Source of the DNA: Chloroflexota bacterium
GTDB taxonomy: Bacteria > Chloroflexota > Limnocylindria > Limnocylindrales > CSP1-4
DNA: 39,984 nt
Direction of reading: 5' to 3'
Assembly: GCA_005882635.1 (NCBI GenBank)
Contig: VBFG01000119.1
Location: 1-39,984 of the forward strand
Part shown: one piece after another, positions 1-39,984 of the stretch
How the letters are laid out: every line of letters starts with the position of its first letter
Position numbering within the stretch: position 1 is the stretch's first letter
Position numbers and translations under genes: made by a program
Notes under the pieces: model-generated
What the model was told of the DNA's origin: nothing
The model's database searches: none
What the model saw: the letters and a program-made list of their open reading frames with translations, nothing else

Positions 1-253
1 TCCGTGGGTCCGGTCCAGCGATCGCGTCACCGCCGAGGGTGATCTCGCCGCGCTGCGGCCGGAGGAGGCCAGCCGCGGCCCGGAGGAAGGTCGACTTGCC
101 GCAACCGTTCGGGCCGATCAGGACGACGATCTCGCCGCCCGCCACTCGGAGCGACAGGCCGTCCAGGGCGACGGTCGGCGGCGCGTCACGGGTCGCGGCC
201 GGGAACGCGACGGTCAGGTCACTGGCGACGAGGTCGGATCCCGGGGCGGTCAT
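1..253 (-). CDS. ABC transporter ATP-binding protein, NitT/TauT-like (partial, C-terminus outside window)
   Basis: Only the first 84 codons lie in the window. The ATG at 253 overlaps the TGA of the sugar kinase (ATGA), so the gene is the third of an overlapping operon. A Walker A motif GPNGCGKST spans residues 47-55, preceded by the usual ALDGLSL beta strand and followed by FLRAAAGLLRPQRGEI. The later GGDAIAGPDP stretch resembles the region before the Q-loop in TauB/SsuB/NitT-type ATPases, which serve small organic or inorganic anions and some vitamins or pyrimidines. It would energise an importer at the membrane. Association with a kinase and a SorC regulator suggests uptake of the compound that the kinase phosphorylates, but the substrate cannot be read from this fragment. 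The ABC fold is certain; the subfamily is tentative. Confidence 0.85.
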   Translation of the reverse strand, partial: MTAPGSDLVASDLTVAFPAATRDAPPTVALDGLSLRVAGGEIVVLIGPNGCGKSTFLRAAAGLLRPQRGEITLGGDAIAGPDPR

Positions 254-1692
254 CTGGACTCCGCCAGGTCGCGGACGATCGGCGCGATCGCCGGATGGAG
301 GAGGCGGTAGGCCCAGAACGAAGCGTCATATCGGCCGCGAGTCGCCGGGTTCGGTTCCAGCCGCCGGGCGACGCGGGTCATCCCGTGGATGGCCGCCGGA
401 AGGTCGGGCCAGGCGCCGACCGCGGTCGCCGCGACGATCGCGGCGCCGGTGACGGCCGTCTCGAGGACCGCCGGCACCTCGACCGGGAAGCCTGTGACGT
501 CGGCCTTGATCTGGTTCCACGTCTCGCTCCGGGCCGGCCCACCGCAGACGCGCATCGCGCGGACCTCCGCACCGGCCCGGACGATCTCGTCAGCGACGTG
601 GCGGATCGCGAAGGCGGACGCCTCCAGGATCGCTCGGGTCAGATGGGCCCGACCGTGGCTGAGGGCAAGCCCCACGAACGCGCCCCGCGCGGTCGGGTCC
701 CACAGGGGTGAGCGCTCGCCGGCGAGATACGGCAGGAAGACGACCCCATCGGCGCCCGGCGAGATGGTGCCGGCCTCCTCGATCAGCGCCTCGGCCGGCG
801 TCCCGCCGCCGAGCACCTCGAGCCGGAACCAGTCGAGGGCGCGACCGGTCGCCGCCATCGCGCCGCCGACCGAGAACAGTCCCGGGAGCGGCGCGATCGT
901 CGAGAACGAGCCCGGGACAACGAGCGGCCCGTTGCAGTAGACGCCAAACCCGCCGGCCGAGCCACCCGGATCCATCGCATCGCCGGCGTGCGCCATTCCG
1001 GCGCCGTGGAAGCTCGCCCACGCATCGACGATCCCGGCGACGACGGGAATCCCCGGCCGCAGGCCGAGCGCCGCGCCCGCCTCCGCGAGGAGCTCGCCGA
1101 CGACCGAGCCGGCCGCGATCGGCGGGGGCACCTTGGCCGAGGGCAGGCCGACACGGTCAAGGGTCCCCGCATCCGGGAACGGCTGATCGACAACGAGGCT
1201 CGTCGTCGCCCGCCCGGTCAGGCGCATCGCGACCGCGTCCCAGGTCGCGAGGTACCAGCACGTCGCCTCCGCGGCGGCGGTGTCGTGTCGTTCGAGCCAC
1301 AGGGCGGCCGGCAGCCCGGCGAGGCTCCAACCCTGGAGGCCCGTGGCCTGCGCGAGCTCATCCTGTTCGGAGGACGAGCGGGTGTCCTGCCAGATGACGG
1401 CCGCATGGGTCGCGTGGCCCGCGGCGTCGACGGGGACCAGGGTCGGTCCGTGGCCGTCGATCCCGATCGCGCAGACCTCCCCGACGTCGAGGCGAACCAG
1501 CTCGCGGACCGCGATCGCGATCGCGCCCCACCACGCCTCGGGGTCCTGCTCGGCCCGGCCGGTCGCCGGGTCGGCATCGGTCGCGTACCCGGCTCGGGCA
1601 AGGCCGAGCAGCCGCCCGTCGAGCCCGACCAGGCCGGCCTTCACCTCGGTCGTGCCGAGGTCGATCGCGAGGACGGCTGTCTCGCGGCTCAC
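250..1692 (-). CDS. FGGY-family carbohydrate kinase (xylulokinase-like)
   Basis: A 480-residue kinase of usual FGGY length that transfers the gamma phosphate of ATP to a sugar or polyol in the cytoplasm. The N-terminal phosphate loop is AIDLGTTEVKAGLVG (about residues 9-23). AGIVDAWASFHGAG, near the middle, contains the candidate catalytic Asp. LAGERSPLWDPTARGAF matches the second FGGY signature, and a C-terminal CGGPARSETWNQIKADV block corresponds to the adenosine-binding part. The sequence fits the xylulokinase/ribulokinase-like branch, but the substrate is not identifiable. The ATG start at 1692 overlaps the stop of the upstream SorC regulator by 4 bases, and its own stop overlaps the ABC ATPase start. 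The regulator probably senses the kinase product, as is usual for SorC proteins, which bind phosphorylated sugars. Confidence 0.9.
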   Translation of the reverse strand: MSRETAVLAIDLGTTEVKAGLVGLDGRLLGLARAGYATDADPATGRAEQDPEAWWGAIAIAVRELVRLDVGEVCAIGIDGHGPTLVPVDAAGHATHAAVIWQDTRSSSEQDELAQATGLQGWSLAGLPAALWLERHDTAAAEATCWYLATWDAVAMRLTGRATTSLVVDQPFPDAGTLDRVGLPSAKVPPPIAAGSVVGELLAEAGAALGLRPGIPVVAGIVDAWASFHGAGMAHAGDAMDPGGSAGGFGVYCNGPLVVPGSFSTIAPLPGLFSVGGAMAATGRALDWFRLEVLGGGTPAEALIEEAGTISPGADGVVFLPYLAGERSPLWDPTARGAFVGLALSHGRAHLTRAILEASAFAIRHVADEIVRAGAEVRAMRVCGGPARSETWNQIKADVTGFPVEVPAVLETAVTGAAIVAATAVGAWPDLPAAIHGMTRVARRLEPNPATRGRYDASFWAYRLLHPAIAPIVRDLAESR

Positions 1693-2639
1693 GGGGCAGC
1701 TCCCGTCGCGTCGAGTGCCAGGACCGCCTCGGCCGTCGGCTCGTCGGTGACCAGCGTCGTCAGCGTCCCGCCGCGGAGGGCACCGAGGATCGGGCGGACC
1801 TTCGACGGCCCGCCGGCGACGCCGATGCGAACGGCGATCCGCTGCAGCTCGCGGGCGTCGTACGCGATCGTCCGCTCCCGGAGGGCGTCGCTCACGAACC
1901 GGCCGTCGAGGTCGAACGGGCTGACGAGGACCTCGCCGACGGCGCCCGACCGGTCCAGCTCCGCAACGATGTCGGGTCCGAGCGCGGCGGCGCTCCAGGT
2001 CGGGCCGCCGATGCCGAACGCCGCGACCTCGAGCCGCTCCCAGAGGTCGGCGATCCGGCGCACGCCGGCGTGGGCGACGAGCGACCGCTTCGTGGCCGGA
2101 TCGTCGACCAGGCCGGGCGCCAGGAGACCGATCGGCAGCCCACCGATGCCGTCGGCGACCCGCCGGAACGGCTCACGCGCCGGCCCGGTGAACCAGTAGC
2201 CGCCGCACAGCGGGACGACGGTCGCGCCCGTCTCGTGGAGCGGCTCGTCCGCGGCGACCGCGTCGGCGACCGCGGAGATCGAGGCGCCGTCGCCAATCCC
2301 GACGACCGCCCCGTCGCGGACGGCCCCGCGGAGCGCGTCGGCGGCGAGCCGGCCGATCATCCGCCGGCTGACGTCCTCGGGCCCGACGAGCCCCGGCGTC
2401 AGGTGGACAGCCGCGAGCCCGAACCGCTCACGAAGTCGCTCGCCGGCCATCGAGGACCATGCCGCCTGGTCGACGATTCGGATCTCGACGATCCCCTCCG
2501 CCCGGGCCCGCTTCAGGAGGCGCGACACCTGCGGCCGCGTGACGCCGAGGATCTCGGCGACGCGCGACTGCGTCTCGCCGAGCTCGTAGTAGAGGCGGCT
2601 CGCCTGGATCAGCTGTTGGATGTCCGACACGATGTTCAC
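1689..2639 (-). CDS. SorC/DeoR-type sugar-binding transcriptional regulator
   Basis: A 316-residue protein with an N-terminal helix-turn-helix (about residues 14-45, LYYELGETQSRVAEILG then VTRPQVSRLLKRARAEGI), typical of the SorC family. A long effector domain follows that in this family is related to sugar-phosphate isomerases; GIGDGASISAVADAV and AFGIGGPTW are its glycine-rich ligand loops. It is expected to control its own operon in response to a phosphorylated sugar made by the adjacent kinase. The start is GTG at 2639; an ATG at 2652 is in another frame. Shine-Dalgarno pairing is poor. A perfect inverted repeat lies 18-44 bases upstream of the start and is the likely operator. The family call is firm; the effector is unknown. 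Confidence 0.9.
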   Translation of the reverse strand: MNIVSDIQQLIQASRLYYELGETQSRVAEILGVTRPQVSRLLKRARAEGIVEIRIVDQAAWSSMAGERLRERFGLAAVHLTPGLVGPEDVSRRMIGRLAADALRGAVRDGAVVGIGDGASISAVADAVAADEPLHETGATVVPLCGGYWFTGPAREPFRRVADGIGGLPIGLLAPGLVDDPATKRSLVAHAGVRRIADLWERLEVAAFGIGGPTWSAAALGPDIVAELDRSGAVGEVLVSPFDLDGRFVSDALRERTIAYDARELQRIAVRIGVAGGPSKVRPILGALRGGTLTTLVTDEPTAEAVLALDATGAAP

Positions 2640-2656
2640 CGAGGGACTTCATGCCG

Positions 2657-2683
2657 TGCACATCTGCACGGTACAGATGTGCA
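2657..2683. promoter_or_regulatory. Candidate SorC operator (perfect 10+10 inverted repeat)
   Basis: TGCACATCTG, a 7-base spacer, then CAGATGTGCA form a perfect inverted repeat just upstream of the regulator gene. Dyads of this size are typical of SorC/DeoR-family operators, and the position suits autoregulation of the regulator-kinase-ABC operon. The dyad is seen directly; its role is inferred. Confidence 0.65.
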
Positions 2684-2776
2684 GGATCCGCGACGCGGAC
2701 GCCGCTGTCAATCGAACCCCGGCGTGATCAGGTGCGGACGATGTCAGGCGGGCCGCCCGGTCCCCCGAGCGCGGCG

Positions 2777-5440
2777 TCAGGAGGTCGGCGCCTCAGCCGG
2801 CGTCATCGCCATGGCGTCCGCGACCGCCTCGTCGGCGGTCATCGCGAGACCGCGCTCCCAGGCCCTCGCGTACGTCGCCTCGTCGAGCATTGCTCGGGCG
2901 TCGGCGAGCGGATCGCCGAGTCGAAGCCATTCGGGTGGCGGTCCCCCGCCGACGCGCTCCCGGATCGCGGCATTCGCGCCGAGCAGTCGGACGCCGAGCT
3001 CGGCTCGACCAGTCGCGACCGCGACGGCTGCCAGCCCCTGGAGCGGTTCGGTCAGCGACGCGACGTCGCCCAGCTCGTGGAGACCGGTCAGCGACCGGAG
3101 GTAGTGGTTCGCGGCGTCGTCGAGCCGACCCTGGAGGCGGGCGACCTGGGCGACCGTATGGTTGCCGGTCGCGATCGCCATCCGGTCGCCACGCCGCTCG
3201 GTGAGCTCGAGGCCCTGCTCCAGCAGGCTCCGCGCTCGCTCGAGATCATCGGTCATGAACGCCATGTAGCCGTCGGCCACCATGAACCGCTCGACGATCG
3301 CGTCGTCGCCGAGCTCGCGGCCGATCGCGGCGCCCTCGCCCAGCTTCTCGAAGACGGCCGGCATGTCGCCCCGGATCGCCGCCACCGTCCCGGCGTTGTA
3401 GAGCGCGTCGGCGAGTCCGACACGGTCGCCCAGCTCGCGGTAGATCGACTCGGCCTCCGCGTACCACGCCTCGGCAGCGGCGTAGTCGTTGCGCCAGTAA
3501 GCGATGCCGGCGGCTCCCGTGACGCCCCTGGCTCGAGCGGCGGTCCGGACCTCCGCGCCGGGCACCGCCAGCAGGCGCTCGAACCACTGGCGGCCTTCGT
3601 TCAGGTAGGCCCGCTGGTGCCAGAACCGCCACAGGGCGAACCCGAGCCGCAGCCCGAGCTCGGCTTCCTCGGTCTCGATGGCCCACGACAGCACGGCCCG
3701 GTAGTTGTCGTGATCGTGGCCGACGCGGTTGATAGCTTCGGGGTCCCGGGTCAGGTCTGGCTCGGCCTGCTCGGCCAGCTCGACGAAATGCCGCGCATGG
3801 CGCCGCCGCAGGTCGGCGGTCTCGCCGGCAGCGTCGAGCCGCTCGAGGCTGAACTCGCGGATCGTCTCGAGCATCAGGAACCGCGGCTCGCCGTGCTCCA
3901 CCTCCTCGCGTCGGACGAGGCTCTGGTCGACGAGCGCGGCCAGCGCCTCGAATGCGTCGAGCCCGAGCTCCGCCGGCTCGCCGATCGAGTCGGCCGCCTC
4001 GACCGTCCAGCCGCCGACGAACACGCCCAGCCGGCGCGCGAACGCCTGCTCGGGCGGCGTGAGGAGGCCGTAGCTCCAGTCGATCGCCTGGCGGAGCGTC
4101 TGCTGGCGCGCCGGCAGGTCGCGGGCGCCGCCGCCCAGGAACGCGAGGCGGCTCCCGAGCCGGCCGAGGATCGCCTCGGCGCCGAGCAGCTTGGCCTTGG
4201 CCGCGGCCAGCTCGATCGCGAGCGGCAGCCCGTCGAGACGCGCCACGATCTCGGCGATCGCCGGCGCCGACTGGGGCGTGACCGCGAAGTCCGGTCGAGC
4301 GGCCATGGCCCGTTCCAGGAACAGGGCGACGCCTTCGAACTGCGAGAGGGCCTCCAGCCGCGGCAGGTGGGCCGGATCCGGGATGCGCAGCGGCGGAACC
4401 GGCAGCTCGTGCTCCCCGTGGACGTGGAGCACCGCCCGACTGGTCACGAGGACCCGGAGCCGCGGGGCGCCCGTCAGGAGGTCCGTGATCCGCGATGCGG
4501 CGCCGAGGATCTGCTCGAAGTTATCCAGGACTAGGAGGAGCTCCCGGTCGTGGATCGATTCCTTAAGCGTCTCGGCCAGCGGTCGATTGGCGGCCTCGCG
4601 GACGCCGATCGCTCCCGCGATCGCGGACAGGACGAGCGCGGGATCGCTGATCGGCGCGAGCTCGACGACGAACGCCCCGTCCGCGTACCGCGATAGTCGC
4701 TCCGCCGCGACCTGGAGGGCCAGACGCGTCTTGCCCGTGCCACCGGGACCGGTCAGCGTCACGAGTCGCGCCAATTCGAGGAGCTCGCCGACCGCGGCGA
4801 TCTCGGCCTCTCGGCCGATGAAGCTCGTCAGCTGGACCGGCAGGTTGTTCGGTCGCGCGTCGAGGGTGCGAAGGGCAGGGAACTCGATCGACAGACCCGC
4901 GATGTCGAGCTGGAAGAGCCGCTCCGAGTTCGCGAGGTCCTTCAACCGGTGCGCCCCGAGCGTTCGGAGGGCGACGCCAGGCGGCAATGACGATTCCGCG
5001 AGCGATCGCGTCGCGTCCGACAGGACCACCTGACCGCCGTGGGCTGCGTTCGCAATCCGCGCAGCCCGATGGACGTCGAGACCGATGTAGTTGTCGCCGC
5101 CGAGGGTCCCCTCGCCCGTGTGGAGGCCCATCCGGACGCGCACCTCGGCGTCGCCGGGCCAGCCGTGCCCGGCGAGCTCGCGCTGGGCGGCGGCGCTGGC
5201 CGCCACGGCGTCGACGGCGCTCGGGAAGACCGCGAAGAAGCTGTCGCCCTCGGTCCCGAGCTCGATGCCGTCGGCGCGTTCGATCGCGTCGCGCAGGATC
5301 CGGCAATGGTCGGCGAGGAGATTCCCGTATTGATCGCCGAGGTCCTGGACGAGCCGGGTCGAGCCCTCGATGTCGGTGAACAGGAACGTGACGGTTCCCG
5401 TCGGGAGTGTCGTGGCCCGACGGGGCTGCCCGGTCGTCAT
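2777..5440 (-). CDS. Class III adenylate/guanylate cyclase fused to STAND (NB-ARC-like) ATPase and TPR domain
   Basis: An 887-residue multidomain signalling protein. Residues 14-180 form a class III nucleotidyl cyclase domain with both metal Asp residues in place (FLFTDIEGST, D23; GTEGDSFF, D66) and the VRMGLHTGEG and YIGLDVHRAARI blocks. From about residue 205 comes a STAND ATPase: Walker A LTGPGGTGKTRLA, Walker B LLLVLDNFEQ, VLVTSRAVL, and GLPLAIELAAAKAKLL. The remainder is helical TPR-like repeat (WYAEAESIYRELGDRVGLA and similar). No C-terminal LuxR helix-turn-helix is visible, so output is probably cyclic nucleotide rather than DNA binding. The protein looks cytoplasmic, with no signal peptide or membrane segment. 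This architecture is common and often multicopy in Chloroflexota and actinobacteria. ATG start at 5440. It stands alone, 137 bases upstream of the SorC gene. Confidence 0.9.
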   Translation of the reverse strand: MTTGQPRRATTLPTGTVTFLFTDIEGSTRLVQDLGDQYGNLLADHCRILRDAIERADGIELGTEGDSFFAVFPSAVDAVAASAAAQRELAGHGWPGDAEVRVRMGLHTGEGTLGGDNYIGLDVHRAARIANAAHGGQVVLSDATRSLAESSLPPGVALRTLGAHRLKDLANSERLFQLDIAGLSIEFPALRTLDARPNNLPVQLTSFIGREAEIAAVGELLELARLVTLTGPGGTGKTRLALQVAAERLSRYADGAFVVELAPISDPALVLSAIAGAIGVREAANRPLAETLKESIHDRELLLVLDNFEQILGAASRITDLLTGAPRLRVLVTSRAVLHVHGEHELPVPPLRIPDPAHLPRLEALSQFEGVALFLERAMAARPDFAVTPQSAPAIAEIVARLDGLPLAIELAAAKAKLLGAEAILGRLGSRLAFLGGGARDLPARQQTLRQAIDWSYGLLTPPEQAFARRLGVFVGGWTVEAADSIGEPAELGLDAFEALAALVDQSLVRREEVEHGEPRFLMLETIREFSLERLDAAGETADLRRRHARHFVELAEQAEPDLTRDPEAINRVGHDHDNYRAVLSWAIETEEAELGLRLGFALWRFWHQRAYLNEGRQWFERLLAVPGAEVRTAARARGVTGAAGIAYWRNDYAAAEAWYAEAESIYRELGDRVGLADALYNAGTVAAIRGDMPAVFEKLGEGAAIGRELGDDAIVERFMVADGYMAFMTDDLERARSLLEQGLELTERRGDRMAIATGNHTVAQVARLQGRLDDAANHYLRSLTGLHELGDVASLTEPLQGLAAVAVATGRAELGVRLLGANAAIRERVGGGPPPEWLRLGDPLADARAMLDEATYARAWERGLAMTADEAVADAMAMTPAEAPTS

Positions 5441-5638
5441 GGCTCCGCCCTCCTTCCCTCGGTTCCTCCGTCAGCGATTGTCCGCCCTCATGGAAGCCTC
5501 GCCTGGCGCGTCGTCCCCGGACCGATCGTCCAGTGCGCCATCACCCTCGCTCCCTTCCCCATCTCGGGCGTTCCGCGCCGGAGGAGGCCGCACCGTACGT
5601 CGACGGCGTTGCGTCCGTGTGACGGCCGCCGCCCGAGC

Positions 5639-7030
5639 TCAGCGCCGGAGCAGCGCCTCCGCGGCGGCATGGTCGAGCGGATCCAGCGCCGGACCGAGAT
5701 CGAGGGCGCGGCGGACGAGCGCGCGGCCCTCAGTTCGGTCGCCTCCGGCGATCGCGATCGCCCCGGCGTGGTACAGGATCCGCGCGTCGATCGTGCCGGT
5801 CGCCAGCGCCCGGCCGCTCTCGGAGCGCGCCGTCGCGAGGTCGCCCAGGCGGTAGGCGGCCCACGCGACGAGGTCGAGCCCAGCCGCGTCTGGGCGGATC
5901 CCCGCGGCGGCGGTCGCTCGATCGAGGACGGCCTCGGTCGCGGCGCCGTGATCGAGGTCGAAGGCGAGGATCTGGCGATCGAACAGCTTTGCCGAGGTCC
6001 CGCCCAGGCGGTCGATGACCCCGATCGTGTCGGCGGCCTGGGCCGCGCCCTTCGCGTCCCCGGTCGCGGCGAGGAGATCCGCCAGCAAGCCGAGCGTCTC
6101 CGGCCTCGGCGCGATCGCGGCCGCCGTCTGGAGCGCGGCGATCGCCGCGGCGTCGTTACCGGCGGCCGCGTCGAGACGAGCCGACCCGAGGAGCGCGAGC
6201 TGGTTGGTGGGCCGGATCGCGAGGGCCGCGTCGAACGCCGACCGAGCCGTCTCGGCGTGGCCGGTCAAGCGGGCCATCTCACCGAGCTGCGCCTCGTAGA
6301 ACGACGGGTCGCTGCTGGTCGGTTCGGCGGCGGCGTCTCGCGCCCTCGTCGCGAGCCGCATCGCCTCGCCGGCGTCGCCGGTCAGCCAGGCGAGCCGGGC
6401 CTCGCGGGCATCCAGGGCGGGGCCCGGCATGATCGTCGCGATCTTCGCGTACGTGGCCGCGGCCTCGTCGAGCCGGCCGAGCTCAAGACGAGCGTCGCCT
6501 GCCACCGCAAGGGCGTCCACGTTCCGCGGCTCCTCGCGGAGGATCGCCTCGGCAAGCGCGAGCGCGCCCGTGAAGTCGTGGGTCGCCTGGAGCACCGTCG
6601 CCTTCAGCGCCCGCGTTCCCGTCGAGACGGTGTTGGCGTCGACCGCGCGATCGGCGGCGGCGAGGGCTCGCTGGTAGTCGGCGGCGTCGCCCGTCAGGCG
6701 GCCGCGGCCGAGGTAGAGCAGCGCGACGTTGCCGGCCGAGATGTCGTCCCGGGCGTCGGCCGCCGCCTTGGGGACCCACAGCCGGAGCTGCTCGTCGATG
6801 GCGGCCAGGTCGTCGGGAACCGCGTCGGCGGCGACGCCTGGCTGGAGGGCAATCGCGCCGACGCGATCGGGCTGCGGCCTCGTCGATGTCGACGGCAACG
6901 GCCGCGTGGCCCAGCCGGCGACGTACGTCGCCCCGACGATCGCGACGGCGGCGGCGAGGATCCCGACCGCGCGAACCTGGCTCGGTCGAGGCCGGTGCGG
7001 CGAATGGAGAGCCATCCGGAGAGGGGTCAT
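5639..7030 (-). CDS. TPR-repeat protein with N-terminal membrane anchor
   Basis: A 463-residue protein. A short basic N-terminus is followed by a hydrophobic segment (about residues 20-42, VGILAAAVAIVGATYVAGWA) that would anchor it or act as an uncleaved signal. The rest is Ala- and Leu-rich tetratricopeptide-type repeat (AEAILREEPRNVDALAVAGD, GRLDEAAATYAKIATI and others), a scaffold for protein contacts outside the membrane. It lies 67 bases downstream of the DUF4331 gene on the same strand, so the two are probably co-transcribed and may act together. The second protein of a DUF4331 pair is often a TPR protein, but I know of no assigned function. ATG start at 7030 with a weak AGGA upstream. 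Confidence 0.75.
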   Translation of the reverse strand: MTPLRMALHSPHRPRPSQVRAVGILAAAVAIVGATYVAGWATRPLPSTSTRPQPDRVGAIALQPGVAADAVPDDLAAIDEQLRLWVPKAAADARDDISAGNVALLYLGRGRLTGDAADYQRALAAADRAVDANTVSTGTRALKATVLQATHDFTGALALAEAILREEPRNVDALAVAGDARLELGRLDEAAATYAKIATIMPGPALDAREARLAWLTGDAGEAMRLATRARDAAAEPTSSDPSFYEAQLGEMARLTGHAETARSAFDAALAIRPTNQLALLGSARLDAAAGNDAAAIAALQTAAAIAPRPETLGLLADLLAATGDAKGAAQAADTIGVIDRLGGTSAKLFDRQILAFDLDHGAATEAVLDRATAAAGIRPDAAGLDLVAWAAYRLGDLATARSESGRALATGTIDARILYHAGAIAIAGGDRTEGRALVRRALDLGPALDPLDHAAAEALLRR

Positions 7031-7097
7031 CGTGGTCGGCGTCCTTGGTCGTCAGCGGATGCGGGAGGCGGCGCGCCAGCCGCCTCCCGCGGTGGGA

Positions 7098-8204
7098 TCA
7101 GTGAGGGATCCCGAGATACGGCCAGCTCGACTGGTAGTCGTTGTGCGGGCCGACGCAGTCGGACGGCACGCCGCCCGTCGCATCACGCTCCGGGAAGAGA
7201 CCCAGCGGGTCGCCTCCGGTCGTGATGTTCAGCTCGACGTCGATCACGTCGTCGGTCAGGCGGCGCCCGTTGAGCGGACCGACCGCATGGGTCGACGTGT
7301 CGTAGGTGAGGACGTCGGGGATCAGGACCGACGCGAGCGCCGCGGCCTCACCGGGGAGGTACGGGCCCTCGCTGTCCAGCGCGGACAGGGCCAGGAGCGT
7401 GTCCTCGACGTTCGTCCGGAACTTGCCGCCGTCCACGGTCGCCTGCTGGCTCGGTGGCGTGACGTTGAACTGTTCCTTGTCGGCGGCGGTGTGGTTGAAG
7501 ACGGTGTTGATTGCCGGGCGGCCCATCTGGTCGCGCCCGACCCACGCGCCGTTGATCCATTGCTCGGTCGTCGCCCAGACGCCGATGTGGCGGCCGAGGG
7601 CGGCGTCCGGCACCTCGACGATGATCGCCAGGGTGTTCAGGGTCTTGAAGAAGTCGGTCGGATCGGCGTCGCACAGCGTATTCGTGTTCGGGCCGAGACC
7701 GAGCGAGCCACGGAACCCGAGGAGGTCGAAGAAGAACGGGTCGGAGCGGAGGCCGGCGAAGAGCTTGCCGCCGGTCGACACGGGAACGGTGTTGCCCGTC
7801 GCGCCGGACGCGATCTGGGTCCCGTTGCGGGTCAGCCGCACCGTTTGCTTGCGATCCGGACCGGAGCCGACGGCGGCGAATCGGGCGACGTAGTTGACGT
7901 CGGCGACGTTGTCGCCGGTGTTGTCGACGTGGAGCGTGTAGCGGACGTTCGTGCCGAAGGCGAGCGGGCCGAGCAGGCCGGCCGCCGGGCTGACCGTCAT
8001 CGCCAGCACCGTCTTGCCGGCATTTGCGCCGTCGAAGACGTAGACATCGTTGATGTCGCGGTCGCCCTGGAGCGAGCCGGCCGACAGCGAACCGAGGCTT
8101 GGGGCATCGAGGTGGTCGGCGGCGTTCGCGAGGAACGGCGCGGCGCCCACGGTGAGGATGACGGCCGCCGCGCCGAGCGCGGCGAGCCGACGTGTCATGG
8201 GCAT
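7098..8204 (-). CDS. Secreted DUF4331-family protein
   Basis: 368 residues from the ATG at 8204. A longer in-frame start at 8303 would add 33 Pro/Arg-rich residues ahead of the signal peptide, so I reject it; AAAGGAT lies 11 bases before the chosen start. MPMTRRLAALGAAAVILTVG is a classical signal peptide that ends near FLANAADHLDAP. The mature protein opens with DHLDAP, characteristic of DUF4331, and continues with DINDVYVF, a conserved DPFFFDLLGF block and DVIDVELNI near the end. The family is extracellular with no established biochemical role. It is followed by a membrane-anchored TPR protein in the same direction, probably as one operon. Confidence 0.85.
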   Translation of the reverse strand: MPMTRRLAALGAAAVILTVGAAPFLANAADHLDAPSLGSLSAGSLQGDRDINDVYVFDGANAGKTVLAMTVSPAAGLLGPLAFGTNVRYTLHVDNTGDNVADVNYVARFAAVGSGPDRKQTVRLTRNGTQIASGATGNTVPVSTGGKLFAGLRSDPFFFDLLGFRGSLGLGPNTNTLCDADPTDFFKTLNTLAIIVEVPDAALGRHIGVWATTEQWINGAWVGRDQMGRPAINTVFNHTAADKEQFNVTPPSQQATVDGGKFRTNVEDTLLALSALDSEGPYLPGEAAALASVLIPDVLTYDTSTHAVGPLNGRRLTDDVIDVELNITTGGDPLGLFPERDATGGVPSDCVGPHNDYQSSWPYLGIPH

Positions 8205-8358
8205 GGTTCGATCGATCCTTTCTGGACCTGCGTGACGGGCGTCCGCGCCTCCGCGGGGACGGCCCCCTGGGGTCTCGACCGACGGGTGTCGCGACCAACC
8301 CACGATCGTTCGGCCGTGGATGCGCAGGCCCCGGCGGTTCGGATGAATCGATCGGGTC

Positions 8359-9774
8359 CTAGATGACCCTCCCCGGGTTCATGATCCCGAGCGGGTCGAG
8401 GGCCGCCTTGATCGTGCGCATCACGTCGATCACGTCGGGGCCGACCTGGTCGACCAGCGCCGCCCGCCGCGACAGCCCGATCCCGTGTTCGGCCGTCACC
8501 GTCCCGCCGAGCGCCAGGGCCGACGCGAAGATCTCGTTCCGGACGGTCTCGGTCAGCTCGGCGGCCCGCGGGTCGTCGTGGTCGAAGATGAAGTTCGGGT
8601 GGAGGTTGCCGTCGCCCGCATGACCGAACGTGGCGACGCGGACGCCGTGCCGGTCGGCGGCCTCCTGGATCGCGACGAGCAGCTCCGGCACCCGGCCGCG
8701 CGGGACGCCGACGTCCTCCATCCGGACGGTGCCCTGCCGCTCGAGCGCACGGAGGGCGAGGCGGCGGGCCTGGCGCAGCCAATCGGCCTCGGTGGCGTCC
8801 TGGGCGCGGACCAGGCTGCTTGCCCCGGCGCCTCCGCAGGCGGTCACCGCGGCGTCCAGCTCGGCTTCAGCTGCTGTCGCCGGCAGGTCGCTCTCGATGA
8901 GGAGCATCGCCGCGGCCTCCCGGTCGAGACCGAGCTGGAACGCGTCGTCGACTGCTCGGATCGTCTCGCGGTCGAGCAGCTCCAGCGTGACCGGGTGCAG
9001 GCCGGCGTTGACGATCGCGGCGACACCCTGGCCCGCCGCGGCGAGGGACGGGAAGAAGGCCAGCAGCGTCGACCGCGGCGGCGGGGCGACGTGGAGCCGG
9101 AGGGTCGCCTCGGTGATGATCCCAAGCGTGCCCTGCGACCCGACGAAGAGGTGGGTCAACGCGTAGCCGGCGACGTCCTTCACGTTGCGGCCGCCCGTCC
9201 GGATCACCCGGCCGTCGGCCAGGACGACCTCGAGCCCGAGGACGCTGTCGCGGGTCTGGCCGTACTTGACGCAGCACAGCCCGCCCGCGTTGGTCCCGAG
9301 GTTGCCGCCGATCGAGCAGATCTCGTAGCTCGCCGGGTCCGGGGCGTAGAAGAGGCCCTCCGCGGCCACCGCGGCCTTCAGCTCGGCGTTGAGGATGCCG
9401 GGCTGGGTCACCACGACGAGGTTCTCGCGATCGATCTCCAGGACCCGGTTCATCCGGGTCAGGGCGATCGTCAGGCCGCCGTCGATGCCGGCGGCGCCGC
9501 CGGACAGGCCTGAGCCGGCCCCGCGGGGGACGACCGGGACGCGATGCTCGGCGGCGAGGCGGACGAGCACCGCCACCTCGGCCGTCGATGCCGGGAGGGC
9601 CACCGCAAGGGGCAGCCCGGCGTGGAGGTAGGCCGTCTCATCGTTCCGATACGACTCGCGATCCGACTCGTCCGTCAGCAGGCGGAGATCGGGCAGGGCC
9701 GCCCCGATCGCGGCGAGGAGCGCGGGGCCGGCACTTTCGGCGGCGGTCGATCGCGGGGCGGACGATGTGGCCAT
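8359..9774 (-). CDS. FAD-linked 2-hydroxyacid oxidase, GlcD-like (glycolate/D-lactate dehydrogenase type)
   Basis: A 471-residue flavoprotein of the VAO/PCMH fold, the usual length for GlcD-type dehydrogenases. The FAD-binding motif VPRGAGSGLSGGA lies near residues 81-93. SIGGNLGTNAGGLCCVKYG is the conserved loop of this family, and VFVGSQGTLGIIT follows. The C-terminal cap carries GHAGDGNLHPN, a metal-site His motif, and TAEHGIG. It oxidises a D-2-hydroxyacid (glycolate or D-lactate) to the oxoacid and passes electrons to an Fe-S partner or the respiratory chain. No GlcE or GlcF gene is adjacent; the lutABC locus at 36.8-39.7 kb could supply related Fe-S proteins. ATG start at 9774, divergent from the peptidase gene, with 56 bases between the two start codons. 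Confidence 0.9.
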   Translation of the reverse strand: MATSSAPRSTAAESAGPALLAAIGAALPDLRLLTDESDRESYRNDETAYLHAGLPLAVALPASTAEVAVLVRLAAEHRVPVVPRGAGSGLSGGAAGIDGGLTIALTRMNRVLEIDRENLVVVTQPGILNAELKAAVAAEGLFYAPDPASYEICSIGGNLGTNAGGLCCVKYGQTRDSVLGLEVVLADGRVIRTGGRNVKDVAGYALTHLFVGSQGTLGIITEATLRLHVAPPPRSTLLAFFPSLAAAGQGVAAIVNAGLHPVTLELLDRETIRAVDDAFQLGLDREAAAMLLIESDLPATAAEAELDAAVTACGGAGASSLVRAQDATEADWLRQARRLALRALERQGTVRMEDVGVPRGRVPELLVAIQEAADRHGVRVATFGHAGDGNLHPNFIFDHDDPRAAELTETVRNEIFASALALGGTVTAEHGIGLSRRAALVDQVGPDVIDVMRTIKAALDPLGIMNPGRVI

Positions 9775-9830
9775 CGTCGGCAGTCTATCGGGCGATCGAC
9801 CGAGGGCCGAGCGGGTCGTACGATTCCGGC

Positions 9831-11282
9831 ATGCGGCTCAACTGGGCCTTGCCGCGCGCCGCCCTCCTCGCGGTCGCCCTGCTCCTGACCCTCGCCACCT
9901 CGTTCGAGCTCGCCCTGGACGCCCGTTCGCGTCTTTCCGGGCCGGAACCGCTGGGTGGCCGACCGGCGACGGTCGGCGCCTCGCCGGGCGATTCGGCCGT
10001 CGCCCAAACCGTCATGCCACGCCAGGGGGCCGTAGCCCCCGCAGTCGACGCGATCCATCCGGGCTCGGTCAACGCGACGAGCATGAACCTGACGGCCGAG
10101 TACGCGGCGACGATCAACCTGAACTTCGGGACCCGGGCGTTCAAGGTCAACGAGCTCATCGTCGTGACCAACACGTCTGGCAAGGCGATCGACCGCCTCG
10201 AGCTCAACACGGTCGCCGCCCGCCTCGGCGGGATGCGGGTCACCCGAGCGTCCGTCGACGATGTCGCCGTCTCCCCGACCGTCACCGATCAGACCATCCA
10301 TTTGCCGCTCGGCGGTGTGCTCGACCCGGGCGCCCAGGCGCGCGTCCGGGTGACCTACCTGTCGACCCTCCGCAGCACGACGAGCGGCTCCAACTGGCTG
10401 TTCACTCGGGCCAACGGGATCCTCGAGGCACATCGTTGGCTGCCATGGATCAGCAGGCCGACGCCGTTCGACCGGCCGAATCACGGCGATCCGTTCGTCA
10501 CCGGGGTCAGCCCGCGCGTCCGGATCACGATCGCAAGCGACCGCGTGATCCGCTGGGCGACGACCGGCGAACAGGTCAGCGGGAGCGGCCTCGTCAAGAC
10601 GTTCGAGGCCATCAACGTCCGCGACTTCGCGCTCGCCGGGGCGCCGGACTATGCCGTCCGCTCGGCGACCGTCGGTTCGGTCGTGATCCGCGTCTGGAGC
10701 CGCACCGGCTTCGCCGCAGCGACGGTCCTGTCGGCCGCCAAGACCGCGCTGTCGAAGGAGGCGGCGCTGCTCGGGCCGTACCCATACAAGACGTACGACC
10801 TCGCCCAGACGGCCGGCGGCTACGGGATGGAGTCGCCGGGCCTGACCTGGATCCCGACCGGAGCCGGCAATCTCGGCTACCTCGTCGCCCACGAAACGGG
10901 CCACCAGTGGTTCTACGGGATCGTCGGGGACGACCAGGCCCGCCAGCCGTTCGACGACGAGGCGGCGACCGACTTCGTCGCCCGCTACGTCCTCGGCCTG
11001 CGCCGCGCATCGCGTTGCTCCACCGCCCGGCTCGACCTGACGATCTACCAGTACTCGAGCGCCTGCTACTACGAGGACATCTACATCCAGGGCGGGAACC
11101 TGCTCGACGACACCCGCAGGGCGATGGGCTCGACGGCGTTCTGGGCCGCGATCCGCGACTACCTCGCGACCTACCGGTTCAGGATCGCCACGACCCAGGC
11201 GCTCCTGAAGACGCTCGATGACCACACGCCGCTCGATCTCGGGGCCACCCGCTTCCGGACCCGGTTCCCGAGCTACTACTGA
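9831..11282 (+). CDS. Secreted M1-type (gluzincin) metallopeptidase
   Basis: A 483-residue protein with an N-terminal hydrophobic signal or anchor (WALPRAALLAVALLLTLAT). The zinc motif HETGH is at residues 354-358, and a third ligand Glu at 377 sits exactly 18 residues after the second His, as in M1 peptidases. The flanking sequence is DDEAA rather than the usual NEG. GYGMES (330-335) replaces the canonical GAMEN exopeptidase loop, so substrate N-terminus recognition may differ from classical aminopeptidases. The N-terminal half looks like a beta domain. The start is the ATG at 9831; earlier in-frame codons lie inside the divergent oxidase gene. No obvious partner; the next gene encodes a lipoprotein 111 bases on. 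Confidence 0.8.
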   Translation: MRLNWALPRAALLAVALLLTLATSFELALDARSRLSGPEPLGGRPATVGASPGDSAVAQTVMPRQGAVAPAVDAIHPGSVNATSMNLTAEYAATINLNFGTRAFKVNELIVVTNTSGKAIDRLELNTVAARLGGMRVTRASVDDVAVSPTVTDQTIHLPLGGVLDPGAQARVRVTYLSTLRSTTSGSNWLFTRANGILEAHRWLPWISRPTPFDRPNHGDPFVTGVSPRVRITIASDRVIRWATTGEQVSGSGLVKTFEAINVRDFALAGAPDYAVRSATVGSVVIRVWSRTGFAAATVLSAAKTALSKEAALLGPYPYKTYDLAQTAGGYGMESPGLTWIPTGAGNLGYLVAHETGHQWFYGIVGDDQARQPFDDEAATDFVARYVLGLRRASRCSTARLDLTIYQYSSACYYEDIYIQGGNLLDDTRRAMGSTAFWAAIRDYLATYRFRIATTQALLKTLDDHTPLDLGATRFRTRFPSYY

Positions 11283-11393
11283 GCCTGTCAACGGGCCGAC
11301 ATCGACGGGTCGACCAGTCACGGTCGAGCGTCGACGCCCGTCACAGCCGCCAGCCGATCGATCGATCGGCCCCCGTGCCCATTGGTGAGAACG

Positions 11394-12713
11394 ATGCCCG
11401 CTCGTCCCCGTCATGCACCGATCCTCTCGGTCATCCCCGCGATCGTCGCCGGCACGCTGCTGGTCGGCTGCGCGGCCGCTCCCCCGTCGCCGTCGGCGAC
11501 GGCGATCGTGGCGTCCGCCTCGCCGGCCTTGACGCCGCCGCCCTCAGCCAGGCCGGTGCCCAGCGCGCCGCCGAGTCTCTCCCCATCGCCGACGCCGACC
11601 GCCCCGGGCCCGGGCGAAGCGCCGGCTGGCCCGTGGACCCGGGTCGATTGGATCGCTGCGGGAGACGTTCTGCCGCTCGGCCCGTCCAACGTCGGCGTCT
11701 ACGGCTGGAGCCGAGGCTACGTCGCGGTTCGGGCGATCGGTGGCGATTCCGGGGACGGCTCGGGCGAGCCGTTCACCCTGACGACCTCGTCGTCGGCCGA
11801 CGGCCTGCGCTGGACGCCCGCCCGGTCCGCCGACGTCGCCGGGCTGGTCGGCGGCGCCGAGCTCGGGGGCATCGTCGAAGGGCCGGACGGCCTCCTCATG
11901 TTCGGGAGACCGCTTCCGGATACCTGCGGTGGACCGCCCACCGTCTCGGCGCTCTGGACGTCGCGCGATGGCGAGACGTGGCGGCGGGTGACGCTGCCGA
12001 GCTCCTTCGGGTCGAACCGTGTCGCGACGCTCGAGGGTGGCTCGGCCGGCTATATCGCGACGGGCCTTCGGAGCGATGGCAAGACACCGCTGATCTGGAC
12101 CTCGGCCGATGGGGCGAGGTGGCGGGTGGCGCCCCTCCCCCACGTGACCAGCGGCTCTCTGCTCGTCGACGGGGGCACGAGCTTCCAGGGCGGACTCGTC
12201 GTCGTCGGCGCCTTGGTCGGCCCAGAGGGCTGCGGCGGCGTCAGCTCCATCCATCCATCGATCTGGTGGTCGCGGGACGGCACGAGCTGGACGCGCGAGG
12301 CGCTGGCCGGCGCGTCGACGTCGGCCCATGCAACGATGTCGATCCGGCGGCTCAGTGACCACGCCGTCGCCGCCTTCGAGCAGACCGGCGGCGATGAGAC
12401 GCTTCAGGGCTGGGTGTCGACGGACGGCCGGACGTGGGCTCCCGTCGCCAAGCCCTCCGGCCTTGCTGCCTTCGGGCTCGTTACCGACGGACGCCATGCG
12501 GCGACGATCGTCGACCCCGGGAGCGAATCCGGACCGCCGACCGTCGCGACCTTCGACGACCGACTGGTGATGACGACCGTTTCGCAGAGTGGCGACGGGC
12601 CCGTCGCCTCGCCGGACGAGCTGGGCTGGACGTTCGCCGTCGGCCCGACCGGCGTCCTTGTCGCGCGCTACGACGGCACTGCCGTCTGGCTGGGCGTCCC
12701 GGCGTCCTCGTGA
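11394..12713 (+). CDS. Lipoprotein with Asp-box-like (sialidase/BNR-type) repeats
   Basis: 439 residues from the ATG at 11394; in-frame TTG (11382) and GTG (11385) are alternatives. The signal peptide ends in the lipobox LLVGC (Cys at residue 26), giving a membrane-anchored lipoprotein. A Pro/Ser-rich linker of about 45 residues follows. The folded part carries at least four S-x-DG-x-x-W turns (WTSRDGETW, WTSADGARW, WWSRDGTSW, WVSTDGRTW) plus a weaker SSSADGLRW. These resemble Asp-box hairpins of beta-propellers. I see no sialidase catalytic residues, so a binding or scaffold propeller is more likely than an enzyme. The last 46 bases overlap the end of the convergent MpaB gene. Confidence 0.75.
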   Translation: MPARPRHAPILSVIPAIVAGTLLVGCAAAPPSPSATAIVASASPALTPPPSARPVPSAPPSLSPSPTPTAPGPGEAPAGPWTRVDWIAAGDVLPLGPSNVGVYGWSRGYVAVRAIGGDSGDGSGEPFTLTTSSSADGLRWTPARSADVAGLVGGAELGGIVEGPDGLLMFGRPLPDTCGGPPTVSALWTSRDGETWRRVTLPSSFGSNRVATLEGGSAGYIATGLRSDGKTPLIWTSADGARWRVAPLPHVTSGSLLVDGGTSFQGGLVVVGALVGPEGCGGVSSIHPSIWWSRDGTSWTREALAGASTSAHATMSIRRLSDHAVAAFEQTGGDETLQGWVSTDGRTWAPVAKPSGLAAFGLVTDGRHAATIVDPGSESGPPTVATFDDRLVMTTVSQSGDGPVASPDELGWTFAVGPTGVLVARYDGTAVWLGVPASS

Positions 12714-13606
12714 CGGGCCGCTGCCACCAATGACCGCGCCCGTCGGTCGCCGGCCAGGGCCTGCGGCATCTGGCGGACGTCCTCGGGCAGGAAGGGCCGC
12801 CAGATGCGCCAGGCGGTCACGAGCCAACCCGACACGGCTCGCTCGAGCGGGCCCCAGCGGAAGCCGTAGCCCTCGCGGATTGCCGGTGGCAGCAGCCCGA
12901 CGGCGGGCCAGAGGCTCCAGGCGTAGGCGGTCGCCGGCACCCGGGCGAGGGCCGGGATCACCGGACCGAGCGGCGGATGGAGGACCGCATCGGCGAGCTC
13001 GCGGGCGGTCGAGTCGACCCTGACCTGGCCGTGGGGTCCGATCGAGCGGTCGAGATAGGCCTCGAAGGCGTCGAGGTCGGGCGGGAGCAGGGCTGCCGGG
13101 ATCCCGAACGCACGACCGATCGGGCGCGTCTCCGCGTAGTAGCGCTCCCGACGGTCGCGGGGCAACCGCGCGAGCCAGGCGTCGGCCACGACGATCGTCG
13201 AGTCGACCAGGGTCGCGTGGACCCACAGCGACAGCTCCGGGTCGCGAGCGCGATAGGTCGGGCCGGTGATCGTCCGGTGGAGCTCGTTGAGCCGGCGGAT
13301 CTCCGCCCGTGCCACGGTCCCCGTCCCGTAGACGATTCGCAGATAGCTCCGCAGCGTCCCCTGGAGGCGCCGCCAGGGGTCCGCGCGGAAGTCGCTGTGG
13401 TCGGCGACGCCGGCGGCCACCGCTGGGTGCGCGAGCTGCATCAGCAGCGCCCGCGGTCCCGCCCCGAGCAGCAGCATCGCTTCTCGGTTCAGCGCCCACG
13501 CCTCCGATCCGGGACCATAGAGGCCCCGGACGTCGTCATCGTCGACGGCGTCGCTGGCGGCGGGCTTGGTCATCCGGGTCCGTGGCACGAGCGAAGGATC
13601 GGGCAT
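12668..13606 (-). CDS. MpaB/DUF2236-family (Lcp-like) oxygenase
   Basis: A 312-residue protein of the MpaB/latex-clearing-protein-related family. Members are b-type haem proteins proposed to act as oxygenases; bacterial substrates are mostly unknown. The signature is clear: GLYGPGSEAWALNREA, then LLMQLAHPAVAAGVADHSDF with the candidate haem-ligand His, then RLQGTLRSYLRIVYG and LWVHATLVDS. There is no signal peptide, so it is probably cytoplasmic. The annotated ATG at 13606 overlaps the start codon of the divergent gene (CATG). A second ATG at 13573 is equally possible and would leave a small gap. Neither has a good Shine-Dalgarno sequence. The 3' end overlaps the lipoprotein gene tail to tail. 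Confidence 0.85.
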   Translation of the reverse strand: MPDPSLVPRTRMTKPAASDAVDDDDVRGLYGPGSEAWALNREAMLLLGAGPRALLMQLAHPAVAAGVADHSDFRADPWRRLQGTLRSYLRIVYGTGTVARAEIRRLNELHRTITGPTYRARDPELSLWVHATLVDSTIVVADAWLARLPRDRRERYYAETRPIGRAFGIPAALLPPDLDAFEAYLDRSIGPHGQVRVDSTARELADAVLHPPLGPVIPALARVPATAYAWSLWPAVGLLPPAIREGYGFRWGPLERAVSGWLVTAWRIWRPFLPEDVRQMPQALAGDRRARSLVAAARHEDAGTPSQTAVPS

Positions 13607-14183
13607 GGGACGGTGGGGCGCCGAGTTCGACCCGGACCGGCTGGCAGACCTCGAGACCGGGATGTGGAAGGCTTACTACCGGCGGCAGCCGGCGCGGCTG
13701 TTCGGGCTGCTCGTCAAGGGCGTCCGCGAGCAGGCCCGCACCTCCTGGCCGCGGGCTCTCGCGGCGAGCCTGTTCTGGACGAGAGCGGCGGCGCAGTTCG
13801 CCCGCTCGACCGGCGACTACGACCGCTTCGCGCCCGACATCGCCCGCGGCTATCGACTCCTGGGACTGCCGCCGAGCGTCGACGCGGAGGAGGTTGCCCG
13901 GCGCGAGCTCCGCTGGTGGGTCGTCCGCCGCGAGATCGGCCTGGCCGCCGGTCAGGCGGCCGGTGGGGCGATCACCCGGCTCTACGCGGCGCTGTACGAG
14001 CTGCCGGAGTCGGCGGTGGCCGAAGCCGGCCGGCTGCGCGGTGAGGCCGCCGAGGTCCGCGACCGCGGCGCGACCGACGATCCGGACGGGCCGACAGGAC
14101 GCGGGGCGGCCTACTGGGCGGAGGTCGCCCGGCTGCTCCGCGAGTCGTACCGGGAGTTGAAGCGGGCGGTCACAACCCGCTGA
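13605..14183 (+). CDS. Conserved-looking hypothetical protein
   Basis: 192 residues, family not recognised. The start is the ATG at 13605, preceded by GAAGGA at a 6-base spacing; an upstream in-frame codon at 13566 lies inside the divergent oxygenase gene. The sequence is mostly helical and basic: LETGMWKAYYRRQPARLFGL near the N-terminus, repeated Arg/Trp patches (ELRWWVVRREIGLA), and a polar C-terminal helix. No signal peptide and no convincing transmembrane span. Divergent pairing with the MpaB-type gene, with start codons overlapping, suggests shared control but says nothing firm about function. Confidence 0.6.
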   Translation: MGRWGAEFDPDRLADLETGMWKAYYRRQPARLFGLLVKGVREQARTSWPRALAASLFWTRAAAQFARSTGDYDRFAPDIARGYRLLGLPPSVDAEEVARRELRWWVVRREIGLAAGQAAGGAITRLYAALYELPESAVAEAGRLRGEAAEVRDRGATDDPDGPTGRGAAYWAEVARLLRESYRELKRAVTTR

Positions 14184-14290
14184 GGGGTCTCGATCGCGGC
14201 TTCGGTCATGGGGTGACCGAACCAACGAACGAGAGCCAGGTGTTACACGAAGGTCCCGATGAGCACGAGCCTCGCAGGAGTCGGCCGAGC

Positions 14291-14935
14291 TCAGCCCTCG
14301 CCCGGGCGCCGACCGACCACCCACCAGGCGACCGGGAAGGCCGCCGCGGCGAGGATCAGCTTCAGGGCGTCGCCGACGATGAACGGCGTGAGGCCCTGCT
14401 TGATGCCGTTCGCCAGGTCCAGGTGCGCCACGGCCATCAGCCACGGCACGCCGACCGCGTAGATCGCGATCTCGCCGATGATCATCGCCCCGATCGCGCC
14501 GATGATCCGGCGGTCCCAGCCGAGCTCGGCCAGCCGCCCGACGATCGCCGCGGCGAGGACGAACCCGACGATGTAGCCGCCGGACGCGCCCAGGATCACG
14601 TTCACCCCGCCCTTGCCCTCGGCGAAGAAGGGCAGGCCGATCAGCCCGATCAGGACGTAGAGCGCAACGCTCGCGACGCCGCGTCGGAAGCCGAGAGCGC
14701 CGCCCACGAGCAGCACGCCGAATGTCTGGCCGGTCACCGGCACCGGCGACCCCGGCACGGGAAACGCGATTCGCGCCGTCAGGTAGATCAGCAGCGCGCC
14801 GAGGACGATCAACGCCACGTGCCGGACGCGGCTCCCCATCCGCTCGCCCAGGCGGATCGGGACGAGAAAGTCCGCGATCGTGATGCCGCGCTCGTCGGCC
14901 GGCAACCGGTTCAGGCGGGGCGTGGCACTGATCAT
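14291..14935 (-). CDS. bioY: BioY-type biotin transporter substrate-binding (S) component
   Basis: A 214-residue integral membrane protein with about six hydrophobic segments. PVPGSPVPVTGQTFGVLL, GASGGYIVGF and the C-terminal GLTPFIVGDALK are hallmark BioY motifs. BioY is the S-component of an ECF-type importer that captures biotin; the energising EcfA/A'/T genes are not next to it, so it would share a common ECF module or act alone. About 40 residues precede the first membrane helix, more than usual, and an internal ATG (MGSRVRHVALIVL) could be the true start. No BirA operator is recognisable in the 85 bases upstream. Confidence 0.92.
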   Translation of the reverse strand: MISATPRLNRLPADERGITIADFLVPIRLGERMGSRVRHVALIVLGALLIYLTARIAFPVPGSPVPVTGQTFGVLLVGGALGFRRGVASVALYVLIGLIGLPFFAEGKGGVNVILGASGGYIVGFVLAAAIVGRLAELGWDRRIIGAIGAMIIGEIAIYAVGVPWLMAVAHLDLANGIKQGLTPFIVGDALKLILAAAAFPVAWWVVGRRPGEG

Positions 14936-15020
14936 CGACCGACGAATCCCTCCCTGGACGCGGCTCCGGCCCCCGACCTCCCGCTCCGGTCCGCGCGGCG
15001 CGCCGAGTCTACCACCGGCC

Positions 15021-17537
15021 CTACTCGTGCTGGACCGCCGCGACGATCGCCAGCCGGCTCGCCAGCCGGGCGGGATACCAGGCCGCCGCCATCGATACGG
15101 CGACGCCGAGGACGACCGCGGCGGCGAGCGAAGCCCACGGCACGTCGAGGACCGGCGGCCCGCCGCCGGCGAGGACGACCAGGACCGTGGCTGCGAGCAG
15201 CCCGGTCACGATCCCAAGGGTCGCCCCGACGATCCCGAGGATCCCGGCCTCGACGACGACCGTTCGCCGGACCTGGCCACGGGTCATGCCGGCCGCCCGG
15301 AGGACGCCGAGCTCCCGGACGCGCTCGAGGACGCTGACGGTCAGGGTGTTGACGATGCCGAGCGCGGCGACGATGACGGCGACGATCGCCAGCGCATCGA
15401 ACAGGCCGAACACCTGGCCGAGCGCGACGTCGACCGCCCCGGCGACCCGCTCCAGCGGGTTCGGCTCGAGGGCCGAGTCGCGGGCCAGCTGGTCGACGAC
15501 GGGTCGTGCCGTCGCCTCCGCTCCGGGGTCGTAGCGGACCGCCAGGACGTCCGCACCCTCGACCCCGAAAGTCGCGCTGGCATCGGGCCAGCCGATCAGC
15601 ACCGCTTCGCCGACGGTGCCCGGCAGCGACCGCTCGACCACCCCCACGACCCGCAGGTCGACGACCTTGCCGCCCCCGACCGCCAGGGTCAGCGTCGAGC
15701 CGAGGCCCAGACTCGTCCGGTCGGCGATCGCCCGCGGCAGGATCGCGACCCCGCCCCCGTCCAGCGCCGTCAGCGCCGCGGATCGGTCACCCGCGACGAA
15801 CCGCAGCCGGCCGTCGTCGAGCAGATCCCCGCCCCGGACGGCCGCGGCGTCCATCCGGACGCCGTTCTGGGCAACCTCGAACGACGCGATCGGGCTGACC
15901 CTCGCGACGCCATCGGTGGCCGCCACCTCGGCGATCACGTCCTCGTCGAGCGAGACCGGACGGATCGAGGTCAGGAGCTCGTCGCCGGGGATGACCTCGC
16001 GCAGCCAGGCCGACGCGGCCAGCCGCGACTGGTGAGCGACCGTGCCCACCGCCACGACCATCGCCAGACCGATCGCCAGGGCCCCGACGGTGAGCGTCGT
16101 CCGGCTGCGGTCGCGGACGATCGACGCGCGGGCCAGCCGTTCCTCGAGCCGGTAGCCGGCGCGGAACGGCAGCCCGGCGATGCGGCCGAGCGCGCCGAGG
16201 GCCGGCCGGGCGGCGAGGACGGCGGCGAGCAGCACCAGGTAGACGATCGCCGATCGGACGAGACCTTCGGGTCCGATGTCGCGCGGCCAGACGACCAGCC
16301 CGCCGATCCCGACGGCGACGAAGACCACGATCAGCCAGCGGAGCCGAGCCCGCCGTGCGGCGGCCGGGTCGAGCCGCTCGCGAAGCGCCTCGACCGGCGG
16401 GATCGCGCCGGCACGACGAGCCGGTTCGATGGCTGCGGCGATCGTCACACCGAGGCCGATGACGATGACCGCCACGATCGAGGCCGATCGCGGGTCGACC
16501 CGCTCGAACGGGATCGACTGGACGGTTCGCAGCTCCTGGGCCATGAGCTCGGCGAGGAAGACTCCGGCCGCCAGCCCGAGGAGCGCGCCCAGCGCGCCGA
16601 TCGCCACGGCCTGGGCCAGGACGAACGCCACGAGCTGGCGGCGCATCGCCCCCGCGGCGCGCAGCAAGCCGAGCTCCCGGATGCGCTCCGTGACCGTCAT
16701 CGAAAGGGTGTTGAAGATCAGGAAGGCGCCGACGAACAGGGCGACGGCCGCGATCAACGCCGTCGTCGAGCGGAAGTCGGCCGTCGACGAGCTGAGCGAG
16801 GCGGCCACGTCCGCGGGCGACGACAGGACGTACGGCTGACCCGTCAGGGCGACGCCGATCGCGTTGGCGGTCTCGACCGGGGTCGCGCCCTCCCCGGCGA
16901 TGATGTCGATGCGGCTGACCGTCGGGTCGGCGAAGGCGCGCTGCATCGTCGCGAGCGGGAGGACGACCGTCCGGCCGGCGGTGCCGACGAGCGGACCGTC
17001 GCCCGCCAGGATGCCGCGGACGGTCAGGTCGACCGGGCCGTCGGGGCCCAGGAAGGTCACCGTGTCGCCGAGGTCGTACCCGTCGCTCGCCGCGAGGGTC
17101 TGGGTCACGAGGGCATCCAGGCTGTCGTTCCCGGCCAGCCCCGCCCCGGAGGCCAGGACGAGGTCACGGACCCTCGCCTCGGAGTCCGGCTCGATCCCGA
17201 GCGCCGTGACCGGCGCCGATGGCGCCGTCTGATCGACGCCCGGCGTGAGATACGTCCGCCTCTCGAGCGCCGGCGCGGCGACGACGACGCCTGGTGCGCC
17301 CTCGACGGCCGACAGGCTGTCGGCCGAGAGGCCGGTCGGGCCGAAGGCCTCGACCCGGAGATCGGCGCGGCCGACGAGGTCGCGGACGGTCCGGTCGATC
17401 GACGCGGTGATCCCGGCGTCCGTCGCGAGCGACGCATACAGCACACCGACGCCCAGCGCGACACCCACGATCGACAGGAAGGTCCGGCCGCGACGGGCGG
17501 CGAGGCTCCGGAAGGCGAGCGAGGTCAACCCGCTCAC
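15021..17537 (-). CDS. ABC transporter permease, FtsX/MacB-type (two FtsX domains)
   Basis: An 838-residue permease. It has an N-terminal membrane helix (RTFLSIVGVALGVGVLYASLA), a large extracytoplasmic domain, an FtsX block of three helices (about 265-370, beginning FRSTTALIAAVALFVGAFLIFNTLSMTV), then a second anchoring helix, a second extracytoplasmic domain and a second FtsX block near the C-terminus (VNTLTVSVLERVRELGVLRA). Duplicated FtsX permeases work with LolD/MacB-like ATPases to move lipoproteins or peptides or to drive periplasmic or cell-wall machinery, rather than for classical import. It starts with GTG at 17537, 3 bases after the stop of its ATPase, so the two form an operon. 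The substrate is unknown. Confidence 0.9.
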   Translation of the reverse strand: MSGLTSLAFRSLAARRGRTFLSIVGVALGVGVLYASLATDAGITASIDRTVRDLVGRADLRVEAFGPTGLSADSLSAVEGAPGVVVAAPALERRTYLTPGVDQTAPSAPVTALGIEPDSEARVRDLVLASGAGLAGNDSLDALVTQTLAASDGYDLGDTVTFLGPDGPVDLTVRGILAGDGPLVGTAGRTVVLPLATMQRAFADPTVSRIDIIAGEGATPVETANAIGVALTGQPYVLSSPADVAASLSSSTADFRSTTALIAAVALFVGAFLIFNTLSMTVTERIRELGLLRAAGAMRRQLVAFVLAQAVAIGALGALLGLAAGVFLAELMAQELRTVQSIPFERVDPRSASIVAVIVIGLGVTIAAAIEPARRAGAIPPVEALRERLDPAAARRARLRWLIVVFVAVGIGGLVVWPRDIGPEGLVRSAIVYLVLLAAVLAARPALGALGRIAGLPFRAGYRLEERLARASIVRDRSRTTLTVGALAIGLAMVVAVGTVAHQSRLAASAWLREVIPGDELLTSIRPVSLDEDVIAEVAATDGVARVSPIASFEVAQNGVRMDAAAVRGGDLLDDGRLRFVAGDRSAALTALDGGGVAILPRAIADRTSLGLGSTLTLAVGGGKVVDLRVVGVVERSLPGTVGEAVLIGWPDASATFGVEGADVLAVRYDPGAEATARPVVDQLARDSALEPNPLERVAGAVDVALGQVFGLFDALAIVAVIVAALGIVNTLTVSVLERVRELGVLRAAGMTRGQVRRTVVVEAGILGIVGATLGIVTGLLAATVLVVLAGGGPPVLDVPWASLAAAVVLGVAVSMAAAWYPARLASRLAIVAAVQHE

Positions 17538-17540
17538 AGC

Positions 17541-18293
17541 TCAGAGCCCGAGCTCGGCGAGGCGGCTGACGAGCGGCGCCGTGTCGTGATCGTCGCGGCG
17601 GCCGAGGACGATCTCGTCGCGGATCCGGCCGTCGCTGATGACGAGGACGCGGTCGGCGTAGGCCGCGGCCTTCGAGTCGTGGGTCACCAGGACAACGGTC
17701 TGGTGTCGCTCGACGCACGACCGCCAGAGCGCCTCGAGGATCTCGGTCCCGGTCGTGTAGTCGAGGTTGCCGGTCGGCTCATCGGCGAAGAGGAGCGCCG
17801 GCCGGGTGACGAGCGCCCGGGCGATCGCGACGCGCTGCTGCTCGCCGGCCGACAGCTGATCGGGCTTGTGGTGCTCCTTGCCGGCCAGGTCGACGAGGGC
17901 GATGACGTCGCGGATCCGGTCGGCCAGCTCGCCGTCGCTGGCGTCGGACCCGGCGATCGTGAATGGCAGCGCGACGTTCTCGGCCACGTCCAGCAGCGGG
18001 ATCAGGTTGAACGACTGGAAGACGAACCCCGTCCGATCGCGTCGCAGCTTCGTGGCGGCGTCATCGCCCAGCTGGCTGATCGTCTCGCCCTGGAGGACGA
18101 CCTCCCCGGCGGTCGGTCGGTCGAGCCCTCCGAGCAGCTGGAGGAGCGTCGACTTGCCCGAGCCCGACGGGCCCATCAGGGCGACGAACTCGCCCTCGTC
18201 GACGCTGAGGGAGACGCCGCGCAGCGCGTCGACCGTGGTTGCCCCGAGCCGATAGCGCTTGGCGAGGTCGTGTGCCTCGAGGATCGCGGCCAT
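17541..18293 (-). CDS. ABC transporter ATP-binding protein, LolD/MacB-type
   Basis: A 250-residue ATPase. Walker A GPSGSGKST, Q-loop VFQSFNLIPLLDVAEN, signature LSAGEQQRVAIARAL, Walker B ALLFADEPTGNLD and the switch His in LVTHD are all intact. The ADEPTGNLD and SFNLIP forms are typical of the LolD/MacB/FtsE group that partners FtsX-type permeases. ATG start at 18293. It sits directly upstream of the two-domain permease (3-base gap), so the pair is a complete transporter. Confidence 0.93.
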   Translation of the reverse strand: MAAILEAHDLAKRYRLGATTVDALRGVSLSVDEGEFVALMGPSGSGKSTLLQLLGGLDRPTAGEVVLQGETISQLGDDAATKLRRDRTGFVFQSFNLIPLLDVAENVALPFTIAGSDASDGELADRIRDVIALVDLAGKEHHKPDQLSAGEQQRVAIARALVTRPALLFADEPTGNLDYTTGTEILEALWRSCVERHQTVVLVTHDSKAAAYADRVLVISDGRIRDEIVLGRRDDHDTAPLVSRLAELGL

Positions 18294-18367
18294 CCGCCCG
18301 AGTGTAGCCGGGCGGGGTGGGCCGGCGAGGACGGGCCGGCCCGGCGCTGTCCTGGCGGCCGGAGCCG

Positions 18368-19339
18368 TCAGTTGCCGAGGAAGAAGCCCGTCACCCCGGC
18401 CACGACCGCCTCGAACAGGCCGGGCGGCGTCGACGGGTCGACGACCCGGAGGCTCGCCTCGGCGGTCCCGGGGGTCGCGTCACGGACCGTCCCGGGCGGC
18501 GGCCCGTTGCCGCTCGCGCCACCGTTGCCGTTCTCGGCTCCGTTGCCATTGCCGGAGTCGTCCCGGCCGCCCGGCCCGAACCCCAGGCCTTGATCGGCCC
18601 GGTCCGGGTCGATCCTGACCGTCGCGGCGGGCACGACCTCCGGCGCCGGCGTCGGCGTCGGCTTGGGCGTGGGCTTCGGCGTCGGTTTCGGCGTCGCAAC
18701 GGGGCGAGGCTTGGCTGTCGGCTTCGGCGTGGGCTTCGGGGTCGGCTTCGGGGAGGTGCTCGTCGAGCCGCACCGGTCGGCGAAGATCACCGTCCACATC
18801 TTCTTCCCGGTCGGCCCCTTGTACGCGCCGATCCCGATCACGTCCCACGACTTGCCGAGGATGTTCGCGCGATGGCCGGGCGAGTCCATGAACTGGCGCT
18901 GGATCGTCGTGGTCGCGACGTCGTCCGGGTAGTTGTTCCAGCCGATGTTCTCGCCGGCGATCTTGTAGCAGTAGCCCTTCTGGTCGAGCACGTGGAAGAC
19001 GTTGTAGCTGTGTCCGAGGATCGTGTGGCCGAAGTAGTTCCGGACGATCATGTCCTTGCTTCGCCAGCGGGCGACCGAAGCGAGGGTGGAGTCCACCCTC
19101 AGCGCGCGGAGACCGGCCGATGCGCGGGCCTGATTCGTCAGGGTCAGGAGCTGGCGCTCGGAGGCGGAGCTGAACGCGTTGACGTCCCAGGCGAGCGTCG
19201 TCTTCGGCAGGGCGAGGAGACCGATCGACGTCAGCCCGAAGGCGACGGCCAGCATGACCGCCAGGCGTCGCGCTCCGCGTCGACCGAGGACGCGAGGCTC
19301 CGGGAACAGGTGCGGCTGGACGGCAGGGCCGGGGATCAT
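18368..19339 (-). CDS. Secreted CAP (SCP/PR1)-domain protein with Pro-rich linker
   Basis: 323 residues. The N-terminus is basic and then hydrophobic ([19 protein letters not shown]), a signal peptide or anchor. The CAP domain runs from about residue 60 to 190: [20 protein letters not shown], the active-site-like [18 protein letters not shown] and [10 protein letters not shown] are all present. A linker of KPTP repeats follows (about 199-238, with an internal PRPVA break), then a Gly/Asn/Asp-rich low-complexity stretch and a short C-terminal hydrophobic segment ([16 protein letters not shown]). CAP proteins are extracellular with varied roles in adhesion, sterol binding or cell-wall contact; the bacterial function is mostly unknown. 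The gene has a 430-base upstream region with an inverted repeat. Confidence 0.85.
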
Positions 19340-19771
19340 CGACGGTCTGGTCTCGTTCGGTCGCCGGGTGGGGGGTCCGGGGTCGTTCGACCGTAGGCCG
19401 AGCCCGCCGCGGCGTCCGCGGCGCGATGGTCCCGGCGCGGCGGGTCACGGGTACCAGGATTCGCACCGCTCCTCGGCGGAGGTCAGCGGACCGCTCGTAG
19501 CCCTTCGCCACCTGACCGGACCGCACCGCCACGGGTGGGCGAACCTGAGCGGTTTTCTCTGCTGACCGAACAGGAATCCGCGTCACGGCTCCGTTCGAGG
19601 GAACGAGGGCATCCTGGGAAGGAGCAGGCGGGTTCACGCTGGTCATCGAGGCCGCGGGATGGCCCTTGCCAGCGGTATCCCGAGGTCCGACAAGCCTCGA
19701 ATTCCCCATTTCTGTTCGGTGAAGAGAGAAACCTGCGTTCCGAGGTCAGATCCCCGCGCCCGTCAAGGTCC
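19340..19771. other. 432-base intergenic region upstream of the CAP gene
   Basis: No convincing gene. It lies between the dapD stop and the CAP gene start, both on the minus strand, so much of it may be the CAP promoter and 5' leader. It contains the imperfect inverted repeat listed separately. Nearer the CAP gene, GGTCAG/CTGACC (minus strand) could pair around 19470-19520. I compared the minus strand with what I remember of the c-di-AMP (ydaO), TPP and glycine riboswitches and found no match. Confidence 0.5.
19551..19733. repeat. 183-base segment bounded by imperfect 25-26-base inverted repeats
   Basis: The left end reads GGTTTTCTCTGCTGACCGAA then CAGGAA. The reverse complement of the right end reads GGTTTCTCTCTTCACCGAAC then AGAAA. 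By hand about 21 of 26 positions match with one gap. The core TTTCTCT..ACCGAACAG resembles the direct repeats at 30111-30190. A short miniature-element-like insertion or paired protein-binding sites are both possible; I see no target duplication. Confidence 0.45.
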
Positions 19772-20563
19772 TCAGCGCAGCGCGCCCTCCAGTGCCACCC
19801 GCGCGTCGGTACCGGGATCGCGGTCCTTCACGATCAGGGCCGTCGCGATCGACAGCCCGCGCGCCGCGGCCCACGGCCCGGGCGCCGGGCGCGAGCCCGG
19901 GACGACGATGCAGCCCGGCGGGACGACGAGCGGCTGCTCGCGCGTCCCGACGAGCTCGCGCCGGCGGACGAGGTCGAACAGGCGCGACGTCCCGGTGAGC
20001 GTGACGCCGGCCCCGATGACCGCGCCCCGGCCGACCAGGACGCCCTCGAGCAGCTGCGACCCTGCGCCGACGAAGACGTCGTCCTCGACGATCACCGGGC
20101 GCGCCCCGGCCGGCTCGAGCACGCCGCCGATCGTGACCCCCGCTGCGAGATGGACCCGCTCGCCGATCTGGGCGCACGAGCCCACCAGGACATGCGAGTC
20201 GACCATCGTCCCGGCTCCGACCCAGGCGCCGACGTTGACGTACGACGGCGGCATCACGACGACGCCCGGGGCCAGGTACGCCCCGTGCCGGATGGCCGTC
20301 CCACCGGGCACGATCCGGCGATCCGGACCCGGGTCGATCGGGGGCAGCGCCGCGCGGTCGCGGAAGACCAGCGGCCCGACGTTCCAGGTCGTCGTCGTCC
20401 GATCCGCGAATGCCGCCAGGATCGCCTCCTTGGCCTCGGGGTTCACCCGCCAGCCATCGGGCGACGCGGTGTCGGGCTCGGCCGCGCGGACCCGGCCGGC
20501 CGCCAGACCGACGAGGACCTCGGGCCCGGCCACCGGGTCCACGACCGCGCTCGCGAGGCTCAT
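19772..20563 (-). CDS. dapD: Tetrahydrodipicolinate N-acyltransferase (succinyl/acetyl) of lysine biosynthesis
   Basis: 263 residues of left-handed beta-helix acyltransferase. GLSIATALIV near the C-terminus, PPSYVNVGAWVGAGTMVDSH and the run of hexapeptide turns (VLVGSCAQIGERVHLAAGV, VIVEDDVFVGAGS) match DapD, which acylates tetrahydrodipicolinate in the diaminopimelate/lysine pathway. Whether succinyl- or acetyl-CoA is used is not decided here, though the length and N-terminal domain favour DapD. The start is the ATG at 20563, which overlaps the dapA stop (ATGA), so translation is coupled. Last gene of the dapB-dapA-dapD run. Confidence 0.9.
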   Translation of the reverse strand: MSLASAVVDPVAGPEVLVGLAAGRVRAAEPDTASPDGWRVNPEAKEAILAAFADRTTTTWNVGPLVFRDRAALPPIDPGPDRRIVPGGTAIRHGAYLAPGVVVMPPSYVNVGAWVGAGTMVDSHVLVGSCAQIGERVHLAAGVTIGGVLEPAGARPVIVEDDVFVGAGSQLLEGVLVGRGAVIGAGVTLTGTSRLFDLVRRRELVGTREQPLVVPPGCIVVPGSRPAPGPWAAARGLSIATALIVKDRDPGTDARVALEGALR

Positions 20564-21540
20564 GCCGGGACCTCGTCGCGAGCGTTGATCCGGCCGCCGG
20601 CTGCCTCGGCGAGGCCGAGCGCCCGGAGCGCCCCCAGCAGCTCCACCCGGGAGGACGGCGCCAGGGGCAGGAGCGGGAGTCGGACGGAGTCCGCGTCCAG
20701 CAGGCCCATCAGCGCCAGGGCAGCCTTGACCGGGACCGGGTTCGGGCCGCCGGCGAAGTTCGCGAGGAACAGCGGCAGCCAGCGCTCGTGGATCCGACGC
20801 GCGCCGTCCCAGTCGCCAGCCGCCGCGGCCGAGCACAGCGCGACGAGCTCGCCCGGGATCTCGTTGCTCGCCACGGACACGACCCCGTCGCCTCCGAGGG
20901 CGAGCACGGGCAGCGTCCAGGCATCGTCGCCCGCCAGCACGGCGACGTCGCGCGGGCGATCGCGGCAGATCCGGGCGATCTGATCGAGGGTCCCGCTGGC
21001 CTCCTTGATCGCGATCACCCGGGGGTGCTCGGCGAGCCGGAGGAAGACGTCGGCCGGGACGTTCGTGCCCGTCCGCGACGGGACGTTGTAGACGACGATC
21101 GGAAGGTCGCCGTCGTCGGCGATCGCCCGGAAATGGGCCTCCAGCATTCGGCCGTCCGGCCGGTTGTAGTAGGGCGCGACGACGAGCGCGGCGTCGGCCC
21201 CGAGGGCGGCCGCGCGACGCGTCGCGGCGATCGTCGCGGCGGTGTCGTTCGTGCCGGTCCCGGCGACGACCGGGACGCGCCGGCGGGATGGCCGCTCGGC
21301 CGCGGTTTCGACGGTCATGGCGATGATCCGGTCGCGTTCGACCGCGGTCAGCGTCGGCGCCTCCCCGGTGGTCCCGCACGGGACGAGGCCGTCGATCCCG
21401 GCGAGGATCTGCCAGCGGACGAGTCGGCGGAGGCCGTCGTCATCGATCGTCCCGTCGGCGGCGAACGGCGTGACGAGCGCGGTGAGCGCACCGCGGAGGA
21501 CCGGACGAGGACCGGGCGAGGTCCGATCGAGGATGCCCAT
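20560..21540 (-). CDS. dapA: 4-hydroxy-tetrahydrodipicolinate synthase
   Basis: A 326-residue TIM-barrel class I aldolase; the usual length is about 290-300, and the extra residues are at both ends. It condenses pyruvate with aspartate semialdehyde, the first committed step of lysine/diaminopimelate synthesis. VPCGTTGEAPTL, VVYNVPSRTG (Tyr of the catalytic triad) and IAIKEASG (Schiff-base Lys) are intact. ATG at 21540 with GGAAGGAG about 10 bases upstream. It follows dapB after 33 bases and overlaps dapD by 4. Confidence 0.95.
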   Translation of the reverse strand: MGILDRTSPGPRPVLRGALTALVTPFAADGTIDDDGLRRLVRWQILAGIDGLVPCGTTGEAPTLTAVERDRIIAMTVETAAERPSRRRVPVVAGTGTNDTAATIAATRRAAALGADAALVVAPYYNRPDGRMLEAHFRAIADDGDLPIVVYNVPSRTGTNVPADVFLRLAEHPRVIAIKEASGTLDQIARICRDRPRDVAVLAGDDAWTLPVLALGGDGVVSVASNEIPGELVALCSAAAAGDWDGARRIHERWLPLFLANFAGGPNPVPVKAALALMGLLDADSVRLPLLPLAPSSRVELLGALRALGLAEAAGGRINARDEVPA

Positions 21541-21573
21541 GGGGAGCGTTCTCCTTCCTGTGACTTCGAGAGG

Positions 21574-22329
21574 TCAGGCCGCCGGCTGCGCCGGCGACTC
21601 GGGGGCGGCGTGCCGGCGTGCGGCGATCAAGTCGTCGACGACGGTGTCGAACGGGTGGAGCCCGGGCTGACGCGGTTGGGCCCGCAGCCAGTCGATGGCC
21701 GCGAGCGCTCCGGCCGCATAGCCGGACCGGTCACGGGCGGTGAGGCGGAGCTCGATCGTCTCGCTCGGCGAGTCGAGGCCAACGAGATGGAGGCCCGGCA
21801 TCGCCCCCGATCGAACGACGGCGACCTCGACCACGGCGATCGGCAGATGGGGCGCGATCCGGCGGACGAGCTCACGGGCTGTCCCCGACGGCCGATCCGC
21901 CTTGGCCCGGCGATGCCATTCGACGACCGAGGGATCGAAGCCGCCGATCGCCGCCGCCAACGACGACGCCTCCTCGACCAGGCGCAGGAAGACCGCCGCG
22001 CCCATGGCGAGGTTCGGAGCGACGACGGCCGCCGCGGCGCTGCCCCGGAGTCGCGACGCGACCGCCGCGCGGTCGTCCGCCCAGCCCGTCGTCGCGATGA
22101 CGAACCGCCGGCAGCCGGCGGCCAGGCCCGCCTCGACGTTCGCCAGGACCGCCTCGGCGCGCGACGCGTCGACGATCACGTCGACGGTCGGCTCCGTCCG
22201 GGTCAGGTTGCGCGGATCGTGCCGACCGCTCCGTGGCCGGCCGCGGATCGTGGCCGGTTCGCCGCGCGCCCGGAGCGCAGCCTCGATCGCCGTGCCCAGC
22301 GGGCCGTCACCCAGGATGATCGTCGACAT
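21574..22329 (-). CDS. dapB: 4-hydroxy-tetrahydrodipicolinate reductase
   Basis: A 251-residue NAD(P)H-dependent reductase. The nucleotide loop is GDGPLG (residues 8-13), and the catalytic signature reads EWHRRAKADRPSGTA. The first His and the Lys of the family motif (E-x-H-H-x-x-K-x-D-x-P-S-G-T-A) are kept, and the second His is Arg. A C-terminal DRSGYAAGALAAIDWL is typical. ATG at 22329 with a strong AGGAGG at 22338-22343 (8-base spacing). That site is buried in a hairpin and follows a lysine-codon leader peptide, so translation is probably attenuated by lysine supply. First gene of the dap run, 297 bases after threonine synthase. Confidence 0.88.
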   Translation of the reverse strand: MSTIILGDGPLGTAIEAALRARGEPATIRGRPRSGRHDPRNLTRTEPTVDVIVDASRAEAVLANVEAGLAAGCRRFVIATTGWADDRAAVASRLRGSAAAAVVAPNLAMGAAVFLRLVEEASSLAAAIGGFDPSVVEWHRRAKADRPSGTARELVRRIAPHLPIAVVEVAVVRSGAMPGLHLVGLDSPSETIELRLTARDRSGYAAGALAAIDWLRAQPRQPGLHPFDTVVDDLIAARRHAAPESPAQPAA

Positions 22330-22338
22330 CGGTTCGGC

Positions 22339-22356
22339 CTCCTCGTCATCGAGGAG
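22339..22356 (-). promoter_or_regulatory. Hairpin sequestering the dapB ribosome-binding site
   Basis: On the mRNA strand CTCCTCG, loop ATGA, CGAGGAG form a perfect 7-bp stem. The 3' arm is part of the dapB Shine-Dalgarno sequence (AGGAGG, 22338-22343). The 5' arm overlaps GGCTCCT, which can also pair with AGGAGCC at the start of the upstream hairpin 22422-22445. The two pairings exclude each other, as in an attenuator. The pairings are seen; the switch is inferred. Confidence 0.6.
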
Positions 22357-22388
22357 CCGGCGGGATCGAAGGAGCCAGGAATCAACGA

Positions 22389-22417
22389 GCCGCGGTCACC
22401 TGGTTGGTGTCCGCGGC
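22389..22417 (-). promoter_or_regulatory. Second leader hairpin (12-bp stem, one mismatch)
   Basis: On the mRNA strand GCCGCGGACACC and GGTGACCGCGGC pair around the loop AACCA with a single mismatch. No U-run follows, so it is not a standard terminator. It sits between the lysine leader peptide and dapB. Confidence 0.55.
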
Positions 22418-22421
22418 CCCT

Positions 22422-22445
22422 GGAGCCTCCGTGCCCGGAGGCTCC
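22422..22445 (-). promoter_or_regulatory. First leader hairpin (perfect 10-bp stem)
   Basis: On the mRNA strand GGAGCCTCCG, loop GGCA, CGGAGGCTCC form a perfect stem 27 bases after the stop of the lysine-rich leader peptide. GGAGGC and GGGGCTC near the end of the peptide gene, and GGCTCC twice downstream, are complementary to the 5' arm, giving alternative folds. Confidence 0.6.
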
Positions 22446-22471
22446 TGTTCGGTCGTTCGCTTGCGCGCCGT

Positions 22472-22552
22472 TCAGAGCCCCAGGGCCCGTGCCTCCCGGC
22501 AGGGCCGCCAGAGCTTCTTCTTGGCCTCGTCGGTCAGGAAGATGCGGCGCAT
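22472..22552 (-). CDS. Lysine-codon leader peptide (26 residues) upstream of dapB
   Basis: A short frame, ATG at 22552 to TGA at 22472-22474, encoding 26 residues. Residues 9-15 read EAKKKLW: three consecutive lysine codons (AAG AAG AAG, residues 11-13) in a leader that precedes lysine-pathway genes. The peptide ends shortly before a chain of hairpins, the last of which hides the dapB ribosome-binding site. Ribosome stalling at the Lys codons when charged tRNA-Lys is scarce would alter the pairing and release dapB. No good Shine-Dalgarno precedes it. An AT-rich stretch just upstream (TTGCAT, then AAAGTAT) may be a promoter giving a nearly leaderless message; readthrough from thrC, 75 bases upstream, is the alternative. 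The frame and codons are seen; the regulatory role is inferred. Confidence 0.6.
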   Translation of the reverse strand: MRRIFLTDEAKKKLWRPCREARALGL

Positions 22553-22626
22553 GTGAATACTTTGCAGCCCGATCCGCAAATATGCAAGCGGCAGCTCGGT
22601 TGCCGTTCGGAATCCATCGTCGGCCC

Positions 22627-23985
22627 CTAACTCCCGAACGCCGCCGCGAACGCCGAGTAATTCGGTTCGATCGGCACACCGAGGCCGTCACTGCCGGCGC
22701 CCTCGTCGCCGAGCGCGAACCGTCGGGCATCGGGCGTCTTGACGCCGTTGCCGGACAGGATCGCCACGACCTCATCGCCGTCGCGGATCACGCCGCGCGC
22801 CCGGGCCGCCTCGATCGCCCCGACGGTCACCCCGCCGGCCGTCTCGACGAAGATCCCCTCGGCCGCCGCCGTCCGCCGGATCGCCGACGCAGTCACGGCA
22901 TCCGGGACCGCCTCGATCGATCCGCCGGTGCGGCGCGCCAGCTCGAGCGCCCCGCCTCCGTCCGCCGGCGACCCGATCGCGAGCGAGCGCACGATCGTGT
23001 CCGGCGTTCGAACGGGCCGGATCTCGTCGACGCCCTCGGCGAACGCCGTCGCGACCGGCGCGCAGCCCTCGGGCTGTCCGCCGACGAATCGGACGACCCC
23101 TGGCTCGACCAGGCCGATCTCGACGAGCTCGTCGAAGCCCTTGGCGATCTTCGTGAACATCGATCCGGACGCGATCGGCCCGACGAGGACGTCCGGCAGG
23201 CGCCAGCCGAGCTGCTCGGCAACCTCGAAGGCGATCGACTTGCTGCCCTCGGCGTAGAACGGCCGGAGGTTGACGTTGACGAACGCCCAGCCCTCCTCGT
23301 CGGCGATCTCGAGGCTCAGCCGATTGATCTCGTCGTAGGTCCCCTCGACGCGGACGACGGTCGCGCCGTAGCTCAGGGCGTGTTCGACCTTGGCCGACTC
23401 GAGATCGGCCGGGACGAAGACGAAGGCGCGCAGCCCGGCGGCAGCCGCGGCCGCGGCGGTGGCCCCAGCCAGGTTGCCGGTCGAGGCGCAGGCGAGCGTG
23501 TCGAAGCCGAACTCGACAGCACGGGCCGTGGCGACCGCGACGACGCGGTCCTTGAAGCTGAGCGTCGGGTTGCGGGTGTCGTCCTTGAGGTGGAGCGTCG
23601 TGCCGGCGCCCAGGCCCAGCTCTCCGGCGAGGCGCTCAGCTCGGACGAGCGCGGTCGACCCGACGGCGAGGCCGCGCTCCGGAGCGCGTTCGACGGGGAG
23701 CAGCTCCAGGTAGCGCCAGATTCCCGGCGCCCGCCGTGCGATCGCATCGCGGGTGAGGGTGGAGCGAGCGATGTCGTGGTCGTACTCGACCTCGAGCGGT
23801 CCGAAACAGGCCGGACAGATGAAGCTCGGGCCGAGCGCCTCCGGCCGGCCGCAGGCGCGACAGCGCAGGCCGCGGACGTGGGATCGCCGCTGGGGCAGCG
23901 CGTCGGCCGGTGCGGCATCCGGCGGGGCAGCCGGTTCGGCGGGCGGCGTGGATTGCACTGGTCGGATCGCTGTCTCGAGGGTCAT
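22627..23985 (-). CDS. thrC: Threonine synthase (PLP-dependent)
   Basis: 452 residues. After a Pro/Ala-rich N-terminus comes a zinc-ribbon-like segment (CRACGRPE and CPACFGPLEVEYD), common in this class of threonine synthases. The PLP Lys is in NPTLSFKDR, the phosphate-cradle region in ACASTGNLAGATAAAAA, and SGNGVKTPD occurs near the C-terminus. It converts O-phosphohomoserine to threonine. A SAM-I riboswitch lies 88 bases upstream of the ATG at 23985, tying expression to S-adenosylmethionine. The dap genes follow on the same strand. Because of the riboswitch, a methionine-related activity on the same substrate should be kept in mind, but sequence motifs favour threonine synthase. Confidence 0.9.
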   Translation of the reverse strand: MTLETAIRPVQSTPPAEPAAPPDAAPADALPQRRSHVRGLRCRACGRPEALGPSFICPACFGPLEVEYDHDIARSTLTRDAIARRAPGIWRYLELLPVERAPERGLAVGSTALVRAERLAGELGLGAGTTLHLKDDTRNPTLSFKDRVVAVATARAVEFGFDTLACASTGNLAGATAAAAAAAGLRAFVFVPADLESAKVEHALSYGATVVRVEGTYDEINRLSLEIADEEGWAFVNVNLRPFYAEGSKSIAFEVAEQLGWRLPDVLVGPIASGSMFTKIAKGFDELVEIGLVEPGVVRFVGGQPEGCAPVATAFAEGVDEIRPVRTPDTIVRSLAIGSPADGGGALELARRTGGSIEAVPDAVTASAIRRTAAAEGIFVETAGGVTVGAIEAARARGVIRDGDEVVAILSGNGVKTPDARRFALGDEGAGSDGLGVPIEPNYSAFAAAFGS

Positions 23986-24043
23986 GTCGATCGTCGTCTC
24001 CGTTTGCGGAGGTCGATCGCCGGGGCCCCTGGAAACCGAGAGA

Positions 24044-24061
24044 CCCTTCCCGGAGGAAGGG
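24044..24061 (-). terminator. Candidate expression-platform terminator of the SAM riboswitch
   Basis: On the mRNA strand CCCTTCC, loop TCCG, GGAAGGG, followed by TCTCTCGGTTT. The 5' arm (CCCTT) is also complementary to AAGGG at the 3' edge of the aptamer (24074-24078), so antiterminator and terminator exclude each other as expected for an OFF switch. The U-tract is weak. Confidence 0.5.
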
Positions 24062-24073
24062 CCTGGGAGGGAT

Positions 24074-24180
24074 CCCTTATCTCGCAGGAGGACCTGCCCG
24101 GATTTGGCACCGTGCCGGCATCGCTGCCGGTCGGTTGTCGGGCTTCACAGGGCCGGTCCCTCCGCCACTCTTGATAAGAG
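24074..24180 (-). promoter_or_regulatory. SAM-I (S-box) riboswitch
   Basis: On the minus strand the leader begins CTCTTATCAAGAGTGGCGGA, continues GGGACCGGCCCTGTGAAGCC and CGACAACC, then GGTGCCAAATCC, and ends GCGAGATAAG. This is close to the full S-box consensus: the kink-turn side of P2, the CCCUGUGAAGCC and CAACC segments, the GUGCCAAAUCC segment and the closing P1 strand, with CTTATC pairing GATAAG. It binds S-adenosylmethionine and normally turns downstream genes off. It lies 88 bases before threonine synthase and just after a good promoter. Confidence 0.95.
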
Positions 24181-24198
24181 TCTTCAGTTGTGATGCGG

Positions 24199-24228
24199 AT
24201 GGTAGGCGCCGGCGACCCAATCGGTCAA
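24199..24228 (-). promoter_or_regulatory. Promoter of the riboswitch-thrC transcript
   Basis: On the minus strand TTGACC, an 18-base spacer, then TACCAT. The predicted transcription start falls about 12 bases before the first base of the SAM-I aptamer, as expected for a riboswitch leader. Confidence 0.65.
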
Positions 24229-24370
24229 CGACGTTCCCGTCCGGGGCGAAGGGCGAACGGCCGGATTTGCAACGCTTCCTGCCATTGAGGGTCGCCCTGG
24301 GCCGACCTATGCTGGGGCCCGCCGAACGTGCGGCAATTTGGTGTGCGCGGAGCTGAATCGGCCGACAACG

Positions 24371-24775
24371 ATGAAGCCGGTCTCCGTCCAGGTCATCACA
24401 TACGCGCCGACCATCTTCGCCCATTGCCAGCATTGCGAGCTGGCGTTCTCGGAGATGGGGATCGGCGAACGCCTGCGCCAGCGCGAGGCGGCGGAGGCCC
24501 TGCCCGACGACCTGCGGGAGGAGTACCAGGTCGTCTCCGACTGGGTCCACCGGCTCATCGACCGGCACGGCTCGAGGATCCGCGTGGACGTCCTCGACGC
24601 CGCGTCCATCCGCGGATTCGCCGCGTCACTCCGTCATCGCGTCGGGCGCTACCCGGCCGTCGTTGTCGACGGCCGCGAGACCTGGACCGGCCTTGACTTC
24701 GATGCTCCGGATGCCGCGATCGACCGGAGGGTCGGGGCGGCAGACCGCGGGCCGGTCGTACCGAGCGCTCCCTGA
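24371..24775 (+). CDS. Small thioredoxin-like protein with CxxC motif
   Basis: 134 residues from the ATG at 24371; an upstream in-frame start at 24338 lacks support. The N-terminal strand SVQVITYAPTIFAHC leads into CQHC, a CxxC pair positioned as in thioredoxin/glutaredoxin folds. A charged helical insert follows (LRQREAAEALPDDLREEYQV), then strand RIRVDVLDAAS and the segment RYPAVVVDGRETWTG, which resembles the cis-Pro loop of thioredoxin-like proteins. No signal peptide, so cytoplasmic. The family is not recognised by name. It ends 12 bases before cstA in the same direction, so they are probably co-transcribed; a redox or metal role linked to the transporter is speculation. Confidence 0.7.
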   Translation: MKPVSVQVITYAPTIFAHCQHCELAFSEMGIGERLRQREAAEALPDDLREEYQVVSDWVHRLIDRHGSRIRVDVLDAASIRGFAASLRHRVGRYPAVVVDGRETWTGLDFDAPDAAIDRRVGAADRGPVVPSAP

Positions 24776-24787
24776 CTGGAGGTGCCC

Positions 24788-26671
24788 ATGAGCTCCCTGT
24801 GGATCGTGGTCATCGGTGTCGTCGTCATCTACGCGGCGTACACGTTGTACGCCCGGCGGATCGACCGCACGGTGATCGCATCGGATCCCAACAAATCGAC
24901 GCCGGCCCGAATGTACATGGACGGCGCCGACTTCATGCCGACGAGCCGGTTCGTGCTGTACGGCTACCACTTCAAGTCGATCGCCGCAGCCGGGCCGATC
25001 GTCGGGGTGATCACCGCGGCAAACCTGTGGGGCTGGCTGCCGTCGATCCTGTGGCTGATGATCGGGGTCAGCTTCATCGGCTGGGCGAGCGACTACAGCG
25101 CGATCATGATGGCCGTCCGGAACGACGGGAACTCGCTCAGCGCGATCGCCCACCGGCTGATCTCGCCGCGGACGCGGCGGATCCTGTTCGTGTTCATCTT
25201 CTTCTACCTGCTGCTGATCGCCGGCGCCTTCGTCGGGATCATGGCGGCAATCCTCGCCTCGCGGCCGGACGTGCCGTTCGGCATCCTCGTGCTCGCGATC
25301 ATGGGCTTGTTCGGGGGATACGCGATCTACCGGATGCGGATGAGCATCATCGGGGTCACGATCCTGACCGTCGGGCTGACGATCGCGGCCATGGCGCTCG
25401 GGCCGCTCGGGGCGACGTTCGAGACGGGCAAGGCGCCGAACTGGTCGACGGCGCCGATCGCCGGGGCCGTCAACTCGTTCAACACGTCGATCAATGCCGG
25501 TCCGCTCTGGACCACGGTCGACCCGACGAATGCCGATCCGCGGATCCCGGCGCCCGGAGCCGACGGCAAGAGGCCAACCACGCCCGCGTACAACGCAGCG
25601 AGCGGGGAGATCAACATCCTGCCGAGCTTCCTGCTCGCGTCGCTGCTCCTGCTGATCTTCAGTTACATCGGCGCGAACACGGCGATCTGGAGGTTCGCCC
25701 AACCGGTCAACTACATCGGGTTCTGGATCACGGCGATCGTCATCCTGGTCAGCGCGGTCGGCGCCGTCCTGGCGCCGTTCACGAACGCGAGCGTCGCGGC
25801 GTTCAAGGTCGATGCGTTCAAGGGCTTCGCGCCGACGATCGCGGGAGGCGCCCTCCAGCCGCTCTGGCCGATGCTGTTTGTGACCATCGCCTGCGGCGCC
25901 ATCTCGGGCTGGCATGCCCTGTTCGGCTCGGTCGGGACCGCCCGCCAGCTCGAATACGAAACCGACGCGTTGCCGGTCGGCGGCGGGGCGATGTTCTCGG
26001 AGAACACGCTGGGGCTCTTGTCGCTGACGGCCGTTGCGATCGCCGGCGGCGCAGGCGCGGGTGCGTTCGCCGCGGGCGTCGGGAACCTGATCAACGTCGC
26101 CTCGTTCGGGGCGATCGGCGTCCCGTTCGGAACCGCGCTCGGCTTCGGCGCGTTCGTCGTGATCGTGCTGACGGTCGTTCAGCTGGTCTTCCGCGTCATG
26201 CGCGTCACGCTCGGCGAGTGGCTCGGCGATCGCTGGGTCGGCTTCAAGAACCAGCACGTCGCGTCGGTGACCGGCATGGTGCTGTCGATGGCGCTGGTTC
26301 TCTCGGGGACGTGGGTCTACCTGTGGCAGCTGTTCGGCGCGTCCAACCAGCTGCTGGCCGCTCTCAGCCTGCTCCTCGTAACGGTCTGGCTGCGGTCGGT
26401 CGGAAAGAACCCGGCCTACGCCGGCATCCCGATGGTGTTCATGTACGTGACCACGATGGCCGCCACGGTCGTCACCGCGTACAACCTCTTCGTGACGATC
26501 GCGACCCGCCCCGGCCAGGCGCTGATCTCCGTGCTCGGCGCCTGGGCGATGGTCGCCGTCTCGATCCTGCTGCTCGTCGCCGCGGCGTTGATCGCGTGGG
26601 ACGCGTGGCAGGCGTGGAACCGCTATCGGACGGCGCCGCCGGAGGAGGCGCGCGTCCCGACCGCGGCCTGA
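24788..26671 (+). CDS. cstA: Carbon starvation protein CstA-type transporter
   Basis: A 627-residue polytopic membrane protein. The conserved CstA motif appears as GYHFKSIAAAGPIVGVITAA, followed by WASDYSAIMMAVRNDG and, later, GWHALFGSVGTARQLEYETDA. More than a dozen hydrophobic segments are visible. CstA proteins import peptides and pyruvate at the cytoplasmic membrane, often under carbon limitation. The start is the ATG at 24788, with GGAGG 5 bases upstream; a GTG at 24782 overlaps that site and is rejected. A strong hairpin 23 bases after the stop ends the transcript. The preceding small CxxC gene is probably in the same operon. Confidence 0.9.
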   Translation: MSSLWIVVIGVVVIYAAYTLYARRIDRTVIASDPNKSTPARMYMDGADFMPTSRFVLYGYHFKSIAAAGPIVGVITAANLWGWLPSILWLMIGVSFIGWASDYSAIMMAVRNDGNSLSAIAHRLISPRTRRILFVFIFFYLLLIAGAFVGIMAAILASRPDVPFGILVLAIMGLFGGYAIYRMRMSIIGVTILTVGLTIAAMALGPLGATFETGKAPNWSTAPIAGAVNSFNTSINAGPLWTTVDPTNADPRIPAPGADGKRPTTPAYNAASGEINILPSFLLASLLLLIFSYIGANTAIWRFAQPVNYIGFWITAIVILVSAVGAVLAPFTNASVAAFKVDAFKGFAPTIAGGALQPLWPMLFVTIACGAISGWHALFGSVGTARQLEYETDALPVGGGAMFSENTLGLLSLTAVAIAGGAGAGAFAAGVGNLINVASFGAIGVPFGTALGFGAFVVIVLTVVQLVFRVMRVTLGEWLGDRWVGFKNQHVASVTGMVLSMALVLSGTWVYLWQLFGASNQLLAALSLLLVTVWLRSVGKNPAYAGIPMVFMYVTTMAATVVTAYNLFVTIATRPGQALISVLGAWAMVAVSILLLVAAALIAWDAWQAWNRYRTAPPEEARVPTAA

Positions 26672-26693
26672 CGTCCGTTGCTGCATTCGATCG

Positions 26694-26722
26694 CCCGGAG
26701 CCCGCATCGAGCGGGCTCCGGG
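26694..26722. terminator. Bidirectional hairpin between cstA and the convergent gene
   Basis: CCCGGAGCCCGC, loop ATCGA, GCGGGCTCCGGG: a perfect 12-bp GC-rich stem in the 57-base gap between two convergent genes. No U-run on either side, so termination efficiency is uncertain, but position and symmetry fit a shared terminator. Confidence 0.7.
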
Positions 26723-26728
26723 CCGAGA

Positions 26729-27400
26729 TCAGCGCTGGGTGAGGGTCGCGGCGAGCTGCCGGATCGGGGTCAGGAGCGCGTCGGCGCCGACGGGCCTGTC
26801 GCCGGCGGGGCGGACATGAACCTCCAGGTGCGGCACGACCGGCTGGACGGTCAGCTTCCAGACGCCACCGCTCGCTGCGCCGAGCGCCTCCCACGTCGAG
26901 CGGATGGCCGCCTCGTCCGCACCCGGGCCGGCGACGGCGACGCATCCTCCTGGCCAGTCGAGGCGGTGCCAGCCGGTCTCCCCGCCGCCGTTCGTCGCCT
27001 GATCGTGCCCGTCCGCCCGACCTGTCCAAGTGCGCGGGTCCCGGACCTCCATGCTGAACCGCGGGGGCCGGACGAGGCTGGCGCGGACGATCAGGAAGTC
27101 GCGCCGGCCGCGCCAGCGAGCAAACGCCCACAGCAGGCTGACGTCGCGCGGCTCGAGCACGGCCAGGACGGTCGCCTCCCGGAATGGCTCCGCCGGCTCG
27201 ACGATCCGGAGCTCCACCGCGGAGCTGCCGAGCCAGCGGAGCGTCGTCCGGCGGCCAAGGAGCGGCAGGCCGCGCTGCAGCCAGCGCAGCAGGTCGTTGC
27301 CGATCCGGATGTTGCGTTGCGTCCCCAGCGCGAACCACAACATCACGAACAGGATCAAGCCGATCGCGATCGACGGTCCGAACGCCTCGAGCGGGGGCAT
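26729..27400 (-). CDS. Membrane-anchored protein of unknown function, divergent from the ArsA-like cluster
   Basis: 223 residues from the ATG at 27400. A longer start at 27442 would run into the divergent gene, so I prefer the ATG. One hydrophobic segment (about residues 8-25, PSIAIGLILFVMLWFALG) is followed by NIRIGNDLLRWLQRGLPLLG and a soluble, Trp-containing domain (WRGRRDFLIVRASLVRPPRF, TGWHRLDWPGG) that would face the cytoplasm if the N-terminus is outside. No family recognised. Its start codon is only 11 bases from that of the first small gene of the ArsA-like cluster, which suggests shared control and possibly a shared function. Confidence 0.65.
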   Translation of the reverse strand: MPPLEAFGPSIAIGLILFVMLWFALGTQRNIRIGNDLLRWLQRGLPLLGRRTTLRWLGSSAVELRIVEPAEPFREATVLAVLEPRDVSLLWAFARWRGRRDFLIVRASLVRPPRFSMEVRDPRTWTGRADGHDQATNGGGETGWHRLDWPGGCVAVAGPGADEAAIRSTWEALGAASGGVWKLTVQPVVPHLEVHVRPAGDRPVGADALLTPIRQLAATLTQR

Positions 27401-27411
27401 ACAAGAACGGT

Positions 27412-27708
27412 ATGAACGAGCAGGTTCGCGGTCAACGCTCATCCGGCCTTCGCGCCGCCCTCCGCGAGTTCGCCTACGGGATGACGGGCTACGAGTTCGC
27501 CCGGCATGCCATCGAGACCCGGGCGGCGCTCGAGAACCTGTTCATGGTCGTCGTCGTCGGCGACATGATCGGCGTGCCGGTGATCCCGCCGTACTACTCG
27601 CTGCGCCTGCTGCCCCTCGTGACGCCCGACATCGTCCGGTGGAAGCGGCGCGTCCTCCGCGAGCGCGACTTCACCGATCTCCACGACCATCACCTGCACG
27701 GGGTCTGA
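27412..27708 (+). CDS. Small conserved protein A of the paired ArsA-like system
   Basis: 98 residues, family not recognised. The core (17-89) reads LRE..YGM......RHA..TRA, then LF, a hydrophobic run MVVVVGDMIGVPVIP, PPYYSLRLLP and WKRRVLRERD. The hydrophobic stretch at about 43-70 may be a membrane-inserting hairpin or amphipathic element interrupted by GDM and PP. By hand count about 43 of 73 core residues are identical to the next gene product. The start is the ATG at 27412; longer in-frame starts lie antisense to the divergent gene. The gap to the paralogue is 20 bases, then the two ArsA-like ATPases follow, so a four-gene operon is likely. A role as partner or client of the ATPases is inferred from context only. 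Confidence 0.75.
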   Translation: MNEQVRGQRSSGLRAALREFAYGMTGYEFARHAIETRAALENLFMVVVVGDMIGVPVIPPYYSLRLLPLVTPDIVRWKRRVLRERDFTDLHDHHLHGV

Positions 27709-27728
27709 GGACCCAGGAAGGAGCTCCC

Positions 27729-28040
27729 ATGCCCGACGATCCCCGACCCGCCGAGCCCGGGGCGAAGGAGCCCAAGGAGCCCGGCCGCCTCAAGGGCATG
27801 CTCGGTCACCTCCGCGAGGTGACCTACGGGATGGCCGCCCATGACATGACTCGCCACGCGCTCCGGACGCGGGCCAGCATGGAGCACCTCTTCATCCTGA
27901 CGACGATGGGCGACATGCTGGGCGTGCCGATCCTGCCGCCCTACTATTCGCTCCGCCTGCTCCCGTACGCCGTCCCCCAGATCGCGACCTGGAAGCGCCG
28001 GATGCTCCGTGAGAAGGACCTCACGGACGCGATGTTCTGA
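27729..28040 (+). CDS. Small conserved protein B, paralogue of protein A
   Basis: 103 residues. A charged, Pro-rich N-terminal tail (about 1-22) is followed by the same core as protein A (28-100): LREVTYGM, TRHALRTRA, LFILTTMGDMLGVPILP, PPYYSLRLLP, WKRRMLREKDLTD. The invariant GDM-x-GVP-x-x-PPYYSLRLLP block suggests a specific binding surface rather than a generic membrane helix. GGAAGGAG lies 6 bases before the ATG at 27729. The stop is 2 bases before the GTG of the first ATPase, so expression is probably coupled. Function unknown; two diverged copies beside two diverged ATPases suggest one small protein per ATPase subunit. Confidence 0.78.
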   Translation: MPDDPRPAEPGAKEPKEPGRLKGMLGHLREVTYGMAAHDMTRHALRTRASMEHLFILTTMGDMLGVPILPPYYSLRLLPYAVPQIATWKRRMLREKDLTDAMF

Positions 28041-28042
28041 TC

Positions 28043-29071
28043 GTGGCGACGCAACCGGCCGTGGGCTCACCCGACCGCCCGGCGGCGACCGGCTCGACCC
28101 AGCTGGCGGCCACGTTCCGCGACCACCCCGAGCGGCAGTACGTGATGTTCGGCGGCAAGGGCGGCCTCGGGAAGACGACCTTCTCGGCCGCCACCGCGTG
28201 GTGGCTGGCCCAGCAGGGCAAGAAGGTCCTCGTGTTCTCGGTCGACCCGCAGGCGAGCCTGTCCGACATCTTCCAGCAGGACATCTTCGGCAAGGGCCCG
28301 GTCAAGATCACCGACAACCTGTGGGCCCAGGAGATCGACGCCGACCGCCACATCCGCGAATACCAGGACGAGGTCCGCCAGAAGATCCGCGACATGTACG
28401 GCCTGGACGAGGTCCCGCCCGAGATCGAGGATTACATCCAGGCCACCTCGGCAGAGCCGGCAATGGAGGAGTCGGCGATCTTCGACTCGGTCGTCGACAT
28501 CGTCAACCAGGGCGACTACGACTACTACATCTACGACCTCGTCCCGCTCGGCCACGCCCTCTACTACCTGTCGATGGCCAAGGTCTACGACGAGTGGATC
28601 GGCAAGATCACGAAGCTCCGCGAGCAGATGCGGGAGTACGAAGAAGTCGCCGCGCGGATGAAGCGCCAGAAGGAGGTCGACGAGGACGAGATCCTCAAGG
28701 AGCTCCAGTTCATCCGAGGCCGGATCAACAGCGCGTCGCGGATCCTGACCGACCGGACGAAGACCGCCTTCTACTTCGTCGTCATCCCCGAGCAGATGAT
28801 CCTGATCGACACGAAGAAGGCGGCCGAGCTGTTCGCCCGGTTCGACGTCCCGATCGGCGGCTATGTCGTCAACCGGGTCATCCCCGAGGAGCTCGGCGAG
28901 CAGCAGATCCCGGCCTATCTCCGCAACCGGATCGCCATGCAGAAGAGAGAGCTGGACCAGATCCGGGGAGCGTTCGGGAACCAGGTCCTCGGCTACGTGC
29001 CCGAGCTGGAGCGCGACGTCACCGGGCTGCCGATGATCGAGCGCGTCGCCGGCCTGCTCTACGGGTCATGA
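28043..29071 (+). CDS. ArsA/Get3-like ATPase, subunit 1 (switch I Asp kept, switch II altered)
   Basis: A 342-residue SIMIBI-class P-loop ATPase. The deviant Walker A GGKGGLGKTT is at 37-46. Switch I reads SVDPQASLSDIF with the catalytic Asp at 68. Switch II reads DLVPLGHALYY (from D165) in place of the family DTAPTGHTLR. ArsA/Get3 proteins are dimers that couple ATP hydrolysis to anion efflux or delivery of hydrophobic proteins. No arsenite-binding Cys triad and no Get3-type CxxC zinc motif are seen, so arsenite export or eukaryote-type tail-anchor insertion should not be assumed. GTG start at 28043. The next gene is a paralogue, and a heterodimer is likely; mycobacteria also have a paired ArsA/Get3-like locus (Rv3679-Rv3680, from memory). 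Confidence 0.88.
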   Translation: MATQPAVGSPDRPAATGSTQLAATFRDHPERQYVMFGGKGGLGKTTFSAATAWWLAQQGKKVLVFSVDPQASLSDIFQQDIFGKGPVKITDNLWAQEIDADRHIREYQDEVRQKIRDMYGLDEVPPEIEDYIQATSAEPAMEESAIFDSVVDIVNQGDYDYYIYDLVPLGHALYYLSMAKVYDEWIGKITKLREQMREYEEVAARMKRQKEVDEDEILKELQFIRGRINSASRILTDRTKTAFYFVVIPEQMILIDTKKAAELFARFDVPIGGYVVNRVIPEELGEQQIPAYLRNRIAMQKRELDQIRGAFGNQVLGYVPELERDVTGLPMIERVAGLLYGS

Positions 29072-29081
29072 GGAGCGCCCG

Positions 29082-30086
29082 ATGACGACGACCTCCGATC
29101 GCCCGACCGCCGACCTGGTCGAGACATCGATGGCCGACTTCGTGACCGGCCACCCCGGCCTCCGCTACGTCTTCTTCGGCGGCAAGGGGGGCGTCGGCAA
29201 GACCGTCATGGCGGGGATGAATGCGGTCCACCTGGCCCGATCCGGCAAGCGGACCCTGCTCGCCTCGACGAACCCCGTTCACTCGCTGTCGGGCCTGCTC
29301 GGCCAGGACGTCTTCGGCAAGCCGACGGCCGTGACCGGCATCGACAACCTCTGGGCCTACGAGATCGACACGCGCGACGCGATCGAGCGCTCGAAACGCG
29401 AGATCCGCGAGAAGATCCAGTGGTTCCTGAAGTTCGCCGAGATCTCCACCAAGGCCGACGAGTTCGTCGAGGCGGCCACGATGAACCCGGCGTTCGAGGA
29501 GTCGGCGATGTTCGAGAACATGGTCGACCTCATGTTCGAGGACGCCTACGACGTCTACGTCTTCGACACCGCCCCGACGGCCAACGCCCGACGCCTGCTC
29601 GGCATGTCGAAGGTATATGGCCTGTGGGTCGAGAAGATGCTGAAGTCCCGCGAGGAAGCGCAGACCCTGCGGGAGGCCCTGTCCTTCACGAAGAAGCAGG
29701 AAGACGACCCGCTGATGCTCTATCTCGTCGAGTTCCGGGAGCGGATCCGGCACGCCCGGGAGCTCCTGACCGATGCGGAGCGGACGGCGTTCTTCTTCGT
29801 GACCTTGCCGGAGGCCTTGCCGATCGCGGTCATCCGCCGGTTCATCGACTGGTTCACCGACTTCGGGATCCCGGTCGGCGGCGTCGTCGTGAACATGGTG
29901 ATCCGGCCCGAGGCCGGTGAGGCGTCGCCGGACTTCGTTCGGAACCGGATCGAGATGCAGTCTGGCTACCTCGACGAGATCGCCGAGCGGTTCCCCGGCC
30001 AGGTCCGGGCCGTCGTCCCGCTGTTCGATTCGGACGTCCGCGGCGTCCCGTCGATCGCCAAGGCAAGCGCGGCCGTCTTCGGCTGA
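29082..30086 (+). CDS. ArsA/Get3-like ATPase, subunit 2 (switch II kept, switch I Asp replaced by Asn)
   Basis: 334 residues, paralogous to the preceding ATPase along its length (both share NPAFEESAMF / EPAMEESAIF-type and GG-VVN motifs). Walker A is GGKGGVGKTV (33-42), with Val at the last position. Switch I is STNPVHSLS, with Asn 64 where the catalytic Asp normally sits. Switch II DTAPTANARRLL (from D162) is canonical. The likely result is a subunit that binds ATP but hydrolyses it poorly, complementing subunit 1. GAGGAGC lies 6 bases before the ATG at 29082, 10 bases after the stop of subunit 1. Last gene of the four-gene cluster. Confidence 0.88.
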   Translation: MTTTSDRPTADLVETSMADFVTGHPGLRYVFFGGKGGVGKTVMAGMNAVHLARSGKRTLLASTNPVHSLSGLLGQDVFGKPTAVTGIDNLWAYEIDTRDAIERSKREIREKIQWFLKFAEISTKADEFVEAATMNPAFEESAMFENMVDLMFEDAYDVYVFDTAPTANARRLLGMSKVYGLWVEKMLKSREEAQTLREALSFTKKQEDDPLMLYLVEFRERIRHARELLTDAERTAFFFVTLPEALPIAVIRRFIDWFTDFGIPVGGVVVNMVIRPEAGEASPDFVRNRIEMQSGYLDEIAERFPGQVRAVVPLFDSDVRGVPSIAKASAAVFG

Positions 30087-30427
30087 GATTTCTTCAGCGA
30101 GAGCCCGCGCCTTTCTCCCACCAGCGAACGGAATTCGAAGTGGGCCCAGGCCAACGGCGCAGCTTTCTCTCACCAGCGAACGGATTCGGAGGCCAGCGCC
30201 CCGTCGCTGAGGCAACGCACCGGATCACCTGATCATCAGGCGATGGGCCCCGCGTGAAGAGGCCGCGGATCGGACTCGTCGACGTCGATTCCCGCCCGGG
30301 CGCTGAATCCTGTTCGTCAGGGAGGGAAAGCCGCCGACCCCTACCCCGAACGCTCGGCCGCGGCGGCCGGATCGAGTAGACTCCCGTGGCTCGCGCGCCC
30401 GGCCGGCGGCCGGTGCGGCGCGATCGT
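30087..30427. other. 341-base intergenic region before tRNA-His
   Basis: No gene seen. It holds two direct repeats (listed separately), a short dyad CCTGAT-C-ATCAGG at 30228-30240, and TAGACT at 30377-30382, a plausible -10 element for the tRNA although no good -35 is present. A partial third copy of the repeat (TTTCTTCAGCGA, from 30088) starts just after the ATPase stop. Confidence 0.5.
30111..30190. repeat. Two direct repeats with a 52-base period
   Basis: Copies start at 30111 (CTTTCTCCCACCAGCGAACG then GAATTCG) and 30163 (CTTTCTCTCACCAGCGAACG then GATTCGG). They differ by one substitution and one deletion over about 27 bases. The motif resembles the inverted repeat arms at 19551-19733, which share TTTCTCT and CGAAC(A/G)G(A/G)A. 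Confidence 0.6.
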
Positions 30428-30504
30428 GGTGGCCTTAGCTCAATCGGTAGAGCACTGGATTGTGGCTCCAGAGGTCACGGGTTCGAACCCCGTAGGCCAC
30501 CCCA
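30428..30504 (+). tRNA. tRNA-His (anticodon GTG)
   Basis: Acceptor strands GTGGCCT and AGGCCAC pair over 7 bp. D arm GCTC/GAGC, anticodon arm CTGGA-TTGTGGC-TCCAG with anticodon GTG, variable loop AGGTC and T arm ACGGG-TTCGAAC-CCCGT are complete. An encoded G at 30428 (position -1) faces discriminator C73 (30501), the identity element of tRNA-His, and CCA is encoded at 30502-30504. Confidence 0.97.
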
Positions 30505-30730
30505 CCCCCTTCCGTGTGCTCCCGGCGGAGTACCGGCCGGGCGCTCCCGAGCGAACGGCGGACTAGACTTGCCAGACGGCGGAGGCCTCCGCCGGACGGG
30601 TCGCCGGCCCATCGACCGATCCGGCGGTCTCAGGCGCTTCTCAGCGACGCCCGGGATGCTCCGCGCGGAGGCCCCGTCGACGGACCGGGCCGCCCCGAGT
30701 GGCGACCCCAGCACGGAGCTCCGCTGTCGA

Positions 30731-31606
30731 ATGAGCGAGGCGTCGGATCCCTTTCGACGCGCGGATGCCGAGCCACCAGCCGAGCCGCCCGTCCGCGCCG
30801 AAGCCGGAGGTCGCGCTCGCCACGTCGCGCGGACCGCTCGTCGGGCCGCTCCGTTCCTCGCCGGCATCGCCGCGACGCTCGTCGCCCTCATCGCCTACGG
30901 CCTGATCAATCCGCCACCCCGACCCCTGACCACGGGCGACGTCAACCAGGCGATCGCGAGCGCGCTCGCGTCCCAGACGCCCGGGCCGGCCCGCTCCGAG
31001 CTCGTCTACGCCGCCGTGCGCGGCTCGCTCGTCCTGATCCAGGTGGACGAGACCGCCGACGCGCCGTCGGCCTACGGCCTCGGCGCCGGTGTCGTCGTCA
31101 ACGACCAGGGTGCCGTCCTGACGGCCCTCCACGTCGTGGACCAGGCGACCGCGATCAAGGTGACCTTCGCCGACGGGTCGGTGTCCGCCGCGAGGATCGC
31201 GACGCGCGACCCGGCGACCGACATCGCGGTCCTCCAGCCGGACACGTCACCGCAGAACATCGTCCCGGCGACCATCGGCAACCCGGCCGCGATGCGGATC
31301 GGCAGCGAGGCCTACATCGTCGGCAATCCGTTCGGGCTGTACGGATCGCTCAGCGCCGGAGTCGTCTCCGGGCTCGACCGGTCCTTCCAGCAGCCCGGCA
31401 GCAACCAAGTCCTGCGCGGGCTGATCCAGGTCGACGCCGCGGTCAATCCCGGCAACTCCGGCGGTCCGCTCGTCGACCGCGGCGGGCGCGTCGTCGGGAT
31501 CGTCACGGCCCTCGTGAACCCGACGCACGAGGACGTCTTCATCGGGATCGGCCTGGCCGTGCCGATCAACGTCGCCGGCGGCGCCGCCGGTCTCCCACCC
31601 TACTGA
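30731..31606 (+). CDS. Membrane-anchored trypsin-like (S1C, HtrA/DegP-type) serine protease without PDZ domain
   Basis: 291 residues from the ATG at 30731; an earlier in-frame ATG at 30656 is possible. A charged cytoplasmic tail precedes a membrane helix (about residues 39-57, APFLAGIAATLVALIAYGL). The protease domain has His 134 (LTALHVVD), Asp 164 (ATDIAVL) and Ser 243 (NPGNSGGPL), a complete triad. The protein stops right after the catalytic domain (GLAVPINV), so the PDZ domains of HtrA are absent. It probably degrades or cleaves proteins at the outer face of the membrane. It lies 21 bases before the MoxR gene and may belong to the same transcript. TAGACT at 30564-30569 is a possible -10. 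Confidence 0.85.
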   Translation: MSEASDPFRRADAEPPAEPPVRAEAGGRARHVARTARRAAPFLAGIAATLVALIAYGLINPPPRPLTTGDVNQAIASALASQTPGPARSELVYAAVRGSLVLIQVDETADAPSAYGLGAGVVVNDQGAVLTALHVVDQATAIKVTFADGSVSAARIATRDPATDIAVLQPDTSPQNIVPATIGNPAAMRIGSEAYIVGNPFGLYGSLSAGVVSGLDRSFQQPGSNQVLRGLIQVDAAVNPGNSGGPLVDRGGRVVGIVTALVNPTHEDVFIGIGLAVPINVAGGAAGLPPY

Positions 31607-31612
31607 GCGAAC

Positions 31613-31619
31613 GAGGAGG
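31613..31619 (+). promoter_or_regulatory. Shine-Dalgarno sequence that decides the moxR start
   Basis: GAGGAGG lies 8 bases before the TTG at 31628. The GTG at 31619 overlaps the motif itself and cannot use it, so TTG is the better start. Confidence 0.6.
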
Positions 31620-31627
31620 TGACGCCC

Positions 31628-32644
31628 TTGGACCAGGAGCCAGGCGCCCGGATCGAGGGCGGCTCGTCGATGGAGCGCCTCCTGTACGAGGTGAAGAAGG
31701 TCATCGTCGGCCAGGACCACCTCCTCGAGCGGATGGCCGTCGCGCTGCTCGCCCGCGGCCACCTCCTCGTCGAGGGCGTGCCCGGGCTCGCGAAGACGAT
31801 GGCGATCAAGACGCTCGCCCAGTCGATCGGCGGTGAGTTCAAGCGGATCCAGTTCACGCCGGACCTCGTCCCCGCCGACCTGGTGGGGACCCGGATCTAC
31901 AACCAGAAGACGGGCGAGTTCACGACCTCGCTCGGGCCGGTCTTCACGAACCTCCTCCTCGCCGACGAGATCAACCGCGCCCCGGCCAAGGTCCAGAGCG
32001 CGCTGCTCGAGGTGATGCAGGAGCGGCAGGTCACGATCGGTCGGGAGTCGCACCAGGTCCCGGAGCCGTTCCTCGTCCTGGCGACCCAGAACCCGATCGA
32101 GACCGAGGGCACCTACGCCCTGCCGGAGGCCCAGGTCGATCGGTTCATGCTCAAGGTCCTCGTCGACTATCCGAGCCCGACCGAGGAGTTCGCGATCGTC
32201 GAGCGGATGACCGGCCGGCTGGATCGCGTCAACCAGGTCCTGTCGACGGCGGAGCTCGTCCGGCTGCAGGGCGTCGTCGACGGCGTCTACGTCGATCCGG
32301 CGCTCATCGAGTACTCCGTTCGCCTGACGAACGCGACTCGGGCCCCGCAGCGGCACGGGATGGCCGACGTCGAGAAGTACATCACCTACGGGGCGAGCCC
32401 GCGGGCGTCGATCAACCTGATCCTCACGGCGCGGGCGCTCGCCTACGTCCGGGGCCGCGAGTATGTGCTGCCGCAGGACGTCCTCGACATGACCCACGAC
32501 GTGATGCGCCACCGGCTCGTCCTGTCGTACGAGGCGCTGTCCGACAACGTGTCGGCGGACCAGATCCTGTCCCACGTCGTCAGCCGGATCCCCGTCCCCG
32601 TCGTCCCCCTGCAGGAGCCCGGTGGCGTCCGCGTCGGCGCCTGA
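31628..32644 (+). CDS. MoxR-family AAA+ ATPase
   Basis: 338 residues from TTG 31628. Walker A is the MoxR form EGVPGLAKT (49-57). Walker B LLADEINRAPAKVQSALLEV, ERQVTIG and the sensor region ATQNPIETEGTYALPEAQ with DRFM are canonical. A C-terminal lid with SPRASINLIL follows. MoxR ATPases work with vWA-domain proteins as chaperones for maturation or assembly of protein complexes. Here it heads a cluster with DUF58 and two vWA proteins, the classic MoxR-DUF58-Bat arrangement. The end overlaps the DUF58 start by 23 bases. Confidence 0.93.
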   Translation: MDQEPGARIEGGSSMERLLYEVKKVIVGQDHLLERMAVALLARGHLLVEGVPGLAKTMAIKTLAQSIGGEFKRIQFTPDLVPADLVGTRIYNQKTGEFTTSLGPVFTNLLLADEINRAPAKVQSALLEVMQERQVTIGRESHQVPEPFLVLATQNPIETEGTYALPEAQVDRFMLKVLVDYPSPTEEFAIVERMTGRLDRVNQVLSTAELVRLQGVVDGVYVDPALIEYSVRLTNATRAPQRHGMADVEKYITYGASPRASINLILTARALAYVRGREYVLPQDVLDMTHDVMRHRLVLSYEALSDNVSADQILSHVVSRIPVPVVPLQEPGGVRVGA

Positions 32645-33530
32645 GCGCATCCTCCAGCGCCTCGACTGGCAGGTCGTCCGGCGCCTGGACGGCCTGCTCC
32701 AAGGCGACTATCGGAGCCTGTTCCACGGCGGCGGCCTCGACTTCGCGGCCCTCCGCGAGTACGAGTTCGGCGACGACGTCCGGGCGATCGACTGGAACGT
32801 CACCGCCCGGATGACGACGCCGTACGTCCGCGAGTACCTCGAGGACCGTGAGATCACGGCGTGGTTCCTGCTCGACCTCAGCCCGTCGGTCGACTACGGC
32901 ACGGTCGCCGCCGGGCGCGAGAAGCGCACCGTCCTCATCGACTTCGCCACGACGCTCGCCCGGTTGTTGACCCGGCGCGGCAACCGCGTCGGGGCGATGG
33001 TCTACGGCGCCGACGTGGCCCACATCACGCCGGCCGGCTCGGGCCGGATCCAGGTCCTCCGGCTCATCGAGGACCTCCTCCGCCAGCCCCGCCTCGAGGG
33101 GTCGCCAGTGACGAACCTCGGACCGCTGCTGGAGGCCGCCCACCGCCGGATCCGACGGCGATCGCTGATCGTGCTGGTCTCGGACTTCATCGGCGTGCCC
33201 GGCTGGGAACGGCCGCTCGAGCTGCTGAACCGGCGCCACGAGCTGCTGGCGGTCCGGCTCGTCGACCCGCGCGAGGTGGAGCTCCCCGACGTCGGACCGG
33301 TGATGATGCAGGACGCCGAGACGGGTGAGCAGCTCTACGTCAACACCGCCGACGCCAGGTTCCGGCGGCGTTTCCGGGCCGCCGCCGACGCCCGCGAGGC
33401 GGCGATCGCCGCCGCGCTCCGGCGCGCCCGCGTCGAGGCCGTGACCCTGTCGACCGACGACGACCTGGTCCGAGCGATCGTCCGGATGGCGAGCGAGCGC
33501 CGGGCCCGGCGGCGGAGGAAGCCGGCGTGA
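32622..33530 (+). CDS. DUF58 (vWA-related) protein
   Basis: 302 residues. The DUF58 signature is complete: FAALREYEFGDDVRAIDWNV followed by TARM. A vWA-like fold follows, with DLSPSVDYG replacing the DxSxS metal motif (Asp and two Ser kept). The C-terminus is very basic (RRARRRRKPA). It starts with GTG at 32622 inside the end of moxR, with GGAG just upstream. It overlaps the next gene by 4 bases (GTGA). It probably binds MoxR and is cytoplasmic or membrane-peripheral, as no transmembrane helix is visible. Confidence 0.9.
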   Translation: MASASAPERILQRLDWQVVRRLDGLLQGDYRSLFHGGGLDFAALREYEFGDDVRAIDWNVTARMTTPYVREYLEDREITAWFLLDLSPSVDYGTVAAGREKRTVLIDFATTLARLLTRRGNRVGAMVYGADVAHITPAGSGRIQVLRLIEDLLRQPRLEGSPVTNLGPLLEAAHRRIRRRSLIVLVSDFIGVPGWERPLELLNRRHELLAVRLVDPREVELPDVGPVMMQDAETGEQLYVNTADARFRRRFRAAADAREAAIAAALRRARVEAVTLSTDDDLVRAIVRMASERRARRRRKPA

Positions 33531-34537
33531 CCTTCCTCTGGCCGCTGCTCGTGATCAGCGTCGGCCTCATCCCGCTGGGCGTCGTCGTTGCCCGCCAGAT
33601 CGACGTCCGCCGCCGCGAACGGCTGGCATCGCTCGGGTCGCCGAGCGCGGCGTCGGCCGCGACCGGCCGGCCCGGCGGCGCCGTCGCGGGGCGGATCGCA
33701 TCCGCGCTGGTGGTCGCCGCGTTCGTCCTGTTCGCGGTCGCCCTCGCCCGGCCCCAGGCCACGGTCTCGCTCCCGCGCGTCGAGGGCACGCTGGTCCTCA
33801 CGTTCGACGTGTCGGGCAGCATGGCCGCCGACGACGTGACGCCGACGCGGCTGGAGGCCGCGAAGGCCGCCGCGAAGTCGATCGTCGATCGCCAGCCGAT
33901 CGGCGTCGTCATCGGCGTCGTCGCCTTCAGCGACGCCGGTCTCTCGATCCAGGAGCCGACCGCCGACCAGACCACGGTCATCGGCGCGATCGAGCGGCTT
34001 GGGCCCAGTCACGGGACGTCGCTCGGCCAGGGGATCCTCGCGTCCATCGGGGCGATCGAGCAGGCCGAGAGCGACACGCCGGCCAGCTACTACAGCAACC
34101 GCTCTCAGGCGCCGACGGCCCTACCCGCGCCGGTCGCGCCGGGCAGTCATACGGCCGCGGCGATCGTCCTCTTGAGCGACGGCGAGAACAACGAGCGACC
34201 CGATCCGCTCGGCGCAGCCCAGGCCGCGGCCGACCGCGGGATCCGGGTGATGACGATCGGCGTCGGGACGCCCGCCGGCACGACCCTCGACCTCGACGGG
34301 TTCCGGGTCCAGACCCAGCTCGACGAGGGCCTCCTGCGACAGATCGCGGACGTGACGGCGGGGACGTACCAGCCCGCCGCGGAGCTGGACCCCGGCGCGG
34401 TCTACGGGAAGCTGGCCGAGCACCTCGTCGCTCGGGACGAGGAGGTCGAGCTGACCGCGCTCGTCGCGGGCGCCGGGCTGATCGTCTTGATCGCCGGCGT
34501 CGCGATCTCCCTCGCCCGGACGGGTCGCCTGCCGTGA
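33527..34537 (+). CDS. vWA-domain membrane protein (BatA-like)
   Basis: 336 residues with the BatA layout: an N-terminal membrane helix, a cytoplasmic basic loop, a second helix (ASALVVAAFVLFAVALA), then a vWA domain with an intact MIDAS motif DVSGSM (94-99) and IVLLSDGENN, and a C-terminal helix (VAGAGLIVLIAGVAISLA). The vWA domain would face outside and bind a metal-dependent ligand. GTG start at 33527; both ends overlap neighbours by 4 bases, so translation is coupled across the operon. Confidence 0.9.
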   Translation: MTFLWPLLVISVGLIPLGVVVARQIDVRRRERLASLGSPSAASAATGRPGGAVAGRIASALVVAAFVLFAVALARPQATVSLPRVEGTLVLTFDVSGSMAADDVTPTRLEAAKAAAKSIVDRQPIGVVIGVVAFSDAGLSIQEPTADQTTVIGAIERLGPSHGTSLGQGILASIGAIEQAESDTPASYYSNRSQAPTALPAPVAPGSHTAAAIVLLSDGENNERPDPLGAAQAAADRGIRVMTIGVGTPAGTTLDLDGFRVQTQLDEGLLRQIADVTAGTYQPAAELDPGAVYGKLAEHLVARDEEVELTALVAGAGLIVLIAGVAISLARTGRLP

Positions 34538-35592
34538 CGTTCCTCTGGCTGGGCCTGCTCGCGCTCGTCGCGATCGTCCCGCTGCTGATCGCGCTGTACG
34601 CGTGGGCGATCCGCCGGCGACGACCATCCGCAGCGCGCTACTCGAGCCTGTCGTTGATCCGCGACGCGCTGCCCGGATCGTCACGCTTCCGGCGCCACTT
34701 CCCGTTCGCCCTGTTCGCCGCCGCGGTGACGGCCCTGATCGTCGCCCTCGGCCGGCCGGCCATGGTCCTGAGCGTCCCGACGAACCAGACCACGATCATC
34801 CTGGCCCTGGACGTCTCGGGCAGCATGTGCTCGACCGACATCCTGCCGACGCGGCTGGAGGCCGCCGAGGACGCGGCCGCCGCGTTCGTGGCGAGCCAGG
34901 CCTCGAACACCCAGATCGGTATCGTCGCGTTCAGCGGCTTCGCGGCCGTGGTCCAGCCGCCGACGACCGACCAGAGGACGCTGACCGACGCGATCCGCAG
35001 CCTCACGACCGGGCGCCGAACGGGGATCGGCAGCGGGATCCTCGCCGCGATCGACGCCATCGCCGAGGTCGATCCGACGATCGCCCGGAGCGTCCTCCCC
35101 GGCCGTCCCGGAACCGAGCCCGCGCCCGTCGTGCCGGGCGCCTACGCCCCGGACATCATCGTGCTGCTGACCGACGGCGCCAACAACACCGGTCCCGAGC
35201 CGGCCGACGCCGCCCGCCAGGCGGCCGACCGCGGCCTGCGCGTGTACACGATCGGGTTCGGGTCGGAGGACGGCGGCCAGCTCGATCCCGTCTGCCGCCG
35301 GCAGTTCCTCGGCAACGAGCCCGGCGGCGGGATCGGCGGACCGGCGTTCGCCGCCGGGGGCTTCCCGCGCGGGATCGACGAGCCGACGCTACGGGTCGTC
35401 GCGGACGTGACCGGCGGGACCTACTACCCGGCGGCGAGCGCCGCCGAGCTTGAGCACGTCCTGGCCGGGTTGCCAACGACGCTGATCACGAAGCACGAGG
35501 TGGTCGAGGTCAGCGCCGGCTTCGTCGGCCTCGGCGGCGCGCTCGCGGCGTTCGCCCTCCTGCTCGGTCGGCTCTGGCGGCCGCTGCCCTAG
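34534..35592 (+). CDS. vWA-domain membrane protein (BatA/BatB-like), second copy
   Basis: 352 residues, paralogous to the preceding protein. There are two N-terminal helices, then DVSGSM (93-98) and [17 protein letters not shown] in the vWA domain, and a C-terminal helix ([19 protein letters not shown]). It has an extra insertion, with two Cys residues, not seen in the first copy: one follows the MIDAS motif (MCSTD) and the other is in DPVCRRQF, and they could pair outside the membrane. GTG start at 34534. Its stop overlaps the stop of the convergent threonine aldolase by 4 bases (35589-35592). Confidence 0.9.
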
Positions 35593-36626
35593 ACGAAGAC
35601 CTGCCGGGCGACGTCGATCGCCCGATCGATCCCGGCCGCGTCGACGTCCAGGTGCGTCACCGCCCGGAGCGTCCGCGGACCCAGGTCGACCATCCGGACC
35701 CCGCGCCGGCGCAGCTCGTCCATGGCGGTGGCGGCGTCGAGCGAGCCGATCAGCTCGATCAGGACGATGTTCGTCTCGACGTGGTCGAGCTCGAGCCGGA
35801 CGCCGGGCAGGTCCGCCAGCCCATTGGCCAGGCGCCGGGCGTTGGCGTGGTCGTCGGCCAGCCGGTCGACGTGATGGTCCAGGGCGTACAGCGCGGCCGC
35901 CGCGATGATCCCGGCCTGGCGCATCGCACCGCCCATCTGCTGCTTCAGCCGCCAGGCCTCGTCGATGAACGCGGCCGACCCGGCGAGGCACGACCCGATC
36001 GGCGCCCCGAGCCCTTTGCTGAAATCGATCCAGGCGGAGTCGAACGGAGCGGCCCAGTCCCGTGCGGCGACGCCGCTGGCGACGACCGCGTTCAGCAGCC
36101 GCGCACCGTCGAGGTGGGTGGCGAGCCCCCCGCGGCGGGCCAGGTCCGTCACCTCGCGGACCCGCTCGAGGGGCCAGATCGACCCGCCGCCGAGGTTGCT
36201 CGTCTGCTCGACCCAGAGCAACCGAGAGCGGGGCATCTCCCGCCATCCCGGCCGGATCGCGGCCTCGGCCGTCGCGGCGTCATACTGGCCGCGCGGGCCG
36301 TCCAGCGGCCGGACCTGGACGCCGGCCAGGGCGGCGATGCCGCCGACCTCGAAGTGGATCGGGTGGGCCGTCCGATGCGCCAGGAGTTCGTCGCCGGGCC
36401 GGGTGTGGACGCGGATCGAGACCTGGTTGGCCATCGTCCCGGACGGCAGGAAAAGGGCGGCCTCCTTCCCGAGCAGCTCGGCGACGCGCTGCTGGAGCGC
36501 GTTGACCGTCGGGTCCTCGAGGAGCTGCTCGTCGCCGACCTCCGCCTCGGCCATCGCCCGGCGCATCGCCGGGGTCGGCCGGGTAATCGTGTCGCTGTAC
36601 AGGTCGACGTCGATCGGGGGCGTCAA
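35589..36626 (-). CDS. ltaE: Low-specificity L-threonine aldolase
   Basis: 345 residues of fold-type I PLP enzyme that cleaves threonine or allo-threonine to glycine and acetaldehyde. The N-terminal [20 protein letters not shown], the [12 protein letters not shown] loop, [12 protein letters not shown] (cofactor Asp) and the Schiff-base Lys in DFSKGLGAP are intact. The start is TTG at 36626, with GAGG 7 bases upstream; no in-frame ATG precedes the conserved region and the next internal Met would remove it. Convergent with the vWA operon. Confidence 0.9.
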
Positions 36627-36797
36627 TGCATGGCCTCGTGAACGACGGCGTGGCCCTGGCCGCGAGCGATGAGCCAGCGCTTGACCGGATACCCGGACGC
36701 TACCCGAAATCGGTCGGTCCGGGCGACGGTTGGCGACGCGCGGCTGGCGGTACGACCTCGCCGTGCGTTCGGGCGGCCTTCCTGTCAGCCTGATGCG

Positions 36798-37535
36798 ATG
36801 CGCGTCGCGCTGTTCATCACCTGCTTCAACGACCTGCTGTATCCGGAGGTCGGGCGGGCGACGGTCCGGCTGCTCCGTCGGCTCGGCGTCGATGTCGCCT
36901 TTCCGCAGGAGCAGACCTGCTGCGGCCAGATGCATTTCAACACCGGCTATCGCGACGCCTGCGTTCCGCTCGTCGAGCGGTTCACCACGGCGTTCGCCGG
37001 GTTCGACGCCGTGGTCACGCCCTCGGCGTCGTGCGCCGCGATGGTCCGCGGCCATCACGCGATCGTCGCCGCCGAGGCCGGCGACGCGGGCCTGGAGCGC
37101 TCCGTCGGCGAGGTCGCGCCGCGCGTCCACGAGCTGACCGAGTTCCTCGTCGACGTGCTGGGCGTCGAGGACGTCGGCGCCGAGTTCCGCGAGCGGGTCG
37201 CGTATCACCCGACGTGCCATTCGCTCCGGCTCCTGCGGGTCGGCGATCGCCCGCAGCGGCTGCTCCGGGCCGTCCGTGGGCTGGAGCTGGTCGACCTCGC
37301 CGGCGCCGAGGAGTGTTGCGGGTTCGGTGGGACGTTCGCGGTCAAGAACGCCGACACTTCGGCAGCGATGGGCGGCGACAAGATCGCCGCGGTCCGCGCG
37401 TCCGGTGCCAGCGTCCTCACCTCCGCCGACACCTCGTGCCTGCTCCACCTCGGCGGACTGATCTCGCGCGAGGCGATTCCGGTTCGGACCCTCCACCTCG
37501 TCGAGATCCTGGCGGGCGGCGGGGCGCCGGCATGA
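36798..37535 (+). CDS. lutA: LutA-type Fe-S (CCG-domain) oxidoreductase subunit
   Basis: 245 residues from the ATG at 36798; an in-frame start at 36669 would add 43 residues ahead of the conserved [12 protein letters not shown]. Two CCG domains are present: [13 protein letters not shown] in the first half, and HPTCHSLR with [10 protein letters not shown] in the second. LutABC together oxidise L-lactate to pyruvate without a flavin enzyme of the LldD type; LutA resembles the Fe-S subunits of glycolate oxidase and heterodisulfide reductase. The stop overlaps the start of lutB (ATGA). Confidence 0.93.
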
Positions 37536-37933
37536 CGGGCGACCCTGCAGCCATGACGAGCCCGCCCGCCGGTGCCGATCCGGGATCCATCCGACCGCTT
37601 CCGGCGCCGAGCTTCCGGGGAACCCCGCCGTTCCCGGAGGCGGCCCGCCGCGCGCTCGCCGACGACCAGCTGCGGACGAACCTCCGGCGGGCGACGATGA
37701 CCATCCGGACGAAGCGCCAGCGGGCCGTCGACGAACGCGATGACTGGGAGGCGCTCCGGGTCGCCGGCGCGGCGATCAAGGACGACGTCCTCGCCCGCCT
37801 GCCAGAGCTGCTCATCGAGCTCGAGTCGAACGTGACGGCGGCCGGCGGCGTCGTCCACTGGGCCCGCGACGCGGCCGAGGCGAACCGGATCGTGGCAGAC
37901 CTCGTCCGGGCGGCGGGCGCGACGAGGTCGTGA
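37532..37933 (+). pseudogene. lutB: lutB, N-terminal part (reading frame broken at about 37920)
   Basis: 133 residues matching the start of Lut[20 protein letters not shown], the [18 protein letters not shown] region, and NVTAAGGVVHWARDAAEAN at the beginning of the LUD domain. It then hits TGA at 37931-37933. In a normal LutB the text continues A-D-E-V-V-K-V-K-S-M; those residues are encoded one frame over, directly after. One missing base near 37919-37923 explains this. The start is the ATG at 37532, overlapping the lutA stop; a second ATG at 37553 is possible. Sequencing error, true pseudogene and split gene are all possible. Confidence 0.75.
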
Positions 37934-39081
37934 AGGTCAAATCGATGGTCACCCAGGAGATCGAGCTGAACGACGCCCTCGCTCGGGCCGGCATCGCGGC
38001 CTGGGAGACGGACCTGGCGGAGCTGATCGTCCAGCTCGGCGACGACCTCCCCTCCCACATCCTCGTCCCCGCGATCCATCGCAACCGGACCGAGATCCGC
38101 GACATCTTCCGGCGGGCGATGGGCGGCGCCGGCCGGCCCGCCCCGACCGACCTGTCCGACGAGCCGCGGGCGCTGGCCGAGGCCGCCCGACTCCACCTCC
38201 GCGAGAAGTTCCTCCGGGCGCGGGTCGCGATCTCGGGCGCGAATTTTGCCGTGGCGGAGACGGGGACGGTGATGGTCGTCGAGTCGGAGGGCAACGGCCG
38301 AATGTGCCTGACGCTCCCCGACGTCCTGATCACCGTCATGGGCATCGAGAAGGTCGTGCCGGCGTGGCGCGATCTCGAGGTCTTCCTGCAGCTCCTGCCG
38401 CGGTCGTCGACCGCCGAGCGGATGAACCCCTACACCTCGATGTGGACCGGCGTCGCGCCGGGCGACGGCCCTCGGGCGTTCCACCTCGTGCTGCTCGACA
38501 ACGGCCGGACGGACACGCTGTCCGACCCGACGGGGCGGCAGGCGCTCCGCTGCATCAAGTGCTCGGCGTGCCTGAACGTCTGCCCCGTCTACGAGCGGAC
38601 CGGCGGACGGGCCTACGGCTCGCCGTATCCGGGCCCGATCGGGGCGATCCTCACGCCCCAGCTCCGCGGCATCGCCCGCCATCCCGTCGACGCCCAGACC
38701 GCCTCGCTGCCGTACGCCTCGTCGCTGTGCGGCGCCTGCTTCGACGTCTGCCCAGTCCGGATCGACATTCCCGAGGTCCTCATCCACCTGCGCGGCCAGG
38801 TCGTCCGTCAGCACGGCTGGCGAGCTCGGATCGGGTCGGACGAAGCCCTGCTGATGGCCGGTCTCGGCGCGACGTTCCGCAGCCCCCGGCGGTTGGCTGC
38901 GGCCGAACGGGCTGCCGGGCTGGCCGGCCGGTTCGTCGGGCGGAGCGGTCGGATCGGACGCTGGCCGGCGCCGGGCATGCTCGGGAGGTGGCTCCGCTTC
39001 CGCGACCTGCGGGTACCGGCGCGCCGATCGTTCCGCGCCTGGTGGCGATCGACCGGCGGCGACGAAGGCGCGGGGCGATGA
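37930..39081 (+). pseudogene. lutB: lutB, C-terminal part with LUD domain remainder and two 4Fe-4S motifs
   Basis: 383 residues that continue LutB without a gap: ELNDALARAGIAAWETDLAE, DDLPSHILVPAIHRNR, FAVAETGTVMVVESEGNG, then ferredoxin-type motifs CIKCSACLNVCPVY and CGACFDVCPVRIDIP. Together with the upstream part the length (about 515) is right for LutB. It could be translated on its own from the GTG at 37930, which overlaps the upstream TGA by 4 bases (GTGA), so a coupled split protein cannot be excluded. Otherwise it is the 3' part of a frameshifted gene. It overlaps lutC by 4 bases. Confidence 0.78.
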
Positions 39082-39731
39082 CCCACCGGCCCGCCACCGC
39101 GGGCGATCCTGCTCGCGAGGCGATCCTCGACGCGATCCGCCGCGCGTTCCCGGACCGGCGACCCGTCGAGGTGCCGCGCGAGTACGAGCGCGCGGGCGGG
39201 GGCACGCGATCCGGCCGCGAGATCGTCGACCGCTTCGCCGAGCGCGTCGCGGAGTACCGGGCGACCGTCGTCCGGACGGGACCATACGGCCTGTCTCGAA
39301 CGATCGCCGCGCGCCTGGCCGAACGCCACCTCCGGCGACTCGTCGTGCCGGACGGCGTGCCGGCCGAATGGCTGTCGGACGCCGCCGTCGAGATCATCCG
39401 CGACGAACCACCGCTCAGCCTCGCCGACCTCGACGCCACCGACGCCGTGCTCACCGGCTGCGCGATCGCGATCGCCGAGACCGGCACGATCGTCCTCGAC
39501 GCCGGCCCGGACCAGGGCCGCCGCGCCCTGAGCCTGCTCCCCGACGATCACCTCTGCGTCGTCCGTGGCGATCAGGTCGTCGACGGCGTCCCGGATGCCC
39601 TGGCTCGTCTGGATCCGCGGCGACCGCTGACCTGGATCAGCGGGCCATCGGCGACGAGCGACATCGAGCTCGACCGCGTCGAAGGCGTCCACGGCCCGCG
39701 AAACCTGACGGTGCTGATCGTCGGCGAATGA
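39078..39731 (+). CDS. lutC: LutC-type lactate utilization protein (LUD domain)
   Basis: 217 residues. The LUD-domain signature is clear: TGCAIAIAETGTIVLDAGPD, RRALSLLPDDHLCVV and GPSATSDIELDRVEGVHGP. It is the third part of the LutABC L-lactate oxidation complex; its own catalytic role is not established. ATG at 39078, overlapping the lutB stop (ATGA). Confidence 0.93.
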   Translation: MTHRPATAGDPAREAILDAIRRAFPDRRPVEVPREYERAGGGTRSGREIVDRFAERVAEYRATVVRTGPYGLSRTIAARLAERHLRRLVVPDGVPAEWLSDAAVEIIRDEPPLSLADLDATDAVLTGCAIAIAETGTIVLDAGPDQGRRALSLLPDDHLCVVRGDQVVDGVPDALARLDPRRPLTWISGPSATSDIELDRVEGVHGPRNLTVLIVGE

Positions 39732-39776
39732 GGCCCCCGCGAGGGCAGGCTGTCGGCGCTCGCTTGCGGCCAAGTC

Positions 39777-39790
39777 GTTGCGTGTGCAAC
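39777..39790. promoter_or_regulatory. Small dyad upstream of the last gene
   Basis: GTTGC, spacer GTGT, GCAAC: a perfect short inverted repeat in the 140-base gap between lutC and the next gene. It is a possible operator, with TTGCGG at 39764 as a weak -35 candidate. Evidence is limited to symmetry and position. Confidence 0.3.
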
Positions 39791-39871
39791 AATGCGTCCG
39801 AAATCCCCGCAGCGGAGCGGACCGGGCATCGGTCGGGCGGCCTCCGCTGCTGCACATGAGACCCACACCCC

Positions 39872-39984
39872 ATGGCCATCGAGCCGATCACCCTCCCGAC
39901 CGCCGCCTCCGAGGCGGTCATCCAGCGCGCGGCCCAGAAGCTGCGCGCCAACAACATCGAGGTCGTCGTCGTCGACACCGCGGA
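39872..39984 (+). CDS. LUD-domain-like protein (partial, runs off the window)
   Basis: Only 37 codons are visible from the ATG at 39872. They read SEAVIQRAAQKLRANNIEVV followed by VVDTA, which resembles the beginning of a second small LUD-domain protein (helix, then the NNIEVVVVDT strand). Position after lutABC supports this. There is no good Shine-Dalgarno sequence. The assignment rests on a short stretch and context. Confidence 0.55.
   Translation, partial: MAIEPITLPTAASEAVIQRAAQKLRANNIEVVVVDTA

Follow-up and report, generated by a model that had tools for sequence, protein, structure and literature searches.

Attenuators of the his and trp type in Proteobacteria have a leader peptide containing many residues of the amino acid whose genes they regulate, mutually exclusive RNA stems, a terminator ahead of the first structural gene and a leader stop codon at the second strand. 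The antiterminator is the 2:3 pairing in the trp attenuator and the B:C plus D:E pairings in the his attenuator. Lysine and methionine genes are usually regarded as being under the control of riboswitches, T-boxes or repressors. The locus described here, whose RNA strands we label A to F in 5' to 3' order, shares the features listed above for his- and trp-type attenuators, the terminator being putative in the window's own copy, and differs from them in its Lys sensor, its probably leaderless mRNA and a proposed long-range A:E pairing formed around B:C.

The best studied functional counterpart is the set of leaderless polycysteine leader ORFs ahead of mycobacterial cys genes (Canestrari et al. 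2020, as cited in PMC13236596). A survey of Actinobacteria reported that Trp, Cys and branched-chain genes have leader peptides, with no conserved terminator at the cys leaders and with no leader peptides or RNA structures ahead of lysine or methionine operons (PMC1262725). The mycobacterial and actinobacterial cys leaders, short leaderless frames with Cys codons ahead of cys genes, have their counterpart in the probably leaderless Cys type reported below; unlike the actinobacterial cys leaders, our elements have a terminator and a scaffold, with A:B and A:E pairings, that is common to the Lys and Met types. In Streptomyces lividans, the accessible part of PMC8079986 describes a leaderless metL ahead of metNIQ, as well as a SAM riboswitch ahead of threonine genes. 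metL, itself leaderless, is similar to our probably leaderless elements also in mixing Met with Cys codons (CMC), and differs, within that part of the source, in coming from a single genome, with a terminator not recognised and no scaffold common to other sensors reported. SEP5 of Sinorhizobium meliloti, located ahead of an aspartate-pathway gene, was suggested to be a leader peptide with Thr and Lys codons (PMC10117765, in part); it differs in its composition of six Thr and three Lys codons, and the accessible part of that source gives no structural or comparative support. Attenuation across bacteria is the subject of Lopatovskaya 2010 (cited in PMC4833913). In the open literature we found neither a characterised Lys-codon attenuator nor the term 'lysine attenuator', and priority is uncertain. 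The class of ribosome-mediated attenuation is known, and the lysine sensor and the exchangeable scaffold appear to be new.

We analysed a 39,984-nt stretch of Chloroflexota DNA (the window), in which the minus-strand segment 22587-22378 very probably acts as a ribosome-mediated attenuator of transcription, with charged lysyl-tRNA as the signal sensed and the lysine operon dapB-dapA(-dapD) under its control, and belongs to a family with a scaffold bearing Lys, Met or Cys codons.

The dapB locus and its leader peptide gene

The order of features on the minus strand of the window is SAM riboswitch, thrC, the element, dapB, dapA and a probable dapD, the last assigned by reading of its translation:

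24180-24074, minus strand: SAM riboswitch (Rfam, 70.5 bits), upstream of the window's thrC
22627..23985, minus strand: thrC (TIGR00260, 246 bits, above cut-off), upstream of the element
21574..22329, minus strand: dapB, 4-hydroxy-tetrahydrodipicolinate reductase, the first gene 3' of the element
20560..21540, minus strand: dapA, the next lysine-operon gene (TIGR00674, 298 bits, above cut-off)

The identity of dapB is given by DapB_C (E 6.5e-23) and DapB_N (2.3e-6), with TIGR00036 reaching 88.5 bits, below its cut-off of 122. Across 56 dapB loci with upstream sequence, thrC was found 5' of the element only at L001 and L002, that is, in the window's genus only, and across relatives it is dapB, and not thrC, that the element accompanies. 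Its position between thrC and dapB would suit a thrC terminator accompanied by a chance frame; given the restriction of the upstream thrC to one genus, the promoter-like spacing of the element's own and its occurrence with dapB at 58 loci, we assign this explanation a practically negligible probability. Elsewhere on the minus strand of the window, a frame at 18368-19339 resembles a CAP/SCP-type domain with a tail of PKPTPKPT repeats behind it.

The 5' part of the element comprises the following features:

22559..22587, minus strand: predicted promoter, with −35 TTGCAT (22587-22582), a 17-nt spacer and a poor −10 CAAAGT (22564-22559)
22472..22552, minus strand: leader peptide gene, 26 codons plus TGA (22474-22472), MRRIFLTDEAKKKLWRPCREARALGL; frame kept in the dapB leaders examined
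22514..22522, minus strand: sensor codons AAG AAG AAG, residues 11-13, of which residues 11 and 13 are the constrained positions

An earlier sequence-only reading had proposed a 26-codon frame with AAG AAG AAG at residues 11-13, encoding a Lys-codon leader peptide that governs dapB. The minus-strand sequence 22552-22472 bears out the frame, and the proposed role is supported by conservation of the Lys codons and of the frame, as well as by covariation in 58 homologues (see below). A covariance model built from 20 dapB leaders (R1) matched in 74 of 177 genomes of the class, with no match outside the class among 400 genomes of the phylum, and all 58 Lys-type loci examined precede dapB. The sole match in a scan of named relatives, on a contig of the MAG 'Chloroflexi bacterium isolate fen_1046' (L218), carries the same Lys leader. 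Within this one Chloroflexota class, Lys residues occupy both fixed positions (K.K) in 53/58 dapB leaders and the second position in 57/58, the latter compared with 0/78 other elements (Fisher 6e-38, relatedness ignored). Synonymous AAA codons occur among the sensor codons in L012, L057, L060 and L111. The N-terminal half of the peptide drifts among relatives and the short frame and its sensor codons persist, which is the pattern that the earlier reading had suggested looking for. No NCBIfam match was obtained with the leader peptides tested, whether to an unrelated protein, which the same reading had named as a check, or to a conserved small protein, an interpretation also disfavoured by the occurrence of the core in shifted frames (see below). 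The sensor codons of the short frame specify the amino acid that the downstream genes produce, and conservation of the frame points to its translation.

In 118 of 136 elements, TTG[AC] was found 35-40 nt 5' of an in-frame start (6% expected for one start), with A+T-rich positions at the expected site of the −10 box, and an SD-like motif at only one of these 118 leader starts. Conversely, the ATG or GTG found 35-40 nt 3' of TTG[AC] is in frame with the sensor codons in 106 of 107 cases. The window's predicted promoter places the transcription start at or beside the leader ATG; a strict sigma-70 consensus scan of the window did not call it. Judging from this spacing, which is the anatomy of a leaderless mRNA, we infer that transcription starts at the leader ATG.

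RNA structure and covariation

The 177-nt leader folds at −101.5 kcal/mol, compared with −75.0 ± 4.0 in 200 dinucleotide shuffles (z = −6.6). Its minimum free energy (MFE) fold consists of three successive stems, A:B, C:D and E:F, and a fourth small hairpin over the dapB Shine–Dalgarno (SD) sequence:

22498..22515, minus strand: strand A of stem A:B in the MFE fold, starting in the third Lys codon
22476..22493, minus strand: strand B of stem A:B, just 5' of the stop codon of the leader; likely to pair with C in the alternative fold
22422..22445, minus strand: stem C:D in the MFE fold, 10 bp perfect, GGAGCCTCCG / CGGAGGCTCC (22445-22436 with 22431-22422)
22389..22417, minus strand: stem E:F, putative terminator hairpin, GCCGCGGACACC / GGTGACCGCGGC (22417-22406 with 22400-22389), from the MFE fold and covariation
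22338..22356, minus strand: hairpin over the dapB SD (AGGAGG, 22343-22338), 7 bp perfect (22356-22350 with 22345-22339)

The three hairpins described in the sequence-only reading (10-bp perfect, 12-bp with one mismatch, and 7-bp perfect over AGGAGG) are all present; the A:B stem, the A:E helix, the terminator character in relatives and the promoter at the ATG are additions of the present analysis.

Alignment of 58 homologous dapB leaders showed that 92.9% of cells pair and that the three stems have strong covariation. A:B, a 17-bp stem inside the peptide gene, has 92.3% of cells paired and 5 pairs with double changes; C:D has double changes at all 9 modelled pairs, and E:F, with 12 bp and one A-A mismatch, at 7 pairs. 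This amounts to 21 of 37 pairs double-changed versus 8.4 ± 1.7 in shuffles (0/500 as high), in an alignment that was fitted to the covariance model and is hence biased towards it. Covariation of the stems had been another check suggested by the earlier reading. Shifting the partner by one column in this alignment reduced pairing to 44-50%. An unfitted 20-sequence MAFFT alignment agrees with these results more weakly (8 double-changed pairs versus 3.9, 3/500), and a DNA search of 61 genomes showed similarity centred on the element in approximately 20 relatives.

A structured RNA ahead of a lysine gene is also what a classical lysine-binding riboswitch with an incidental frame would look like, and our element would share with the lysine riboswitch (RF00168) the control of lysine genes at the RNA level. 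It differs in that neither the window, searched with E values up to 10, nor any of the 37 genomes searched from the window's family matched RF00168; no Rfam family was matched at 15 related attenuator loci. Moreover, the frame is conserved, and the fold stays constant while codon identity follows the pathway. We therefore consider a lysine-binding riboswitch extremely unlikely here. Three lysine riboswitches (L031, L032 and L033, families f3 and f5) precede a gene that, by reading of the protein, appears to encode homocitrate synthase; as this enzyme belongs to a different lysine pathway, riboswitch and attenuator are not a simple exchange of sensors. The T-box family (RF00230) had no match at the element, with matches in genome G000 on other contigs. 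T-box matches were seen in 41 of 61 genomes (e.g. G000:C79:8125-8415), mostly at 25-80 bits, below the Rfam cut-off of 93; their recurrence across the class probably reflects a divergent T-box form.

Putative terminator and SD hairpin

E:F is followed by a U-tract, which is weak in the window and mostly strong in relatives:

22378..22388, minus strand: U-tract site, TCGTTGATTCC in the window, compared with, e.g., CTTTTTTG in L016

The most T-rich 8-nt stretch at this site has six or more T in 84/138 elements, and 4 in the window. A strict terminator scan of the window did not call its E:F copy, in which the hairpin is strong and the U-tract weak. Because a U-run follows the second hairpin in most relatives, the element would be a transcription attenuator rather than a mainly translational one, and the window's copy may be leaky or reliant on the SD hairpin. 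In 34/37 relatives, the dapB SD is less accessible than with shuffled upstream sequence (0.21 versus 0.44 unpaired). The SD hairpin itself is kept in 34/37 relatives while its sequence changes, and it may add a layer of translational control.

The sequence-only reading had held that stalling at Lys codons frees dapB translation. Such translational attenuation, in which stalling rearranges the RNA and opens the SD hairpin and the second hairpin is no true terminator, would account for the conserved SD hairpin and for the weak U-tract of the window, and is at odds both with the U-run after E:F in most relatives and with the pairing of the anti-SD arm to C or E, which across relatives is not above that in shuffles; we regard it as unlikely. 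The AGGAGCC/GGCTCCT pairing between the stem-II arm and the anti-SD arm, also part of that reading, is present in the window, with complementarity no better than in shuffled sequence across relatives.

Alternative pairings and proposed mechanism

Two short motifs are the most invariant nucleotides of the element:

22502..22508, minus strand: GCGGCCC core, directly 3' of the sensor codons; 5' side of the proposed antiterminator A:E
22413..22419, minus strand: GGGCCGC at the foot of the terminator, overlapping its 5' arm; 3' side of the proposed antiterminator A:E

At each of its seven positions, GGGCCGC has the same nucleotide in 57-58 of the 58 Lys elements and in 28-29 of the 29 Met/Cys elements, and the 7-bp A:E complementarity is kept in 58/58 and 29/29, respectively. 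The main stem of the terminator does not require the G's at the start of E, and their invariance points to another partner. In the Lys elements, all 399 A:E cells are paired (100%) with 2 double changes, a result reached by 1/500 shuffles. The compensatory changes are C-G to U-A, in L117 and L122; variation is confined to two of the seven pairs and both changes also suit E:F, so the evidence for A:E is strong and not exclusive.

We then folded 58 Lys and 29 Met/Cys elements in stages, each stepwise with the nucleotides covered by the ribosome hidden. A ribosome placed on the first sensor codon allowed B:C to form, followed by A:E once E had been made (in Lys elements, means of 6.9 and 8.1 pairs). 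When it was placed at the stop codon, C:D formed and then E:F. D:E averaged 0-1 pairs at every stage, and the six-strand arrangement of the his type was accordingly not found by staged folding. In these computations, A:E conservation and staged folding together yield an alternative pairing against the terminator that depends on ribosome position. At equilibrium, E:F still formed in the full-length stalled RNA, and the antiterminator must consequently act co-transcriptionally, as in other attenuators. B:C is paired in 88% of cells with weak covariation, its duplex strength being not above chance (swapped partners p = 0.11; shuffled B, median p 0.20); we consider this pairing likely. On conservation and modelling, A:E is probably the antiterminator. 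Relative to the sequence-only reading, the element is, by comparative sequence analysis, still a conserved Lys-codon attenuator at dapB, and the mechanism now proposed is transcriptional instead of translational, with an A:E switch in place of simple hairpins.

We propose the following sequence of events. The mRNA would probably start, leaderless, at the leader ATG. When lysine is plentiful, the ribosome would clear the Lys codons and run on to the leader stop codon, where strand B ends; C:D would form, followed by the terminator E:F, and transcription would end 5' of dapB. When lysine is scarce, the ribosome would wait on the Lys codons and cover the outer 5' strand of A:B, with the core (GCGGCCC) left at the leading edge of the ribosome; B would then pair with C, and the core with GGGCCGC before the 3' arm of the terminator is made, giving A:E around B:C and allowing the polymerase to read through into dapB. 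If the leader were not translated, A:B, C:D and E:F would form in order and transcription would stop. The hairpin over the dapB SD may contribute translational control in addition. The stalled ribosome would thus probably tell the cell which amino acid runs short.

Paralogous elements with Met or Cys sensors

Weaker R1 matches were not noise; they turned out to be leaders of the same build bearing other sensor codons. A second covariance model (R2), built from 29 Met/Cys elements and with covariation computed, recovers Lys elements as well (G000, E 2.6e-11), which indicates a scaffold common to the Lys, Met and Cys types. The sensor residues lie at −5 and −3, counted from the arginine codon of the GCGGCCC core. 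Ahead of metY, the M.M pattern was seen in 48/50 elements and Met at the second position in 50/50. C.C was present in 7/8 elements ahead of cysE and of cysteine/cystathionine beta-synthase (cysK-like) genes; in L201, the sole cysE exception, C-L-C is displaced by a one-codon insertion. One Lys leader, L020, has K-S-K in a frame shifted relative to the core. As assigned from sequence, the identity of the sensor codon matches the downstream pathway (Lys/dapB, Met/metY and Cys/cysE).

The strong conservation of the residues 3' of the sensor codons in Lys-type leaders could also be explained by an arrest peptide, with the conserved WRPCREAR acting in the exit tunnel and lysine or another ligand triggering arrest. 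Conservation nevertheless appears to operate at the RNA level: the GCGGCCC sequence is kept in shifted frames, reading AAR in L020 and CGP in L179, and the Met and Cys types keep this RNA core with different residues. The stop position also varies by genus, following EARA, EARP or EARALGL. We hold an arrest peptide to be highly improbable.

We hold it somewhat more likely than not that there is a class-wide family of attenuators with one RNA scaffold, in which two exchangeable codons at −5/−3 set the amino acid sensed, the core, flush with the front of the stalled ribosome, serves as antiterminator strand by capturing the 5' arm of the terminator, and new sensors arose when codons were exchanged on duplicate copies of the scaffold. 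Throughout a Chloroflexota class, lysine, methionine and cysteine seem to be sensed through stalling at their codons, with one RNA design that is used repeatedly. In this natural series it is mainly the sensor codons that differ, so that the influence of ribosome position on the choice of RNA fold could be tested directly, and the scaffold could be used ready-made for amino-acid sensors. A search with R2 for further sensors (Trp, His, Leu and Thr) in 12 genomes, at E up to 5, returned only the known types and weak matches.

Beyond metY and cysE, M.M was found in L182, ahead of a gene for a transporter ATPase most similar to those of the nitrate/sulfonate types, and a C-V-C-M-C leader is followed by a sulfite/nitrite-reductase-like gene (L165). 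In two other genera (L179 and L198), thrC follows an M.M (Met-Ala-Met) leader built on this scaffold; with the SAM riboswitch ahead of thrC in the window, this gives two methionine-related sensors for one gene. Met-Cys-Met leaders of the same scaffold lie ahead of carbonic-anhydrase-like and OsmC-like genes (L073, L084, L097, L092, L164, L176-L178 and L181). These two groups are less regular, with degenerate sensors in some members (L186, L189, L190 and L194). Putative control of the Met/Cys type suggests sulfur-related functions for the OsmC-like and carbonic-anhydrase-like proteins of uncultured bacteria. In genome G059, a Met-Cys-Met leader is divergent from the dapB Lys leader, approximately 370 nt apart (L020/L173/L203); the 183-aa protein downstream of this Met-Cys-Met leader had no NCBIfam match.

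Six other candidates (L210, L211 and L213-L216) were ruled out as leaders of the Lys/Met/Cys scaffold on reading their sequences. Two of them, L210 (G170:C1:83867-84006) and L211 (G059:C7:270508-270646), are structured leaders of another scaffold, with two hairpins and a U-run, and precede ABC transporter ATPase genes in family f4.

Follow-up and report, generated by a model that had tools for sequence, protein, structure and literature searches.

A CstA-linked gene cluster of a Chloroflexota bacterium encodes two CstX-type small proteins and a putative asymmetric pair of ArsA/Get3-type ATPases

Introduction

The closest described relatives of the locus reported here are the operons of Castillo and Saier (2010; PMC2963123). 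In that account, ArsA homologues of about 330 amino acids are encoded in operons with CstA and with a protein of about 90 amino acids, CstX, and a protein of about 210 amino acids, CstY, is sometimes present in the same operons. Adjacent ArsA pairs and paired CstX are there described for two organisms each. CstX was proposed to act as a linker between ArsA and CstA, with ArsA energising CstA, and homodimers were suggested for the single-domain ArsA proteins of CstA operons. No later study of CstX was found in the literature that we searched.

Two better characterised systems provide points of comparison. Pyruvate uptake by Escherichia coli CstA requires YbdD, a small protein, and the system as described includes no ArsA (PMC5847655). 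In yeast Get3, residue D57 is essential for hydrolysis and a D57N substitution traps ATP (PMC12506534), and the Get3 signature lysine works across the dimer (PMC10248533).

Results

Organization of the cluster

The window is a stretch of 39,984 nucleotides from a Chloroflexota bacterium (GenBank assembly GCA_005882635.1, contig VBFG01000119.1), within which we examined four genes designated A, B, C and D together with their surroundings (Table 1). As described in an earlier note on this sequence, the four open reading frames lie on the same strand (+), are separated by 20, 2 and 10 bases, and form two tandem pairs of paralogues, A and B being 52% identical over 88 amino acids and C and D 39% identical over 336 amino acids. 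Cysteine is absent from all four proteins, so there is neither an arsenite Cys triad nor a zinc CxxC motif, and no arsB, acr3 or arsR is present among the neighbouring genes scanned; the note was correct in reporting the lack of the two cysteine motifs, arsB and arsR. On the same strand, about 740 bases 5' of gene A, is a gene for CstA. The cluster resembles the CstA-CstX-ArsA operons of the 2010 account in having CstA, a CstX of about 90 amino acids, a single-domain ArsA of about 330 amino acids, and no ars genes.

Table 1. Coordinates of the cluster and of selected ATPase motifs, in positions of the window.
Feature	Position	Strand	Basis
Thioredoxin-fold protein, HCQHC motif, head of cluster	24371..24775	+	Predicted fold
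CstA-family transporter (pyruvate/peptide permease family)	24782..26671	+	Pfam PF02554, E 3.1e-97
Divergent gene, 223 aa, hydrophobic N-terminus	26729..27400	-	Conserved beside module in Chloroflexota
Small protein A, second-type CstX, 98 aa	27412..27708	+	52% identity to B
Small protein B, core-type CstX, 103 aa, immediately 5' of ATPase C	27729..28040	+	
ATPase C, single-domain ArsA/Get3 type, 342 aa, GTG start	28043..29071	+	PF02374 4.8e-75
P-loop of C, GGKGGLGKT, deviant Walker A with signature Lys	28151..28177	+	Sequence, alignment
Switch-I Asp68 of C (yeast Get3 D57 equivalent)	28244..28246	+	
ATPase D, single-domain ArsA/Get3 type, 334 aa	29082..30086	+	PF02374 1.3e-66
P-loop of D, GGKGGVGKT	29178..29204	+	Sequence, alignment
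Switch-I Asn64 of D, Asp in canonical Get3/ArsA	29271..29273	+	

The divergent gene between CstA and gene A gave no match in Pfam or NCBIfam, and its relatives in archaeal loci are weaker matches. By size and position only, it is possibly the CstY of Castillo and Saier. Its start at position 27400 and that of gene A at 27412 leave 11 bases between the two start codons, and the same head-to-head pair is seen again in at least ten Chloroflexota loci. The protein at the head of the cluster was modelled (pLDDT 85.8, pTM 0.75), and comparison of the model with solved folds returned thioredoxins with a probability of 1.00 and a best E value of 3.5e-3. Its C-x-H-C motif is kept in Chloroflexota-type and Bathyarchaeota-type relatives. 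Relatives of this protein are present in 29 of the 68 paired-ATPase loci of the GTDB scan described below, with the cysteines lost in some of them. On the 3' side of the module is a tRNA-His gene (GTG; 30429-30504), beyond which are genes for a trypsin-like protease, a MoxR-type AAA ATPase, a DUF58 protein and a von Willebrand factor A protein.

The small proteins A and B

Neither A nor B belongs to a Pfam family. Against the NCBIfam model for cory-CC-star (NF041419) they score 33.1 and 32.9 bits, respectively, matching 55-58 positions, relative to a cut-off of 80, and whereas cory-CC-star proteins end in Cys-Cys, A ends in HGV and B in AMF. We regard A and B, for which the earlier note recognised no family, as CstX proteins and, from these sequence matches, as distant kin of cory-CC-star; the CstX identity is assigned from size, operon position and partners, all in agreement with the description of Castillo and Saier. 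The two proteins fall into one family (A3) of 60 members. With regard to the one transmembrane segment that is a feature of CstX, their most hydrophobic 19-residue segments have mean hydropathies of 1.87 (A) and 1.22 (B). An AlphaFold model of B (pLDDT 78.6, pTM 0.42) is all-helical, with one long helix (residues 20-64) and two shorter ones (71-81 and 83-102) around a conserved GxPxxPPYY region. Comparisons of CstX with the PDB and with solved folds gave no match, and a search for fusions of CstX to either the ATPases or CstA found none.

The CstX encoded directly before ATPase C, which we refer to as B-type, forms a clade spanning Bacteria and Archaea with a support of 0.997, and is the conserved one of the two; the second CstX (A in the window) is more variable. 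A third CstX gene is located straight after ATPase D in five loci of one Chloroflexota family (L042, L046, L053, L064 and L067). In a genome consisting of a single contig (G208; loci L061 and L062), CstA and a third CstX gene lie far from the A-B-C-D module and from each other.

The E. coli CstA-YbdD system likewise has a permease that depends on an adjacently encoded small protein (PMC5847655), but it has no ArsA, unlike the window. Common descent of CstX and YbdD was considered and rejected: hhalign gives a probability of 0.4% against PF04328, no relationship between the two proteins is detectable, and any equivalence would therefore be functional only. Of the CstA-positive Chloroflexota genomes, 28 were tested for PF04328 (YbdD/YjiX) and none has it; 24 of the 28 have CstX, and because the other four have CstA with neither small protein, mutual exclusivity of CstX and YbdD is only suggestive.

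Co-occurrence of CstX, CstA and the ATPases

A set of 251 Chloroflexota genomes was searched for CstX and the surroundings of the hits were inspected. CstX is present in 32 genomes and CstA in 34, with both in 30 (Fisher 4e-32); two genomes have CstX without CstA, and four have CstA without CstX. The order CstA-small-small-C-D recurs in Chloroflexota, where both ATPases are found, with the gene order conserved, at 27 loci, the window included, and CstA is in the same stretch at 23 of these. The recurrence of the A-B-C-D order across loci indicates that the arrangement is not due to chance.

A CstX alignment was also used to scan the species genomes of GTDB; 461 relatives were confirmed, of which the best 80 were analysed, and this set partly overlaps the Chloroflexota set. 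Both ATPases are present, again with the gene order conserved, at 68 loci among these best 80, 58 of them with CstA. Most of the paired loci lacking CstA are cut by contig ends, and two (L121 and L143) have 8-10 kb of upstream DNA without CstA. The transporter gene is unlinked from the module in G171, G192 and G208. The best 80 of the 461 come from Chloroflexota, Firmicutes (Symbiobacterium and others), Deltaproteobacteria, Rokubacteria and Gemmatimonadetes among the bacteria, and from Euryarchaeota, Thaumarchaeota, Bathyarchaeota and Asgard archaea. In one archaeal phylum (n=29) the identical 14 genomes have CstX and CstA (P 1e-8), and among the CstX-positive genomes of two bacterial phyla CstA is found in 21 of 22 and in 10 of 10. 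At the level of gene content, CstX and CstA thus co-occur and the genes of the cluster are members of this gene set. The finding that the earlier note had named as counting against its reading, small proteins widespread without ArsA-like neighbours, was not made; the lone CstX genes encountered are additional copies, copies unlinked to the module, or genes on short contigs. A plasmid collection contained no CstX match. Plasmid matches to ArsA and CstA proved to be arsenic operons or CstA genes without CstX.

Split catalytic motifs in ATPases C and D

C and D both match Pfam ArsA_ATPase (5e-75 and 1e-66), and the nearest solved structures are archaeal Get3-type proteins, with an E value of 6e-64 to an archaeal Get3 relative. 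They score 98 and 104 bits against the two-domain ArsA model (TIGR04291), for which the cut-off is 650, and do not have the Cys triad of the ArsA arsenite pump. In mycobacteria, BagA and BagB (Rv3679/Rv3680) are likewise ArsA-like proteins encoded by a pair of genes, and the structure of their complex has been solved with two chains (6bs3); C and D score far below the NCBIfam cut-offs for BagA and BagB (57.5/43.1 against 400 bits and 38.0/36.7 against 521 bits). The genome encodes a third ArsA homologue (C130:2554-3450, locus L152). It has a canonical switch I, STDIAHSLAD, in which the Asp is kept, and carries a C-terminal extension within the same open reading frame.

The fold with a deviant Walker A motif is shared with Get3/TRC40 and ArsA, and the motif and its signature lysine are kept in both C and D, but the zinc CxxC of Get3/TRC40 is missing from both. 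The catalytic Asp of switch I is present in C and replaced by Asn in D, the window sequences being DPQASLSD and NPVHSLSG, respectively, and in alignment with Methanocaldococcus jannaschii Get3 (3ug6) the position of this Asn is occupied by Asp. All 100 relatives of C have Asp, in the sequence D-P-Q-A-S-L, and all 92 relatives of D have Asn, in N-P-[VI]-H-S-[LI]. Switch II differs correspondingly: C proteins have D[LM]xPxGH (or DMMPHGH) and D proteins DTA/DCA-xx-A-N/H, such that, relative to the canonical DTAPTGHT, C retains GH and not DTAPT, whereas D retains DTA (or DCA) with A-N or A-H in place of G-H. The motifs of C and D are thus complementary and fixed, and catalytic elements that Get3 and ArsA proteins hold together are divided here between two proteins.

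In a phylogenetic tree C proteins and D proteins each form a clade (0.999/1.0) to the exclusion of the other, each clade spans Bacteria and Archaea, and the two are sisters (0.991), which points to one old duplication followed by opposite losses that have been kept since. Tree distances of C and D are correlated (0.953), as would be expected of any co-inherited operon. Taken together with the co-inheritance of CstX and the ATPases, the complementary motifs support the proposal of the earlier note that these genes encode a heteromeric ATPase complex of dedicated function in which the small proteins are partners.

CstX number and loci with a single ATPase

Two or three CstX genes are present in 29 of the 32 CstX-positive Chloroflexota genomes, nine of which have three, and all 14 positive genomes of the archaeal phylum have exactly two, sometimes unlinked. 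A single CstX is found in seven genomes of the paired class (G254, G255, G257, G261, G383, G391 and G405), most of them drafts. Two CstX per genome is thus the usual, not the universal, state in the paired class.

At ten other loci (L222-L231) a single, more distant CstX is encoded beside a single ArsA-type ATPase. These ATPases branch outside the C plus D clade and have an intact switch-I Asp in 10 of 10; the switch II motif is canonical in three of them (L222-L224) and partly canonical in the other seven. The CstX of L222-L224 ends in Trp-Cys-Cys (WCC), which suggests from sequence that these are true CC-star proteins. CstA is not next door at these three loci and is present elsewhere in the genome. 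The idea of a separate small partner for each ATPase agrees with the usual counts, two CstX with two ATPases as against one with one, but not with the three or one CstX of some paired genomes, and these exceptions make it a fair hypothesis and not a rule.

Discussion

The locus almost certainly belongs to the CstA-CstX-ArsA system, and on balance we favour the interpretation that its four genes provide the ATPase-and-adaptor half of that system, with C and D as an asymmetric heterodimer coupled to transport via CstX. The pattern of motif loss makes it probable that C pairs with D in an obligate heterodimer in which one site is dead. In the mechanism we propose, the permease would be the CstA encoded at 24782-26671, and C and D would pair as an obligate asymmetric heterodimer in which the C site, with its switch-I Asp, hydrolyses ATP, and the D site, with Asn, binds ATP without hydrolysing it and serves as a structural ATP site, as in Get3 D57N. 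Two CstX would bind both the C/D dimer and CstA and relay the opening and closing of C/D to the transporter, thereby energising or gating the import of a small carboxylate or a peptide. Whether ATP use drives transport, instead of merely gating it, we consider an even question.

A plausible alternative, to which we give a somewhat less than even chance, is that C and D are not part of a pump but form a slow nucleotide switch, acting via CstX on an ion-coupled CstA and following the energy state. Carriers of the CstA family, BtsT for example, are H+ symporters; CstA of E. coli functions without ArsA, so that CstA transport has no general need of an ATPase. Yeast Get3 is a slow ATPase, at about 1.3 per min (PMC10248533), and one fixed hydrolysis-dead site would suit a switch. 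Against this, ArsA-ArsB is a precedent for energising, and the present evidence fits gating and energising alike.

Biogenesis of the Get3 kind, with C and D chaperoning the hydrophobic CstX, or CstA, into the membrane, seems unlikely. It would accord with archaeal Get3-type proteins being the closest solved relatives and with CstX being small, helical and moderately hydrophobic. However, C and D lack the CxxC motif and indeed any cysteine; their helical subdomain is shorter than that of M. jannaschii Get3, with three Met compared with nine; CstX is conserved as much as the ATPases are, and its hydrophobic stretch is not C-terminal; and a chaperone with one client has no need of a split ATPase. 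Viewed as a counterpart of the hydrophobic TRC40 insert for tail anchors, the subdomain is short and poor in Met but has a similar mean hydropathy. The functions preferred in the earlier note, membrane-protein handling or metabolite detoxification, are not supported, and the neighbouring CstA, which the note had overlooked, suggests transport.

We also think it improbable that C and D assemble separately, as C2 and D2 homodimers with distinct tasks, although Castillo and Saier suggested homodimers for single-domain ArsA of CstA operons. Neither C nor D has the full set of catalytic motifs and the split is fixed in all pairs; the two occur together in a fixed order; and the single-ATPase relatives, which must self-associate, retain the switch-I Asp. 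Efflux of arsenite or another metalloid is suggested by the name of the ArsA family only and is very improbable given proteins A to D devoid of Cys, the lack of arsB, acr3 and arsR among the scanned neighbours, and CstA as the conserved partner.

Returning to the heterodimer coupled to CstA, we propose tentatively, and with slightly less than even confidence in the whole sequence of events, that an ATPase of the Get3/ArsA class was duplicated once before its spread across Bacteria and Archaea and became an obligate heterodimer with a dead, D57N-like site, that CstX was duplicated alongside, and that the complex energises or gates CstA. We found no prior description of the Asp/Asn split of the ATPase pair, which, with its link to the CstX duplication, is the new element; relative to the Castillo and Saier account, the complementary motif loss and the comparison of paired with single ATPases are additions, as the thioredoxin-fold gene appears to be.

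The fixed Asp/Asn split offers a sharp mutational test of the idea that ArsA energises CstA, and C and D would be a natural asymmetric ATPase of the Get3/ArsA type, resembling ABC transporters in which one of the sites is degenerate. CstX, now mostly annotated as hypothetical, gains a testable role across Chloroflexota, Firmicutes, Deltaproteobacteria, Asgard archaea and Bathyarchaeota. If the proposal is true, CstA, supposedly a secondary transporter, would be under the control of ATP in these lineages.
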